From Planctomycetaceae bacterium (GTDB lineage Bacteria; Planctomycetota; Phycisphaerae; SM23-33), in NCBI GenBank assembly GCA_039680605.1, contig JBDKTA010000010.1, positions 1 through 64,000 on the forward strand: a DNA stretch of 64,000 nt. Reading direction: 5' to 3'. The first letter of the stretch is position 1. Each line of letters opens with the position of its first letter. The notes under the pieces were generated by a model that worked only from the letters and a program-made list of their open reading frames with translations, searched no databases and was not told where the DNA came from. Made by a program: the position numbers and the translations under genes. Shown in pieces: positions 1 to 64,000 of the stretch.

Positions 1-13
1 TCCCTTCAGCTCC

Positions 14-47
14 AGTCTTCGTTCGCCGCCGGCGGCGAACGAAGACT
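14..47. repeat. Perfect 34-bp palindrome
   Basis: Two 17-base arms (AGTCTTCGTTCGCCGCC and its reverse complement) abut without a spacer. It lies in gene-free sequence next to the transposase remnants. Two copies of a CCGCGAAGCCGGGCC motif follow at about 72-87 and 137-151. As RNA it would be a hairpin with almost no loop; it may equally be a REP-like repeat or a protein site. Confidence 0.7.
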
Positions 48-171
48 GCCACGGCGCAGCGGAGCTTTTCCCGCGAAGCCGGGCCCCCCATCTATCGTGA
101 CAGCGGCGAAGTACGCCTTGGCAAGCCATCCTCTTCCGCGAAGCCGGGCCGAGCTATTAATCGAATCGCAA

Positions 172-210
172 GGGGTGCCATGGCGGTCGCTTCTCAGCCG
201 CCATGCCGAT
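172..210. repeat. Partial copy (left half) of the CCATGGCGGCC palindromic repeat
   Basis: This matches the left half of the approximately 87-bp repeat seen complete at 13060, 27734, 33325 and 40819: GGTGCCATGGCGG, a short TTCT-containing loop, then GCCGCCATGC. The right half is missing here. Confidence 0.6.
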
Positions 211-324
211 AACGCCCAAGACCGTACTGCTCCTCTGCCGGGATCATGTGCCACCGAGCAAAGCCCACTCGGTTCCGTTTTGAGCATAGTCTGATCCGGT
301 CAGGCAATCCAAGCCACAGCATGA

Positions 325-690
325 TCAATTTTGGACCAGCAGTATTCCTTCCTGGCGAAGAGTACGTAGGGGCCATTGGGGACAGTCACCCATTATTTTC
401 ATAGGCTCACGGTCCTTTTGTTTCTTCTCCAGGCGCGGGCGGCCGACGGGGAGGGGGCGCAGGCGGCGGCCGACCAGACGCTCTAGCTTGGCGATGAACC
501 GGTCGCTGCCCAGCGGGCGGCCGCGGTGCGTCCACGTCCGCATCTGCCGCAGCGTCGGCTTGTCCTGCGGCCGTGCCAGCGATTCACGCCAGTTGCCGTC
601 GGGAGGCTGGATCTTCTTCCAAGCCGCCATGTCCAGCATGCCCCGGGATATCTCGGGAGGCCGCCTCGCCGCAGTGGACCGCGGGAAACG
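325..690 (-). pseudogene. C-terminal remnant of a REP-associated (RAYT/IS200-like) transposase
   Basis: The minus-strand translation contains a stretch typical of the C terminus of RAYT-type Y1 transposases: a WKKIQPPDGNWRESLARP segment followed by TWTHRGRPLGSDRF, IAKLERLVGRRLRPL and PVGRPRLEKK. In the family as I know it, a 'TGRPLG..eFv..LE..lGR.l....GRPrk' tail ends the protein. The catalytic N-terminal part, with HUH histidines and tyrosine, is not recognisable upstream, and the open frame instead runs antisense into the lipoprotein gene. The right-hand limit is therefore arbitrary. A second, different RAYT tail lies convergently on the plus strand. Confidence 0.5.
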
Positions 691-710
691 GAAATAGTAG
701 ACGTGACTGG

Positions 711-932
711 CGGTTGGGATTACGAAAGAATATTTCTGCGACGAAAAGGACGAGCAACCGCTTGCCCAGGCGCTGCGTCGGGACGAGAATACAGGCACAC
801 CGCTGGGATCGGTGGGATTCGCCAAGAAGTTCCTAGCCGCCCTGGGCCAGCCTGTACTCCCCAAACCCGGCGGGCGCCTCTCAAAGGCCAAGAAGACGAG
901 ATGGACACGAGAACCGCGATTCCCGGATAACC
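711..932 (+). pseudogene. Second RAYT-type transposase C-terminal remnant, plus strand
   Basis: Reading from just after a TGA, the frame gives KEYFCDEKDEQPLAQALRR, then TGTPLGSVGFAKKFLAAL and PKPGGRLSKAKKTRW. This parallels the TGRPLG/GRPRK tail of RAYT transposases. There is no start codon or N-terminal domain in frame, so it is a fragment. It points toward the minus-strand fragment at 325-690, so parts of two transposases were left in the same spacer. Repeated GGATAA-containing sequence follows at about 925-970. The family call rests on a short motif. Confidence 0.42.
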
Positions 933-985
933 TCCGGATAAATTTGTCCCCGGATAACGGATAACCCCGGGGCGGGGAGATCACT

Positions 986-3049
986 ATGAGTGTGCGTCTA
1001 CTCTCTGTGGCATCGGCAGCGTGCATGCTCTGTGTCTGCGGTTGCGACCTGCGGACGCCGCAGGAGCGATGGTCCATCTTCCCCACCGGCGAGCATTACA
1101 ATTTCATCCAGGCCGTTACGCCGCGATACCTGTGGATGCAAGGCGGCCTGTGGTGCGGTCAGGTCCAGCAGTACGACATGCAACAGCGGATATTGACGGC
1201 CTTCACCGACCGCGACGGTCTGCCCATCAGCGGCAACGGCGTCGAGCGGATGGCGGCCCGCAATAACAAATGCCTGCTGCTGTTCGAACGCCAGCCGCGG
1301 CTGTTCCTGTGGACGCAGGGCACCGGCTGGCGGCGCCTTCCGGACATCGAGAAAAGCGGCGAGATTCAAGATGCGGCGTTGGACAGCGACGGCGACGTCG
1401 TTGTCCTCACGACCGACAGGTCCGGTCCGGCCAAGGCCGCGGCATCTTGCAGCATTCTCAAACTCAGCGGCAGCACTTGGCGCCGGATACGCAGCGACAG
1501 CCTGCCTGGGGCTTCGGCGATCGTGCCGCTGGACGAGTGCTACATAATCAAAATCCACGACGGCGTGGGAAAGCTTGCGCGCGTCAGCAAGTCCGCTCTC
1601 GATGCTCCGGCAATTCTGCCCGGGACTCTCCCTGACGAAAATCGGCTGGGCTATCTTCAACTGGGCGCCAGGACGTACCTGTCTCTGCCCGGTCCGCTGC
1701 ACAGCCCCAATGGCCGCCTGGGAGACCTGCGGGGGATGCAACTCCTTCGGGAACTGACGTCGCAAGGCGTGGTTGAATGCCGGCACCAAACGCCGCTGTA
1801 CCTGGACCTCGAATGCGGGCAGTTCAAACCCATGGTGGTCACGCTCCTTTCGCCAGACAAGGCCACATGCCTGACCGGCTCGGCCTCCCGCTGCGAACTC
1901 GACAGCCGTCAGACACCCATTGCCTTTCCCGTTCGCGACATCAACGGCGACATCTGGCTGCCGACACAGACGTACAAAGACGGCAAGTGGACGCCCGTCA
2001 CCGCCCACGAAGTCCAGGGCATCGAAGCCGCCAGGCCCGACCGCGCTTATTATGACGACCAGCAAGGCCGATGGAGGCGGACGGTGCCGGTCTGGAACCA
2101 GGCATTTTCCGTCGTCGACGCGGACAAAAAGCTGGCCTGGGTCATGGACGATTACTCCGCCGCAACGATGCGGTTGATGGACTACAGCGCCGCCCAGCCG
2201 CGCCCGGTGCGCGAGGTCCGACGCGAGAGGGACTGGGGGCTGCCCAGCTTTCAGGACCGCCAGGGACGATGGTGGATGTGGCGGTGGAACGTCGTCCGGC
2301 TCGACGGCGACGGGAACTCGAAGCGATACCCGCTGAAGAACCCCTCGGCCATCTGGCTGTCTCCCAGGACCGGGGAGGTCTGGGCCGCCGATCATTCGCG
2401 CTATCTCAGACACGATCCGGCGCAGGACGCGTTCGTGCCTGCCACGCTGGACCTGCTCTACGAGCAGTTCTCCTTCAAGATCGGGCCCTACGAGTATTCA
2501 TCCGTGCCCTTGCAGCACGGCCTGGGCATGCCGTCGTTCATGCAGAAGGTACAAGGCCGCTGGGAGCCCTTGGGCCAATGCGCCGCCAGAGGGCAGCGAC
2601 TCCTCATGCATCGCAAAGACGGCGTGTGGGAGTATGACGCCGCCGCCGGGCGGTGCGTGCGGCTGCACAGCGACTACTTCAATATCGCCTTCGACAGCAA
2701 GGGCCGGCGGATCCTGGCGAACCACCACACCATACTGCTTTATGACGCCGATCCTTTTGACGATCCGGGCTATCTGCTCTATGCGCCGCTGCTGCGTGCC
2801 CAGGAGCAGACCCTCGCGGCGTGCGTCAAACTGCTGGCATCGCCCGACGCGCGCATCCGCGAGTTCGCCCAAGAGCAGATCAAGGCCCTTTCGCCGCTGG
2901 TGAAACCCACCGTGGAGATCATGGCCGAGGACCCGCGGCTGCCCGAACTGACGAGGCAACAGCTCCAACGGGCAGCCGCTGGGATGAGAAGCGACCCGCT
3001 GCCGCCAAGTCTCTTTGAGGCGGCACATCCGCCATGCCCGACGTACTAG
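986..3049 (+). CDS. Large lipoprotein with sensor-propeller-like repeats
   Basis: This 687-residue protein starts at an ATG preceded by a GGGGAGA ribosome-binding site. The N terminus is a hydrophobic signal ending in a lipobox (V-C-G-C, Cys at about residue 20), so it is probably a lipid-anchored periplasmic or cell-surface protein. The body has many short W/Y/D-rich strands and phrases such as FTDRDGLPISGNGV, reminiscent of the beta-propeller ligand-binding regions of hybrid sensor proteins. The last 80 or so residues look alpha-helical and HEAT-like. There is no kinase or enzymatic motif. The propeller assignment is inference from composition; the substrate is unknown. Confidence 0.7.
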   Translation: MSVRLLSVASAACMLCVCGCDLRTPQERWSIFPTGEHYNFIQAVTPRYLWMQGGLWCGQVQQYDMQQRILTAFTDRDGLPISGNGVERMAARNNKCLLLFERQPRLFLWTQGTGWRRLPDIEKSGEIQDAALDSDGDVVVLTTDRSGPAKAAASCSILKLSGSTWRRIRSDSLPGASAIVPLDECYIIKIHDGVGKLARVSKSALDAPAILPGTLPDENRLGYLQLGARTYLSLPGPLHSPNGRLGDLRGMQLLRELTSQGVVECRHQTPLYLDLECGQFKPMVVTLLSPDKATCLTGSASRCELDSRQTPIAFPVRDINGDIWLPTQTYKDGKWTPVTAHEVQGIEAARPDRAYYDDQQGRWRRTVPVWNQAFSVVDADKKLAWVMDDYSAATMRLMDYSAAQPRPVREVRRERDWGLPSFQDRQGRWWMWRWNVVRLDGDGNSKRYPLKNPSAIWLSPRTGEVWAADHSRYLRHDPAQDAFVPATLDLLYEQFSFKIGPYEYSSVPLQHGLGMPSFMQKVQGRWEPLGQCAARGQRLLMHRKDGVWEYDAAAGRCVRLHSDYFNIAFDSKGRRILANHHTILLYDADPFDDPGYLLYAPLLRAQEQTLAACVKLLASPDARIREFAQEQIKALSPLVKPTVEIMAEDPRLPELTRQQLQRAAAGMRSDPLPPSLFEAAHPPCPTY

Positions 3050-3078
3050 ATGCCCTGACGAGCTACGCTGTAACCCGC

Positions 3079-3651
3079 TCAACATTCCCCTCCATATGCC
3101 GCCAACCGCTTCTCCCATTCCGGCGGTTTCATTTGTCCCCTTATTCGCAGGGTGTACCGCTTGCCGATTCCGTGGAGGCCCACACCACAGACGACTGAGA
3201 AGATTTCTGCCTCCGCAACCCACCCCTTGTCCATCAACTTGGAAATCGGCTCGGCGTACCGTTCAGGCACATAGCCGAGTTCTTTGACACGATTAAATAT
3301 TCCCAGCTTCGCACACACACGAACCACGCGTTTGTTCTTACGAACGAGGAGAATGGACTGCTTCTCTCGGCACTTCTTTACGAGACGCTGCTTGCCCGCG
3401 TCCATGATGCCCGCAACGGAAAGGCACGGTATCTCGTGGGGTACAAAACCGGAATCGAGCTTGGCCAGCCTCCTGTGTCGCTCTTCTTCCTCTCTGGCCT
3501 TTTCTTTGCGTCGAGCGTCTTCTGCTGCCAATTCTTCAGGGCTGGGGACTCTGTTCTTGCGTCTACAAACTGGGCAGGATTCCAATTGGCCGATTAGGCT
3601 GACGGGGGACTGCAGTTGTTCTCCGCAACCTCTACAGGCATAGACGATCAT
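3079..3651 (-). CDS. Zinc-ribbon protein with a HIRAN-like C-terminal domain
   Basis: About 190 residues. The N terminus has two Cys pairs (CRGCG and CPVCR), as in a zinc ribbon, followed by a charged helix rich in E/R/K at about residues 38-65. The C-terminal half (SVAGIMDAG..., VRVCAKLG, KELGYVPERYAEPISKLMDKG) resembles HIRAN, a small fold often linked to DNA-repair helicases and binding DNA ends. A second ATG at 3651 is preferred over 3657 because the GAAAGGG ribosome-binding site is 7 nt upstream of it and only 1 nt from the first. It has no helicase partner here. The domain call is by eye and moderate. Confidence 0.6.
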   Translation of the reverse strand: MIVYACRGCGEQLQSPVSLIGQLESCPVCRRKNRVPSPEELAAEDARRKEKAREEEERHRRLAKLDSGFVPHEIPCLSVAGIMDAGKQRLVKKCREKQSILLVRKNKRVVRVCAKLGIFNRVKELGYVPERYAEPISKLMDKGWVAEAEIFSVVCGVGLHGIGKRYTLRIRGQMKPPEWEKRLAAYGGEC

Positions 3652-3833
3652 GGTCATGCCCTTTCACCAGAACGAAATGATGAAAGCATTGTAGAGGGAA
3701 CTGGAGGCCAAGGCAAGGTCTGTCGATTTCGTGAGGCACGAGAGATGAAGGCGTTTAGGCTGGCTCATCCACGAATCTGTAGTGCCAATCCATTAGGATG
3801 GTCGCAGGCCTGCTGATGAATCGCTAATTATTC

Positions 3834-3861
3834 TTGACATGTGTGCCGATGTGGCTATACT
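3834..3861 (+). promoter_or_regulatory. Sigma-70-like promoter upstream of the PEP-CTERM gene
   Basis: A perfect -35 TTGACA (3834-3839) and a TATACT -10 (3856-3861) are separated by 16 nt. The start codon of the downstream gene is about 160 nt beyond the expected transcription start, leaving a long 5' leader. The 11-mer TCGCAGGCCTG occurs at 3802-3812, just upstream of the promoter, and again in the leader at 3952-3962. Confidence 0.6.
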
Positions 3862-4030
3862 GATTTCGTTAGGCCAAATGCCCCGTTGATGGACCCAGGA
3901 GAAGCTGCCATTCTACCGGCGCTTGGGTGAGCAGAGACGGAGGCGGGCATATCGCAGGCCTGATCAGGTTGTTTTCTTGCTCATTTGTTAATTGACCGGA
4001 AACTCCGGCAGAAGCGAGGTTCACGTGAAG

Positions 4031-4684
4031 ATGAGGGCCATATTAGCATTGGTCTGTGTTTCTCTTGGATTCTCAGGGGCGGGCTTTGCCTCGGTAATCA
4101 ACATAGACACCTTCAACGTGGGTGAACAGTATGTCGCGGGGGGGAGCAGCAATACCGTTTCGGGGCTATCCACAAGTGATGTCATCGGCGGAGAGCGGTA
4201 CTTTTCGGTTACAGGCAATGCCCGCCAAGTTAACGGAGAAATCAACACCGTTGACTACCTCGGTGAGGGGACCTACGAATCCGGTCCGCGTTACAGCGGT
4301 GGATTCCTACTGGAATATGGGCGGTCAACAGACCTGAACGTGGCCTTGGCCGCCGGCGGTGCGTTCCAGCTCGATTTCACCTATGTGGATCTTGGAACCG
4401 GCGCGGGCAACAACGCGATCACGATCACAGTGGCCGCTGACAGTCAGACGGATTCGTACCTTTTGAACTGGCCTGCCACCCCAGGCCAGATAAGCATTCC
4501 AGCGTCATCGTTTTCGGTGATCACAGCATGGAACAGCGTGGACCGATTGACTTTCGAGTTCAGTGCCAAGACGGCTGCCGATGTGACTCTCGACAATATC
4601 GCTTTCACAATACCTGAGCCCGCGACGATGTCCCTGCTGGCCCTGGGCGGCCTGGCGGCCTTGATTCGGCGGAAGAAGAAATAG
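4031..4684 (+). CDS. PEP-CTERM sorting-domain secreted protein
   Basis: This roughly 217-residue protein has an N-terminal signal peptide (MRAILALVCVSLGFSG) and a C-terminal sorting signal of the PEP-CTERM type: PEPATMSLLALGGLAAL, then a basic RRKKK tail. In this family the tail is recognised by an exosortase and the mature protein is exported to the surface or extracellular matrix. The central region is beta-rich with no catalytic motif. A GTG at 4025 is an alternative start, with GAGG at 4016-4019, 5 nt from the GTG and 11 nt from the ATG. Its own promoter lies at 3834-3861 and a terminator at 4709-4740. No exosortase gene is in the window. Confidence 0.85.
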   Translation: MRAILALVCVSLGFSGAGFASVINIDTFNVGEQYVAGGSSNTVSGLSTSDVIGGERYFSVTGNARQVNGEINTVDYLGEGTYESGPRYSGGFLLEYGRSTDLNVALAAGGAFQLDFTYVDLGTGAGNNAITITVAADSQTDSYLLNWPATPGQISIPASSFSVITAWNSVDRLTFEFSAKTAADVTLDNIAFTIPEPATMSLLALGGLAALIRRKKK

Positions 4685-4708
4685 TTCCTCAATCCAGATG
4701 AGCTTGAG

Positions 4709-4740
4709 ACGGGCGGGATGGGTCGGGGCCGCCCGTTTTC
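4709..4740 (+). terminator. Rho-independent terminator of the PEP-CTERM gene
   Basis: An 8-bp GC-rich stem (ACGGGCGG with CCGCCCGT) closes a 12-nt loop and is followed by TTTTC, 25 nt after the stop codon. Confidence 0.7.
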
Positions 4741-4931
4741 ATCCCTTCCTCGGGGCCTGAGATTCGCTGCCATTAGAATGATCCGGGTGGTCACGTTCAG
4801 ATACCCCGAGGTGTCGTAAGATGCCCATTCTGCGTGCAAGCCTTCCGGGAGAACACTGGCAGGCCCTCCAGTGCCTCCTGAGCGCCATCCAGCTTGAGTT
4901 CGATGACTGGCTTGTATCAGCAATGAGTTGG

Positions 4932-4970
4932 CAAAAAACGGCAAGGGCCGGCACCTTTCGGCACCGGCCC
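4932..4970 (-). terminator. Rho-independent terminator downstream of tRNA-Gly
   Basis: On the minus strand an 11-bp stem (GGGCCGGTGCC / GGTGCCGGCCC) with a GAAA tetraloop is followed by TTGCCG and a run of six T. It begins 9 nt after the tRNA 3' end and terminates its transcript. Confidence 0.85.
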
Positions 4971-4978
4971 TACTCAAG

Positions 4979-5050
4979 AGCGGGCGATGAGGCTCGAACT
5001 CACGACATTCACGTTGGCAACGTGACGCTCTACCACTGAGCTACGCCCGC
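4979..5050 (-). tRNA. tRNA-Gly (anticodon GCC)
   Basis: The minus strand folds as a full cloverleaf. The acceptor stem is GCGGGCG/CGCCCGC, the D arm has GCTC/GAGC, the anticodon stem is TCACG/CGTGA around loop TTGCCAA, and the T arm contains GTTCGAGCC. The discriminator is U, as usual for glycine tRNAs. The 3' CCA is not encoded. A strong terminator follows. Confidence 0.97.
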
Positions 5051-5315
5051 ATGAACACAAACATTATACCCCTTGCCGCGGGCTTGTCCAGAGGACTTGA
5101 CAAGAGTTCTGCGCGTTTTTTGCTTCATGCCGCAAGAGGCGGCCGAGCGAGAATTGTGGAGACTCCAGCCATCGCGCGGTCGTCACGGCGGTTGAGATTA
5201 CTCTTGCCGCCGCGTCGCGCGGCCGAGGTCATGACTTTTGCAGTTGCTTGCCCGCGCGGCGACAAGGGAGTATATTCCACGCAATTCACCAACTGCTGTT
5301 TGAGGCAGGCGACAC

Positions 5316-6638
5316 ATGCACACATCTATATATTGCACAGCAGCCATCCTGACAGCCGCGGCCTTGGCGGCGCCGGTTCGCCCGGCGGCGGGACAGCAGG
5401 CGGCGCCCGGCGCGCCGCCGCGCGAGCGGGCGCTATCCTCAGATCCGCGGGCCCAACTGGCCCGCTCGCAAGACCCGGCCGAACCGTCGGTGCCGCTGGG
5501 GGAGCGGGTCGAGTTTCCGGCGGCGGGCATCAGCATGGCGGTTCCGCCGCTGTTCAAGTACGCCGCGCCGACAGCGTCGTCGCAAGGTCCGCAGGAGTTG
5601 GCGCGGGCCCTGTGGCAGCGTGCGCAAGGGCCCGGGGCGATGGCCGTCTCGCTGACGGTGGAGGTGGTTGACTCGCAAGCCACGCCGGCCTCGGTCGCGG
5701 GCGCCTTCGAAACCCTGGCGGTCAAGATGGGCTGGGTCAGCAGCCTCAAGATGACCACCGAGACGCAGTTGCCCGTGGCGGGCATGCACGCGCTGGCCCG
5801 CCTTTACGAACTCAACACCCCGCGCAGCCGCGGGGTTGGGGTGCGCGTGTATTTCATCCGCAACCTGGCGGCTTCGCGGCTGAGACTGTGCTACTCGCTG
5901 TCGGTCACGGCGACGCAGAGCGTTCAGGAATTGATGGTCCCGGTGCTGGCGTCGATGTGCAGGAGCATTCAATTGCACGATCTGCGTCACAGCGATACGA
6001 GCAAGATCGGCAAGCTGGTCGCCGCGCATACAGACCGCAAACGCGGGTTTTCGATGATGCTGCCGGCAGGTTGGCAGGTTGTGGCCAAGGGAGACGGTGT
6101 GGAGTTGCGCGAGCTGGATTTTCTGTCGGGCGGCACGAGCGTCTACCGTGGACAGATGGTGGTGGCGTCGGTAGACACGGACGTGACCGCCCGCAGCAGC
6201 GTCGATGTGATCCTGGGGCAGTTTCAGCAATCATGCCTGGCGGGGCAGGGCCTGGAGACAACGGCCGTGCAGCGAGGCCCGCAGTGGCTCAGCGGTCTGG
6301 AGGCCTACCAGGTGATCGTGCGACAGAGCGCCGCCGCCAGCGGCAGCGGGCCCGCCAGCCGCCCGGCTGTAACGCGCGTGGCGGCACTGCGGGGCGTATG
6401 CACCCTGGCCCAGGGCGACGAGGCGGACCCCTACCCGCAGCGTAACGCGTATCTGATGATTGTCACGGCTCCGGGAAAAGAGCCCGCCCTGGCCCAGGCG
6501 TCGATGAACGCCCTGGCCGGCGGGCTGAAGATCAACCTCGCATCGCTGCCGGTTCCGGCGAGCGGTCCGGCCAAGCCGTCAACGCAAGCTGACACGTCGC
6601 GCCCGGCGGATGCCCCACCGTCGTTCAGCGCGCAGTGA
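5316..6638 (+). CDS. Secreted protein with two PsbP/DcrB-like domains
   Basis: This 440-residue protein has an N-terminal signal peptide (to about residue 26, AAG-Q). It contains two similar segments, at about residues 50-225 and 235-400. The second opens with RGFSMMLPAGWQVV and contains SVDVILGQF, a pattern seen in Mog1/PsbP-fold proteins (DUF1795/DcrB type) that begin 'gfsi.yP.gW'. The C-terminal tail is Pro/Ala/Ser-rich. Its stop overlaps the convergent URO-D-like gene by 14 nt. Function is unknown; a periplasmic or extracellular role is inferred from the signal peptide. Confidence 0.7.
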   Translation: MHTSIYCTAAILTAAALAAPVRPAAGQQAAPGAPPRERALSSDPRAQLARSQDPAEPSVPLGERVEFPAAGISMAVPPLFKYAAPTASSQGPQELARALWQRAQGPGAMAVSLTVEVVDSQATPASVAGAFETLAVKMGWVSSLKMTTETQLPVAGMHALARLYELNTPRSRGVGVRVYFIRNLAASRLRLCYSLSVTATQSVQELMVPVLASMCRSIQLHDLRHSDTSKIGKLVAAHTDRKRGFSMMLPAGWQVVAKGDGVELRELDFLSGGTSVYRGQMVVASVDTDVTARSSVDVILGQFQQSCLAGQGLETTAVQRGPQWLSGLEAYQVIVRQSAAASGSGPASRPAVTRVAALRGVCTLAQGDEADPYPQRNAYLMIVTAPGKEPALAQASMNALAGGLKINLASLPVPASGPAKPSTQADTSRPADAPPSFSAQ

Positions 6639-7767
6639 AGCTATTGCCGGCCGATCGCGCCTTGCAGAGGATGGCTTCGACGTCGCGGGGGTCGTCGCTG
6701 GGGGGATTGAGTCCGATGACGAATCGCCCGTGCCGGGCGATATCCAGCAATTCATCGAGCCGCTCGGCCGGAGCGCCCCAGAACCCGATCGGCGCGTGCA
6801 GCGAGGCCTCGATCAGTTTTTCGCGCAACGGCGGCATGTCCAGAAGAGCCTGCACGACGCTGGGCTGACCGGGGTCATCCACGTAGTGCTGCACCAGGAC
6901 CCCACGCGTCGAGCAGACCAGGCCGGCCTGGTAGAGCCCCACCGTGTGATTGTGGTAGAACCCCCCGCCGGTGCGGGCGAAGAACCGCTCGTTGTAAGGC
7001 TTCTCGAACTCCAGCGCCATCTCGCGGCTGATGAGGCCGACCGGGTCGCCGTTGACGAAGACGCTGCGGTCGGGCAGCCAGGCGCCCCAGACGGCTGTGC
7101 CCCAGCCGGCCGGTGCGGCGGGCGGGGCCTGGCCAGCCAGGAACTCCTCCATCGCCACCATCCAATCCACGCACCAGCCGATCAGGGCGTGTACGCGCTG
7201 GGGGTCGGTGTACATTTCGACGAACAGTTCGTTGCCGCGCACGCCGTTGGCGGCATCGAGCGGCGAGCGGTACAGGAACGGCAGCACGTGAAAGTCGCCC
7301 TCCCAAAGCCGCCACAGCTCGCGGTTGACCTTCAGCGCGAACTGCACCCACGGATTGTCCGGGTCGAACTTGAGCTGGGCGATCTGCTCCCATGATCGAT
7401 TCGGCTCATACCAACTGGTGAACCCATCGTGCATCGGCCAGCCGCCGGTCATCGCCGCGTTGATCGCCCCGATGCCCCAGTACACCAGCGCCGTGGGCAC
7501 CGCGTCATCGTCAAAGCGGTACCCAGCCGCGATGGCAGCTCGATGCTGCGCGACATACTCTTCGATCAAGGCGGGGATGTTGCGATCGTCGAGCACACTC
7601 TCGACGGGCCCTTCCTTGAATTTCTGGCACAGATACGCTTCGAGGCTGCACCCCCGCTCGCCCCAGACATAGAACATCAGATCGCCCGGGTCCTTGCGGG
7701 AGTGGAAGAGCTTCCACCGGTCCATCCGCTCGGCGAGTTTTTTACGAACGTCCAAATGCCGCTCCAC
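6625..7767 (-). CDS. Uroporphyrinogen-decarboxylase-superfamily protein (non-heme type)
   Basis: This 380-residue protein resembles the URO-D/MtaA/CmuA superfamily as found in Planctomycetota carbohydrate loci: an N-terminal MERHLDVRKKLAERMDRWK, a central aromatic-rich barrel and a C-terminal ...RHGRFVIGLNPPSDDPRDVEA. In this superfamily the barrel binds tetrapyrroles or serves as a corrinoid methyltransferase, but the last motif resembles members of unknown activity near glycosidases. It lies downstream of lacZ and a second URO-D-like gene on the same strand. A role in heme synthesis is unlikely, given a duplicated, non-hem context. The specific reaction cannot be named. Confidence 0.7.
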   Translation of the reverse strand: MERHLDVRKKLAERMDRWKLFHSRKDPGDLMFYVWGERGCSLEAYLCQKFKEGPVESVLDDRNIPALIEEYVAQHRAAIAAGYRFDDDAVPTALVYWGIGAINAAMTGGWPMHDGFTSWYEPNRSWEQIAQLKFDPDNPWVQFALKVNRELWRLWEGDFHVLPFLYRSPLDAANGVRGNELFVEMYTDPQRVHALIGWCVDWMVAMEEFLAGQAPPAAPAGWGTAVWGAWLPDRSVFVNGDPVGLISREMALEFEKPYNERFFARTGGGFYHNHTVGLYQAGLVCSTRGVLVQHYVDDPGQPSVVQALLDMPPLREKLIEASLHAPIGFWGAPAERLDELLDIARHGRFVIGLNPPSDDPRDVEAILCKARSAGNSFTAR

Positions 7768-7820
7768 GTGCTATGCTTGGCCGTGCTCTCAGAAGAAACG
7801 GACCTGCCGTTCAGCTTCGC

Positions 7821-8798
7821 CTATTCAACTGTTACCGCCAAGCATGAAAGATTGTGCTGTCGTGTCAACTCCCGCAATTTTGAAAGTTCTCTTATTGTTT
7901 CTCTTGGGGCTGGAACAGAAATAGCCCCCGCTCTATAGCAGTAGACGCAATAGACGACATGGGTGCCAGGCTCCATTAGATAGCACCTGCCAGAATCTTT
8001 TCTGTCAAGAATGAGCCGTTTGAATTGTGGCAGAGGAATTGAATGGTTTCTCCGGGAATTGAATTCCGACGCGAAGTAGCTTTCTGCTCCTTCATCCTTG
8101 TAGACTTGAAAGAGCATTTGGTGGATATGCTTACCACTCCCTGCGCGGGAAACACCTGATCCCAGCGACACTTCTCTGCCGTTCTCGATGAGCAATATCT
8201 CATACACTATGGCGGCTCGGCTGACCAATCGAAGAGAGTACGTGCCGTGCGCAACAAGACGCCCTGTTACCGTGCTCAAAGATTGAACCAGCAGACTCGC
8301 CTGGTCTGCTAGAACCTGCACGTCAGGATGGACTCCATTGACCCAACCATCCGTAAACCTCGCCAGAAATCGAATGCACTGGCGTTTATTGCCCTGTCCG
8401 ACAAAATCAACTGTCACCAAAGGATGAAAAAGAATAAACATCCTGCCCACCTGCCGGCAAGACACCTTGGAAATGCTCCAATAGGGGATGTCGTACCGGC
8501 GGCCCCAGACCTTTGCAGTCAACCCTGTTTGCGTTGCGCTTACCGCCGCCAATCGGCTCATCAACACCGCCAGCACGAGCAGGATGAACAGACTTAAAAC
8601 GCTAGCCCACACATATTGAATCTTCCAGTCGCTTCTGATCAGGAGCTTGATGCAGAACCATATCCAGAGCAGGAAAGGTAAGGCGCCTACAACTCGAACG
8701 AATCCTGTTGTAACTGCGCTGAACCGCATGGGAAACAGAAGCCGGGACTCCCAAGGCTCCGGAAGGGGTGGAGGCAACGTCATGTCCTGTTTAACCAC
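7821..8798 (-). CDS. Membrane protein with two TM helices and a possible PH-like domain
   Basis: This 325-residue protein has two closely spaced hydrophobic helices at about residues 36-53 and 63-80. They are followed by TGLTAKVWGRRYDIPYWSI, which looks like the first strands of a bacterial PH-like domain. The rest is a soluble domain of unknown fold. Codon use is clearly less GC-rich than in the flanking genes, which hints at recent acquisition. It sits between two URO-D-like genes without obvious functional linkage. Confidence 0.65.
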   Translation of the reverse strand: MVKQDMTLPPPLPEPWESRLLFPMRFSAVTTGFVRVVGALPFLLWIWFCIKLLIRSDWKIQYVWASVLSLFILLVLAVLMSRLAAVSATQTGLTAKVWGRRYDIPYWSISKVSCRQVGRMFILFHPLVTVDFVGQGNKRQCIRFLARFTDGWVNGVHPDVQVLADQASLLVQSLSTVTGRLVAHGTYSLRLVSRAAIVYEILLIENGREVSLGSGVSRAGSGKHIHQMLFQVYKDEGAESYFASEFNSRRNHSIPLPQFKRLILDRKDSGRCYLMEPGTHVVYCVYCYRAGAISVPAPRETIRELSKLRELTRQHNLSCLAVTVE

Positions 8799-8864
8799 GA
8801 CGCGACTCTATCGTACCACGACCAGCTCTTCAATAGAGCAGGCTCGCTATCGACGCTGGTACTG

Positions 8865-9878
8865 TCACCCGCCTGACAGGAACTCCTCGACCAGCGCGAC
8901 GAGATTTTCTGTCGGCGTTTCGGGGCGCAGGGGTTTGGCGGGGGCGAGGATGAAGCCGCCGCCTTTGCTCATTTCGATTCGCAGGCGGCGGATCTCGGCG
9001 ACCAGTTCGTCAGGTCCGGCGAAGGGGATTGTGCTCTGGCTGCCCAGGCAGCCCCAGAAGGTGATCCGATCGCCCCAGGCTTTCTTGAGGGCGTAGGGGT
9101 CCATGCCGGCCGCTTCGGGCTGGACGCTTTCCAGCACGTCCAGGCCGATCTCGCAGATGTCGCCCATGATGTCGGCCGTGCTGCCGCAGCAGTGGACGAC
9201 GGCCTTCTTGCCCTGGGCGTGGATGGCATCGAAGATTCGGGCGTAGCGCGGCTTGTAGAACCGCCGCCAGCGGTCGGCCCCCATGAGGATGCCGCGCTGG
9301 ATGCCCCAGTCGTCGCCCATGAAGATGGCGTCGGCTTCGATGCCCTCGCAGGCATTGATGAACTCGATCGTCAGCTCGCACATGCGGTCGAGCAGCTCGG
9401 CGTAGAAATCCTCCTCGGCCACGCAGTCCATCAGCGTCTCTTCGAAGCCGCGCAGGTACCAGGCGTCCCACATGCATGTCCAGAGGTGGATGTACGTGAA
9501 GGAATCGCGATTGGCCGCGACGGCGTCGATCACGCCCTGCCGCGCCTGCGGGTTCAGAAACGCCTGGGCCTTGGGGAAGTCGTAGCCGTCGAACGACGGC
9601 TTCTTGAGGCCCGGCTCGATCACGACCGGCGCTTCCTTATCGGTTCGCCAGAGCGTACCGAAGGCGTCGCGATGGTGCGCCTCGTCGATGCGCTGATTCG
9701 GCGGCCACGCGATTCCCCCGCAAGGGGCGATGTACGGAATGATCCGCTTGCGCCAGTCGGCATTGCCATAATACGCGTCGACGCGCTCAGCCACGCCGCC
9801 TTCGAACGCCAGCGTGTACGGCACCGGGTCCGTCTGGCGGTGGGCGATCTGGTCCAGGATGATCTGGCGCGGGGTCAT
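8865..9878 (-). CDS. Uroporphyrinogen-decarboxylase-like protein
   Basis: This 337-residue protein has the URO-D barrel layout. It opens MTPRQIILDQIAHRQTDPVP and has a central GDDWGIQRGILMGADRWR. A typical VHCCGSTADIMGDICEIGLD / LESVQPEAAGMD segment follows, then GDRITFWGCLGSQSTIPF near the C terminus. The His-Cys-Cys-Gly region is where corrinoid/methyltransferase members bind zinc or substrate. The start codon lies only 2 nt from the lacZ stop, so the two genes are almost certainly co-transcribed and translationally coupled. Its pairing with a beta-galactosidase suggests a sugar or methylated-glycan catabolic role rather than heme synthesis; that is inference. Confidence 0.8.
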   Translation of the reverse strand: MTPRQIILDQIAHRQTDPVPYTLAFEGGVAERVDAYYGNADWRKRIIPYIAPCGGIAWPPNQRIDEAHHRDAFGTLWRTDKEAPVVIEPGLKKPSFDGYDFPKAQAFLNPQARQGVIDAVAANRDSFTYIHLWTCMWDAWYLRGFEETLMDCVAEEDFYAELLDRMCELTIEFINACEGIEADAIFMGDDWGIQRGILMGADRWRRFYKPRYARIFDAIHAQGKKAVVHCCGSTADIMGDICEIGLDVLESVQPEAAGMDPYALKKAWGDRITFWGCLGSQSTIPFAGPDELVAEIRRLRIEMSKGGGFILAPAKPLRPETPTENLVALVEEFLSGG

Positions 9879-9880
9879 CC

Positions 9881-16369
<6,489 letters not shown>

Positions 16370-16701
16370 CGCCACGGGCGCAAAAAAAGGACCGGCTTGT
16401 CTGAAAGACAAACCGGCCCGGTTGTCCGGTAGGCGGGGGGGGACCTCCGGACCCATGCACATTAACTAATGTGGCCCCGCCAAGTCAAATAAATTATTCA
16501 AAAAGATCTCTCGCCAAAAAGATAGTGCCGACCTTCGGTCCCACTTATATTATTCTGAGCAGAATGCTGCCAGTCTGTCGGAAGGTTTCCCCAAGCCGCA
16601 TCAGGCTAATCCATATACCGGGAACCCTTCAGGGCATCTGAACGTTTCGACTGTCGGCCGGTCAATTCAACCCGGCTGGTGGTTATTGGGAGCCGGACCT
16701 G
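16370..16701. other. Intergenic region before the metal-efflux cluster
   Basis: There is no gene here. At 16383-16418 a hairpin (stem CCGG.TTGTC/GACAA.CCGG, one mismatch) has a run of seven A on its 5' side. It would therefore terminate minus-strand rather than plus-strand transcription, yet no minus-strand gene is nearby. A dyad ATTCTG-AG-CAGAAT lies at 16552-16565, where an operator for the efflux operon could be. No convincing -35/-10 pair was found. A GGGAG ribosome-binding site precedes the ATG at 16702. Confidence 0.45.
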
Positions 16702-18102
16702 ATGACACGCAATTGGACCGCAAAGATGTTCTTGGTCGCGACGATGGCTTTAACGTGCGGCTGCGCTGGCTTGGCCCTGGAGCACGAGGCCCGCGCCCGT
16801 CGCGATGTCGCGGCCGTGCAGGGGACCTACCGCCCGGTCTCTTCGCGCCCCGCTCTGCCGAAGTTGACGCCGGCCTCGCCTCTGGCGGATCTGATCCGCT
16901 ACGCGGTGCTGAATAATCCTTCAGCCGAGTCGGCGTTCTACCAGTGGAAAGCGGCTGTGGAGGAAATCACGCTGGCCCGGTCGCTTCCGGACCCGATGCT
17001 GAATATCAACGCCGAAATCACGCGCAGCCTGGAAGGGCTCACGCCGGCGATCATGAGCGACCCGATGGCCAACTGGCCCGGCCCGGGCAAGCTGCCGCTG
17101 CGGGCACAACAGGCGTACCATGAGGCGCAGCGAAAACGCGCCAAGTTTGAAAACGAACTGCTGACCGTCACGCTCAACGTCAAGCGGTCTTACTACCAAC
17201 TGTGGGTCCTTCAGGAGCAGATCCGCTGGACCAGCCAGATCGCCGTTGTGGCCACGCAGAGCGAGCAGGACGCCCTCCAGCGACTGACGGTCGGCAAATC
17301 GTTGCAGCAGGACGTGTTGCGGGCTCAAATGGAGCGTGACCGCATCCGCAATGACCTGGCAAACCTCCAGGACTCGCGCGACTCGGTCCTCGCCCGCCTC
17401 CGCGCGGCGCTGGGCCTGGGCCCGCGCGAACCCCTGCCGGATTTCCAACTGCGGCTGGATCCGGCAGCCGCTGACTTCACCGAAGCGTCGCTGCTGGAAA
17501 CAGCCATGGCGCGCAACCCCCGCCTCAAGGAAATGCGCAGCGAGGTCGATCGCGCAATGGCGATGTACGCCCTGGCCCAGAAGACGGCGGTGCCGGATTA
17601 TTCCTGGGGCGTCGGCGTCAACGTGCTCCAGACGCCCCTGCCGGTGATGCCCAGCTTCGGAATCACCCTGCCCATCTGGCGTGACAAGATCGCCGCCGAG
17701 ATCGCAAAAGGCCAAGCCGGCGTTGATGCCGCCAGAGCGCGTCTTTCGGCTGAGGAACTGGACTTGGCGGTGCGGTTTGCGGAGGCGGCGCTGGCCTGGC
17801 GGCAGGCCGACCGCAACGTGCGGCTGTACGGGCAACAACTGCTCCCCAAGGCCAAGGCCACAATGGAATCGGCGCGAGCCGGTTACGTCGCCGGCAGCAG
17901 CGGGTTCCTGGAACTGCTCGAGGCCCAGCGCTCGCTGCTGGACGTGAACATGAATCACAGCATGGCTGTTGGCCAGCGCGAAATCGCCTTTTCGGAACTC
18001 TCACTGGTGGTGTTGGGGCGTATGCCCGCCGCCGCGCAAGGCTTGGCCGCGCCGCCTCCGGTCGCCGGCCGCGCAGAAGTCAGGTCCTCTCCAAAGAAGT
18101 AA
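16702..18102 (+). CDS. TolC/CusC-family outer-membrane efflux channel
   Basis: This 466-residue protein has a signal ending in a Cys-containing lipobox region (MALTCGC), so it may be lipidated like CusC. The body is the duplicated outer-membrane efflux protein architecture: long amphipathic helices with repeated coiled-coil phrases (LEVTLNVK-like segment LLTVTLNVKRSYYQLWVLQ, then SAGYVAGSSGFLELLEAQRSL-type ending). It supplies the outer-membrane exit duct of the tripartite pump whose adaptor and RND permease are encoded at 19374 and 20726. First gene of the cluster. Confidence 0.88.
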   Translation: MTRNWTAKMFLVATMALTCGCAGLALEHEARARRDVAAVQGTYRPVSSRPALPKLTPASPLADLIRYAVLNNPSAESAFYQWKAAVEEITLARSLPDPMLNINAEITRSLEGLTPAIMSDPMANWPGPGKLPLRAQQAYHEAQRKRAKFENELLTVTLNVKRSYYQLWVLQEQIRWTSQIAVVATQSEQDALQRLTVGKSLQQDVLRAQMERDRIRNDLANLQDSRDSVLARLRAALGLGPREPLPDFQLRLDPAAADFTEASLLETAMARNPRLKEMRSEVDRAMAMYALAQKTAVPDYSWGVGVNVLQTPLPVMPSFGITLPIWRDKIAAEIAKGQAGVDAARARLSAEELDLAVRFAEAALAWRQADRNVRLYGQQLLPKAKATMESARAGYVAGSSGFLELLEAQRSLLDVNMNHSMAVGQREIAFSELSLVVLGRMPAAAQGLAAPPPVAGRAEVRSSPKK

Positions 18103-18163
18103 TGATTCCAGGAACGAACCTGGGCCGCCGCTCGTTCTGATGGTGCAGGCGGAGATGTATGTA

Positions 18164-18604
18164 ATGAAACGATGGATCCCCTTGGCCTTGTTGGCGGCGT
18201 TTTTCGGCCTTATGTTGGTTTTGAGGTGGATGGGGCTTCCTAAGCTTATGGGTCAGCCCAGCAGTTATCTTGGCGCCGGGCCGGTTTTGGCAGGTGCCGT
18301 CCTGGCGCTGGCGGCGTTGCGGCAGTTATCCGTGGCGCAGACGACGATTAAAGCCTTTGATGAACCCACCCGCCTGGTCACGGGAGGGATCTATCGTTAC
18401 ACGCGAAATCCAATTTACCTGGGTTTGGCGCTGATGCTGGTGGGAGGATGCATCCTGCTGGGCGGGCGATGCCTGGTGATTCCGGTGTTCCTGTTCGTCG
18501 CAGTCGCCGACCGATGGGTCATCCGGGCCGAAGAGAAATTGCTCTCCCGCGCGTTCGGGAATGAATTTGCGATCTACCGATCGAAAACGCCGAGATGGAT
18601 ATGA
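18164..18604 (+). CDS. Isoprenylcysteine carboxyl methyltransferase (ICMT)-family membrane protein
   Basis: This 146-residue integral membrane protein has about four hydrophobic helices and the ICMT/PEMT C-terminal signature. RLVTGGIYRYTRNPIYLGL is followed near the end by RAEEKLLSRAFGNEF and the final YRSKTPRW. In this family the R-x-x-R-N-P-x-Y-x-x motif and the EE segment bind S-adenosylmethionine. The start at 18164 is chosen because GGAG at 18151-18154 is 9 nt upstream; earlier ATGs lack spacing. It is embedded in the metal-efflux operon. Its methyl acceptor is unknown; bacterial members commonly sit beside metal or copper genes. Confidence 0.85.
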   Translation: MKRWIPLALLAAFFGLMLVLRWMGLPKLMGQPSSYLGAGPVLAGAVLALAALRQLSVAQTTIKAFDEPTRLVTGGIYRYTRNPIYLGLALMLVGGCILLGGRCLVIPVFLFVAVADRWVIRAEEKLLSRAFGNEFAIYRSKTPRWI

Positions 18605-18631
18605 GAATCGAATATCCCGAAAGGAACTGAA

Positions 18632-18961
18632 ATGAAGTTCATTCTTGCAATGGTGCCGGTGCTGGGTTTAACGATATTATTGGCGGGCTGCAGCCACGAC
18701 ATGTCGAACTGTCCATTCCATGCCATGGCTCGACCCTTCCAGGGGCCCTCGGCCATGAGCGTCGACAGCACGATTACCTTTGCCAATGATCGTTGCCCGA
18801 TCATGGGCGGCGAAATCGAGGCGGACAAAGTGCCTGCCTCGCTGGTGCGGGACTACAAGGGCAAGAAGGTCGCCTTCTGCTGCGGGGGATGCCCGGCGCA
18901 ATGGGACAACCTGAGCGATGCCCAGAAGGATGCAAAACTGCGCGGCGTCTCCAAGACGTAG
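18632..18961 (+). CDS. Small lipoprotein with YHS/TRASH-like metal-binding motif
   Basis: This 109-residue protein has a lipobox (LLAGC, Cys at about residue 20) after GAAAGGAACTGA ribosome-binding sequence. The mature domain has NDRCPIMGGEI and, 25 residues later, KKVAFCCGGCPAQW. This C...CC..C arrangement is typical of the YHS/TRASH treble-clef-like metal sensors and scavengers associated with copper, silver or mercury handling. It probably binds metal in the periplasm and passes it to, or buffers it for, the adjacent efflux pump. That role is inferred from context. Confidence 0.8.
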   Translation: MKFILAMVPVLGLTILLAGCSHDMSNCPFHAMARPFQGPSAMSVDSTITFANDRCPIMGGEIEADKVPASLVRDYKGKKVAFCCGGCPAQWDNLSDAQKDAKLRGVSKT

Positions 18962-18987
18962 CGATGCCTGACGCTGAGGAGAAGGCA

Positions 18988-19317
18988 ATGTCACGACGAT
19001 CAACAATCCTCATTGTGCCGGTTGTTTTGGTTTTGGTGGTCTTGGCCGTCGGGTGTCAGCAACCACAGGAACTGACGCATGGCGCGGGGCAGACCTTGAC
19101 TTCGGGCGATGCTCCCAGCGTCCTTTGCGATAGATGCAAGACAGTCTGGATTAAGCGTCCCGACACCAACATCAAGGGCATGATCACTTTGCGCCCGGAA
19201 AAGGTGATGGAATGCCCGGACTGTAAGTCGGCCGCGGAAAACTTCTTCCTGACGGGAAAGCTTCAGCACAGTTGCAAGACCTGTGGCGGCACGATGGAAC
19301 AATGCCACACTCATTGA
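18988..19317 (+). CDS. Small Cys-rich lipoprotein with zinc-ribbon-like pairs
   Basis: This 109-residue protein starts at 18988, 5 nt after a GAGGAGAAGG ribosome-binding site; an upstream ATG at 18964 lacks one. A hydrophobic signal ends in AVGC (lipobox). The mature part has CDRCKTVW, then ECPDCKSA about 35 residues on, then CKTCGG and a final CHTH. Three Cys pairs plus terminal histidines suggest a structural or transport metal site. No named family is recognised. Operon position right before the metal-binding adaptor gene supports a periplasmic metal-handling role. Confidence 0.75.
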   Translation: MSRRSTILIVPVVLVLVVLAVGCQQPQELTHGAGQTLTSGDAPSVLCDRCKTVWIKRPDTNIKGMITLRPEKVMECPDCKSAAENFFLTGKLQHSCKTCGGTMEQCHTH

Positions 19318-19373
19318 TTCGCCGCGATCGCGCAGCCCTCGACCGCGACATAGGCAGTTGTTGGAGAATTGCC

Positions 19374-20729
19374 ATGAGACTATCTTTCCGCCATCGGTGG
19401 CTGCCGGTGGTCTTGAGCGTGATGGCGCTCTTCCTGGCCGCCTCGTGCAGCGACAGCGGCGAGCGACAGGGTGGATCGCCGGGTTCAGCCCCGGCGGCGC
19501 AGCGGATTCTGTACTGGTCCTGCTCGATGCACCCACAGATCAAGGCCCCGCAAAGTGGCAAGTGCCCCATCTGCTTTATGGACCTGATTCCCGTTTACGA
19601 AACCTCGCCCGACGGGGGCGATGGCGGCGCTGCCCGCCTGACGCTCTCGCAGACCGCACGCGAACTGGCCGAGATCGAGACGGCCCCGGTGGAACTGCGG
19701 GTTCCTGCCGCTACCGTCAATCTGTCGGGCAAGATCGAGCTGGACGAGACCAGGCTGGCCCAGGTCGCGGCGTGGGTGGGCGGCCGCGTCGACAAAATTT
19801 TCGTCGACTACGTCGGCAGAACCGTCGCCAAGGGCGATCCGCTAATCCTGATCTACAGCCCCGAGCTGCGGGCGGCGCAGGAGGAGTTCCTGATCAGCCG
19901 GCGGCAGCTCGATGCCGCCAAGTCCGGCGGCGATGCCGAAGCCGCCGCCTCCGCTTCGGCGCTGGAGGCCGCGTCACGCCGCAAGCTCGAGCTGTGGGGC
20001 ATACTGCCTTCGCAAGTTGACGAGCTGATCAAGAGCGGCCGCGCGAGCGACCAGGTCACCATCTATGCCCCCGCCGGCGGCACAGTGATTGAACGTGATG
20101 CCTACTCCGGCAAATACGTCGAGGCCGGCGAGCGGCTGCTGGGCATCGCCGACCTGAGCACCGTCTGGGCGGTGCTGGACGCGTATGAACTCGACATCGC
20201 CCTTCTGCGAAGCGGCCAGGAAGCCAGGTTCCAGACCGACGCCATGCCGGGCAAGACCTTCACCGGGCGCGTCGTGTTCATTCAGCCGACGCTCGATGAG
20301 GCCACCCGCACAATCAAGGTTCGTCTCGTCGTGCCCAACCCCGACCAGCAGCTTAAGCCCGGCATGTATGTTCGCGCAGCCATCGCGGCCGCGCCTGCGG
20401 CCGGCGGGCAAAAGGTTCTGATGATCCCTGCCACGGCGCCGCTGCTGACGGGAACGCGGGCCGTGGTCTATGTCGAAGAACGCACGAACGAGCAGGTGTC
20501 ATACGTCGGGCACGAGGTGGAACTCGGCGGCCGCGCCGGCGACTACTACATCGTCCGCTCGGGCCTGAGCGAGGGGCAGCGCGTCGTCACGCGCGGCAAT
20601 TTCAAAATCGATGCGGCCCTGCAGATCCAGGCCAAACCCAGCATGATGAAACCCAAGGAGGCTGCCGGTGCGGCCACTCAAGCCGTCCCGCCGCAACATC
20701 AGCACAGTCCGACGGGAGGGCGGCCATGA
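19374..20729 (+). CDS. RND efflux periplasmic adaptor (CusB type) with heavy-metal binding domain
   Basis: This 451-residue lipoprotein (lipobox AASC, Cys 25) begins, after the signal, with YWSCSMHPQIKAP and GKCPICFMDLIPV, the heavy-metal-binding domain found in CusB-type adaptors. The hairpin/lipoyl/beta-barrel adaptor fold follows: VNLSGKIELDE, then VGGRVDKIFVDYVG, and later GRVVFIQPTLDEATRTIKVR. The N-terminal Cys/Met/His site probably loads Cu(I)/Ag(I) or another soft metal onto the pump. It overlaps the next gene by ATGA at 20726-20729, indicating coupled translation. The start is set by GGAGAA upstream of 19374. Confidence 0.93.
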   Translation: MRLSFRHRWLPVVLSVMALFLAASCSDSGERQGGSPGSAPAAQRILYWSCSMHPQIKAPQSGKCPICFMDLIPVYETSPDGGDGGAARLTLSQTARELAEIETAPVELRVPAATVNLSGKIELDETRLAQVAAWVGGRVDKIFVDYVGRTVAKGDPLILIYSPELRAAQEEFLISRRQLDAAKSGGDAEAAASASALEAASRRKLELWGILPSQVDELIKSGRASDQVTIYAPAGGTVIERDAYSGKYVEAGERLLGIADLSTVWAVLDAYELDIALLRSGQEARFQTDAMPGKTFTGRVVFIQPTLDEATRTIKVRLVVPNPDQQLKPGMYVRAAIAAAPAAGGQKVLMIPATAPLLTGTRAVVYVEERTNEQVSYVGHEVELGGRAGDYYIVRSGLSEGQRVVTRGNFKIDAALQIQAKPSMMKPKEAAGAATQAVPPQHQHSPTGGRP

Positions 20730-23700
20730 ACCCACTGCCGCGGCTTGCGGATCGACCGCCCGTGCAGGGGCCCATCAACAAGACGATCCGCTTCTGCCTG
20801 GAAAACAAGCTGGTGGTCTTCCTGCTGCTGGCGTTCCTGGTGGGCTGGGGCATGTACGTCATGCCGTTCAAACAGCCCATCGCGGGCCTGCCCAGCAATC
20901 CAGTCCCCGTCGACGCCATTCCCGATATCGGCGAGAACCAGCAGATCGTCTTTACGGACTGGCCCGGGCGCTCGCCGCAGGATGTCGAAGACCAGGTCAC
21001 GTACCCGCTGACGATCGCACTGCAGGGGATGGCCGGCGTCAAGAATGTCCGCAGCCAGTCCATGTTTGGTTTCTCGACGGTCTTTGTAATCTTCAACGAG
21101 GACGTGGAATTCTACTGGGCCCGCACGCGACTTCTGGAGCGGCTGAACATCGCCCAGCAGCGATTGCCCGAGGGCGTTATTCCCGCTCTGGGGCCCGACG
21201 CCACCGCACTGGGTCAGGTGTTCTGGTACACGCTGGAGGGGCGTGGCTTCGACATGCAGGAGTTGCGGTCGATCCAGGACTGGTACGTCCGCAACATGCT
21301 CCAGTCTACCGAGGGCGTCAGCGAAGTCGCCTCCATCGGAGGCTACGTCAAGGAGTACCAGGTCGACGTCAACCCCGACGCCATGCGGGCGCAGAAGGTC
21401 ATGCTCCAGGACGTATTCATGGCTGTCAATCGGGCCAACATCGATGTCGGGGCCGAGACCATCGACTTCAACGGCGTGGAATACACGCTCCGCGGCAAGG
21501 GTTTCATCAAGGGCGTGGAGGACGTGGAGAACGTCCTGCTCAAGACCAACAACTCCGTGCCCATCTATGTCAAGAACGTCGCGACGGTGCACCTGGGGCC
21601 GGCCCTGCGACGCGGGGCCCTGGACAAGGAAGGCGCCGAGGCCGTCGGCGGCGTCGTGCTGGTACGCCACGGCGAGAACCCGCTGGCGGTCATCGAGCGG
21701 CTCAAGCAGAAGATCGACCAGATCCAGCCCAGCCTGCCCAGGAAGACCCTCGCCGACGGCACGGTCAGCCAGGTGCGGATCGTGCCCTTCTACGACCGCA
21801 CCGACCTGATTCACCAGACGCTCGACACGCTCAAGGACGCGCTGGTCGAGGAAGTGCTCATCACATGCTTCGTCGTCTTCATTCTGCTGGCGCACTTCCG
21901 GTCCAACATCCTGATCTCGGCGAATCTGCCCATCGCGGTGCTGGCGTCGTTCATTCTCATGAGGATCTTCAACGTCGAGTCGAACCTGATGAGCCTGGGC
22001 GGCATCGCCATCGCCATCGGATCGATGGTCGACATGGGGATCATCCTCTGCGAGAACATCGTGCGCCATTTCGACGAGGCTGACCCCAACGAAGACTCCC
22101 TCGAGGTCATCTACCGCGCCGCCAGCGAGGTCGGCAGCGCCGTCGTGACGGCCATCGCCACCACGCTGGTCTCGTTCATACCGATCTTTGCGCTGACCGG
22201 GCCTGAGGGCAAACTGTTTCGCCCGCTGGCGTACACCAAGACGTTTGCCCTGTTCGCTTCGGTGTTCGTGGCGCTGACGGTGCTGCCGGCCTTTGCCCAC
22301 ATCCTGTTCCGCCGCGGCAAGATTCACATGAGCATCCGCGCGATCGCCTACAGCGCCCTGGTGGCCGCCGGGGTGGTCGCGATCTTCTGGCTGTCGTTCT
22401 GGGCGGGCCTGCCGCTGATCCTGGCCGGGGCGTATCTGATCGCCGAGAAACGCCTGCCCCAGCGCGTGCGGCGGTGGATGCCGTACATCACCTCCGGCCT
22501 GGCCGCACTGTTCATCCTGGCGCTGCTGACCATGCACTGGATGCCGCTGGGCCTGGGCACCAGCCTGACCAAAAATCTGGTATTCGTCTTCGGGATCAAC
22601 ATCCTCTGGACGTCGGCGCGGTTGCTGGTGATCTATTTCTATCCGCATCTGCTGTCGGTCTTCCTGCGGCACAAGGTGGCGTTCATGACGGTTCCGGCCG
22701 TCATCTGCGCGCTGGGCCTGACGGTCTGGCTGGGATTCGACAAGACCTTCGGCTGGATTCCTGGCACGCTGTCCAAGGCGGGCGTGCCACAGGAGAAGGT
22801 CCGAGGGACGACGCTATGGGTCGGGGCTCATCACGAGTTTCCCGGACTGGGGCGGGAGTTCATGCCCTCGCTTGACGAAGGGTCGTTTCTATTCATGCCC
22901 ACCACCATGCCGCATGCCTCCATCGCCCAGGCGCTGGACATCGTGCAGAAGCAGGACCGGGCCATTCGTGCCATCCCCGAAGTGGACATGGTCGTGGGCA
23001 AGATCGGCCGCGCCGAGACGGCGCTGGATCCGGCCCCGGTCTCGATGATCGAGACGGTCATCACGTACAAATCGGAGTATGGCCTGCCCGATCCTGAAAC
23101 CGGTAAGCGCCCGCGGTTGTGGCGAGACCACATTCGCAGCGCCGACGACATCTGGAACGAGATTGTCAAGGCCGCCGAAATTCCCGGTTCGACCTCAGCC
23201 CCGAAGCTCCAGCCCATCGCGGCGCGCATCGTCATGCTGCAGTCGGGCATGCGAGCGCCGATGGGTGTGAAAGTGCGCGGGGGCAAGCTGGAAGAGATCG
23301 AGAAGGCCGGATATGACATCGCCCGGCTGCTCAAGGAAGTGCCTGGGGTGAACCCCGAGGCCGTCATTCCCGACCGCGTGGTGGGCAAGCCCTATCTCGA
23401 GATCGAGCCCGACCGCAAAAAGCTGGCGCGCTATAAGATCGCCATTCAGGATGTCCAGGACGTGATCGAGATCGCCCTGGGCGGCATCCGGGCTACCACC
23501 ACCGTCGAAGGGCGCGAGCGGTACCCCGTGCGCGTGCGCTACCAGCGGGAGTTGCGAGACACGGCCGAGGCCATCGAGCGGATCCTCGTGCCTTCCAGCG
23601 AGGGGGTGCAAGTGCCTCTGGCGCAGTTGGCGACGATCACGTACGTCGCCGGCCCGCAGGAGATCAAGAGCGAGGACACGTTCCTGGTCTCGTACGTGCT

Positions 23701-24490
23701 CTTCGACAAGCTCAAGGATTTCGCCGAGGTGGACGTCGTCGAGGCCGCCGCCGAATACTTGCGACAGAAGCAGGCCTCGGGCGGACTGGTTCTTCCGCCC
23801 AACACGCATTACATCTTCGCCGGCAGCTATGAAAACCAGTTGAACTTCCAGAAGCGGTTCATGGTGCTCCTGCCGGCGTCGCTGCTGGTGATCTTCCTGA
23901 TCTTGTATTTCCAATTCCATTCCACGCCCATCACGCTGCTGATCTTCGTGCAGATCGCCGTCGTCTGGGCCGGCGGATTCATCGCTCTGTGGCTGGCCGG
24001 CCAGCCGTGGTTCGACTTCGATATCTTCGGCCGAAGCTTCCGCGACATCTTCCACCTGCGCCAGTACAACCTCAGCGTAGCGGTGTGGGTGGGCTTCATC
24101 GCCCTGTTTGGATTGGCCACCGACGACGCGGTGGTCATCGTGACCTACCTCAACCAACTCTTCCGGTCGCGCCCTGTCGGTTCAATAGCCGACATCCGCA
24201 ATCTGATCATCGAAGGCGGCAGAAAACGCGTCCGCCCGTGCCTGATGACCACCGCTACCACCGTCCTGGCGCTGTTGCCTGTGCTGACGTCGACGGGCAA
24301 GGGCGCCGACGTGATGATTCCGATGGCGCTGCCGCTGGTGGGCGGCATGACTATCGAACTGATCACGCTGTTCATCACGCCGGTGATGTACGGCGCGCTG
24401 AAGGAACTGCTCTGGAAGCTCAAGCGGACCAAAGGCCACTTTGTTATCGCGGTCGACGCGCCGCCACCCGTGCCGCCGACGAGCTTCTAA
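20726..24490 (+). CDS. cusA: CusA/CzcA-family heavy-metal RND efflux permease with enlarged central insert
   Basis: This 1254-residue inner-membrane pump has the heavy-metal RND features: N-terminal helix, periplasmic porter loops (FTDWPGRSPQDVEDQVTYPL, VRSQSMFGFSTVFVIF), first TM bundle with IAIGSMVDMGIILCENIVRH, and second bundle ending GGMTIELITLFITPVMYGAL. Typical members are about 1040 residues; this one has roughly 140 extra residues (about 530-670) that form several additional hydrophobic helices between the two halves. Conserved Met residues lie in the second porter region (FLFMPTTMPHASIA). Metal specificity (Cu/Ag rather than Co/Zn/Cd) is suggested by the YHS and metal-binding adaptor partners only. 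Confidence 0.93.
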   Translation: MNPLPRLADRPPVQGPINKTIRFCLENKLVVFLLLAFLVGWGMYVMPFKQPIAGLPSNPVPVDAIPDIGENQQIVFTDWPGRSPQDVEDQVTYPLTIALQGMAGVKNVRSQSMFGFSTVFVIFNEDVEFYWARTRLLERLNIAQQRLPEGVIPALGPDATALGQVFWYTLEGRGFDMQELRSIQDWYVRNMLQSTEGVSEVASIGGYVKEYQVDVNPDAMRAQKVMLQDVFMAVNRANIDVGAETIDFNGVEYTLRGKGFIKGVEDVENVLLKTNNSVPIYVKNVATVHLGPALRRGALDKEGAEAVGGVVLVRHGENPLAVIERLKQKIDQIQPSLPRKTLADGTVSQVRIVPFYDRTDLIHQTLDTLKDALVEEVLITCFVVFILLAHFRSNILISANLPIAVLASFILMRIFNVESNLMSLGGIAIAIGSMVDMGIILCENIVRHFDEADPNEDSLEVIYRAASEVGSAVVTAIATTLVSFIPIFALTGPEGKLFRPLAYTKTFALFASVFVALTVLPAFAHILFRRGKIHMSIRAIAYSALVAAGVVAIFWLSFWAGLPLILAGAYLIAEKRLPQRVRRWMPYITSGLAALFILALLTMHWMPLGLGTSLTKNLVFVFGINILWTSARLLVIYFYPHLLSVFLRHKVAFMTVPAVICALGLTVWLGFDKTFGWIPGTLSKAGVPQEKVRGTTLWVGAHHEFPGLGREFMPSLDEGSFLFMPTTMPHASIAQALDIVQKQDRAIRAIPEVDMVVGKIGRAETALDPAPVSMIETVITYKSEYGLPDPETGKRPRLWRDHIRSADDIWNEIVKAAEIPGSTSAPKLQPIAARIVMLQSGMRAPMGVKVRGGKLEEIEKAGYDIARLLKEVPGVNPEAVIPDRVVGKPYLEIEPDRKKLARYKIAIQDVQDVIEIALGGIRATTTVEGRERYPVRVRYQRELRDTAEAIERILVPSSEGVQVPLAQLATITYVAGPQEIKSEDTFLVSYVLFDKLKDFAEVDVVEAAAEYLRQKQASGGLVLPPNTHYIFAGSYENQLNFQKRFMVLLPASLLVIFLILYFQFHSTPITLLIFVQIAVVWAGGFIALWLAGQPWFDFDIFGRSFRDIFHLRQYNLSVAVWVGFIALFGLATDDAVVIVTYLNQLFRSRPVGSIADIRNLIIEGGRKRVRPCLMTTATTVLALLPVLTSTGKGADVMIPMALPLVGGMTIELITLFITPVMYGALKELLWKLKRTKGHFVIAVDAPPPVPPTSF

Positions 24491-24567
24491 GGCGCAGCTC
24501 AATCAATTGACGTGGATTGCCCACCCCGCATACACTACCCAATCCACAAAAGCGAAGGTCGTTCGAT

Positions 24568-25311
24568 ATGCACTCTCACATGAAGATATGCGTTGCGACT
24601 ATTTCCGGCGCCATCGCGCTGCTGATGGCCGTGGCTGCGTGCCTCTATGCCGACGCGGCGCCGGCATCGCCCGCGGTCCAAGTCGCCGGCGCGGCAGGGG
24701 AATTCGACTTTGGATACATGGAGCCATCGAGCAAGCGGAAGGCCGTGTTCGTCGTCAAGAACACGCTGGACCGCCCGCTGACGATCAAGGACGTCAAGCG
24801 CGAATGCGACTGCACAAGCGTCTCGCTCAAGACGCCCGCGACGGTGGCGCCGGGGCAGAGCCTGGCGATCGAGGTGGATTTCACCGCCCCCAAGGACCGC
24901 ACCAATTACGTCACGCGCGTGATCCTTTTCACTGATGACGCCGCGCGAACCCTCCTGCCCCTGACGCTGCGGGCGACGGTAGGCTTGCCGTTGACGTTCA
25001 CCCCCCGCCGCGTCAGCCTCGGCAACCTCCAGGCCGGCCAAAAAGCCAAAGGCGCCGTCGAACTGACGAACTTTTCAACCGCGGCTGTGACTCTCAAGGC
25101 CGCCTTCGCCAAAGGGCCCAAGACGTCGGTGGCTGCCCCGCTGGGCGAACTGGCGGCAGGCAAGAGCGCGAAAGTCGAGTACGCTTTCGAAGCCGCTGCG
25201 GCGGCGGGCAACTACGAGATCAAGATCTGCATAGAAACCGATAACGTCGATCAGCCGCAGGCATGCCTGTCGGTGGAATACACCGTCGCCGGCGCAGGAA
25301 GTGCCAGATGA
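24568..25311 (+). CDS. DUF1573-family secreted protein
   Basis: This roughly 247-residue protein has a signal peptide (ISGAIALLMAVAACLYADAA). It is followed by an Ig-like DUF1573 domain: EFDFGYMEPSSKRKAVFVVKN, then TIKDVKRECDCTSVS. The conserved CDC pair and a SxxF-type framework are typical of this family, whose members sit in envelope and redox loci. A second, similar Ig-like segment fills the C-terminal half. Its stop overlaps the next gene's start (ATGA at 25308-25311). The function is not known; neighbours suggest periplasmic thiol or metal handling. Confidence 0.85.
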   Translation: MHSHMKICVATISGAIALLMAVAACLYADAAPASPAVQVAGAAGEFDFGYMEPSSKRKAVFVVKNTLDRPLTIKDVKRECDCTSVSLKTPATVAPGQSLAIEVDFTAPKDRTNYVTRVILFTDDAARTLLPLTLRATVGLPLTFTPRRVSLGNLQAGQKAKGAVELTNFSTAAVTLKAAFAKGPKTSVAAPLGELAAGKSAKVEYAFEAAAAAGNYEIKICIETDNVDQPQACLSVEYTVAGAGSAR

Positions 25312-26525
25312 TGTCACGTCGGTCAATCATGATCATGCTGGCGGCTGTGGTGGTACTGGCCGCGGCGGGTGCTGGGCGTGCGGCGGAGGCCCCGCTTCAG
25401 GTCGTATTCTTCATGTCGCCGACGTGCGATCACTGCATGAAGGTCAAGCGGCACCTTCCGGATATCCTCAAGCAGTTCGGCTCGCGCGTCGAGGTGCATG
25501 AGCGCGACCTGGGCGGCCAATTGCTCTTGTGGGAGGAAATGCGGGTCTATGCCGAGCACTACAAGGTCGAGGTGAAGGCCCCTCCGGCGGTCTTTGTCGG
25601 TACTCGGGCGATGGTCGGCGAGGAGGACATCCTCAAGTCGCTCGAGGCTGCAATCTCACAGGCTTTGGCTGGCGGCGAAGTAACGTTTATGCCCGGTGCA
25701 TCGCCGGTGGGGACGGCGGCTTCAGGCCCGGCCTCGGGCGCCGCCCCGGTGGCGGCGGCGGCTTCGCAGTCCATGATCGAGCGGTTCAAGAGTCTGGGCG
25801 TCGGGGCGATTATCGTGGCGGGCCTGGTGGACGGCATCAATCCTTGCGCGTTCACGACGATAATTTTCTTCCTTTCAATGCTGGGCTACCTGCGCAAGTC
25901 GAAGCGCGACATTATCATGGTGGGCGTGGGGTTCACCGCGGCGATCTTCGTGACGTACCTGGCTCTGGGGCTGGTGCTGATGCAGGCGCTGATCGAGTTC
26001 AAGGCCCGCGTCGTCGGGGCCGGCGGTCCGATGATCCTGGGCCTGGTGGTGGCGGCGCTGGTGTTTGCGCTGTCGGCCTGGAGCCTCGTGGACGTGATCC
26101 GCTACAAACGCAGCGGCGACGTGCGGTCGATGAAGCTGGGCTTGCCCAAGGGCATCAAGCAGCGCATCCACAAGGTCATTCGCGAGGGGCTGACGTCGCG
26201 GCGGTTGTTCATCGGCTCGGTGGTCGTCGGGTTCATCGTGGCGGTGCTGGAGTCGATCTGCACCGGGCAAACGTACGCGCCGGTTCTATACGTCATCCAG
26301 GAACTGCCCTCCCTGCGGGCACAGGCCCTGCCCTACCTGCTTTTGTACAACATCATGTTTATCCTGCCGTTGGTGGTGATATTATTCCTGGGATACAAAG
26401 GCGTGACCTCCGAGCGGCTGGGCGACTTCATGCACCGCCACCTGGTGGGCATGAAGCTGGGAATGGCCGCCTTGTTCGCCGCGCTGGGCGCGGTGGTGCT
26501 GATGACCGTCTGGATGATGCGGTGA
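25308..26525 (+). CDS. DsbD/CcdA-like thiol transporter with N-terminal thioredoxin-like domain
   Basis: This roughly 405-residue protein has a signal peptide. A periplasmic thioredoxin/glutaredoxin-like domain then carries a CxxC (FFMSPTCDHCMKVKRHL) near residue 40. A Ala/Pro/Gly linker leads to about six to eight TM helices with the NPCAFTTIIFF motif of the CcdA/DsbD electron-transfer core and a second Cys (ESICTGQTYAP) in the repeat half. In the family, electrons from cytoplasmic thioredoxin pass across the membrane through these two Cys residues to the periplasmic CxxC. It probably reduces the thioredoxin-like lipoproteins encoded downstream at 27176 and 27968. Confidence 0.87.
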   Translation: MMSRRSIMIMLAAVVVLAAAGAGRAAEAPLQVVFFMSPTCDHCMKVKRHLPDILKQFGSRVEVHERDLGGQLLLWEEMRVYAEHYKVEVKAPPAVFVGTRAMVGEEDILKSLEAAISQALAGGEVTFMPGASPVGTAASGPASGAAPVAAAASQSMIERFKSLGVGAIIVAGLVDGINPCAFTTIIFFLSMLGYLRKSKRDIIMVGVGFTAAIFVTYLALGLVLMQALIEFKARVVGAGGPMILGLVVAALVFALSAWSLVDVIRYKRSGDVRSMKLGLPKGIKQRIHKVIREGLTSRRLFIGSVVVGFIVAVLESICTGQTYAPVLYVIQELPSLRAQALPYLLLYNIMFILPLVVILFLGYKGVTSERLGDFMHRHLVGMKLGMAALFAALGAVVLMTVWMMR

Positions 26526-26533
26526 GGACAGCG

Positions 26534-27139
26534 ATGGGCACAGGGACATTGCGGCTGCTGGCGGTGGCGGTGATGGTAACGGCTTTGGCGGGCGGATGCG
26601 AATCGTCGGGCCGTAGCATCGAACCGGGACGGGCGGCGGCGCCCGAGGTGGCGCCGGCGTCGTTTTTGTCGCTGGTGGGACACCCGGCCCCGCAGTTTAC
26701 GCTCAAGGACCAGCGCGGCAACGACATCGCCCTGAGCAGCCTGGGCGGGCAGTGGGTCGTGCTGCATTTTTATCCCAAGGACGACACCCCCGGCTGCACC
26801 TGCGACGCCACCGATCAGACGAAGATGCTGGGGCGCCTGGCAGCGCTCAAGGCCACGGTCTACGGCATCAGCGACTTCTCGGCGGCCAACAACAAATACA
26901 TCGTCGAGAAGTACAACCTGGGTTTCGACATCCTCAGCGACATGGACCATTCAGCCGCGGCGGCATATGGGGCGGCCTCGTCGGCGGGGCGCGGCGCCGC
27001 CATGGGGCGCATGACGGTAATCGTGGACCCCGCCGGCGTGGTGCGATATCATTCCAACCGGGTGGTCGCCGGGGAGCATGTCGACCACCTGGCGCGGACG
27101 CTGACGCAGCTTCGCGTCTCATCGCCAGCCGTTCATTAG
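26534..27139 (+). CDS. Lipid-anchored peroxiredoxin (BCP/AhpC-TSA type)
   Basis: This 201-residue protein has a lipobox (LAGGC) and a typical peroxiredoxin domain. GHPAPQFTLKDQRGNDIALSS leads to KDDTPGCTCDATDQ, where the first Cys is the peroxidatic residue and the second could be the resolving partner. The later R in RMTVIVDPAG completes the active site. It probably reduces peroxides in the periplasm using electrons delivered by the DsbD-like protein, which ends 8 nt upstream. GAGG-containing sequence overlaps the previous stop. Confidence 0.88.
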   Translation: MGTGTLRLLAVAVMVTALAGGCESSGRSIEPGRAAAPEVAPASFLSLVGHPAPQFTLKDQRGNDIALSSLGGQWVVLHFYPKDDTPGCTCDATDQTKMLGRLAALKATVYGISDFSAANNKYIVEKYNLGFDILSDMDHSAAAAYGAASSAGRGAAMGRMTVIVDPAGVVRYHSNRVVAGEHVDHLARTLTQLRVSSPAVH

Positions 27140-27175
27140 CCTGCGTCGCTCTGACGCAATGGAAAGGAACGACAC

Positions 27176-27703
27176 ATGACAAGTCCCCAGACGTGTTCTT
27201 CCAGAGGCGCCTGTCCCGTGCGGCGGCGATGGACCTCGTACTTCCCGGGCCTGTCGCTGCTGGCCTGCACGATCCAGGCCCTGTTCAGCGGCGGATGCGG
27301 CGGCGGAAGCCTCATGGAGATCGAGCCTTCCGCCTTCGACGCGCAGGTGCTCAACTCCGACAGGCCCGTGCTGGTGGAGTTCTACAAAGCCGGCTGCCCC
27401 ACCTGTCTGGCGCTGGAGCCGGGGTTGGACCAGTTGGCCCAGGAATACCAGGGGCGGGTCGTCTTCGCCAAGTTCAAGGTCTATGAGTGGTACTTCGGTG
27501 TTCCCGCCGCCGACATCAAGGACCGCTACGACGTCTGGTGGACCCCGACGGTCATTCTTTTTGTCAAAGGGCAGGAGTATCACCGCTGGGTAGGCGACTA
27601 TAATCTTGACGACTACCGAAGCGTGCTCGACGAAACAACGGCCGGCGGCCTGGGGGTCCCCAAGCCCGCTGCTCCACAGGCGCCGCAGCCGATGAAAACA
27701 TGA
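27176..27703 (+). CDS. Thioredoxin-like lipoprotein, CPTC active site (paralog 1)
   Basis: This 175-residue protein has a long signal region ending in a lipobox (FSGGC) after GGAAAGG ribosome-binding sequence. The thioredoxin fold is clear: FDAQVLNSDRPVLVEFYKAG leads to CPTC, then VVFAKFKVY, and WWTPTVILFVKGQE with the cis-Pro (T-P). CPTC differs from the CGPC of cytoplasmic thioredoxin, which normally changes redox potential. A Pro/Ala-rich tail follows. It probably functions as a periplasmic reductant fed by the DsbD-like protein; it is paralogous to the gene at 27968. Confidence 0.85.
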   Translation: MTSPQTCSSRGACPVRRRWTSYFPGLSLLACTIQALFSGGCGGGSLMEIEPSAFDAQVLNSDRPVLVEFYKAGCPTCLALEPGLDQLAQEYQGRVVFAKFKVYEWYFGVPAADIKDRYDVWWTPTVILFVKGQEYHRWVGDYNLDDYRSVLDETTAGGLGVPKPAAPQAPQPMKT

Positions 27704-27733
27704 TCCGACGGCAGGGCCCGCAGGGCGGGCCCC

Positions 27734-27819
27734 GGGTGCCATGGCGGCCGCTTCTCTGCGGCCATGCTTGCACAGCAGCGTCGGGGACATGGCGGCTCAA
27801 GACGGCCGCCATGGCACCC
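27734..27819. repeat. CCATGGCGGCC palindromic repeat, copy 3
   Basis: This is a full copy between the two thioredoxin-like genes: GGGTGCCATGGCGGCCG, loop TTCT, GCGGCCATGC, a spacer, GGGGACATGGCGGCTC, and ACGGCCGCCATGGCACCC at the end. The outer ends are inverted copies of one another (GGGTGCCATGGCGGCC / GGCCGCCATGGCACCC). Confidence 0.85.
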
Positions 27820-27967
27820 AGCGCTCCATTCTTAAGCGATTCTTGAATCCGCGACCACTTTTGCCGCGGGCAGGGCTGCAGAATCATTTTTTTCGCTCAG
27901 GGCCGGATGGTATGATTGCCGACTAACAAACACGCCGTGGCCTTATGCGCCGCAAAAGGAGTTTGAC

Positions 27968-28498
27968 ATGACCCTGCGTTCACTGTGCCTGCTAACGCTT
28001 TCGTGCGCTGCGATCCTTCTGTCGGGTTGCGGCGAGGACTACGCGAACATCACGCCCCTGGCGGACCAGCAGCAGTTCGAGAACGCCCTGAAGTCCGACA
28101 AACCGGTCCTGATGGACTTCTACAAGGACAGTTGCCCCACCTGCGTGATCCAGGAAGCCGTGATCAACGACATGGCCCCGGAATACATGGGCAAGGTCGA
28201 TTTCGTCAAATACAAGATCCTTGAGAGCAATTTCAGCCCCGCCTCCAAAGCGATTAAAGACCGCTACAAACTCAACTGGGTGCCCACGACGATGCTGTTC
28301 GTCAACGGCCAGGAAGTCAAGCGATGGGAGCTTAATCACGGCGCCGACGAGTTCCGCACCGCCCTGGACGAAGTCCTCGCCCGTCCCACCGCCGCCAAAC
28401 CCGCCGCCGCCCCCATCACCACTGCCGGCAAGCTCCCGGCCAACTGGGACGCCAACAACAAGAAGTGCATCGAAGGCCAAGGCTGCCCCATCGAGTAG
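27968..28498 (+). CDS. Thioredoxin-like lipoprotein, CPTC active site (paralog 2)
   Basis: This 176-residue protein has a lipobox (LLSGCG) after an AAAAGGAG ribosome-binding site 6 nt upstream. The fold matches the gene at 27176: QQQFENALKSDKPVLMDFYKDS then CPTC, and NWVPTTMLFVNGQE with cis-Pro. The C terminus adds KKCIEGQGCPIE, a further Cys pair that could bind metal or form a disulfide. It is the last gene of the metal-efflux/thiol cluster and separated from its paralog by an intergenic repeat. Confidence 0.85.
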   Translation: MTLRSLCLLTLSCAAILLSGCGEDYANITPLADQQQFENALKSDKPVLMDFYKDSCPTCVIQEAVINDMAPEYMGKVDFVKYKILESNFSPASKAIKDRYKLNWVPTTMLFVNGQEVKRWELNHGADEFRTALDEVLARPTAAKPAAAPITTAGKLPANWDANNKKCIEGQGCPIE

Positions 28499-28843
28499 GC
28501 CCGACTCTCGGATCCGGTGACCGCCCAAAAGGGTGCCGTGGCGCGCAGGGCCGAAGGCCCGGAGAGCCACGATCCCCGAACTGCACAGTGGTGAAGTCGT
28601 GGCTGTCGGGCTTCGCCCTCCCGCCACGGCACCCGCTCGCCCGGCGTGGCGCGTTTTGCCAAATTGGGCCTCGGGCAGTTATAAAGTTGAACTTTAATAT
28701 AGCCCAACTGGCAAGCCGAGGATGAAGCCTCCGTGCAAGACTTCTTCTCTTCTGGGTTTTCTCTGCGCCTCTGTGTCGTGAAGCCGCCCCTTCAATTAGA
28801 AGAGCCTCCTGCGTTATGATCGTCACTTTAAGGAGCTACCGGC
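28499..28843. other. Intergenic spacer with a second repeat family
   Basis: There is no gene. At 28530-28634 is a palindrome-rich element. Its right arm (CGTGGCTGTCGGGCTTCG, then CCCTCCCGCCACGGCACC; 28599-28634) recurs at 41444-41479. The left arm begins GGTGCCGTGGCGCGCAGGG and pairs with the right end. An AT-rich stretch at 28680-28710 may hold the promoter for the oxidoreductase gene, but no strong -35/-10 pair was seen. AAGGAG at 28830-28835 is the ribosome-binding site. Confidence 0.6.
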
Positions 28844-30010
28844 GTGGATGAATTGCGAATCGGCGTGATCGGGGCCGGCGGGCGAGGCGGCTTGGCGGGG
28901 CATGCGCACAAGCCTGACCAGGGCAGCTGCGTGGTGGCCGCCTGCGACATCCGCCCAGAGATGCAAGAGCACGTCAAGAAGTGGTACGGGCCCGACTGCT
29001 TCTTCTGCACCGACTATCGCGATCTGCTCAAGCGGTCCGACGTGCATGCCGTCTTCGTCACCACGCCGGATAATTTTCACGAAGAGCACGCCACCGCAGC
29101 CCTCGAGGCGGGCAAAGCCGTCTACTGCGAAAAGCCGCTGGCGATCACCATCGCCGGGGCCGACCGCATTTTGAACGCCGCGCGCGATCGCAAGGGCAAG
29201 CTCTACGTCGGGCACAATATGCGGCACTTCCCGGCCATCATCAAAATGAGGCAGCTCATCGACGCCGGCGCGATCGGGCAGGTCAAGGCCGCCTGGTGCC
29301 GCCACTTCGTCTCCTACGGCGGCGACGCGTACTACAAGGACTGGCACAGCGACCGTCGCAACAGCACCGGCCTGCTGCTGCAGAAGGGCGCGCACGACAT
29401 CGACGTGCTGCACTGGCTCTGCGGCGGCTACACGCGCCGCGTGACGGCGATGGGCAAGCTGGCGGTTTACGGGCAGATCACCGACCGCCACGAGGGCGGC
29501 TACGGGCACATGAAATGGGACCAGGCGTTCTGGCCGCCGCTGTCGCAGACGCAGCTTTCGCCGATCATCGACGTCGAAGACGTCTCGATGATGCTGATGG
29601 AGCTCGACAACGGCGTGCTGGCCAGCTACCAGCAGTGCCACTTCACGCCCGATGCGTGGCGCGACTACACGATCATCGGCACGCTGGGGCGCATCGAGAA
29701 CTACAACGACTGCGGCGCCTGCGACATCCATCTCTGGAACCGCCGGGCCGACGGCTATCGGCCCAAGGGCGACGAGGTCTTCCACGTCGATGGGGAGATG
29801 GGCGGACACGGCGGGGCCGACGAGCGCATCGTGGCCGAGTTCGTCCGCTGGGTGCGCAGCGGCGGCACCATCGCCACCAGCCCGGTCGCCGCCCGCTACA
29901 GCATCGCCGCCGGATGCATGGCCACGCACTCGCTCCGCAACGGCAGCCAACCCCAGGACGTCCCGCCCCTGCCGGCGGACCTGGAGCAGTGGTTCGCTAA
30001 GACGCGATAG
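28844..30010 (+). CDS. Gfo/Idh/MocA-family NAD(P)-dependent oxidoreductase
   Basis: This 388-residue protein starts at GTG (28844), 8 nt after AAGGAG. The N-terminal Rossmann fold opens RIGVIGAGGRGGLAGH (GxGxxG), and EKPLAITIAGADRIL is the family's catalytic Glu-Lys-Pro motif. The C-terminal alpha/beta domain contains GAHDIDVLHWLCGG. The family oxidises or reduces sugar hydroxyls using NAD(P). A monocistronic unit is suggested by repeat-filled spacers on both sides. Substrate unknown; no signal peptide. Confidence 0.9.
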   Translation: MDELRIGVIGAGGRGGLAGHAHKPDQGSCVVAACDIRPEMQEHVKKWYGPDCFFCTDYRDLLKRSDVHAVFVTTPDNFHEEHATAALEAGKAVYCEKPLAITIAGADRILNAARDRKGKLYVGHNMRHFPAIIKMRQLIDAGAIGQVKAAWCRHFVSYGGDAYYKDWHSDRRNSTGLLLQKGAHDIDVLHWLCGGYTRRVTAMGKLAVYGQITDRHEGGYGHMKWDQAFWPPLSQTQLSPIIDVEDVSMMLMELDNGVLASYQQCHFTPDAWRDYTIIGTLGRIENYNDCGACDIHLWNRRADGYRPKGDEVFHVDGEMGGHGGADERIVAEFVRWVRSGGTIATSPVAARYSIAAGCMATHSLRNGSQPQDVPPLPADLEQWFAKTR

Positions 30011-30030
30011 AACTCATGGAACGCGGGGAT

Positions 30031-30060
30031 ATGGCCGCCGGGAAACGGCCGCCATGGCCC
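30031..30060. repeat. Half copy of the CCATGGCGGCC palindromic repeat
   Basis: This is a single hairpin, ATGGCCGCC - GGGAAAC - GGCCGCCATGG, just past the oxidoreductase stop. It corresponds to the right half of the full repeat. Confidence 0.6.
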
Positions 30061-30063
30061 CTG

Positions 30064-30465
30064 TCAGGGCACGCAGGTAAACCCGGCCGTACGGAAGTGA
30101 TGATCGAAGGTAAAGGCTTGCTTGATCCGGTTGTGCCGCATCAATACGAATGAGATGCAATCGGTGAAGCTGATCTTCTGGTCGGCAAACTTCCTGAACA
30201 GCTCCAGCGCCTCCAATTCGTCTTTTTCCGCTGGGCGCAGAATCATCAGCCGCGCGGATGCATAAAGGCTTTGACCTTTGGCGGCGGCGTACTCGTAACC
30301 TGCCCGGCGCGCCAGGAACGTCAACATCTCATCGAGCACAAAACTGCTGGTGAATACCCTGTCGGAGCCTCGCGCCACATGCGCCCAGAACTTAGCCGCG
30401 TCCGCGTGGTTCTGGTCCTTCTGATTGTAGAGCGCTACGAATCCCGAGGCATCGACGAAGATCAT
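30064..30465 (-). CDS. vapC: PIN-domain ribonuclease toxin (VapC type)
   Basis: This 133-residue protein has PIN-domain acidic residues: VDASGF (Asp 5), the Glu in LDEMLTF (about 45), FTDCISFVLM (about 98-101) and FTFDHHF at the end. VapC toxins cleave tRNA or rRNA and are held inactive by the partner antitoxin. Its start overlaps the end of the antitoxin gene by 4 nt (30462-30465), the usual arrangement. It is the only addiction-like pair in the window. Confidence 0.88.
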   Translation of the reverse strand: MIFVDASGFVALYNQKDQNHADAAKFWAHVARGSDRVFTSSFVLDEMLTFLARRAGYEYAAAKGQSLYASARLMILRPAEKDELEALELFRKFADQKISFTDCISFVLMRHNRIKQAFTFDHHFRTAGFTCVP

Positions 30466-30698
30466 TCCTCATCCCCATAAAGGTAATCGTCCAGCCGCTC
30501 CGAAATATTTGCCGGACCGGAATCCTTGTACGTTGCGGTATCGGCAAAGAGAGGGTCCTGCTCGTCCCCACCCTCTGCATCTATCTGGGCTTGCATGCAG
30601 GAGCGGATGAACGCGCCAAGAGACATGCTCCTGGCTTTGGCACGCCGTGACGCATTATGCCTGAGCTTGTCAGGCAACATGATTGTCGTTCGCCTCAT
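30462..30698 (-). CDS. Ribbon-helix-helix antitoxin paired with VapC
   Basis: This 78-residue protein starts at 30698, chosen because AAGGAG lies 8 nt upstream; a start at 30719 would lack one. The N-terminal RRTTIMLPDKLRHNASRRA is a classic CopG/RHH DNA-binding strand-helix, and the acidic tail (ERLDDYLYGDEE) would wrap the toxin. RHH antitoxins generally autoregulate by binding palindromes around their own promoter. Confidence 0.85.
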   Translation of the reverse strand: MRRTTIMLPDKLRHNASRRAKARSMSLGAFIRSCMQAQIDAEGGDEQDPLFADTATYKDSGPANISERLDDYLYGDEE

Positions 30699-30821
30699 TG
30701 ACCTTGCTCCTTCGCTCACACATACATAATAGCATATGCATAACTATCGGCAATAACCAATGCGGCCAATATTGTCGCACCCTCGTTTCGCCGTCGGAGC
30801 AAATAGGGTATCCTCAAGCAC

Positions 30822-33290
30822 ATGCTCGCTGTTGCGATGATCCATTTCGATTCGCCGTGGGCGCTGGTGGCGCTGGCGGCTGTGCTGATTCCATCAGGGG
30901 CCGCGGCGCGGATCTGGTGGCGCGGGGGCCGCGTGCGGTGGCTTAGCACGGCGATCCAGACGCTGGCGGTGGCGGCAGTAGCAATCGCGCTGGCCGGACC
31001 GCGGGCGCCGGTGCGGTCGCAGGCGGCAGGGGCGTGGCTGGTGATGACGGACGCCTCGGCGTCCGTGCGCGGCCAGGGCGAATCGCCGATAGCGTGGGAT
31101 CACGCCCTGGCACGCAGCGACTACACCTTCGCCGCCGGCGTCTATGCCGGCGCCCAGCCCCCCGGCGAGCAGGACACCATGAGCACTCGCGCCTCGGCGG
31201 CACTGGCGGTAGCCGCGGCCCAGGTACGGCAAGGACAGGCCGGCGGCGTGGTGATTCGCACCGACGGGCGATTCGACGCGACCGACCCGTGGCCTGGTGC
31301 GGCCAGCGCCCTGGCGGCCGCGGGCGCGAATATCCTGATCGTCCCGATGGACTCTCCCCCGCCGGACGCGCGGGTGCTGAGCGCGACGGCCCAAACCGAC
31401 GCCGCCGGCGCGGTAGATCTCAACATTTCGATAGCCTCGAACGCCCCGCAGCGCCGACGGCTGCGGGTGCTGCGCCGCGCCGGCGGCAGCGAGAGCATCC
31501 TGCTCGACCGCCAGTTGGACCTGCTGATGGATGATCGCACGACCATCCGCGTGGGCGACCAGACCAGGGGCGAGGCCGTACAGTACGCGGCGCAACTGAC
31601 CCCGCCCGACGCGATCAGCGAGAACGACCAGGCCTCGGCGCTCGTCCTGCCGCGACAGCAGACTCTGGCGGTGGTGGCCGCCGACCCCAAGCCCCTCGTT
31701 CAACTGATAGGTCCCATCAAGGGCGCTGATGTTGCGGCCATCCGCGCCGCGGCGCTGCCTGCGCGGGCAGAAGAACTGCTCAATTACTCCGCCATGGTCA
31801 TCGCCGACGACAGCGGACTGTCGTTGACCGACGTCCAGCGCGCCGCCGTGGCGGGGTACGTTCGCGGCGGCGGCGGGCTGGTGCTGATCGGCAGCGGTCC
31901 GCGGCGCGGTCCGGGCGACCTGGCCGATCCCCTCAACACCGCCCTGCCGCTGGTCGCCAACGCGTTTCAGCGCAAGCCCCTTGACCTGCGGATCGTGCTC
32001 GACGCATCCGGCTCGATGAACATGGTGACGGCAGCGCCCGACGGCGGGCGGCAGATCAAGTTCGACCAGGCTGCCCAGGCCGTCGTCAGCCTCGACCGCT
32101 ATCTGACCGCCGCCGACGCTCTGGAGATCATCGCCTTCTCCGACGTCCCGCGGCGCATCTATTCCAGCGGCGCCGCCGCGATTGATTTTGCCGCCGTGCG
32201 CCAGGCGCTGAACCAGGTGCGCCCCGACGGAGCGACGAAAGTCGCCCCCGCACTGGCGATGGCCGCCGACGCCCCCGCAGGCGATCGCACCGCCCTGGTC
32301 ATGCTTGTCAGCGATCTGGACACGCAGCCCTTTGACGTGAAGGCCCTGGCGGAGACGTTCGGCCGCAACACGCTCGATCTGGCGATCGTCGCCATCGCCG
32401 CCGCCGGGGCGGTGGATCAGCGATACCCTGTCGAGGACCTGGCGGCGGCGCTCAAGGCCCCGCTCGTTCGCCGCGGCGATCTGCAGGGCCTGGCGGAAAT
32501 CTTCGGGCGCTTTGTGTCCGATGCGCGGGGCGACGCCGTTCGTCGAGGGCAGTTCAGCGCCGAATTTTCCGGCGGCGCCTTGGGAGTGCCCGGCGCGTCG
32601 ATGCCGCTCGATGCATATGTGTTATCCGCCGCCGCCGGGGGCGCCGAAGTGCTGGCTCGCGTGGGCAGCGACCCGATCGTCGCCCGTCGCGGCACTGGCC
32701 AGGGCCGCAGCGTCAGCATCGCCGTGCCGCCGGAGGACCTGCGCGGTCCCTGGTGGGCCTGGGCCAAAGACAGCGCTCTGCTACCGGCGGCGCTGCGGTG
32801 GGTGATGCGCCCCGAGAGCGACAGCCGCTTCAGCGGCAACGTCGCCCTGGCGGACAGTCGCCTGCGTCTGACCATCGATGCTCGCGACCAGAACGGCCCG
32901 ATGAACCTGCTGACATTGACGGGCGTGGTGCAATCGCTTTCCAGCTCCGCCGAGGCCCGCGCGGAGCTGCTGCAGACGGCGCCGGGGCGTTACGAAGCCA
33001 CGCTGCCGGCGATGACGCAGGCCAGCCTGCAGGTGCGCGATGAATCCGGAACCCTGCGATGGCAGAAAGCCTTGGCCTGGCAGTACCCGCCCGAACTGGC
33101 AGCCGTCGGCGCCGATAGCGCCACTCTCAAGCGCCTGGCCGAACTGACCGGCGGGCAGATCGTCGACGCCCAGTTCGTCGCACCCCACGCGCGGGCGGTC
33201 GCCATGGGGAGCCTGACCCCCCTGTGGCCATGGCTGCTGGGGCTGGCCCTGGCGATGATGCTGACCGACTGGGTCGCCGTGCGGCGGTAG
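30822..33290 (+). CDS. vWA-domain membrane protein with glutamine-amidotransferase-like segment
   Basis: This 822-residue protein is anchored at both ends by TM helices: residues 8-27, and the C-terminal LWPWLLGLALAMMLTDWVAV. An N-terminal region with a class I amidotransferase-like fold (VMTDASASVRG...) precedes a core vWA domain with a full MIDAS: DASGSMN near residue 395, a Thr in the ATKVAPA segment and SDLDTQ. This is the layout of the large BatA/CoxE-linked 'VWA domain' proteins common in Planctomycetota. It probably senses or assembles envelope components. No MoxR ATPase is nearby, which is unusual. The start may be 30837 instead. Confidence 0.85.
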   Translation: MLAVAMIHFDSPWALVALAAVLIPSGAAARIWWRGGRVRWLSTAIQTLAVAAVAIALAGPRAPVRSQAAGAWLVMTDASASVRGQGESPIAWDHALARSDYTFAAGVYAGAQPPGEQDTMSTRASAALAVAAAQVRQGQAGGVVIRTDGRFDATDPWPGAASALAAAGANILIVPMDSPPPDARVLSATAQTDAAGAVDLNISIASNAPQRRRLRVLRRAGGSESILLDRQLDLLMDDRTTIRVGDQTRGEAVQYAAQLTPPDAISENDQASALVLPRQQTLAVVAADPKPLVQLIGPIKGADVAAIRAAALPARAEELLNYSAMVIADDSGLSLTDVQRAAVAGYVRGGGGLVLIGSGPRRGPGDLADPLNTALPLVANAFQRKPLDLRIVLDASGSMNMVTAAPDGGRQIKFDQAAQAVVSLDRYLTAADALEIIAFSDVPRRIYSSGAAAIDFAAVRQALNQVRPDGATKVAPALAMAADAPAGDRTALVMLVSDLDTQPFDVKALAETFGRNTLDLAIVAIAAAGAVDQRYPVEDLAAALKAPLVRRGDLQGLAEIFGRFVSDARGDAVRRGQFSAEFSGGALGVPGASMPLDAYVLSAAAGGAEVLARVGSDPIVARRGTGQGRSVSIAVPPEDLRGPWWAWAKDSALLPAALRWVMRPESDSRFSGNVALADSRLRLTIDARDQNGPMNLLTLTGVVQSLSSSAEARAELLQTAPGRYEATLPAMTQASLQVRDESGTLRWQKALAWQYPPELAAVGADSATLKRLAELTGGQIVDAQFVAPHARAVAMGSLTPLWPWLLGLALAMMLTDWVAVRR

Positions 33291-33324
33291 CTGGTGGCAC
33301 AGACTTTCCAGTCTGTGAGCTGGG

Positions 33325-33407
33325 GGGCCATGGCGGCCTTTCTTCAGCCGCCATGCTCGCACGCACGATCAGGACATGGCGGCTGAACAACGGCCGCCAT
33401 GGCACCC
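33325..33407. repeat. CCATGGCGGCC palindromic repeat, copy 5, next to a CAGACT hairpin
   Basis: This full copy (GGCCATGGCGGCC ... GGACATGGCGGCTGA ... ACGGCCGCCATGGCACCC) follows the vWA gene. Immediately before it, at 33294-33319, is a small hairpin CACAGACT-TTCC-AGTCTGTG, a distinct short palindrome. Both lie between convergent genes. Confidence 0.8.
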
Positions 33408-33417
33408 GGAACGTGCC

Positions 33418-33771
33418 TTACTCCGCCGGGCCTTCGGAGATCTTGCAGATGTACTGCAGACCGATGCCCAGGAAGCGGCCGATCATCTGGGCGCGGACCA
33501 CTCGGCAGCGATAGGTCACCCGGCGGCGGAGCGGTTGCCCGGCGGCGGTGCGCCCCGCGGCGGCGGGAACCACGATCTGCGCCTCGACGATGTCGCCGGT
33601 CTTGAGCTTGGTGTCTTCGCCCACCAGGGCATACACGCCGTTCTCGGACGTGTCGAGAATATGCCCGCCAATCGCGCCATCAGCGCCTGGCACGGCAAAA
33701 GCGACCGGCCAAGCGGCCGGCGTTCGCGTCGATCCACGACGCTCGGCCACAGCAGTAGCAGTCTGACTCAT
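33418..33771 (-). CDS. PilZ-domain protein
   Basis: This 117-residue single-domain protein carries the c-di-GMP-binding signature. ERRGSTRTP near the N terminus supplies the RxxxR, and DTSENGVYALVGE at about residue 40 matches the D/NxSxxG box. Both halves needed for c-di-GMP binding are present. It is monocistronic and convergent with the vWA gene; a target protein is not evident. Confidence 0.88.
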   Translation of the reverse strand: MSQTATAVAERRGSTRTPAAWPVAFAVPGADGAIGGHILDTSENGVYALVGEDTKLKTGDIVEAQIVVPAAAGRTAAGQPLRRRVTYRCRVVRAQMIGRFLGIGLQYICKISEGPAE

Positions 33772-34590
33772 CGCGCCCTCCGATCCGGGGTTCGGTTAAC
33801 CCGGCCACTGCAACTTAGGTTATGGGTGCGGTCTGGGCAAATTGGATGGGAACAATCTTGAGCCGCGTGTATCCGCAATCCAGATTCTCTTTCCGCTGAG
33901 CGCCGGAGGGGATTGTCCGGCCATAGGGGGCAGACAATGACATGGTTTGTATAAGTCGTTGTGGCATAGGCATTTCTACTAACGCCAACTTTTTGAATCA
34001 CCCGAAAACAGACAAGAATAGACAATGGTCATCTTGGCCTGTGCGCGAAGATCGCTGTGAAAAGTACAACAATGTGCAACGAAAGTGCAATGGCCCCTGT
34101 TCGCGGAGAACTTGGCGCGGCCTCCCTTCGCTCGGCCGCAACCAATGGAATTCCGGCACAGCAGCGTGGTGGGGGCTCCGCCCCCACGCCCCCGGAGTTT
34201 ATCGCTTTATGGCTTCCGGCAGAGGTGGGCCTTCGCAGCCTCTGCCGGAAGCCCGATGCGATAAACTCCGGGGTCTGGGGCGGAGCCCCAGAATGCCGGC
34301 TGAAGAAAATCTTCGCGGCAAGAGAAGAAACTGACGGTTAGCATTGCAGAGCTCGTTGGTCAGAGCCAGGCGGCGATTTTTGACTTGCTACAGGCGGGCA
34401 AGTCGGTAGACTTGACCATTCGCGCATGGATGAGCCTCGGCTGTGTCCTGCGCGAAGGCTGGATGGTCCAGCCGCCCGCCCGCGGGGATGTCTGCGGGCG
34501 CGGCGCCCGGTCCGCCCTCTGGCGGGCTCGCTCACCGTGAGCCGGGACGAACGCCGTGAACTTTTTGGGCTGTCAACCGAAGGAAATCAT
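33772..34590. other. 820-bp region before rpsA, no convincing gene
   Basis: Short frames here are low quality. A plus-strand stretch at about 34325-34460 reads SIAELVGQSQAAIFDLLQAG but has no start codon or recognised family. The clear content is the long inverted repeat at 34172-34290. The distal 60 nt hold the rpsA leader with GAAGGA before ATG 34591. No leader regulator could be identified. Confidence 0.55.
34172..34290. repeat. Nested 119-bp inverted repeat upstream of rpsA
   Basis: Three collinear arm pairs can be traced: outer GGGGCTCCGCCCC / GGGGCGGAGCCCC, middle CCCGGAGTTTATCG / CGATAAACTCCGGG, inner CTTCCGGCAGAGG / CCTCTGCCGGAAG around a short loop. The whole segment can form one long hairpin. 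It resembles a MITE or REP-like cassette more than a terminator. Confidence 0.85.
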
Positions 34591-36384
34591 ATGGTAGACC
34601 GCAATCTCATCAACTCCCTCAACATCAGCGACGACGAAGTCAATCAAGCCGTCACCGACGCCCTGGGCCAGGAGATCACCGAAGAAACGTTCGGCGCCCT
34701 GATCCAGAGCCGCGGCACGCACGAGCCCGGCGGCGTCATGACCGGACGCGTCGTCAACATCATCGGCAACGACGTGATCGTCGAGGTCGGCCTCAAGAGC
34801 GAAGGCATCGTCGAGCTCAGCGAGTTCAACGAAGACGAAAAAGTCGAAATCGGCATGCCCGTCGAGGTGCTGCTGGAAGAGGTCGAGTCCGACAGCGGCC
34901 TGGTGGTGCTCTCCAAGCGCAAGGCCGACCGCATCCGCGGCTGGGAATACATCCTGCACAACAAGGCCGAAGGCGACGTCGTCAAGGGCAAGGTCACCCG
35001 CAAGATCAAGGGCGGACTGCTCGTCGACGTGGGCGTTCCGGCGTTCCTGCCGGCCAGCCAGGTCGACATCCGCCGCCCCAGCGACATCGGCGAGTACGTC
35101 GGCAAGGAGATCGAGGCCCAGATCCTCAAGATCGACAAGGACCGCCGCAACATCGTCGTGTCGCGCCGCAAGCTGATCGAAGACCGCCGCGGCGAAGCCA
35201 AGACCCGCCTGCTGGGCGAGATCATCGAAGGCCAGACCCGCAAGGGCATCGTCAAGAACATCGCCGACTTCGGCGCGTTCGTCGACCTGGGCGGCCTGGA
35301 CGGCCTGCTGCACATCACCGACATGAGCTGGGGGCGCATCTCGCATCCCAGCGACATGCTCAAGCTCGACCAGGAAGTCGAGGTCGTGGTGCTGTCGGTG
35401 GACCGCGAGAAGGAAAAGATCGCCCTGGGCCTCAAGCAGAAGACCGCCAGCCCGTGGGACAGCGTCGAAGGGCGCTTCCCGGTGGGCACCAAGGCCCGCG
35501 GCGCAGTCGTCACGATCATGCCCTACGGCGCCTTCGTCAAGCTCGAGGAAGGGCTCGAGGGCCTGGTGCATATCTCCGAGATGAGCTGGACGCGCCGCGT
35601 CAATCATCCCAGCGAGCTGGTCAAGGTCGGCGACGAAGTCGAAGTCGTCGTCCTGAACATCGAAAAGGGCAAGCAGGAGTTGTCGCTGGGCATGCGTCAG
35701 GCCGAAGGCAACCCCTGGACGGTCGTCAAAGAGAAGTACCCCCCGGGAACCGTCATCACCGGAACGGTGCGCAGCCTCACGACGTTCGGCGCGTTCATCG
35801 AGATCGAGCCCGGCATCGACGGCATGCTGCATATTTCCGACATGAGCTGGACCAAGAAGATCTCGCACCCCTCCGAGATGCTCAAGAAGGGCGACGAGGT
35901 GCAGTGCGTGGTGCTGGCCGTGGACGAAGAGAAGATGCGCGTCTCGCTGGGCATCAAGCAGCTCACCGAGGATCCGTGGCTGCGGACGATCCCCGAGCAC
36001 TACCTGCCCGGACAGGTCGTCAAGGGCACCATCACCAAGCTGACCAACTTCGGCGCGTTCGTCGAGCTCGAGGACGACCTGGAAGGCCTGCTGCATATTT
36101 CCGAGCTGTCGGATCAGAAGGTCGATAGCCCCAAGGACATCGTCAAGATCGGCGACGAGGTCGAGGTCAAGATCCTCAGCGTCGACGGCGAGGATCGCAA
36201 GATCCGCCTGAGCCTCAAGCGCGCCCAGTGGGGCGGCCAGGGCGAGGAAGGCACGCCGATCGAGCAGACCGGCGAACCGGTCCGCCGCCGCGGCGGCCTG
36301 GCCGGCGAAGGCGGCCTCCTGGGCGAAATCGGCGACAACATCCTCAAGACCCACCGCGACAAGGAAGCCGAAGAACAAGAGTAA
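34591..36384 (+). CDS. rpsA: 30S ribosomal protein S1
   Basis: This 597-residue protein consists of six S1 (OB-fold) RNA-binding repeats at roughly residues 45-115, 130-195, 220-290, 305-375, 390-460 and 475-545. Each has a [22 protein letters not shown]-type core in successive variants (for example [20 protein letters not shown]). E. coli S1 has 557 residues; this one has an extended acidic N terminus and a Gly/Arg-rich tail. It recruits mRNA to the small subunit. The start at 34591 has GAAGGA 7 nt upstream; a longer frame exists but is unsupported. Confidence 0.97.
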
Positions 36385-36571
36385 CCCCCAGCCCCAACGC
36401 AAACCGGGCTCGATAACTCAGCGGGAGCAGGAAGCCATTCCTGCTCCCGCTGCTTTTTGGAGAAAAACCTGCCACAGAGGCACAGAGGGCGCAGAGGGGT
36501 AAGGGCTTGAATATCATGCGTCGGATGACCTACTATCACGCGCATTGCAGAACTCCAAACTTGAGGACGAC

Positions 36572-37837
36572 ATGGCAAAGGACAAGCTGATCGAACGGGC
36601 GTTTGCGGTGGCTAAGGATCGGTACGCGGCGATGGGCGTGGATGTCGAAGCGGCCCTGGATACGCTGGCGACGATTCCTGTCAGCCTGCACTGCTGGCAG
36701 GGCGACGATGTCGGCGGGTTTGAGAATACCGGGGCGGCGCTCGATGGCGGGCTGGCGGCTACGGGCAACTATCCGGGCAAGGCCCGCACGCCCGAGCAGC
36801 TTCGCAGCGACCTCGAGCAGGCGATGAGCCTGATCCCGGGCCCGTGCCGGCTGAACCTGCACGCCCTCTACGCCGAGACCGGCGGCAAGAAGGTCGACCG
36901 CAACGCCCTGGCCCCCGAGCACTTCAAGGGCTGGATCGACTGGGCCAAGCGCCGCAAGATCGGCATGGACTTCAACCCCTCATTCTTCTCGCACCCCAAG
37001 GCGGCTGACGGGTTCACGCTGGCCCATCCGGACAAGGGCATCCGCCAGTTCTGGATCGAGCACGGCATCGCCTGCCGCCAGATCGGCGCTGCCGCGGGCA
37101 AGGCGCTGGGGCGCCCGTGCGTGACGAACGTGTGGATCCCGGACGGATACAAGGACATCCCCGTCGACCGGTTGGCCCCGCGGCGGCGGCTGCGGGAGTC
37201 GCTCGATGCGGTGTTCGCAGAGGACCTGTCCCCACACAATCTCGACGCCGTCGAGAGCAAGCTGTTCGGCATCGGCAGCGAGTCGTACGTCGTGGGCTCG
37301 CACGAGTTCTACATGGGCTACGCCGCGGCCCGGGGCAAGCTGCTGTGCCTGGACAGCGGGCACTTCCACCCCACCGAGACTATCGCCGACAAGCTCTCGT
37401 CGGTCCTGCAGTTCGTGCCCGGCGTGCTGCTGCACGTCAGCCGCGGCGTGCGCTGGGACAGCGACCACGTGGTGATCGTCTCGGACGAGCTGACCGCCAC
37501 CGCACAGGAACTGGTCCGAGGCAACTGGCTCGACCGCGTACACATCGGCCTGGACTACTTCGACGCCAGCATCAACCGCGTAGCCGCCTGGGCCATCGGC
37601 GCTCGCAGCATGTTCAAGGCCCTGCTGGCCGCCCTGCTCGAGCCCATCGCCGACCTGCGCAAGGCCGAGAACGCCGGCGACTTCACCACCCGCCTGGCCC
37701 TGCTGGAAGAATGCAAGACCCTGCCGCTGGGATCGATCTGGGATTACTGGTGCGCCAGCCGCAACGTCCCCACATGGCCCGGCTGGATAACCAAGGTCAA
37801 GAAGTACGAACGAACCGTTCTGGCAAAGCGGAAGTAA
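36572..37837 (+). CDS. rhaA: L-rhamnose isomerase
   Basis: This roughly 421-residue TIM-barrel isomerase converts L-rhamnose to L-rhamnulose using Mn2+/Zn2+. Recognisable are [13 protein letters not shown] near the start, [33 protein letters not shown] and [19 protein letters not shown] with the metal-binding His/Asp residues. Later come [13 protein letters not shown] and [17 protein letters not shown]. Length and motifs match the family. GAGGA precedes ATG 36572. No rhaB, rhaD or regulator lies beside it, so rhamnose degradation genes are dispersed. Confidence 0.95.
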
Positions 37838-37976
37838 TTAGCCGCTGAGGTCGCTGAGGACGCTGAGGTAAGAGATTGTAAAGAAAGAAAACTTCCGGTC
37901 GGGCACAATGCCTGGCCGGAAGTTTATTTTATCTCTATCCCACCTCAGCGTCCTCAGCGACCTCAGCGGCTAATAA
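37838..37976. repeat. Nested inverted repeat and bidirectional terminator between rhaA and the DedA-like gene
   Basis: The outer arms are a roughly 32-nt inverted repeat: TTAGCCGCTGAGGTCGCTGA and onward at 37838, and its reverse complement ending CAGCGGCTAA near 37973. The inner arms AAACTTCCGG / CCGGAAGTTT (about 37888-37925) form a hairpin flanked by A/T on both sides, suitable as a terminator for both convergent genes. The GCTGAGGTCGCTGAGG motif recurs at 39043-39075. Confidence 0.75.
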
Positions 37977-37981
37977 AAAGC

Positions 37982-38845
37982 CTACGACAGGTGCTTGATC
38001 GCCACGAAGCCGCCGATCAGCAGGGCCGTGAACAGCAGGGCCAGCCAGTTGAAGTACTTGTCGATAAACGGCGTGATGCGCGGGCCGAACAGCCGCATCA
38101 TTCCGGCTACCAGGTAGAACCTGCCGGCGCGGCCGATGAATGAGGCGATGATAAACAACACGAAGCTGATCTCGAACACGCCGGCCGTGATCGTGATGAC
38201 CTTGAACGGTATGGGCGTGAAGGCCGCGATGAACACGATCCAGAAATCGTACTGTTCGTAAAGCTTGCCCACGCGTGAGAAGGGGTTGACCGACACGTCC
38301 TTGACCTGTTCTCTTGCCAGTGGGCCTTTGCCGCCGTCGTATGTCAGCGGATAGACGGCCTCGACGCCCGTGACGCCTTTGACGGCCAGCGCAGAACGAT
38401 CCAGATGGGCCTGAACCGCTTGACCGTCAACCAGCGTGATCTTGTCGCGTTCGAAACCCGGCACGTGGCGCTCGAAGAAACCGCCGACCTGGACCCACAG
38501 AAACATTCCAATGCCAAAGCCCGCGATAGCGCCGGCCAGGCTGCCGGCCGTGCAGATCGTCGCGTATCGCAGCCACCGCCGCGTGTTGCCCAGCACCAGC
38601 GGCATCAGCAACACGTCGGGCGGAATTGGAAAGAAGCTGCTCTCGGCGAAGGCCATCACGAACAGCGCCACCGCGGCCGAAGGCTTGTACGCCCATGCCA
38701 GCGTCCAATCGTAAAGCCGCCGATGCACGTGCCACCACGGCACGTGGCGGTGAGCGCCGATCTTCGCGCCGCAGCGATTGCAGAACTCCAGATCCGCGGT
38801 CGACGGTTGCTTGCACCGCGGGCAGACACGCTCTTTGGCAGGCAT
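37982..38845 (-). CDS. DedA/SNARE-associated-family membrane protein with N-terminal zinc ribbon
   Basis: This roughly 287-residue protein begins with a zinc ribbon (CPRCK...CNRCG), followed by DedA-type membrane helices (AVALFVMAFAESSFFPIPPDVLLMPLVLG, including the family E-x-x-x-P-I-P motif). A polar insert of about 70 residues contains a GVTGVEAVYPLTYDGG stretch. After it come VFIAAFTPIPFKVITI and further helices. DedA proteins are linked to undecaprenyl phosphate or lipid recycling. The start at 38845 (ATG) is uncertain; a TTG at 38872 and an ATT after GGAG are also possible. Upstream neighbour mnmA is divergent. Confidence 0.78.
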   Translation of the reverse strand: MPAKERVCPRCKQPSTADLEFCNRCGAKIGAHRHVPWWHVHRRLYDWTLAWAYKPSAAVALFVMAFAESSFFPIPPDVLLMPLVLGNTRRWLRYATICTAGSLAGAIAGFGIGMFLWVQVGGFFERHVPGFERDKITLVDGQAVQAHLDRSALAVKGVTGVEAVYPLTYDGGKGPLAREQVKDVSVNPFSRVGKLYEQYDFWIVFIAAFTPIPFKVITITAGVFEISFVLFIIASFIGRAGRFYLVAGMMRLFGPRITPFIDKYFNWLALLFTALLIGGFVAIKHLS

Positions 38846-38959
38846 CGATTCAGTAATGGCAGTCAACTCCAATTAACGTCATTACATTATCGGAATAAGT
38901 AGCCCGTAGCCAGTAGCCGCTGGCGCGCCATCAAAGTCATGGCGACCCGCTTCGTGTGT

Positions 38960-39075
38960 CGCCATGCCACCCACCCATCCGTTCATCCATCCATCCATTC
39001 ATCCACCCATCCATCCACTCATCCATCTTCTCTCCTTCTGCCTCAGCGACCTCAGCGACCTCTGCGGCTAATAAT
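38960..39075. repeat. Tetranucleotide (ATCC)-like low-complexity tract and CTCAGCGACC repeat
   Basis: 38964-39025 is a tract of CATC/CATT tetranucleotides with TCATCC variants. It is followed by CCTCAGCGACCTCAGCGACC and CTGCGGCTAATAA at 39043-39075, the same motif as the rhaA 3' region. Both lie directly ahead of mnmA. Confidence 0.75.
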
Positions 39076-39105
39076 CCCCCTGGCGAAACGTTAGAATGGC
39101 AAGTG

Positions 39106-40173
39106 ATGAATGACTTGCGAAACAACGTGCTGCTGGCCATGAGCGGCGGGGTGGATTCGTCCGTGGCCGCCAAGCTGCTGCTCGATCAGGGCTACGCCGT
39201 CACCGGCGTGTTCATGTGCCTGGGCTCGGCCGGACGCGGCGGCGAGGCCGTGCGCGGCTGCTGCTCGCCGACCGACGCCGCCGACGCCCGCCGCGTCGCC
39301 GACGCGCTGGGCATCGACCTGTTCGTGCTGAACTTCGAGGACGTATTCGCCCCGATCATCGACGACTTTCTGGGCCAGTACGCCCGCGGCCGCACGCCCA
39401 ACCCGTGCATCCACTGCAATTCGCAGATCAAGTTCGGCCGCCTGCTCGAGCGGGCGGACCAGCTCGGCGTGGCGTTTGTGGCCACGGGGCACCACGCACG
39501 GGTCGTTCATGAAGGCCAGCGGGCCGCCATCGCGCGCGGGCGAGCCGGCGGCAAGGATCAGTCCTACGCGCTGTTCGCCGTGGCGCGGTCGGCGTTGCCG
39601 CGAATGCTGCTGCCCATCGGCGAACTGGCCGACAAGGCGTCCGTGCGCGCCATGGCGCGCGACTTGGGCCTCTCGATCCACGACAAGCCCGACAGCCAGG
39701 AAGTGTGTTTTGTGCCCGATGACGATTTTGCCGCCCTGCTGCGCAAGCGCCTGCCCGAAGCGATGCGCCCGGGCGATATCGTCGACGCCACCGGCAAGGT
39801 CCTCGGGCAGCATGACGGCTACGGGCAGTTCACCATCGGCCAGCGCCGCGGTCTGCGGGTGGCCGCCTTGGCGCCGCGGTATGTCACCGCGATAGACCCA
39901 GCCACCGCGACGGTGACGCTGGGTCCGCGCGAGGCTTTGCTGGGAACGCGTCTGACGGCCTCAGGAGCGAACTGGCATCGCGAAGTTCCGGCCGAGTTCA
40001 CCGCCGTCGTACAGATCCGCTACAACCACCGCGGCGCGCCGGCCCGCGTGAGGCTGACAGGCCCGGAGACGTTCGAGGTCGAGTTTGACCAGAGCGTCTC
40101 GGCCATTACCCCCGGCCAGGCCGCCGTTGTTTACGAAGGCGACATCCTGCTGGGCGGAGGGTGGATCGATTGA
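39106..40173 (+). CDS. mnmA: tRNA-specific 2-thiouridylase MnmA
   Basis: This 355-residue enzyme installs the 2-thio group on U34 of Lys/Glu/Gln tRNAs using ATP and persulfide sulfur. It opens with the PP-loop AMSGGVDSSVAAKLL, has TPNPCIHCNSQIKF with the first catalytic Cys, KDQSYALF, and later KPDSQEVCFVP with the second catalytic Cys. A C-terminal barrel contains GQFTIGQRRGL. Start at 39106, in frame with MNDLRNN. A monocistronic gene, followed by a tandem repeat block. Confidence 0.97.
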   Translation: MNDLRNNVLLAMSGGVDSSVAAKLLLDQGYAVTGVFMCLGSAGRGGEAVRGCCSPTDAADARRVADALGIDLFVLNFEDVFAPIIDDFLGQYARGRTPNPCIHCNSQIKFGRLLERADQLGVAFVATGHHARVVHEGQRAAIARGRAGGKDQSYALFAVARSALPRMLLPIGELADKASVRAMARDLGLSIHDKPDSQEVCFVPDDDFAALLRKRLPEAMRPGDIVDATGKVLGQHDGYGQFTIGQRRGLRVAALAPRYVTAIDPATATVTLGPREALLGTRLTASGANWHREVPAEFTAVVQIRYNHRGAPARVRLTGPETFEVEFDQSVSAITPGQAAVVYEGDILLGGGWID

Positions 40174-40193
40174 GCCGGCTGATTCTGCTCTAT

Positions 40194-40286
40194 GTGGCAT
40201 GGGCGTCTCGCCCATGCATCCCCGTGTGGCATGGGCGTCTCGCCCATGCATCCCCGTGTGGCATGGGCGTCTCGCCCATGCATCCC
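40194..40286. repeat. Three tandem copies of a 32-nt CATGGGCG-CGCCCATG palindromic repeat
   Basis: Units begin at 40194, 40226 and 40258, each GTGGCATGGGCGTCTCG then CCCATGCATCCCCGT; the third ends CCCTGG. Each unit is a hairpin (CATGGGCG-TCT-CGCCCATG). Two further copies in reverse orientation lie inside the next gene at about 40440-40500. Confidence 0.95.
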
Positions 40287-40323
40287 TGGAACTTCATGGG
40301 CCAGGGACACGCACAACGGGTGA

Positions 40324-41418
40324 ATGACGATTGTGTTTATGACGACCGACTTTGACAAGGACACAAAGGTGCTGGCCATCCACAGCGGTGCGCTGGGGGA
40401 TGTGATCCTGTTCGGGCAGCTCCTGGCACAGCTCCAAAGATGCATGGGCGGGACGCCCATGCCACACAGCCGGAGCATGGGCGAGACGCCCATGCCACAC
40501 AACTCCGTCACACTCGTAACCGGCGGCGAGAAGGGGCGGCTGCTGAAAGCTTTGGGAGTGGTGCAGCAGGCGATTGACTTCGACGCCCTGCCCATGCACG
40601 AAGCCTTTTCGGACCGCCCCGCCGAACAATGCATGCTGCCGCGCCTGCTGGGTAAGCACGAACAACTTATAAGCTGCTTCGCCGGCGGCGACGCTCACGC
40701 AGAGCAGCGACTGACAACACTCACCGGCGCGAGCGATGCGGCGTTTCTGCCTATTCGCCCGCCGGCCGATGGCGACGAACACCTGCTGGACATGTGGCAG
40801 CGGTTACTGCGCGAGCTCGGGTGCCATGGCGGCCGTTTCTTGGCCGCCATGCCGGCAGGTGAGCGTCAGGGACATGGCGGCTGGACGACGGCCGCCATGG
40901 CACCCGGGAGCGGAGGGCCCGCGACACGATACGAACCGTGGCCGCTGCCGCCGGCGTTTGCCCGCCAGGCGCGCGAGTGCCTGCTCAAGGCCGGAGTCGA
41001 CGTCGAGCGCGAGTACCTGGCCATTCTTCCCGGCGCGGGATCGCCGGCCAAGTGTTGGCCGCTGGAGCGATTCGCCGCCCTCGCCCGCCGCTACGGCATG
41101 CCGGCCGTCTTTGTCCTTGGGCCCGTCGAACGGGAGCGATGGCCGCAGGAGCAGATGCAACGTTTGTCCGCCGATCATGCGGTGCTGAATGACCTGCCGC
41201 TGTCAACGCTGGCTGGCGTACTGGCCGGCGCCGAAACCGTAATCGCCAACGACAGCGGACCGGCGCACCTGGCGGCCGCATTGGGCACGCATACCGTCGC
41301 GATCTTCGGGCCGACAAGGCCTGAGCATTTCGCCCCTCGCGGCCGCAGCGTGAGAGTGCTGGCATCGGAAAGCATCAAGGACATCTCAATTCCGGATGTG
41401 CTATCGGCAGTGCAATAG
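40324..41418 (+). CDS. Family 9 glycosyltransferase (heptosyltransferase-like) carrying two in-frame repeat insertions
   Basis: This 364-residue protein has the GT9 framework. LAIHSGALGDVILFGQLLAQL opens the N domain. The C domain has YLAILPGAGSPAKCWPLERF and the nucleotide-sugar motif TVIANDSGPAHLAAALGTHTVAIFGPT. Two segments do not belong to the family. RCMGGTPMPHSRSMGETPMP (about residues 39-58) is encoded by two palindromic CATGGGCG repeats. GCHGGRFLAAMPAGERQGHG and following to about residue 198 is encoded by a full CCATGGCGGCC repeat. Both preserve the reading frame. The start (ATG 40324) has a weak ribosome-binding site. Possibly still functional; insertion 1 follows the first strand region, insertion 2 lies in the linker. 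Confidence 0.85.
   Translation: MTIVFMTTDFDKDTKVLAIHSGALGDVILFGQLLAQLQRCMGGTPMPHSRSMGETPMPHNSVTLVTGGEKGRLLKALGVVQQAIDFDALPMHEAFSDRPAEQCMLPRLLGKHEQLISCFAGGDAHAEQRLTTLTGASDAAFLPIRPPADGDEHLLDMWQRLLRELGCHGGRFLAAMPAGERQGHGGWTTAAMAPGSGGPATRYEPWPLPPAFARQARECLLKAGVDVEREYLAILPGAGSPAKCWPLERFAALARRYGMPAVFVLGPVERERWPQEQMQRLSADHAVLNDLPLSTLAGVLAGAETVIANDSGPAHLAAALGTHTVAIFGPTRPEHFAPRGRSVRVLASESIKDISIPDVLSAVQ
40440..40500. repeat. Two palindromic repeats inside the glycosyltransferase ORF
   Basis: Units TGCATGGGCGGGACGCCC-ATGCCACAC and GCATGGGCGAGACGCCC-ATGCCACAC read as reverse complements of the 40194-40286 tandem units. They add about 22 residues in frame. Confidence 0.9.
40819..40907. repeat. CCATGGCGGCC palindromic repeat, copy 6, inside the glycosyltransferase ORF
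   Basis: This is a full-length copy: GGGTGCCATGGCGGCCG - TTTCT - TGGCCGCCATGC - spacer - GGGACATGGCGGCTG - ACGGCCGCCATGGCACCC. Its length and position keep the gene in frame. It is near-identical in design to copies at 27734 and 33325. Confidence 0.92.
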
Positions 41419-41443
41419 CGCGACCACCTGGCGCCGCAGGGCT

Positions 41444-41479
41444 CGTGGCTGTCGGGCTTCGCCCTCCCGCCACGGCACC
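41444..41479. repeat. CGTGGCTGTCGGGCTTCG repeat, second copy
   Basis: 36 nt identical to 28599-28634, lying downstream of the glycosyltransferase stop. Followed by CTCTGCG-type repeats at 41535-41570 before the pyruvate kinase gene. Confidence 0.8.
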
Positions 41480-41677
41480 TGGGACACGGCACGCTCGCTT
41501 CGTCTTCCTTAATTCCCATCTCTCCTTCTTCTCTGCGTCCTTTGCGACCTCTGCGGTGAAACTGCTTCCGAAAACGCGCGGAGCAAGCCCCGCCGCTAAC
41601 GAGACAAATCGCCGCCGCCCCTTCCGTTCTTCATCATTCCACTATTCCATCCTTCCAACATTCCATAGAATGTCGCC

Positions 41678-43096
41678 ATGTTCATACGCACAAAGATCAT
41701 CGCAACCATCGGTCCGGCCAGTTCGTCCCCTGCTGTCCTGAAGCGGCTGGCCGAGGCGGGCGTCGACGTCTTCCGCATCAACTTCTCGCACGGAGCCAAC
41801 GACCAGCGGCTCGAATCGCTTGAGGCGATCCGCAAGATCGAACGCGAGCTCGGCCGCCCGCTGGCCGTGCTGGGCGATCTGTGCGGTCCCAAGATTCGCG
41901 TCGGCGAGATCACCGGCGGCAGCGTGCTGCTGGGCGAGGGGCAAAGCCTGATCATCCAGCGCCAGCCCATCGTGGGCGACGCCCAGCGCATCTCGACGAC
42001 GCTGGCCGAGCTGGTCGACCAGACCAAGGTTGGCCAGACCATCCTCCTGGACGACGGGAAGCTTCGCCTGCATGTGACCGAGGCCGGCAGCGGCGACCGG
42101 ATCGTCTGCACCGTCCAGCGCGGCGGCGTGCTCGCCCGCGGCAAGGGCGTCAACCTGCCCCAGACGGCACTGACGGTTTCATCGCTGACGGAGAAGGATC
42201 ACGCCGATGCGGCCTGGATCGCCGCGCACGATTTCGATTACGTCGCCCAGTCCTTCGTGCGAAAGCCCCAGGACATCGAGGACCTGCGAAAGCTCCTGGC
42301 GGCTGCGGGCAAGCCCCTGCCCATCATCGCCAAGATCGAAAAGCCCCAGGCGATGGACGCCATCCAGGAGATCGTCGCTGCGGCCGACGCGGTCATGGTC
42401 GCCCGGGGCGACCTGGGCGTCGAGATGGACCTGCCTGCCGTTCCCGTGGCGCAGAAGACCATCGCCCGCCACTGCATGATCCAGGCCAAACCGTGCATCA
42501 TCGCCACGCAGATGCTCGAGTCGATGACCGAAAGCGCCACCCCCACGCGAGCGGAAGTTTCCGACGTGGCCAACGCCGTGCTCGACCACGCCGACGCGGT
42601 GATGCTCTCGGGCGAGACGGCCGTGGGCAGATACCCCGTCGAAGCCGTGACGATGATGAACTCTATCGTCAGCTCGATGCAGACGTACCACGACCGCACG
42701 CTGCGCGACTTGAAGATTCCCCCGCGCCACACGTCGGCTACCACCGCGGCACTGGCCGATTCGATCCGCGACATCACCGCGCGCGAGCCGATCGCGGCCA
42801 TTGCCGTCTTCACGATGACCGGCAAGACCGCGCAGGTGTTCTCCAAGCACCGTCCGTCATGCCCGATCCTGGGCCTCTCGCCCAGCCCCGCCAGCGTGCG
42901 GCGGATGTGCCTGTACTACGGCGTGGTGGGCCTGCAGACGGCGATGCTCGAAAGCACCGACCAGGTGCTGGCGACGGCGACCCAGTTCGCCCTGCGTCTG
43001 GGGATCGCCGCCAAAGGCGACAAGCTGGTGGTGATCTCCGGCCAGCCTTTCGGCATCGCCGGACTGACCAACACGCTGGTGGTGCATACGGTGTAG
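41678..43096 (+). CDS. pyk: Pyruvate kinase
   Basis: This 472-residue enzyme converts phosphoenolpyruvate and ADP to pyruvate and ATP at the end of glycolysis. Visible are RTKIIATIGPASSSP, VFRINFSHGAND, the KPQDIEDLRKLL region, IIAKIEKPQAMD and MVARGDLGVEM. The ATP/Mg site TQMLESMTESATPTRAEVSDVANAV and the C-terminal allosteric domain (SGETAVGRYPVEAVTMM, GKTAQVFSKHRP) follow. Length is standard. Monocistronic, with repeat-rich spacers either side. Confidence 0.97.
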   Translation: MFIRTKIIATIGPASSSPAVLKRLAEAGVDVFRINFSHGANDQRLESLEAIRKIERELGRPLAVLGDLCGPKIRVGEITGGSVLLGEGQSLIIQRQPIVGDAQRISTTLAELVDQTKVGQTILLDDGKLRLHVTEAGSGDRIVCTVQRGGVLARGKGVNLPQTALTVSSLTEKDHADAAWIAAHDFDYVAQSFVRKPQDIEDLRKLLAAAGKPLPIIAKIEKPQAMDAIQEIVAAADAVMVARGDLGVEMDLPAVPVAQKTIARHCMIQAKPCIIATQMLESMTESATPTRAEVSDVANAVLDHADAVMLSGETAVGRYPVEAVTMMNSIVSSMQTYHDRTLRDLKIPPRHTSATTAALADSIRDITAREPIAAIAVFTMTGKTAQVFSKHRPSCPILGLSPSPASVRRMCLYYGVVGLQTAMLESTDQVLATATQFALRLGIAAKGDKLVVISGQPFGIAGLTNTLVVHTV

Positions 43097-43210
43097 CAAG
43101 TCAGTAATCAGTAATCGGTAATCGGTAATCGGCGTCACGCGACTAATACCCGTGCGATGCTCGCGCATGGCGACGCGCTGTGCGCGTTGCCATGCCACCC
43201 GGGGAGGACC

Positions 43211-43717
43211 TCATTCTTCCACTTCGAGATATGTCAGCTCATCGGTTTCGGTGTCGAGAATGGCCACGGTCAGCGGGCGGGCGCGAAAAATCGCACCCGG
43301 GTTGATCACCCGCGTCATCCCCACCCGCTCGTCGCGCGTCTGGTGCGTATGACCATGGCAGATATAGGGGAACTGGCTGTCGGCCATCAGTTCGGCCATC
43401 AGGGTTCCGTTGTCGCCATGAAGCGCGGCTAGGTATTCCCCCTCGCCGATGGGCACCTCGATTACCTCGTCGTGATATCGCACGTTCCATTGCTCGGTCG
43501 CGGCGCGCAGGGCGGCGCGATCGCGGTCCATGTTGCCGGCGACGAGGTAGGGTTGAGGCCGCCCCGATGGGCCCATCGAGAGCAGTTCGACATCATCGAC
43601 CGAGCAGATATCGCCGCAATGCACGACGGCGTCGGCCCCGGCGGCGATGAATATCTGCATCGCTCTGCGAAGACGGGCGCTCTTGCCATGGCTGTCTGAA
43701 ACGATTCCGATCTTCAT
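43211..43717 (-). CDS. YfcE/MJ0936-family metallophosphoesterase
   Basis: This 168-residue protein has the five metallophosphoesterase blocks: GIVSDSHG (D-x-H), VVHCGDICS (GD), LVAGNMDRD (GN-D), a His block in ALHGDNG, and YICHGHTHQTRDE (GHTH). The small size matches the YfcE/Mj0936 phosphodiesterase clade that hydrolyses phosphodiester bonds with two metal ions. Convergent with pyruvate kinase. No ribosome-binding site is visible before ATG 43717. Confidence 0.92.
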   Translation of the reverse strand: MKIGIVSDSHGKSARLRRAMQIFIAAGADAVVHCGDICSVDDVELLSMGPSGRPQPYLVAGNMDRDRAALRAATEQWNVRYHDEVIEVPIGEGEYLAALHGDNGTLMAELMADSQFPYICHGHTHQTRDERVGMTRVINPGAIFRARPLTVAILDTETDELTYLEVEE

Positions 43718-44006
43718 TGAGGCGATTGTACGAGCTTCTCGCCCGAAGTTCTAAGGAGAAGAGACGGCGCCGCCGGCGCAATAAAAGTGGCCTTGGCCGA
43801 ACCGGGCACCGATCCCGCGAGACGGCCAAGGCCGACTTTCCAGTGATCCTCTCGAGGAGCATGGCCACATGGGCCTTGAGTCGAGAGGCTGGTGATTCCA
43901 TTTATCAACATAGGCCACAAATCCGCCGCGGGCAAATTTGAGTGGCGATAATTGTCACTGGAAGGAAAAAAAGACACCGCGGGGCGGCCCTTTGGCGGGC
44001 TCAGGC
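43718..44006. other. Intergenic region with strong secondary-structure potential
   Basis: There is no gene. It contains a long stem GGCCTTGGCCG / CGGCCAAGGCC (43789-43799 with 43823-43833), a second CCTCTCGA / TCGAGAGG (43848-43855 with 43881-43888), and a distal pairing TTCCAGTGA (about 43838) with TCACTGGAA (about 43955). The layout could be an RNA, on either strand, between the phosphodiesterase and ispD. No promoter could be assigned. Confidence 0.5.
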
Positions 44007-44696
44007 TCACTGGCCGATAGAATTGAGCAGCGTCTGGGCGAACTCCAGGTCGGCCGGCATGGTGATCTTGACGTTGCGGGCGTCTCCGGCGACTACGCGT
44101 ACGTCGAAACCCGCCAGTTGCACCAGGTGGGCGTCGTCAGTGGCTTGAGCGTCGCCGGCATAGGCGGCGCGGAGAATGTCCAGCCGGAACACCTGCGGCG
44201 TCTGGGCTTCCCACAGACCGCTGCGGTCGACCGTCGCCTCGATCACGCCATCGGAGCTGACGCGTTTGACCGTCCCGTGGATCGGCCAGGCGAGAATCGC
44301 CGAGCCGCTGCGGGCGGCCTCGAGCAGCACACGGTCCAGGCACTCCTGGCTGACGCACGGGCGCACCGCGTCATGCACGCAGACCAGCTCGGCCCGCTCA
44401 TCAACAGCCGCCAGGGCGGCGCGAACAGAATCGCTGCGCATCGCCCCGCCGGCGATCAGCCGCACCTTCATGCGGTCGAGTTCCGCGCCGTAACGTTCGC
44501 GCACGCCCGCCATGTCGTCGGGCGAGACGGGCACCAGAATCTCCAGCACCTCCCCCCGCGCGGCGAAGACATCCAGCGTGCGCAGCAGCACCGCTCGCCC
44601 GCCAAGAGGGGCGAAGATCTTGCTGACGGGCCCGCCGAACCGCCTGGAGGCGCCGGCGGCAGGAATGATGACCGACACGTTACGCATGGGCAACAT
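44007..44696 (-). CDS. ispD: 2-C-methyl-D-erythritol 4-phosphate cytidylyltransferase IspD
   Basis: This roughly 229-residue protein makes 4-diphosphocytidyl-methylerythritol in the MEP isoprenoid pathway. The CTP-binding N terminus is VSVIIPAAGASRRFGGPVSK; later motifs are VCVHDAVRPCVSQ, WEAQTPQVFRLD and the TDDAHLVQLAG segment with the conserved Thr-Asp. The start at 44696 or 44687 is uncertain because no ribosome-binding site is visible. IspF, often adjacent, is not in the window. Divergent from the histidine kinase. Confidence 0.93.
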   Translation of the reverse strand: MLPMRNVSVIIPAAGASRRFGGPVSKIFAPLGGRAVLLRTLDVFAARGEVLEILVPVSPDDMAGVRERYGAELDRMKVRLIAGGAMRSDSVRAALAAVDERAELVCVHDAVRPCVSQECLDRVLLEAARSGSAILAWPIHGTVKRVSSDGVIEATVDRSGLWEAQTPQVFRLDILRAAYAGDAQATDDAHLVQLAGFDVRVVAGDARNVKITMPADLEFAQTLLNSIGQ

Positions 44697-44787
44697 CGTA
44701 ATGCCCGCCCGTCCGCGGAACAATGGCTGGTTTCCCGCTCCATCCCTCCCTACACTTTTATGGACTCGTTTCTATCAAGGAGCGACC

Positions 44788-46188
44788 TTGGCCGGTACCG
44801 GTGAGAGAGCGACGTACGAACTGCCTTTGGCGCCGTCGGCCCAGGCTCCCGACGCGGATACCGCCCGGGACCACGCCGTTCCGGTGGATATCCTCCTGCA
44901 GAACATCGCCATGTTCTGTCGCTTCCGCTGGATGGTGGCCGCCGTGCTGGCGGCCGTCGGCGCGGCCACATCCCTGCCGGCTCTGTCTGAGACGATGGCG
45001 CTGCGCAAGCACCCGCTGTGGCCTTGGGTGCTGGCGGCGGCGCTGGCGGTTGCGAACGTCATCTACATCACCCAGGCGCGGCGGGTTGGCGCCAGCCGCC
45101 GCCGCGCCCAGGCGTTGCTCTGGGCGCAGATCGTCCTGGATCTTGTGGCGCTGACGGGCGTGGTCTACTTCGTCGGCAGCTTGAGCACGTTTGCAGCCGG
45201 GGCATATCTGTTTCACATCGTTCTGTCGTGCATCTTCTTCTCGCGGCGGCAGAGCCTGGCGGTGGCGATGCTTGCGGCAGCGATGTTCGCGGTGTGCGTA
45301 TCGGCCGAGCAAGCCGGATGGCTCGCACGAGCAAGCCTCTGGTCGGCGGCGCCGGTTCAGCCGCAGTCGGTCGAGTGGGTCAACTTCACGCTGGTGATCG
45401 TCTTCATGTTCGTGGTGTGGTACCTGGCGTCGATGCTGTCGGAACTGGTGCGGCGGCGCGGCAGCGAGTTGGCCGCGGCCAATCGCCGCCTCGAACACGC
45501 CCGCCAGGAACGCACGCGGCACATGCTGCAGACCACGCACGAGCTCAAGGCGCCCTTCGCCGCCATCGAGGCCAACACCCAGTTGCTGCTCAACGGCTAT
45601 GCCGGACCGCTCAGCGAAGCCGCCTTGCCTATCGTGCGGCGGATCGACGCCCGCGCCCGGCGCCTGGCCGGCGCCATCCATGACATGCTGCTGCTGGCCA
45701 ATCTCCAGTCCCTCAGCGAGGCCCCCGCCGAAGCGACTGACCTGGACGTCGCCGACGTGCTGGCGTGGTGCTGCCAGCAGGTGCGCGACCGCGCCACGGA
45801 ACGCTGCGTGACGCTGATCGAATCGCTGCAGCCGGCGCCCACGCGCGGCGTCGAGGAGCATCTCAAGATGCTCTTTGGAAATCTCGTCACCAACGCCGTG
45901 CTCTACTCGTTCCCCGGCGGGCAGGTTCGCGTGAGCTGCAACCGCGACGACAGCGGCCGCGCCGTGGCATGCATCGAAGACCATGGCATCGGGATCGAGC
46001 CTGAAAAACTGCCCCGCATTTTTGAACCGTACTACCGCACGTCGACGGCAGTCCAGCACAACAGCGAATCCTCCGGACTGGGTTTGGCGATCGTGCGCGA
46101 CATCGTCACTCGGCACCGCCTCCACCTCAAGGTCTCCAGCCGCATCGACGAGGGCACGGTCTTCGAAGTGACGCTGCCGCCGCGGTGA
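44788..46188 (+). CDS. Membrane histidine kinase
   Basis: This 466-residue protein starts at TTG (44788), supported by AAGGAG 5 nt upstream and the absence of an in-frame ATG before the first TM. About six TM helices occupy residues 45-210. A short coiled linker leads to HisKA with THELKAPFAAIEANTQLLLNG (phosphorylatable His) and HATPase: NLVTNAVLYSF (N box), DHGIGIEPEKLPRIFEPYYR (G1) and SSGLGLAIVRDIV (G2). No response regulator is adjacent, so the partner is elsewhere. Divergent from ispD. Confidence 0.88.
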   Translation: MAGTGERATYELPLAPSAQAPDADTARDHAVPVDILLQNIAMFCRFRWMVAAVLAAVGAATSLPALSETMALRKHPLWPWVLAAALAVANVIYITQARRVGASRRRAQALLWAQIVLDLVALTGVVYFVGSLSTFAAGAYLFHIVLSCIFFSRRQSLAVAMLAAAMFAVCVSAEQAGWLARASLWSAAPVQPQSVEWVNFTLVIVFMFVVWYLASMLSELVRRRGSELAAANRRLEHARQERTRHMLQTTHELKAPFAAIEANTQLLLNGYAGPLSEAALPIVRRIDARARRLAGAIHDMLLLANLQSLSEAPAEATDLDVADVLAWCCQQVRDRATERCVTLIESLQPAPTRGVEEHLKMLFGNLVTNAVLYSFPGGQVRVSCNRDDSGRAVACIEDHGIGIEPEKLPRIFEPYYRTSTAVQHNSESSGLGLAIVRDIVTRHRLHLKVSSRIDEGTVFEVTLPPR

Positions 46189-46192
46189 TGCG

Positions 46193-47710
46193 CTATTTGA
46201 TCTGCTCGGCCAGCGCCCGGGCTGCCGCGGGGCCTTTGCCCGAGAGTTTCAGCACGTACCATGCGGCCATCGCCGTGGCGCCGGGCTGGGCGGGGTCGGG
46301 GCTGTCGACGATCTTCCGCAGCGCCGGCAGGGCCTCGGGCTGCTCGAATCGCGCCAAGGTCAGCGCCCCGTCGAAGACGGCTTCCTGGTAGGAACTCTTG
46401 ATCAGCACCCTGGCCAGGCCGATGGTTTCGGGATTAGTGGTCCGCATCAGCGCCCCGCCGACCATCCGCACGCCGCTGCCGTAGCGTCCGGTGGCGATCT
46501 CGTGCAGGCTGTCCATCGCCTGCCGCGTACCCAGGTTCATCAGCAGCGTCGCGGCCATCGCGCCGCGGATGTGATTGGCCCCGAGCGTGGCGCCCGGTGC
46601 ATCGAGGCTGCGGATGTACGCCAGCAGCGGCGGAACGTACGCTTCAGCCAGCGGGCCCCGTGCGGCCATGTCCTTTCGGGCGCACTCGATCACGTAGTCC
46701 ACAACGATCGGGTGGCCCAGTTTCAACGCCGCCGCGACCGCGGCGCTGACCTCGAGCCCACCGCGAAGGCGCGCCAACTCCAACCGCACCAGGGCGGCCA
46801 CCGACGGGTTGGGATCAGACGCCAGGATCGTCAGATGCTGCTGGGCCTGCGGGCTCTTGGAGACGATCTTGAGCAGGTAGATCTTGAAGATCGTCAGCTC
46901 CGATCCCTGCAGCGCCGTGCGCACCACCTGCACGTCGCCGGGCGATATATCCACCAGCGCCGCATAGGCGGCCACACGCACCGGCGCGGAGCGATCCGAC
47001 TGCGCCACCTGCCGCGCCAAAGAGACCGCCGAGGCGATCTTGCCCTGGCCGATCTTGCGCACCAGGAGGCTCACCACCGCGTCGGAGGTCTTGATATCCT
47101 CCACCGCCTTGACCAGATCGGCCTTGTGGTCTTCGATCCCCATCTTGAGCAGCGACAACTGCGCCGTCGTCCGGATGGTGGAATCTCTCGACTTGGCCAG
47201 CGTTCGCAGGGCTGGAACAGCTTTGCTGCCGCCGGCGCCCTGGGCGAGCATGTCGGCCGCCAGCGAGCGGACGTTCTCGTCGCCAATCTTGTCCACCACC
47301 TCCAGCAGGTCCTGGTCCGTCAGAATCTTCAGCGGTCCCAGGTGGACCAGAGCCCCGGCGCGAATCTCGTTGCTGGGGTCGGACCAGACCCGCTCCTTGA
47401 GCGCGGCGGCGGCCTCGGGAGTACCGTATTCGCCCAGGGCCTCGACGGCGAAGGCTCGCAACTCGCGGTCGCCGCAGCGGCTCAGGGCCGCAAACAGCGG
47501 CAGCAATCCCGGATCGCGAGTCGCCCGCAGCGCCGGAAGGATGCTGCGGGTCTTGGACCCGTCGGCCAGGGCGGCCGACAGGTAGTTCAGCGCGGTCATG
47601 TAGTCCTGGGCGACCGCCGCACCGGCGGCGCACCAAAGCGTCGCGGCGGCGATGGCGCTGATCCCCGCGTAGCCGATGCGCCGGCGGGGCGACTGCATGT
47701 GATGCATCAT
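46193..47710 (-). CDS. Secreted HEAT-repeat protein
   Basis: This 505-residue protein has a signal peptide (IGYAGISAIAAATLWCAAGA) and then about ten HEAT/PBS-lyase-like helical repeats (LRAFAVEALGEYGTPEAAAAL, EIRAGALVHLGPLKILTDQDLL, VPALRTLAKSRDSTIRTTAQLSL and so on), a scaffold fold without catalytic residues. The start at 47710 follows CAGGAG 8 nt upstream. The stop lies 4 nt from the histidine kinase stop (convergent). Partner and role unknown. Confidence 0.82.
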   Translation of the reverse strand: MMHHMQSPRRRIGYAGISAIAAATLWCAAGAAVAQDYMTALNYLSAALADGSKTRSILPALRATRDPGLLPLFAALSRCGDRELRAFAVEALGEYGTPEAAAALKERVWSDPSNEIRAGALVHLGPLKILTDQDLLEVVDKIGDENVRSLAADMLAQGAGGSKAVPALRTLAKSRDSTIRTTAQLSLLKMGIEDHKADLVKAVEDIKTSDAVVSLLVRKIGQGKIASAVSLARQVAQSDRSAPVRVAAYAALVDISPGDVQVVRTALQGSELTIFKIYLLKIVSKSPQAQQHLTILASDPNPSVAALVRLELARLRGGLEVSAAVAAALKLGHPIVVDYVIECARKDMAARGPLAEAYVPPLLAYIRSLDAPGATLGANHIRGAMAATLLMNLGTRQAMDSLHEIATGRYGSGVRMVGGALMRTTNPETIGLARVLIKSSYQEAVFDGALTLARFEQPEALPALRKIVDSPDPAQPGATAMAAWYVLKLSGKGPAAARALAEQIK

Positions 47711-47787
47711 GGCAACTGCTCCTGGGGGCCGGTCAGATAATCTCCCCTGCCCGGCGAGGTAGAATACCACATCCGGCGCGGACGGGG

Positions 47788-47793
47788 TATAAT
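47788..47793 (+). promoter_or_regulatory. -10 element of rnpB
   Basis: A perfect TATAAT lies 8 nt before the predicted 5' end of the RNase P RNA. No good -35 hexamer sits at the expected distance. Confidence 0.55.
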
Positions 47794-47800
47794 ATGATTT

Positions 47801-48308
47801 GTCCGATGCGCGGAAGACCGCTCCCCAGACGCGCGGGGCTTGCCCTGACCTGTCGAAGGAGAGGAAAGTCCGAGCACCAATGAGCCACGGTGGTGGGTAA
47901 CGCCCACCGTCCCGCGTCGCCCCCGGCGAAGCGGGATAGGGAAAGTGCCACAGAAAAGATACCGCCGGCGGTGAGGGAGCGGCTTGCCGCTCAGAGCCCC
48001 CGTCAAGAGCCTCGCCGCGGGTAAGGGTGAAATGGTGCGGTAAGAGCGCACCGCGTCGTTGGTGACAGCGGCGGCAAGGCAAACCCCACCGGGTGCAAAG
48101 CCAAGCAGCGATCGCAGGCCCGGCTCAGGCCCGCTTCGACGGATTTGTCCGTCGCGGCGCGATCGTGGGTAGGCTGCGTGCGCCGCGCGGGTTCGCCCGC
48201 ACGGGGCAGAGCCCGTCGGCAACGGCGGGTCGAGATAAATGGTCTTCAGGCGGTTCCGCATGCCCGGCGGGCTCGTCGACAGAACTCGGCTTACAGTGCA
48301 GCGGACAG
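47801..48308 (+). ncRNA. rnpB: RNase P RNA (rnpB, bacterial class A)
   Basis: Universally conserved P4/J segments are present: GAGGAAAGTCCGAGC (5' P4 strand and CRI), AGGGAAAGTGCCACAGAAA (CRII/III), AAGGGTGAAATGGTGCGGTA with GAGCGCACCG, AGATAAATGGTC, and ACAGAACTCGGCTTACAG near the 3' end (CRV and P4 3' strand). The 5' GTCCG and 3' CGGAC pair as P1, setting ends near 47801 and 48308. It is about 508 nt, longer than the usual 380-400, with expanded peripheral stems. It processes pre-tRNA 5' ends. Confidence 0.95.
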
Positions 48309-48348
48309 GGCATTATTGAGTGGCGGCAGGCCCCTTGACGATTGGGTC

Positions 48349-48377
48349 TTGTTTTCCCAGGCGCAATCGCGTATAAA
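48349..48377 (+). promoter_or_regulatory. Promoter of tRNA-Pro
   Basis: A TTGTTT (48349-48354) and TATAAA (48372-48377) are separated by 17 nt, with the tRNA beginning 14 nt after the -10. The promoter lies between the end of rnpB and the tRNA. Confidence 0.6.
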
Positions 48378-48391
48378 AGCCAGTCGCAACA

Positions 48392-48466
48392 CGGAGCGTA
48401 GCTCAGCTTGGCTAGAGCGCTGCGTTCGGGACGCAGAGGTCGCTAGTTCAAATCTAGTCGCTCCGA
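48392..48466 (+). tRNA. tRNA-Pro (anticodon CGG)
   Basis: Acceptor stem CGGAGCG/CGCTCCG, D arm GCTC...GAGC, anticodon stem CTGCG/CGCAG around loop TTCGGGA, T arm GCTAG/CTAGT with TTCAAAT loop, discriminator A. CCA is not encoded. It decodes CCG, matching the high-GC codon use of the region. Confidence 0.96.
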
Positions 48467-48672
48467 CTTTTGGGATAAGGACTTACGACGATTTGAAAAA
48501 GTCGTCGTAAGTCCCCGGTCCCCAATCCGGTCCCCAAATCTGCTCAATGCCTTAGGTTCATAGCATTTACCAGCCCCCAAGCCGGCATGTCCGCCCCCCA
48601 CGAAGAAATTGCCTTTCCATGAGTCAGAGGCAGTCAACCTGAGATCATCTCGGCCGTGTTGAGGTGGATGTA
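48467..48672. other. Structured, repeat-containing segment just past tRNA-Pro
   Basis: A 13-bp perfect hairpin (GGACTTACGACGA / TCGTCGTAAGTCC, 48479-48514) is followed by a tandem 12-mer CCGGTCCCCAAT / CCGGTCCCCAAA at 48515-48538. There is no T-run after the hairpin, so it is not a typical terminator. The position directly 3' of a tRNA makes it a candidate attachment-site relic, but no matching copy was recognised in the window. Confidence 0.5.
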
Positions 48673-50151
48673 TTATCTTGGTTCCGCTGCGTTCACACGC
48701 CCACTTTGGTTGTCCCGATAGGAATCATCCACCGAACAGACCGAGAGCTGACCCTTGACGCCAGGTGGCAGAGCGAAGGACTCACCATAAGTGACGGCGA
48801 TGACTCGCTCGTCAGCGAAGATGAGGTAGCAGACCGCGACGTCTCCGTCTTCGGCCGGTGCCGGTGCTGTCCACGTCAGACCGGCGGCCGTTCTTTGAAC
48901 ATTGCCGGGAGGTCCCGGCGGAATGGTTTCGACCAGTCCATCCCTGAACGCGTCGATCCTGCGTTGAATGTCCTGTCTTAGTTTGTTTTTCTTCCACTCG
49001 TCTTCAGTCTTGAGCACCGTCGCCCCTTTTGCGCCGGGGCTTCCGTTGCCGAAGGCGACATTGTTCTGCCAGGTGTTATTGCCGCCCGCGTTGTCATCGA
49101 AGGCACGCGCACGATTACGATACGCCAAGCAGTATCGGATCGTGTTGCGGCCTCCCGGACCCATCTTGTAGCCGTTGCCATCGCCCTTCTTCGGGCCCAT
49201 GCCGCTGCCGCTGACGAAGTTGTACTCGATCAGATTCCCCGTGCTGACCCACATGTCCAGCCCGTCATCGGAGTTATCCGTGCAGACGTTGTAGCGGTAG
49301 ATGGAAGCCCGCGGTGTAACCGGGGGTTCGCCCTGGGCAGGCGTCTTGCCCGCGACGCGTCTTAAAGCATCCTGTCCCGCCCCGTCAGAGTGTTCTCGGA
49401 GCTCCTGATTATCCCGGAACAGATTCCCCTCGAACATGTTGCCGCTGCCCGGCCCCAGGATGTGTGCGCCGCTGCTGCAATGAAAACACTCATTGCCGCG
49501 AAGCAGATTCCGGTGGCACCCTTTGCTCGGGTTGGCACTGTACAGCCGGATGCCGGTGGCACCCACTTCGATCTCGTCAGGCGAATGGCGCTCCCCGCCG
49601 GTGCGTATCATGTTTCCTTCAACGACATTGTCGGATGAGTCTATCAGTGCGATGCCGCCGGGCGGATAGCTATATCCCGGCTTATCCCGTGTCTTCCTGG
49701 CGCGGTCCTGGATGATGTTGCGTATGCTGAACCCGCGAACATGAATAAACCTGACCTGGTGCAGGAGGATCCCAAAGTAGTGCTCCCGCCGGCCGTCGAT
49801 CACCGGCTCTTCGCCCGGGAAATTGCGGAAGCGGATGGGCGATTCGGCGGTCCCGCTGCGTTTGATGATCAGCCCGGCAGCGTACTGGCCCTTCCGGACA
49901 AACACGGCGTCTCCCGGTTGAACGGAGTAGGCCGCTTTCTGCAGCGTTTTCCAGGGCTGCAACACCGTTCCTGGGTTGCGGTCATCGCCATCGGGTGCGA
50001 CGACAAAGACTCCTCCGCCCAAAGTGCTGGTTGACGGCATCGTCGTCGCGACTTCGTCACAATGCGCGCTGGGCAAAGCCGCCAGCAGAAATGCAGACAC
50101 TATCAGCATCAGAGAACACCCGGTTACCACTGCTTTCATCATCGCGTTCAC
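48673..50151 (-). CDS. Polysaccharide lyase family 9-like right-handed beta-helix protein
   Basis: This 492-residue protein starts at GTG (50151), 4 nt after the preceding stop, with GAGG inside the previous gene. It has a signal peptide and then a right-handed parallel beta-helix. Near residue 325 is DGLDMWVSTGNLIEYN, followed by GDGNGYKMGPGG, which matches the PL9 active-site region (Ca2+-binding Asp and catalytic Lys). PL9 enzymes cleave pectate or related uronans by beta-elimination. A fibronectin-like C-terminal domain (PPGNVQRTAAGLTWTAP) follows. Last gene of the three-gene operon; substrate not determinable. Confidence 0.85.
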   Translation of the reverse strand: MNAMMKAVVTGCSLMLIVSAFLLAALPSAHCDEVATTMPSTSTLGGGVFVVAPDGDDRNPGTVLQPWKTLQKAAYSVQPGDAVFVRKGQYAAGLIIKRSGTAESPIRFRNFPGEEPVIDGRREHYFGILLHQVRFIHVRGFSIRNIIQDRARKTRDKPGYSYPPGGIALIDSSDNVVEGNMIRTGGERHSPDEIEVGATGIRLYSANPSKGCHRNLLRGNECFHCSSGAHILGPGSGNMFEGNLFRDNQELREHSDGAGQDALRRVAGKTPAQGEPPVTPRASIYRYNVCTDNSDDGLDMWVSTGNLIEYNFVSGSGMGPKKGDGNGYKMGPGGRNTIRYCLAYRNRARAFDDNAGGNNTWQNNVAFGNGSPGAKGATVLKTEDEWKKNKLRQDIQRRIDAFRDGLVETIPPGPPGNVQRTAAGLTWTAPAPAEDGDVAVCYLIFADERVIAVTYGESFALPPGVKGQLSVCSVDDSYRDNQSGRVNAAEPR

Positions 50152-50155
50152 GTGC

Positions 50156-52801
50156 TCAATCCTCTTCAGACGCGATCAGAAGCCAGCCGCGACCCGGATC
50201 AACCGGAATGCGGGCGTCGGGGGCAAAGGACGATGCCGGCTGGAATTGTTCAATGGCCGGCGCGCGCAGCACGGTCCCGGCCGGGTCGAGGCCAAGGGCC
50301 TTCCAGTCCACCGTGAGTTTGACCTCGGTCTTCTCCGGCGCCCAGCTTGCCAGGGCGATGAGGCTCTTTCCGGCCTTGCGATATACGGTGGCGAGCACGC
50401 TGGCGTTGTCGGTTTTCACAGGGCAGGCGGGGTTCCACCAGCCGTGCAGTTCGACGCCGGCCATGCCGAACTCGTCCCAGAGTTTCCAGATCGGCCGCGG
50501 GTCGCCGGACCAGCCTCGGCGCGTGACCTCGCCGAACACCATACCGTGCCAGGGGTTGGGCTTGTCGAGCATTTCGCTCATCAGGCCGAACGGAATGCCG
50601 GCTTGCTGGACCAGCATCTGGTCGGGCGGGAGGTTGCAATCGTGGCCTTCGCCAAACCAGAGACGGTGGACGTAAGGGAAGTTCTCCATGAACACGTAGG
50701 CCGACGCGATGTTGCCGGCCGTCGGGTGCGTGTGATTCCACGAATGCAGGTCGGCCAGCAGCGGTTTGCCGGCCGCCTCGAAGATCCGGTGGGCACGCTG
50801 GAATGCTTTGCGCCCTAGCGCCGTGTCGTCGATGTACAGGCCGTCGATGCCGGTTTCCCTCAGCGTAAAAGCCAGTCCCTCGAGATAGAAGTTGTCGAGC
50901 CGGGAATCCGGCGTGGTGATGACGGCCAGATCGAGCATGCCCTTGTACGCCCCGCGCAGTTCCGTGCGCCAGGCGGGGATGAAGCCGCTATCGCCGAGAT
51001 GCTCGACCAGCCATGGATGGGGACCCTCCGGGTTTGTGAGCGGGCGGGCCTTGACGCCATCGAGACCCGGGCTGGCACAGATGATCTCACCCCCTAGAGA
51101 CCAGAAGGCGAAGAGCTCGCTCAGGTTGTTCGTGATCTCGCGGGTCGTGTAGTAGATCTTCACCTTCAGGCCGCTGGCGTGAGCGTCGGCGACCACCTTC
51201 TTCAACAGCGGCATCGACGATTCGTAGTACGGATAGTTGATGACGGGGTTGGCTTGATGACTATGGTGGATGTTGAGGATGTTCGCCCCCCCGGCCTTGA
51301 CGCGGGCGGGATCGCGGTCGTCTCCGCCGTGCTGGTAGCGCAAGGTCCACTGCTCCTGGGTATTGAGCGGCTTGAATGGCGTCAGGAGCAGCCGGAAGTT
51401 GAAGTCCAGCGGCCGGCCTGCGACCAGTTCGCGCGGGCCGGTGTAGGCGACCGCCCTTGTGCCGGCGGCGGATTTGTTCAACCGGATGCCGCCGGTGCCC
51501 CACGACTCCGGGACCATCAACCGGCGCCAGTGGTAGTAGCAGTTGATCAGCGGCTTGCGCCAGTTCGCGCCGTACAACTGGAGCTTGAAGCCCCCGTTGA
51601 CCGCCCCGATCCAGAAGCCGTCCTGATGAAAGCTGGGGTTCCACTTCCAGTCCAGCGAGGCCGGGCAGCGGCCGCCGGCTTGCGTCAGCCCCATGAAATA
51701 CTCGTCCGCCCCGGGCGCCACGGCCACCTCCAGGCGAATGTCTTTCACCTTCACCGCCCGCGCCGCGGCGAGGCGGCAACGAATATCGGCAAAGCCGTCG
51801 TATTCCAGCAGGCCCTCGACGTCGAGGCGCATCCCGGAGGCCTTCGATTCAGCCCGCCAGTTCACCGCGCCTTCCGACTCGCGGGTGAACCGGATCTCGG
51901 AGGCCTCGAACGTCACGCTGCCTTCGTCCGTTTCCACCACGAACCGCAGCGGCGCCGACAGCAACTTTCGGGTCGCCTTGCCGGCAATGGCAGTGTTGTC
52001 GGCATTGAAGAATGACCTGATCTGCGCAGGCAGCCCGTCTTCGCCCAGCGCAAGGTCGCGGCCGAGAATCTTCAGCGTCCGGCCGTCGCGGACGACCGGC
52101 GTGAACGGCCGCGTGACGACGCGGTCGTCCAGGCCGATGGTCGAATCGAGCCATCGCAGCCGCGACAGTCGTTTGGCATCGTGGTCGCCGTGGTCATCCA
52201 GCGGCGCTCCCTCGACGGTCAGTCTTACCTCGACCGCCTGCGAAACGCCTCCCGCCGTGATTACGATCCTGCCGCGGATCGGCCCGGCAACATTCTTTGG
52301 GACGTCCATGCCGAACCAGAGGGCCTGGAGGCGCCCCTTCTCGACGTTGACCGTCTTGGTAAAGGCCCGCCCGAGAAAGTCTGTGCCGCCGAGGTTGAAG
52401 CAGCGGATACCGGGCAGATTCTCACAGTGAACCACCAGAGGCCCTGTCGCCGCTTTGGCTGCGAACAAGCCGACCTGGAAAACGTAGAACTCCCCCGGCT
52501 GTGCCGTGCCGACAAAGACGCCGGTGTGCCCCGGCAGATTGTTGATCCATCGACGCGGCAGGCCGGCGGCCTTGCGGATCGAGTGCGCCCGGTCTTCAAC
52601 AAACAACGTCCAGTCGTTTTTCAGTGTGCCGACGAACTTCGCCACATCCTCGGCGCTGGCAAGGTCATCCATGTCGCTTCTCACTTTCGGGTCGTGGACC
52701 ATCGCGGTCGTCCTGCCTGAAGGCATGTTCACCTCTGCCAGGACTGTCCCCATCGCGATTGCCCCGGCAAGCGCTACGGCGTAGACTCTCGGTATCGCCA
52801 T
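50156..52801 (-). CDS. DUF6067-like secreted glycoside hydrolase
   Basis: This 881-residue protein has a signal peptide (AVALAGAIAMGTVLAEV). N-terminal beta domains are followed by a TIM-barrel-like segment from about residue 510: NILNIHHSHQANPVINYP, LKVKIYYTTREITNNL and an acidic GIDGLYIDDTALGRKA likely at the active site. Then LADLHSWNHTHPTAGN and EFGMAGVELHGWWNP come before the end. This matches the large DUF6067/GH-type proteins abundant in Planctomycetota and Bacteroidota glycan loci. The linkage cleaved is not known. AGAGGA precedes ATG 52801. Confidence 0.78.
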   Translation of the reverse strand: MAIPRVYAVALAGAIAMGTVLAEVNMPSGRTTAMVHDPKVRSDMDDLASAEDVAKFVGTLKNDWTLFVEDRAHSIRKAAGLPRRWINNLPGHTGVFVGTAQPGEFYVFQVGLFAAKAATGPLVVHCENLPGIRCFNLGGTDFLGRAFTKTVNVEKGRLQALWFGMDVPKNVAGPIRGRIVITAGGVSQAVEVRLTVEGAPLDDHGDHDAKRLSRLRWLDSTIGLDDRVVTRPFTPVVRDGRTLKILGRDLALGEDGLPAQIRSFFNADNTAIAGKATRKLLSAPLRFVVETDEGSVTFEASEIRFTRESEGAVNWRAESKASGMRLDVEGLLEYDGFADIRCRLAAARAVKVKDIRLEVAVAPGADEYFMGLTQAGGRCPASLDWKWNPSFHQDGFWIGAVNGGFKLQLYGANWRKPLINCYYHWRRLMVPESWGTGGIRLNKSAAGTRAVAYTGPRELVAGRPLDFNFRLLLTPFKPLNTQEQWTLRYQHGGDDRDPARVKAGGANILNIHHSHQANPVINYPYYESSMPLLKKVVADAHASGLKVKIYYTTREITNNLSELFAFWSLGGEIICASPGLDGVKARPLTNPEGPHPWLVEHLGDSGFIPAWRTELRGAYKGMLDLAVITTPDSRLDNFYLEGLAFTLRETGIDGLYIDDTALGRKAFQRAHRIFEAAGKPLLADLHSWNHTHPTAGNIASAYVFMENFPYVHRLWFGEGHDCNLPPDQMLVQQAGIPFGLMSEMLDKPNPWHGMVFGEVTRRGWSGDPRPIWKLWDEFGMAGVELHGWWNPACPVKTDNASVLATVYRKAGKSLIALASWAPEKTEVKLTVDWKALGLDPAGTVLRAPAIEQFQPASSFAPDARIPVDPGRGWLLIASEED

Positions 52802-52873
52802 GTCGTCCTCTGTTCACGAATATACTCGATGCAACGCTAACGCAAGGCATCTAGAGCAACGGCAAGTTCGGCC

Positions 52874-55066
52874 TCACTTCTGTATTGTCCGCGCGATGAT
52901 CATCTCCTGCCAGTCGCGGTTCAGCGTCACAAACCGCGCGGACCAGCCCGAGACGCGGACGGCCAGACCCTGGTACATCTCCGGGTGTGCTTGGGCGTCG
53001 CGGAGCACTCGGTCGTCCACCACGTCGATGTGCAGGAAGATGCCGCCCAACCGCAGGAAGGTCTGTACCAGCGCCGCCAGAGTCTCAACGCCTTTGTCGC
53101 CGGAGACGGCGGTGGGGTCCATCTTGAGTTCCAGCGCCGTGCCGTTAGTCAGCCGCCTGAGGTCCATCGAGCAGTGGCTCTCGATGACCGCCGTCGGACC
53201 CTTGAGGTCAGTGCCAGGCGAAGGCGAGAAGTTCAGGGCCAGAATGTCGCCGTCCTTTCGCCCGGCGGCTATCGCGCCCCGCTGATGCCGCCACTCGATC
53301 TCGCGGCCGAACGTGCTCACGCCGGGCGGCCGCACGATGCCGTTGCGTTCCTGCACCGCGGCAACAGCCGCCAGAAAGTCGTCGAAGACCCGCTTGGTCA
53401 AGGCGTCGGCGGCGCCATCGGCGTTGCCGTAGGCCCCCACGCGGTGCAGCGCGTACTGCCGCAGGTCCTCGTGGCCGGACCAATCTTGGCGGAGGATGCG
53501 CACCAGTTCCCCCAGCGGGATCCGCCGCTCATCGTAGACCAGCCTGCGGATGGCCAGCAGGCTGTTGCCCGCGTCGGCCAGTCCGCCTGCATGCGGGGCA
53601 CGGACGGTGTACTGGGGTCCGCCGTCGTTGTACCCGCGGGCGCGTTCGATGCAGTCTTCAACCAGCAGAGACGCCAGCGGCGAAGGATACCCGTTCTTGG
53701 CACCGTCGATCTGCCGCTGGATTTCGTCAACCTGGGCCGCCAGGCGAGCACGGAACGCGGCGTAAAGAGCTTCGAAGGAAGCGTAGCTCGCCGCTCTGCC
53801 GTCACCCTTGACGCCCAACGTCTGCTGCAGGATGGAAAGCACGTCGAACGGGCAATAGCCGAAATTCGTCTTGCCGGGGACGAGAATCTCCCAGCAGCCG
53901 TCGTTGGCAAAATCGCGAGCCTCCTCGGGGCGATAGCCGAAATCGACCAGGCTCTGGATGATCTGGGCGTCGTTGTAGACCGCCACGATGCCCCCGCCCA
54001 GCCGCTGCACCTGGGCAATGCGCCGTAAGAGGGGCTCCGGCGAGCCCGTCCGTACACGCACGGCTATGGGGAACTCATTGATCCCCAGTTCCTCCACCAC
54101 GTCCAGCACGAGGTAGGTCACGTCGTTGAGGATTTCGCGACCGGCCTCGTCGACGCCGCCCAGCACGATGTTCTGGTAGTACTGCGCGTCGCCCGATCCC
54201 GGCCCGGCGTGTGCGCCGACCCAGTCGCACCCCTTGATCCAGAAGTGGGCCAGCAGTTCCCTCGCCTCGTCCAGCGTCATCCGGCCAGCCGCCAAGTCGC
54301 GCGAGAGGAAGGGCCCCAGCATCTTGTCGATCCGCCCGATCCCCGGCCAGTTGCCGCAGAGCCGCTGAAACGCGAAGGCCAGCCACAGGACCTGCACCGC
54401 CTGGCGGAAGTTCGCCGGCGGGGACCCCGCTACGGCAGCTAGCGCATCGGCCGTCTGCTGATAGGTCTCTCGCTGAGCGCCGGACGAGCCGGCGATCCGC
54501 TCGTTCAGCAGGTCCATGTAGCGTCGATGCCAGATCGCCGCGGCGTCCAGACACACATTCAGGGCTGCCAGGAAATCCCGCCCCTTGTCGTCCACGTCGC
54601 CGCGCGCCAGGCGCTGGGCGATCTGCCGCCGCAAGCCGTCGTAGCCGACCTGGAGCAGCCGCTCGAATCCCAGCGTGGTATGACTGGTGCTGCCGAATGC
54701 GGCTTTGCCGTCGACCAGGACGGGCAACTGGTGACATGTCGCCGCCTGGAGGGTGGCCGAACCGACCACCTTTTCACCCGGCACGATCCGCAGCGGTGCC
54801 TGTTCAGCGATCATCTTCACGCTGTGGGCGAACTTGATCTCGTCGCTGGCGGCAGCCAGATCCGATCGGCCGTCGAACGTCGGGCACTGGCTGAACAATG
54901 ATCTGCCCCATTCCCCGCTCAGCGCGCGACGGGCCAGTTCGCGGGTCGAGTCGGACAGGCGTCTGACTGTAGTCGAGATCATCCTGAACGTGGCCTTCTG
55001 AATGGGTTCCGCCGGCGACCGCCGCTGGCATCGAGACAATTCTACCGCGCCCTGACAGTCCGTCAT
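52874..55066 (-). CDS. Glycyl radical enzyme (pyruvate formate-lyase/diol dehydratase family)
   Basis: This roughly 730-residue protein has the PFL/GRE barrel. The thiyl site is FANDGCWEILVPGKT: a Cys followed two residues later by Glu (C-x-E), as in dehydratase and decarboxylase members rather than the Cys-Cys of pyruvate formate-lyase. The C-terminal glycyl-radical loop LAVRVSGWSARFVTL has the family RVxGW/Y...F layout with the radical Gly. The start at 55066 is set by GAGG 8 nt upstream. It heads the operon with DUF6067 and PL9 genes; no radical SAM activase was found in the window. Confidence 0.9.
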   Translation of the reverse strand: MTDCQGAVELSRCQRRSPAEPIQKATFRMISTTVRRLSDSTRELARRALSGEWGRSLFSQCPTFDGRSDLAAASDEIKFAHSVKMIAEQAPLRIVPGEKVVGSATLQAATCHQLPVLVDGKAAFGSTSHTTLGFERLLQVGYDGLRRQIAQRLARGDVDDKGRDFLAALNVCLDAAAIWHRRYMDLLNERIAGSSGAQRETYQQTADALAAVAGSPPANFRQAVQVLWLAFAFQRLCGNWPGIGRIDKMLGPFLSRDLAAGRMTLDEARELLAHFWIKGCDWVGAHAGPGSGDAQYYQNIVLGGVDEAGREILNDVTYLVLDVVEELGINEFPIAVRVRTGSPEPLLRRIAQVQRLGGGIVAVYNDAQIIQSLVDFGYRPEEARDFANDGCWEILVPGKTNFGYCPFDVLSILQQTLGVKGDGRAASYASFEALYAAFRARLAAQVDEIQRQIDGAKNGYPSPLASLLVEDCIERARGYNDGGPQYTVRAPHAGGLADAGNSLLAIRRLVYDERRIPLGELVRILRQDWSGHEDLRQYALHRVGAYGNADGAADALTKRVFDDFLAAVAAVQERNGIVRPPGVSTFGREIEWRHQRGAIAAGRKDGDILALNFSPSPGTDLKGPTAVIESHCSMDLRRLTNGTALELKMDPTAVSGDKGVETLAALVQTFLRLGGIFLHIDVVDDRVLRDAQAHPEMYQGLAVRVSGWSARFVTLNRDWQEMIIARTIQK

Positions 55067-55266
55067 AGAAAACGCCTCGTAGTGCTGCATGTCACTGATG
55101 ACATAGCGGTGACATTGGCCGTTGCACCTTTCATATGTCACTCCTGACAGATGGCCGACCCGCACATTCGGGGAGAACAGAAGCCCACACGTTGTGGTGG
55201 CGGCCGAACTCTGGTCCAGATGGGGCACTTGGGCTCGACGCGTTTAACTTTTCGCCGGTCAATCCC
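55067..55266. other. Likely left edge of the mobile element
   Basis: This non-coding 200 bp separates the glycyl radical enzyme operon from the integrase. GC content drops noticeably going right. No tRNA, perfect attachment core or direct repeat was recognised in it. The GRE promoter must also lie here; no clear hexamer pair could be assigned. Confidence 0.45.
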
Positions 55267-56526
55267 TCAGCCGCTTTTCAGAGCAATCTCCACTGCTCGC
55301 TCGATATCTCGTTCGGCATACAGCTCAGTGGTATCGATGTTGGTGTGCCCCAGGCCGGCGCTGGTTGCCTCTACGCCGAACTCCTGGCGAATCCTCGTGG
55401 CCCAACTGTGGCGTAACTGATGCGGGTGCCAATAGGGAACCTGCTTGTCAGCCGGAAGATCGGCGTTAGCCCTGTCGATCGCGTTGTGGATCGCATGACG
55501 ATAGCTGCCGGCATCGAAAACATCACCTGCCGGGCGTTTGGGCTCAGCCTTTCTCTTCGCTGCCAAATGCTTGAGGTGTGAAGGATACAGGGGCGTCTTT
55601 CGCTCCGCTCGTCTGGTTTCCTTACGCCATTGCTCTGATTCCTGCGGCGAAAAGCAGTAGGCCTCCGGGTCTTCCTTGATCCAAGGGGCCAGGATCTCCT
55701 GTGCCTGCGGTCCCAAAGGCACCACTCTCGCTTGGTCCAGATGCTCGCATTTGTGACGTTGGGGAATGTAGAGCCAGTACTTCTCCTTGAAGGTGATGTC
55801 ACAAGGGCGAATCGTACAGACTTCGCCGGGGCGCATTCCCGTCAGCCAGTGGAGACGTATCATGGCCCCCAGCGTGGGAGAGCAGTGCTTGAGTGTGGCC
55901 TCCACATGTTCCCACGCCACGGGGCGAACACGTTTGGGGTCCTTGGCCTGGCTCCTGCCCTTCTTCAGCCGGCGAACAGCCAGTAAGCCCTGCCACGCTT
56001 CGACAGTGACCAGTCCCTTCTCGACGGCCCAGCGGTAAGCCTTCTGGACCACGTGCAGGCGGTTGTTCACGGTAGTCAGCGATCTGACCTTACCGCTTGC
56101 ATCCTTGATCAGCGAGTCACGGTATTGAGCCACATCTGGAGGACTCAGTTCTCCCGCCGGTTTCTCTCCGTAGAGGTCCACCAGTTCCTGGAGAGCCATT
56201 TTGACGGTGTGGATATGGGCAGTGACTTTTCCGTCCTTCACGAAGTAGGTGCAGGCGTAGTCCAGGTAGTCCTGGGCCAGGTCTGCCACGGCGTAAACAT
56301 CCCCGTCGACTTCTGGCCGCGGGTCGGTCTTCCACTCATTTGCGAGCCAGTTCTTGAATCGTGCCATCGCTTGGCGCGGAGTTAATTCCTCGGCTGTCCC
56401 AAAGCGATGGGCATACCGCCTAGCTCTTCCAGACTCAGAAATAGTCTGATCACCATACCAAGTCGTTGTCCATTTCATTACCCCGTGGTGGAGCTTGAGT
56501 CTTGGCTCCGTAGGTTCTGTGGCCAT
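55267..56526 (-). CDS. int: Tyrosine recombinase (phage integrase)
   Basis: This 419-residue protein has a SAM-like/core-binding N-terminal domain (KMALQELVDLYGEKP...) and a catalytic domain. The latter contains LHWLTGMRPGEVCTIR (first Arg), HPHQLRHSWATRIRQEFG (HxxR) and LGHTNIDTTELYAE (His and nucleophilic Tyr). The full R-H-R-H-Y set is visible. It would excise and integrate the element at a specific att site. Last gene in the four-gene operon, directly after the excisionase-like gene. Confidence 0.94.
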   Translation of the reverse strand: MATEPTEPRLKLHHGVMKWTTTWYGDQTISESGRARRYAHRFGTAEELTPRQAMARFKNWLANEWKTDPRPEVDGDVYAVADLAQDYLDYACTYFVKDGKVTAHIHTVKMALQELVDLYGEKPAGELSPPDVAQYRDSLIKDASGKVRSLTTVNNRLHVVQKAYRWAVEKGLVTVEAWQGLLAVRRLKKGRSQAKDPKRVRPVAWEHVEATLKHCSPTLGAMIRLHWLTGMRPGEVCTIRPCDITFKEKYWLYIPQRHKCEHLDQARVVPLGPQAQEILAPWIKEDPEAYCFSPQESEQWRKETRRAERKTPLYPSHLKHLAAKRKAEPKRPAGDVFDAGSYRHAIHNAIDRANADLPADKQVPYWHPHQLRHSWATRIRQEFGVEATSAGLGHTNIDTTELYAERDIERAVEIALKSG

Positions 56527-56529
56527 TTG

Positions 56530-56991
56530 TTAACTCCCTTGGCGTAGCACAAGCTGTCTGTTTCCAGCCGGCTTGCGTTCTGAATTGGTCGTGGTTGTCG
56601 AAGCAGATTGCCCCCGCTCTGGCTTGCGGCGCCGGTTGACGAAGTCATCCAGATCTTCCCGGTGGAAGAAATTGAACTTCCCGATCCTGGTGGGCCGCAG
56701 CTCCCGTGTATCGACGTAATGCCGAAGGGTTCTGACTGCGGCCGCCCCATCGTCCGTCACCATGTCCAGGCAGAGATAGATCGCTGCCTGCTGGGCGGTG
56801 AACAGGCCGCTATGGCGGCGGGGGTTGGCTTCCTGGGTGTTCGCGGACCGCTGAACTGGCAGATACCCTTCCAGATCCTGGATTCCATCTGGGGCGATCC
56901 TGGCAGGGGCCACTGGGATGTCTGTCGTAATGTTGCTGGTAGTTTCTTCGCTGCTGTCGAGCGCCTGCGCGCAGTTATTCCGTTGGATCAT
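56530..56991 (-). CDS. Excisionase-like DNA-binding protein (MerR-type HTH)
   Basis: This roughly 153-residue protein starts at 56991 after AGGAGG. The C-terminal 70 residues, FTAQQAAIYLCLDM, TLRHYVDTRELRPTRIGKF and NFFHREDLDDFVNRRR, are the winged-helix excisionase/MerR-like DNA-binding core. Its N-terminal half is disordered and Ser/Thr-rich. Located 3 nt from the integrase start, it is the natural directionality factor for the element. Confidence 0.8.
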   Translation of the reverse strand: MIQRNNCAQALDSSEETTSNITTDIPVAPARIAPDGIQDLEGYLPVQRSANTQEANPRRHSGLFTAQQAAIYLCLDMVTDDGAAAVRTLRHYVDTRELRPTRIGKFNFFHREDLDDFVNRRRKPERGQSASTTTTNSERKPAGNRQLVLRQGS

Positions 56992-57016
56992 TGTTTTGCC
57001 TCCTGTTTCAGGTGGG

Positions 57017-59314
57017 TTAGTTGGTGGATGAATCAGATGGAGTGTCTGAAATACTGTTCGTGGGCGGGGTGTCTGCCGCCGCAGTTGGGCCACCTGATTC
57101 CGGTGGCCCCGTGTCCTCGGGCAGAAGAGCTATCCCCTCCCAGCCACGCCCATATCTTCCTCTGCTTACGGTGTGGCAACCTTTTGCTTTCAAGATCGCC
57201 GCGATGGCTCGGGTATTCAGCGGGGAGTTCTCGCCGATTTCCTGGCAGTATGCCATGTAGGCGTCCCGGAGCGAGGCATTGCTGGTCCAAGTATCGCGAG
57301 CGGGAACGTTGGGAACGCATCTCTCCTCCATGAACTGCTCGAAGGAGTTGCTCTCCTTGCGAAAGCTTTTTGTTGCCTCGCACACACAAGCCGGCGGGTT
57401 CAAACCCGATTTCTGCCACTCCAGGCAACCACAGACTGCCCAGGCCAGGATTCCCGGCAGTTCTTGCCGCAATTTCTCTGTGAGCTTGGTGTCCTGCTGG
57501 TCCTTGGGGATCACCACGTTGAAGGGCACAAGCAAGAGCCTGCGCCAGATTCCCTCGTCTGTCCCCTGAATGCGGGGCTTGTGGTTGGTCATCATGATGA
57601 TCTTGTGCGTGGGTTCAAACTCCCCGAAATCCTCGTACAGCTTTCGAGCCTTGAGCATGTCCCCGCCGGTTAGGAGCTTAACCAGTGCCTCAGAGAGCCT
57701 TTCGCCGGAGTCGGATTCGGAGGCTATAGCGAGACGTAGCCCTTGCAGATCGGCAATCACGTTGGGGGCCTTTTCGAACTTTGACACGGTCAGCAGTTCA
57801 TGGGGTGCAGGACCTGCGTAGTCGCCCATCACCGCCTTGAGCTGATTAAGTAGCGTTGACTTCCCATTGGCGCCGTCACCGTAGAAGATCGGCAGAACCT
57901 GCTCACTTACGCTTCCTGTCAGACAGTAGCCAATCAGTCGCTGGATAAAAGCTATGAGGTCCGCCTCGCCGGCAAAGATCTTGTCCAGGAATGCCTCCCA
58001 CTGTGGGCACGTAGCGGCGGGGTCGTATTCAACCGGGGAGAGGTGGGTGATAAAGTCTTTCGGCAACGAAGGACGAAGTTCTCCCGTTCTTAGGTCGATA
58101 ACCCCGTTATTTACTGCCAATAGCCAGGGGTCGCTATCGAACTGGTCCGGCCTTACGGCGAGTTTGCTACGCGCCAGGTCCACCATGGCCTCCACTCTTG
58201 ATCTGGACTCAGACTTCGTTGCGAAGTCCTCCATGGCCCTCCTTCTTGTCAAATCCTGAACATTTCTGGCTTCCTTGCGGATGGAGAGAATTGTTTGTTC
58301 GGCTGATTTCTGCACCTGCAGCAGGATGTCCCGTTCCCATCTCTTGCCATTCCAAATGAACCAACTGTTCCGTGGCTGGCAGTAGCAAGCCGTGTTGCGG
58401 TGCTGGTTGGCAAACCGCTCGGCGTTACCCAGGTCTGTCAGCTTGATCTCGTCAGCTTTGGCAGCGGGATTCTTAATGCCAGCCTCAAGACCAGAACGAG
58501 TCGTATCGGCGGCCTCATCCTCCGAAAGCCCAGCCTCGATCGCCGCCTCAATGAGGACAAGCTCGACTTGTTTCTTATTCAGACCTTCTGATTCAAGGCG
58601 CCGACCTAGCAAGTATGCTTTGGCATTGAGGGTGTCGTTACGGGAACCTTCCTCGGCCTCCCGCACTTCCTGGATTGCCTTCCGGACAATCTCGTTGCCA
58701 CAGGCCAGGGGTGCGGGATTCTCATGCAGGTCCTTACGTTCCGGTTTCTCCTGCAACGACAGGATTTTCTGGATGATGTCTGCAGGCAGCTCCGATACCT
58801 CTACATCCTGAGGCGACAGCCCTGGAATCCACTGATAGATTTTGCCTGTCTCCGGGTGCACAGAGCCCGGATACACAACCTGGCCACCGTCGGACTTGAT
58901 ATCTATGTTCCCTCCCAGCTTCTTAACTGAGTTTCCAATCTTGCACTTGGGAGCCTTGAAGTAATGGTGTGTGCCTCTGCTTGTCTTGGCTGTTACCGTT
59001 GTCGGCAACCCGAGCGGATCGGTATCCTGATCGATATCAATAACCAATATGCCAGAGGCGGTGCCGGTCCGCAGGCCCACGTTGCCCTTGCTGGCCCACT
59101 CCAGAGCTTGGTCGAGGGTCTCCCGAGGTGCAGTGGGCCATTCCTCCATCAACGGCCTCTTGCCCGCAAGGGGAATGAAGGACCATCCCATCTTGTGTCC
59201 AAGTCTCACATTCTTAACCCGATCAGATTCTTCCACCCCGTAGCGAGAGGTAGGCCTGATATCGGAGGTTTCTGTTGTAGATAGAATCGTGGTTTCGTCG
59301 TATGCCTGGATCAT
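57017..59314 (-). CDS. Primase-polymerase / D5-P4-type SF3 helicase
   Basis: This 765-residue protein joins an N-terminal AEP-type prim-pol domain to a helicase. The prim-pol part has GWSFIPLAGKRPLMEEW, a metal-binding DxD in ILVIDIDQD, SRGTHHYFKAPK, and GGNIDIKSDGGQVVYPGS. An intermediate region with D5_N features follows. The SF3 AAA+ helicase has Walker A GDGANGKSTLLNQL (about residue 478), Walker B/sensor in LAIASESDSGE and an arginine-finger segment WRRLLLVPFNV. Such proteins prime and unwind the origins of P4-like satellites and plasmids. Ribosome-binding site AAGGAGGA precedes ATG 59314. Confidence 0.93.
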   Translation of the reverse strand: MIQAYDETTILSTTETSDIRPTSRYGVEESDRVKNVRLGHKMGWSFIPLAGKRPLMEEWPTAPRETLDQALEWASKGNVGLRTGTASGILVIDIDQDTDPLGLPTTVTAKTSRGTHHYFKAPKCKIGNSVKKLGGNIDIKSDGGQVVYPGSVHPETGKIYQWIPGLSPQDVEVSELPADIIQKILSLQEKPERKDLHENPAPLACGNEIVRKAIQEVREAEEGSRNDTLNAKAYLLGRRLESEGLNKKQVELVLIEAAIEAGLSEDEAADTTRSGLEAGIKNPAAKADEIKLTDLGNAERFANQHRNTACYCQPRNSWFIWNGKRWERDILLQVQKSAEQTILSIRKEARNVQDLTRRRAMEDFATKSESRSRVEAMVDLARSKLAVRPDQFDSDPWLLAVNNGVIDLRTGELRPSLPKDFITHLSPVEYDPAATCPQWEAFLDKIFAGEADLIAFIQRLIGYCLTGSVSEQVLPIFYGDGANGKSTLLNQLKAVMGDYAGPAPHELLTVSKFEKAPNVIADLQGLRLAIASESDSGERLSEALVKLLTGGDMLKARKLYEDFGEFEPTHKIIMMTNHKPRIQGTDEGIWRRLLLVPFNVVIPKDQQDTKLTEKLRQELPGILAWAVCGCLEWQKSGLNPPACVCEATKSFRKESNSFEQFMEERCVPNVPARDTWTSNASLRDAYMAYCQEIGENSPLNTRAIAAILKAKGCHTVSRGRYGRGWEGIALLPEDTGPPESGGPTAAADTPPTNSISDTPSDSSTN

Positions 59315-59327
59315 GTGTGATTCCTCC

Positions 59328-59843
59328 TTAGAGAGCGGGGCTCTGGGCGGGTTTGTAGAAGTGCGGATCGTATGTGGTATGCTGGAGGGAGATTGCCTGG
59401 CTTACGACGGCTTGACCGTACGCCCTGCCATCCTCCGTGATCGCCTGATCCCATCGTGGCCGATAGCGTCTGGAGTGCCTGAACAAGCGATCGATGGCAA
59501 CCGGATCCTTGGCATACCAGAAGGCAAGCTCCACACAGAAAGCCAGGTCGCCCTCCTGGAGACCCAGTTCACAAGCAGGCTCCTTCCCCATCCACAGTTG
59601 GCCAAACTTGAGGGCTCTGGCAGACCGCATGGCTCTGGCGAGGATCTGCTCCTCACTGGGCGTCAAGGCATGTACTGGTCCGGTAAGTGGCCGAGGAATA
59701 TCGCCAGAGGGGTTCTCTGTTGCTGGTATCCCCTCGCTGGCAGGTAAGGTTGCTTGCCCCCTGGTGAAGCCCAGTCCTAGACTATCATGTGCATTCGTGT
59801 CTGTTCCATTCTGATCGGTGCTGCCCAATACTCTGCTATCCAT
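59328..59843 (-). CDS. NrS-1-polymerase HBD-like protein
   Basis: This 171-residue protein has an LAFWYAKDPVAIDRLFRHSR core followed by YRPRWDQAITEDGRAYGQAVV. This matches the helix-bundle domain seen at the end of phage NrS-1 polymerases and related prim-pol proteins ('lafWlgkD...iDrlFR.SgL.R.KWd'). Here it is a separate gene 13 nt upstream of the prim-pol/helicase gene rather than fused. It probably supplies a regulatory or template-binding module in trans. GAGGA precedes ATG 59843. Confidence 0.7.
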   Translation of the reverse strand: MDSRVLGSTDQNGTDTNAHDSLGLGFTRGQATLPASEGIPATENPSGDIPRPLTGPVHALTPSEEQILARAMRSARALKFGQLWMGKEPACELGLQEGDLAFCVELAFWYAKDPVAIDRLFRHSRRYRPRWDQAITEDGRAYGQAVVSQAISLQHTTYDPHFYKPAQSPAL

Positions 59844-60447
59844 GGCGTTGTCCTCATTCTGTCCCTTTCAGTTAGTCATTGTCTGAACATTGGGGGCAAC
59901 TCAGGGGCTTTTCTTTAGCTATTGGCGATTATTGTTCGCCTAAGCCCTATTTTGTTGCGATGAATCATGACATCTACAGTAGCGCGAACCGACAATATGC
60001 GCAAGACAATTCCTGACAATTTCCTAGAGTATCTGTAGTCGCAGTCAGTTTATTCAGAATAGCCATGCTGTGATATTCCTCGAAGAGATCACCGCAGCAC
60101 ACGAGATCCAGCGTTGGCATTGGCATCAAAGGTTGGAGGGCACTTAATCCGGCAGGCATGATTTATCACTGATTATTAGCTGCAAGAGCGGAGTCGAGTA
60201 ACATTACCAGAGATGGTACCATGCCAGAGGGGATTTGGTCAATAGTAAATCCGTGGATTATTTAATTATATTTTATGATGCCGTTGAACCAATATTCACA
60301 AGCTCGCTACAGAGGCACTATATAAGCCCTGGATAATGCCTTGGGATGGCAATTAATGCTCATGAAATGCATCTTCGCAGGCTGCATGCACTCAATAATG
60401 TTGTGTTAAGCAGCATGGGCCCTTTGCCAGGGTGCGGGGCGACCTCA

Positions 60448-60540
60448 TGTTAACGCTGTTAACGCTTCTCCCATTAATTGTTCCAAGAGTGTTGATTGCT
60501 TTGTGGATACTTAATGGAAATGGTGTTAACAGTGTTAACA
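60448..60540. repeat. Paired 9-mer module C (GTTAAC type)
   Basis: TGTTAACGC x2 at 60448-60465 and GTGTTAACA x2 at 60523-60540 face each other across 57 bp. Read from the right on the minus strand, TGTTAACAC x2 is followed by CATTTCCATT. Confidence 0.85.
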
Positions 60541-60660
60541 GCCCCCGTCCAGACACCCCTGGCCTAGCATCCACCCCTCCGTGCCCCCTGCCTCTGGCCT
60601 AGACAGACTGGCCGGCACTCTTGACTACTCCAGCCATCATCATTATGTTCGTGGCCGCGC

Positions 60661-60724
60661 TGGCAGTTCTCCCCCAAACTGCCACGCCTGGGCTTAGCAA
60701 GGTCTCCCCCTACCTTGCCAAGCC
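60661..60724. other. Two adjacent hairpins with near-identical C-rich loops
   Basis: Hairpin 1 (60661-60684): TGGCAGTT - CTCCCCCA - AACTGCCA. Hairpin 2 (60691-60724): GGCTTAGCAAGGT - CTCCCCCT - ACCTTGCCAAGCC with one mismatch. The stems differ in sequence but the 8-nt loops are the same apart from the last base. Strand unknown. Confidence 0.8.
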
Positions 60725-60812
60725 CTCTTTATTGGTTCACGACCTGGCATCTGGAAACTCCCTAAAAACCATTCTCCAGTGGATCGTGAGGCAAATGCGC
60801 ACCACCGGTATT

Positions 60813-61230
60813 CACCCCTGGCCAATACGTTGTCTGCGGCCCAGTAGATCCTGACGACCCACCTCCAGTCGACAGGAGTCGGATCCACCCGGATCCATCC
60901 CCAGCTATATATTGTCTGCAGCTCAGCAACTCCGATTACGTGTTTTCGGTCGACAGGGTGACGTGCATATGCATTGCTGCCCCCTGGCACATTGTCTCGA
61001 TGCCTGCCCCGATACCAATCTCCAGTCAACAGTGGTCCGTGTTTCCGGTGAAGGGAAGCACAGCAGATCATGCTTCCAGGGTGTCTATGCAGCTGGGGCC
61101 CTCTATATCCAGCTATCTGCACAGGCTACCAGTCAACCGTAAGGCAGTTACCACATTCAATGGGGCGAACTGGTTCCGAGGGAGCCTCTATTATTCATGC
61201 TCACTCCCCCTGGCTATCTAATTGACTGTC
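60813..61230. repeat. Array of diverged ~80-bp repeats
   Basis: CCCTGG/CCAGC-(A/T)-rich-TTGTCTGC cores recur at about 60815, 60899, 60980 and 61206, with a shorter TATCTGC form at 61110. A partner motif GTCGACAG or GTCAACAG recurs at about 60868, 60949, 61025 and 61131. Periods are 75-107 bp. Recognition is by eye and the copies are strongly diverged. Confidence 0.5.
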
Positions 61231-61292
61231 TGCATCAGGAAAGACATACTGTGGCCCAGAGCACCATGTAACCTTGAAACGAGGAATAGATC

Positions 61293-61832
61293 ATGCCCAA
61301 CATCGCCATAGCACTTCGTGAAGAGATCAACCGCCTGGCTGCAAAGCAGGTGCGGTTCGGAATGACCAAGGTGAAGCAGGATACCGTGCGCCTCAAGCGT
61401 GACGTAGCCCGTCTGAAGCGCCAGGTTGCAATGCTTCAGCGAGAAAAGACATTCCTGGTCAAACAGGTTGCCCGGACAAGCGAAGTGACTGCACCACCTG
61501 TCGAGAAGCTCCAGAAGATGAGGGTGACAGGCAAGTGGATGATTAGCCTGCGAAAGAGGCTCGACCTGACTCAGGCTGATTTCGGCAAGCTGATGGGTGT
61601 CTCTGGGCAGCAGGTATATCAGTACGAAAGGAAGACAGGGGTATTGCGTCTACGTGAGACCACCAAGGCCGCACTGGCTAAAGTCAGGCAGATGGGCAAG
61701 CGTGAGGCCAGAAAGGCCCTGGAAGCTCAGCCGGTAGCAAAGGCACCTCAGAAGAAGCGCCGGGCGAAGAAGGCTCGCCTGACCAAGGTCAAACAGGTGC
61801 GCAGGAAGGCCAAGAAGGCTTCCAAGAAATAG
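61293..61832 (+). CDS. XRE-family HTH protein with coiled coil and histone-like tail
   Basis: This 179-residue protein has an N-terminal coiled coil (VKQDTVRLKRDVARLKRQVAM with heptad spacing, about residues 26-55). A central helix-turn-helix of the XRE/Cro type follows (LDLTQADFGKLMGVSGQQVYQYERKTG, about 90-120). A C-terminal tail of about 50 residues, rich in K/A/R (APQKKRRAKKARLTK, KQVRRKAKKASKK), resembles H1-type chromatin proteins. GAGG precedes ATG 61293. It is the only plus-strand gene of the element. A role in element silencing or copy control is inferred. Confidence 0.75.
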   Translation: MPNIAIALREEINRLAAKQVRFGMTKVKQDTVRLKRDVARLKRQVAMLQREKTFLVKQVARTSEVTAPPVEKLQKMRVTGKWMISLRKRLDLTQADFGKLMGVSGQQVYQYERKTGVLRLRETTKAALAKVRQMGKREARKALEAQPVAKAPQKKRRAKKARLTKVKQVRRKAKKASKK

Positions 61833-62036
61833 AGCCGCTGGCGCCCACTCCGAGGGGGACAGATGCGCACATGTTCCAGCGCCCCAGCAAGGCGCTTAGG
61901 CGCGCGCTAGCGCCACGATCGGCGTCGGGGGCTACATAGATGCCTTCGGAAGAAGAACACTGATCCTACGCGCCCTGAGGACTCCGAGCGCCGCCCATAC
62001 CAACAAGCTGTAGAAATCTTACATGGGCTGGATCAG
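61833..62036. other. Gene-free segment
   Basis: A GGCGCTTAGGCGCGCGCTAGCGCC palindromic-looking run lies at about 61894-61917. Nothing else is recognisable. Confidence 0.4.
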
Positions 62037-62121
62037 GGTGACAGCGGTGACATCAATTCTGTAAAGTCTTCGCGAGCAGAGAATATATAAATAGTTCTGG
62101 AAAGGCTGTCACCGCTGTCAC
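62037..62121. repeat. Paired 9-mer module B (TGACAGCGG type)
   Basis: GGTGACAGC-GGTGACATC at 62037-62054 and GCTGTCACC x2 at 62104-62121 are inverted to each other: 16 bp identical (GGTGACAGCGGTGACA). A 50-bp AT-rich core containing TATATAAAT lies between. On the minus strand GGTGACAGC x2 is followed by CTTTCC. Confidence 0.9.
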
Positions 62122-62328
62122 CTCCCACGTCAATCCCAGGGCAAGTTCCCGCCTCAGCTCACCCAGGTTTTGACCAATGTTAAGATAGGCAAACCGCTGT
62201 TCTTGGCTTTCTGAGGCCTTTTCACGGGATTCTACACATGCGGGCACGGGTCGATGATAGCTTTCATCTGCGCTAAGTAAATTTGCCGCAACAGGATACG
62301 GCTTGCCAGCGAATCCTCGTCGCCTCAC
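62053..62328 (-). CDS. Possible small protein, unknown
   Basis: This 91-codon frame begins MRRRGFAGKPYPVAANLL and ends across repeat module B (WEVTAVTAF is encoded by the GTGACA direct repeats). No family is recognised and no ribosome-binding site is clear. It may be a shadow of the repeat; kept because nothing else explains the interval. Confidence 0.25.
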   Translation of the reverse strand: MRRRGFAGKPYPVAANLLSADESYHRPVPACVESREKASESQEQRFAYLNIGQNLGELRRELALGLTWEVTAVTAFPELFIYSLLAKTLQN

Positions 62329-62410
62329 CCATGGCCATGCCCCGCGGGCCGGAGCAAACTACGGCCTCTTCAAACTCCGCAACATCCCACAGATGTACCC
62401 AGCCCTGGCC

Positions 62411-62875
62411 TCAATGGCCTTTTGTCGGTTTTGTCAGTTTCTTCCAGAGCCATCGCACTCGTTTTGACATCTGTAGCAACACGCCTTCTGTCACTTCTTG
62501 CATCGGCAGCTGCCCTTGAGAGGATGTTGACAGGACCTTCTCGGGCATCTCCACCTGTTCCACCTGTTCCTTCACTTCCAGCCGTTCCATCACGTGGAGC
62601 AAACCCAGGTCATCTGGGTAACGTCTGGTCGCCAGCCACGTCATGACTGCAACTGCCGCCAGCGGTATCGAAGCACCCATGGACAAGGCAAGCATCCGGT
62701 ATCGCCCCGGAGACAGGTATGCCGAGTCATTATGCTCCTGGGCAGTCTGGGCCATCTCCACAGCGCTACGAGCAGCCAATGCCAGTTCAGTGTTGACCTC
62801 AGGCTCCGGCCTATGGCCACCCGATGCCAGGAAGATCAGGAATAGTACAACCGCAGCAATGATGATCCATCTCAT
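62411..62875 (-). CDS. Small membrane protein of unknown function
   Basis: This 154-residue protein has a TM helix at each of two places: IIIAAVVLFLIFLASGG at the N terminus and ASIPLAAVAVMTWLATRR at about residues 68-85. A charged C-terminal domain ends LTKPTKGH, encoded across the left 19-bp repeat of module A. Its ATG overlaps the upstream gene's stop (ATGA at 62872-62875), so the two are co-translated. No homologous family recognised. Confidence 0.65.
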   Translation of the reverse strand: MRWIIIAAVVLFLIFLASGGHRPEPEVNTELALAARSAVEMAQTAQEHNDSAYLSPGRYRMLALSMGASIPLAAVAVMTWLATRRYPDDLGLLHVMERLEVKEQVEQVEMPEKVLSTSSQGQLPMQEVTEGVLLQMSKRVRWLWKKLTKPTKGH

Positions 62876-63311
62876 GGTTTGTCTCCTGAGGGTGAATGGA
62901 GCAGCATCCGGATCAGCTTCTCAAGGATGCGTCGCAAGTGATGTTCCCTGGCAAACAGCAGCACCAGGACCAGCAAGGCTGTAGATGAGCAGATCCAAAG
63001 GAAGACGGCTGTGGATCTATCTTGCTCAGCCAACTCCTTTTGGGCCACCAGCACACGTCGATCTTGCTGCGTCTCCTGGTGGGCTTTCTGGATCTGCTTG
63101 TTGAGATCTTGTCGTTCCTGGTCAGTACTCTCCTGCATCCTGGCAACTTCTTGCTGACGTTGCCGTTCGCGTTTGGTTTCGGAATCATCGCAGCCGCCAA
63201 TAGCTAACAGGATCACGAGGATCAGCCATGGGGCTGCGCGTATAGCTTCTGATTTCATTGAGGCTCCTTTTAGGGTAGTAGTGGGAAAAGGGCTGACAAA
63301 ACCGACAAAAG
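62419..63311. repeat. Paired 9-mer module A (TTTTGTCGG type) flanking two genes
   Basis: CTTTTGTCGGTTTTGTCAG at 62419-62437 and its exact reverse complement at 63293-63311 (19 bp each, built from near-identical 9-mers) enclose an 855-bp interior that holds both small membrane-protein genes apart from the last codons of the second. On the minus strand the right copy is followed by CCCTTTTCCC. Confidence 0.9.
62872..63258 (-). CDS. Small lipoprotein with coiled coil and TM helix
   Basis: This 128-residue protein starts at 63258 after AAAGGAG, with a signal and lipobox (LLAIGGC). A coiled coil of about 50 residues (ETKRERQRQQEVARMQESTD..., DLNKQIQKAHQETQQDRR) is followed by a second hydrophobic helix (VFLWICSSTALLVLVLLF) and a basic tail. 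The lipoprotein/coiled-coil/TM arrangement resembles spanin-like or envelope-bridging pairs, but there is no direct evidence for that. Confidence 0.7.
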   Translation of the reverse strand: MKSEAIRAAPWLILVILLAIGGCDDSETKRERQRQQEVARMQESTDQERQDLNKQIQKAHQETQQDRRVLVAQKELAEQDRSTAVFLWICSSTALLVLVLLFAREHHLRRILEKLIRMLLHSPSGDKP

Positions 63312-63361
63312 TCTCCCCGCTCCCCTGGCGATTACTAGCAGTAGCCATGGGTGCGGTCGTC

Positions 63362-64000
63362 TCAATTGGCGTTTGATCCGACGCCGCATAGTACATCCAT
63401 CAGGCCATGAAGAGCTTGCGTTCGTCTGGGCAGCGCTTCCAGGTTCCGCCCCTTGACGGCCTCGGTGAAGGCATTGAACAGTCGCCATGCCGTCTGGCCG
63501 CCTTGAGCGAACTCCGCGTGCCGCGGCCGACGCCATTCCTGGAGAACCTCGGGCACGGCAGTGACGGGCACAACCCGGGCATCTACCGCGCGCACGATCA
63601 TGTCGTGGGCTCGCGTATGCGTGACCTTGGTCGCCTTGTATGCCTCGATCCGGTCGTCCTGCTGCTGGCGCAGATCGCCCAGCCGTCCCACTGCACCGGC
63701 AACCAGGCCGGGCAGATCGCGCTCGATGAAGACGGTATGCCGGCGGGCGATCACCACCTCGGCACTGAAGGCCATGTTGTCGCACACGAACACGCCGGAG
63801 CCAACGGCCAGGCTGGCAGGGAAGCTCTTGTCGTGGCTGTTCCGCAGGCCCAGCACCATTCCGTAGTCCTGGTGGCTGTGGCCGTTCGTCACCTGCATCA
63901 GGCCGAAGTATCGAAGGCCGTCGTGAGGCATCGCGTGGGCCTGGTTGACGATCTTCAGCCCGGCGCCGGTCAGTGTGGCTTCCACCTGCTCCAGCAGGCG
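63362..64000 (-). CDS. DUF932-like phage/plasmid protein, truncated by the window edge
   Basis: At least 213 residues; the frame is open to the window end, and the apparent start at 63985 is an internal GTG. Features include the internal segment MVLGLRNSHDKSFPASLAVG and SGVFVCDNMAFSAEVVIARRHT, which resemble the DUF932/TIGR03299 family of phage- and plasmid-borne proteins of unknown function. Composition is GC-rich, unlike the rest of the element, so the element may be a mosaic. Confidence 0.65.
   Translation of the reverse strand, partial: RLLEQVEATLTGAGLKIVNQAHAMPHDGLRYFGLMQVTNGHSHQDYGMVLGLRNSHDKSFPASLAVGSGVFVCDNMAFSAEVVIARRHTVFIERDLPGLVAGAVGRLGDLRQQQDDRIEAYKATKVTHTRAHDMIVRAVDARVVPVTAVPEVLQEWRRPRHAEFAQGGQTAWRLFNAFTEAVKGRNLEALPRRTQALHGLMDVLCGVGSNAN

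Follow-up and report, generated by a model that had tools for sequence, protein, structure and literature searches.

The stretch analysed (the window) covers positions 1-64000 of contig C10 (64,000 nt), a contig of a 5.23-Mb genome. An integrated element of the integrase/prim-pol/D5-helicase type runs rightwards from position 55267, in the order of integrase, HTH_17 protein, primase-helicase, HBD protein, module C, HTH_3 regulator, module B, module A with two ORFs, and a DUF932 gene. Module C sits in the non-coding stretch between the HBD gene and the HTH_3 gene, and the HTH_17 gene occupies the spot where relatives carry an origin-like module. The features are as follows.

55267-56526, minus strand: tyrosine integrase of the element
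56530-57093, minus strand: HTH_17 (excisionase-like) protein, overlapping the 3' end of the prim-pol gene
57017-59314, minus strand: Prim-Pol/D5_N/DUF5906 primase-helicase with a winged-helix-like C-terminal domain; proposed initiator
59328-59843, minus strand: NrS-1-type HBD protein, first in the prim-pol operon
60448-60465, plus strand: left arm of module C, two copies of TGTTAACGC (iteron-like)
60466-60522, no strand: interior of module C, 35% GC against 56% for the element; candidate unwinding region
60523-60540, minus strand: right arm of module C, two copies of TGTTAACAC, then inward CATTTCC
61293-61832, plus strand: HTH_3 regulator, between C and B
62037-62054, plus strand: left arm of module B, GGTGACAGC GGTGACATC
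62055-62104, no strand: interior of module B, 34% GC, containing AATATATAAATA
62105-62122, minus strand: right arm of module B, two copies of GGTGACAGC, then inward CTTTCC
62411-62875, minus strand: ORF of 154 aa with an N-terminal membrane segment, in module A
62419-62437, plus strand: left end of module A, CTTTTGTCGGTTTTGTCAG, within the 3' end of ORF 62411-62875
62872-63261, minus strand: ORF of 129 aa with a lipoprotein-like signal and a coiled coil, in module A
63293-63311, minus strand: right end of module A, the 19-mer CTTTTGTCGGTTTTGTCAG, in the leader of ORF 62872-63261

Three modules with inverted ends of two tandem 9-mers each were located where the earlier note had placed them; its coordinates were exact for C (60448-60540, 93 bp) and A (62419-63311, 893 bp), whereas B is one base longer than given there (62037-62122, 86 bp). 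The module scores of C and B were 34/36 and 35/36, respectively, and the two 19-bp ends of A (CTTTTGTCGGTTTTGTCAG) are perfect inverted repeats. The TTTCC motif described inward of the right arms was found at offset 1 in B, at offset 2 in C and as CCCTTTTCCC in A. An imperfect single pair at 60005-60025, listed together with the modules, is without an inverted partner and was not counted as a module. The grouping of the three as one family is doubtful, since A is nine times longer, encloses two genes, carries its TGAC-like core in the opposite orientation and has no long counterpart in about 180 D5 loci. Degenerate repeats with TTGTCTGC and CTCCAGTCRACAG motifs (families D2 and D4) were observed at 60790-61250 of the window, between C and the HTH_3 gene.

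The right end of the element was not found, and the search for integrase att repeats gave only one 16-bp pair, which was unconvincing. GC skew, used as an origin marker, showed no turn at C or B. No relatives of the HTH_3, HBD and 129-aa proteins were found in viral contigs, and no match was obtained for the DNA of 60300-63400 against plasmids and phages.

The layout had been taken to be non-random, and randomised sequence indeed failed to give C-, B- or A-like modules: over 300 dinucleotide shuffles of the region 55267-64000, a four-copy module scored 31/36 at most, and that once (C, 34; B, 35), and no A-like pair appeared. When 1.145 Mb of the 5.23-Mb genome was scanned, 41 inverted tandem-9-mer modules were counted against 0 in shuffled sequence, with 0 modules at periods 10 and 11 and a smaller excess at periods 6-8 in the same 1.145 Mb; the modules of the genome are mostly 64-280 bp long. 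C and A were single-copy in the genome by a search allowing up to 3 mismatches, and B by an exact 16-mer search only. Nearly all other modules of the size of C and B are members of multicopy families (ACCGCAGAG and GCCGCTGAG, for example), the clear exception being a module next to the D5 gene on contig C71. Dozens of the modules in this genome are short and gene-less, with ACCGCAGAG, GCCGCTGAG and ACGACGAGG as multicopy families; examples were seen at 37840-37971 of the window and at loci L013, L035, L037 and L043, and some share repeats with gene-bearing modules.

The protein encoded at 57017-59314 contains Prim-Pol, D5_N and DUF5906 domains, and its PHROG match is a DNA primase; the element encodes a fusion of AEP primase and SF3/D5 helicase, as pRN1-type replicons do. 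The D5 part has a confident predicted fold (pLDDT 91) that matches AsfvPrimPol and poxvirus E5 helicases. In the C-terminal domain, the helices and strands of the model follow one another as in a winged helix, and the best matches were AsfvPrimPol chains and some winged-helix domains, with weak E-values.

For the survey of other D5-helicase loci, the prim-pol was aligned with three relatives, and 80 genome loci and 80 viral-contig loci were collected (the viral-contig relatives were found with this alignment; with the prim-pol alone as the query there were 0). A locus was recorded as positive at a module score of at least 31/36 between 120 nt before and 480 nt after the D5 stop. The search of such elements for the same layout, proposed by the earlier note as its check, gave a tandem-9-mer module near the D5 stop in 44 of 156 loci, compared with 0 in shuffles and 2 of 136 upstream control zones; about 70% of the D5 loci had no module above the threshold. 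The modules are 83-121 bp long (median, 97.5 bp), start at a median of 9.5 nt after the helicase stop codon and have interiors that are AT-richer than their loci. At a score of at least 33, there were 34 modules near the D5 stop (about 96 kb) versus 3 elsewhere (about 1.55 Mb), two of these three lying within 300 nt of the end of the D5 gene and one just upstream of its start. Period 9 was dominant, with some modules at 7, 8 and 10 and none at 11-13, and the 9-mers vary between elements (GTGTATAGT, GGAACGGAA, GTGAACGAT, GCTGACGCA and GTGACGGAT, among others).

The expected covariation of inverted partners was examined on loci chosen by a tandem pair near the stop only, and not by the second arm. 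The locus's own arm matched at 14/18 or more in 17 of 41 cases, whereas arms taken from other loci gave 30 of 1640 and the direct orientation gave 1 of 41; thus the layout is kept while the word changes, in step at the two ends of a module. The likewise anticipated TTTCC was counted no more than 20 nt inward in 13 of 88 arms, against 0.9 expected. A second set of 20 loci of the phylum, partly overlapping the first, had a module at the 3' end in 7, and the two prim-pol sequences of the phylum most closely related to that of the window differed, L342 being without a module by scan and L343 having one with a score of 32. The similarity of the 9-mers tracks protein similarity only among close relatives, and its correlation with the C-terminal domain was inseparable from overall relatedness.

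Some of the loci depart from the usual arrangement of a single module after the helicase gene. At L180 the module is upstream of the D5 gene, and at L105 (8034-8268) two adjacent origin-like modules with different 9-mers (AACTGAACC and AAGTGGACC) follow one D5 gene. L202 (7376-7692) likewise carries a pair of neighbouring origin-like modules following its D5 gene. At the second D5 element of the own genome, on contig C71 (L008, 11794-12019), TGACACCTA iterons flank an AT-rich stretch directly after the helicase gene; the relatives L028 and L029 have a module at the same place.

C and B are probably replication origins of this or of a former prim-pol/D5 element, or one of them a working origin and the other a spare or a relic; by analogy with the D5 loci, a probability of roughly 0.7 is given to this reading. 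C and B fit the D5 set in size, AT-rich middle, inward TTTCC and gene company. Among the mechanisms that the earlier note had considered, replication start sites are supported for C and B by the D5-adjacent layout, the changing 9-mers, TTTCC and the likeness to pRN1, but not for A, whereas for a phase-variable cassette or template copying no positive evidence was obtained among the ORFs scanned. The tandem 9-mers would be iterons, and at each end two of them, in opposite orientation, would be bound by the winged-helix-like C-terminal domain of the primase-helicase. Two head-to-head hexamers could then be loaded and the AT-rich middle melted, at which the prim-pol domain would prime both strands. 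The binding, the melting, the priming and the use of C or B by the element's own D5 protein are what we infer. If each element has its own initiator, as we propose, the layout, the spacing and TTTCC would be kept while the 9-mer drifts.

The position of the two modules is unusual: their distance upstream of the prim-pol operon is about 600 bp for C and about 2.2 kb for B, whereas the usual place is just after the D5 stop. Since the pRN1 origin works when moved (PMC4234260) and the module of L180 is upstream, this position is regarded as a departure and not as a contradiction. A given initiator cannot have its best site in both of two differing 9-mers of an element; L105 offers a precedent for such a pair of modules, but an initiator ought to favour one of them. 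With both modules upstream of the operon and carrying different 9-mers, the assignment as origins is strong by analogy and unproven.

Two other explanations of C and B were weighed against their being origins. They might be gene-less, MITE-like copies of mobile modules, comparable with the families of ACCGCAGAG and GCCGCTGAG, and lack their gene-bearing partner in this element. The dozens of inverted tandem-9-mer modules held by the genome would agree with this, as would the gene-bearing modules enclosing GxxExxY or four-helix-bundle genes, because a mobile element could have acquired such insertions; however, C, B and A each occur once in the genome and so are not multicopy, C and B are both less than 3 kb from the prim-pol operon, and their size, AT-rich middle and TTTCC match the D5 set, which makes a MITE-like origin unlikely. 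Alternatively, the modules could be operators of the HTH_3 regulator (61293-61832) or of another repressor, with paired inverted sites looping the DNA and, for A, sites at both ends of the operon. Such a role is very unlikely: the HTH_3 gene does lie between C and B, and the right end of A is in the leader of the A operon, but a single regulator is not expected to read three unrelated 9-mers, and the layout in other elements goes with the 3' ends of D5 genes.

GxxExxY and four-helix-bundle genes are themselves often bracketed in this phylum. Of 33 GxxExxY (PF13366) loci, 13 had inverted tandem 9-mers on both sides of the gene (L071, L073, L074, L265, L267, L273, L279-L281, L286, L288, L291 and L293, around position 1501-1850), compared with 1 of 1173 random gene-sized windows, and 7 had such repeats at period 8. 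Of 42 four-helix-bundle (PF05635) loci, 19 had inverted tandem 7-mers on both sides of the gene (L075, L081, L083 and 16 of L294-L322, around position 1501-1810), compared with 3 of 1173 random windows; the period thus differs, being 9 for GxxExxY and 7 for four-helix-bundle genes. Both sets of loci come from one phylum and are mostly the best-scoring genes. Several of the repeat families are also present as short gene-less copies in the genome analysed here, and the brackets of the GxxExxY genes look like the ends of small mobile modules. No description of bracketed GxxExxY genes was found in the openly licensed full-text literature; the bracketing of GxxExxY and four-helix-bundle genes may be new, and may merit more attention than C, B and A. 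It is conceivable, though unlikely, that inverted tandem 9-mers are a shared code of unrelated proteins, used by D5 helicases at origins and by GxxExxY nuclease-like proteins at the ends of mobile modules, with A as a further type with other genes.

Module A is outside the explanation of C and B as origins. It encloses a two-gene operon almost exactly, its left end falling within the 3' end of the 154-aa ORF and its right end within the leader of the 129-aa ORF. Searches of 392 genomes and of plasmids gave no homolog of the 154-aa ORF, and searches of phages and of viral contigs gave none of the 129-aa ORF, for which a weak Rz-like spanin match was obtained. No long module like A was found in about 180 D5 loci. 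The likeliest single reading for A, and a tentative one, is a gene-bearing mobile cassette of the general GxxExxY/four-helix-bundle type, carrying two membrane-associated genes. The perfect 19-bp tandem-9-mer ends, the close enclosure of the genes and the length of 893 bp, against about 400-900 bp for the gene-bearing modules, speak for it, whereas neither ORF has a GxxExxY or four-helix-bundle Pfam match, and mobility is unproven since no second copy or homolog was found.

For the origins C and B, the nearest known system is pRN1, a plasmid of Sulfolobus islandicus. Deletion mapping placed its origin in a 100-bp stem-loop, which lies 54 bp downstream of the AEP-primase/SF3-helicase/winged-helix gene and is sufficient in vivo with the replication operon; pRN1 was described as being without iteron structure, and BIP-1 was named as a further case (PMC4234260). 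By our scan, the pRN1 origin stretch holds an inverted tandem-9-mer module that scores 32/36 and spans exactly 100 bp, its stem being two imperfect tandem 9-mers, inverted; no module was found near the place given for BIP-1 by PMC4234260. The earlier note knew of no named system with this design; the pRN1 stem-loop origin and, functionally, the SaPI Rep/iteron origin are such systems. pRN1 resembles the present element in the AEP primase and SF3 helicase, possibly in the winged helix of the initiator, and in a palindrome of about 100 bp with an AT-rich loop (C, 93 bp; B, 86 bp), of which the layout and not the sequence is conserved. It differs in having a single module 54 nt after the replication gene, whereas C and B are two, upstream, and have different 9-mers.

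In SaPI Rep and SCCmec Cch2, the C-terminal domain binds repeats downstream of the helicase gene (PMC7581432). By that description the likeness would be an initiator helicase that reads short repeats near its own gene via a C-terminal domain, and the differences are the other primase types, the SCCmec iterons of 5 nt and the position directly downstream of the helicase gene. Phage P4, with its alpha protein and iteron origin, shares the joining of helicase and primase in one protein and would share winged-helix recognition of repeats (as described in PMC4234260), but alpha carries a bacterial-type (Toprim) primase domain. The MITE-like, GxxExxY and four-helix-bundle modules of the genome are alike in having inverted tandem short repeats at their ends and differ in being multicopy, variable in length and not tied to D5 genes, and in enclosing small genes or possibly deriving from them. 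For bacterial prim-pol/D5 elements, the comparison yields a rule for candidate origins, namely inverted tandem 9-mers whose outer ends are about 97 bp apart, as a rule directly behind the helicase gene, and the drift of the 9-mer at a fixed layout lets the joint change of initiator and binding word be tested. The make-up of the pRN1 stem, a pair of imperfect tandem 9-mers in inverted arrangement, further suggests a single design behind its 'stem-loop' origin and the 'iteron' origins of the satellites.
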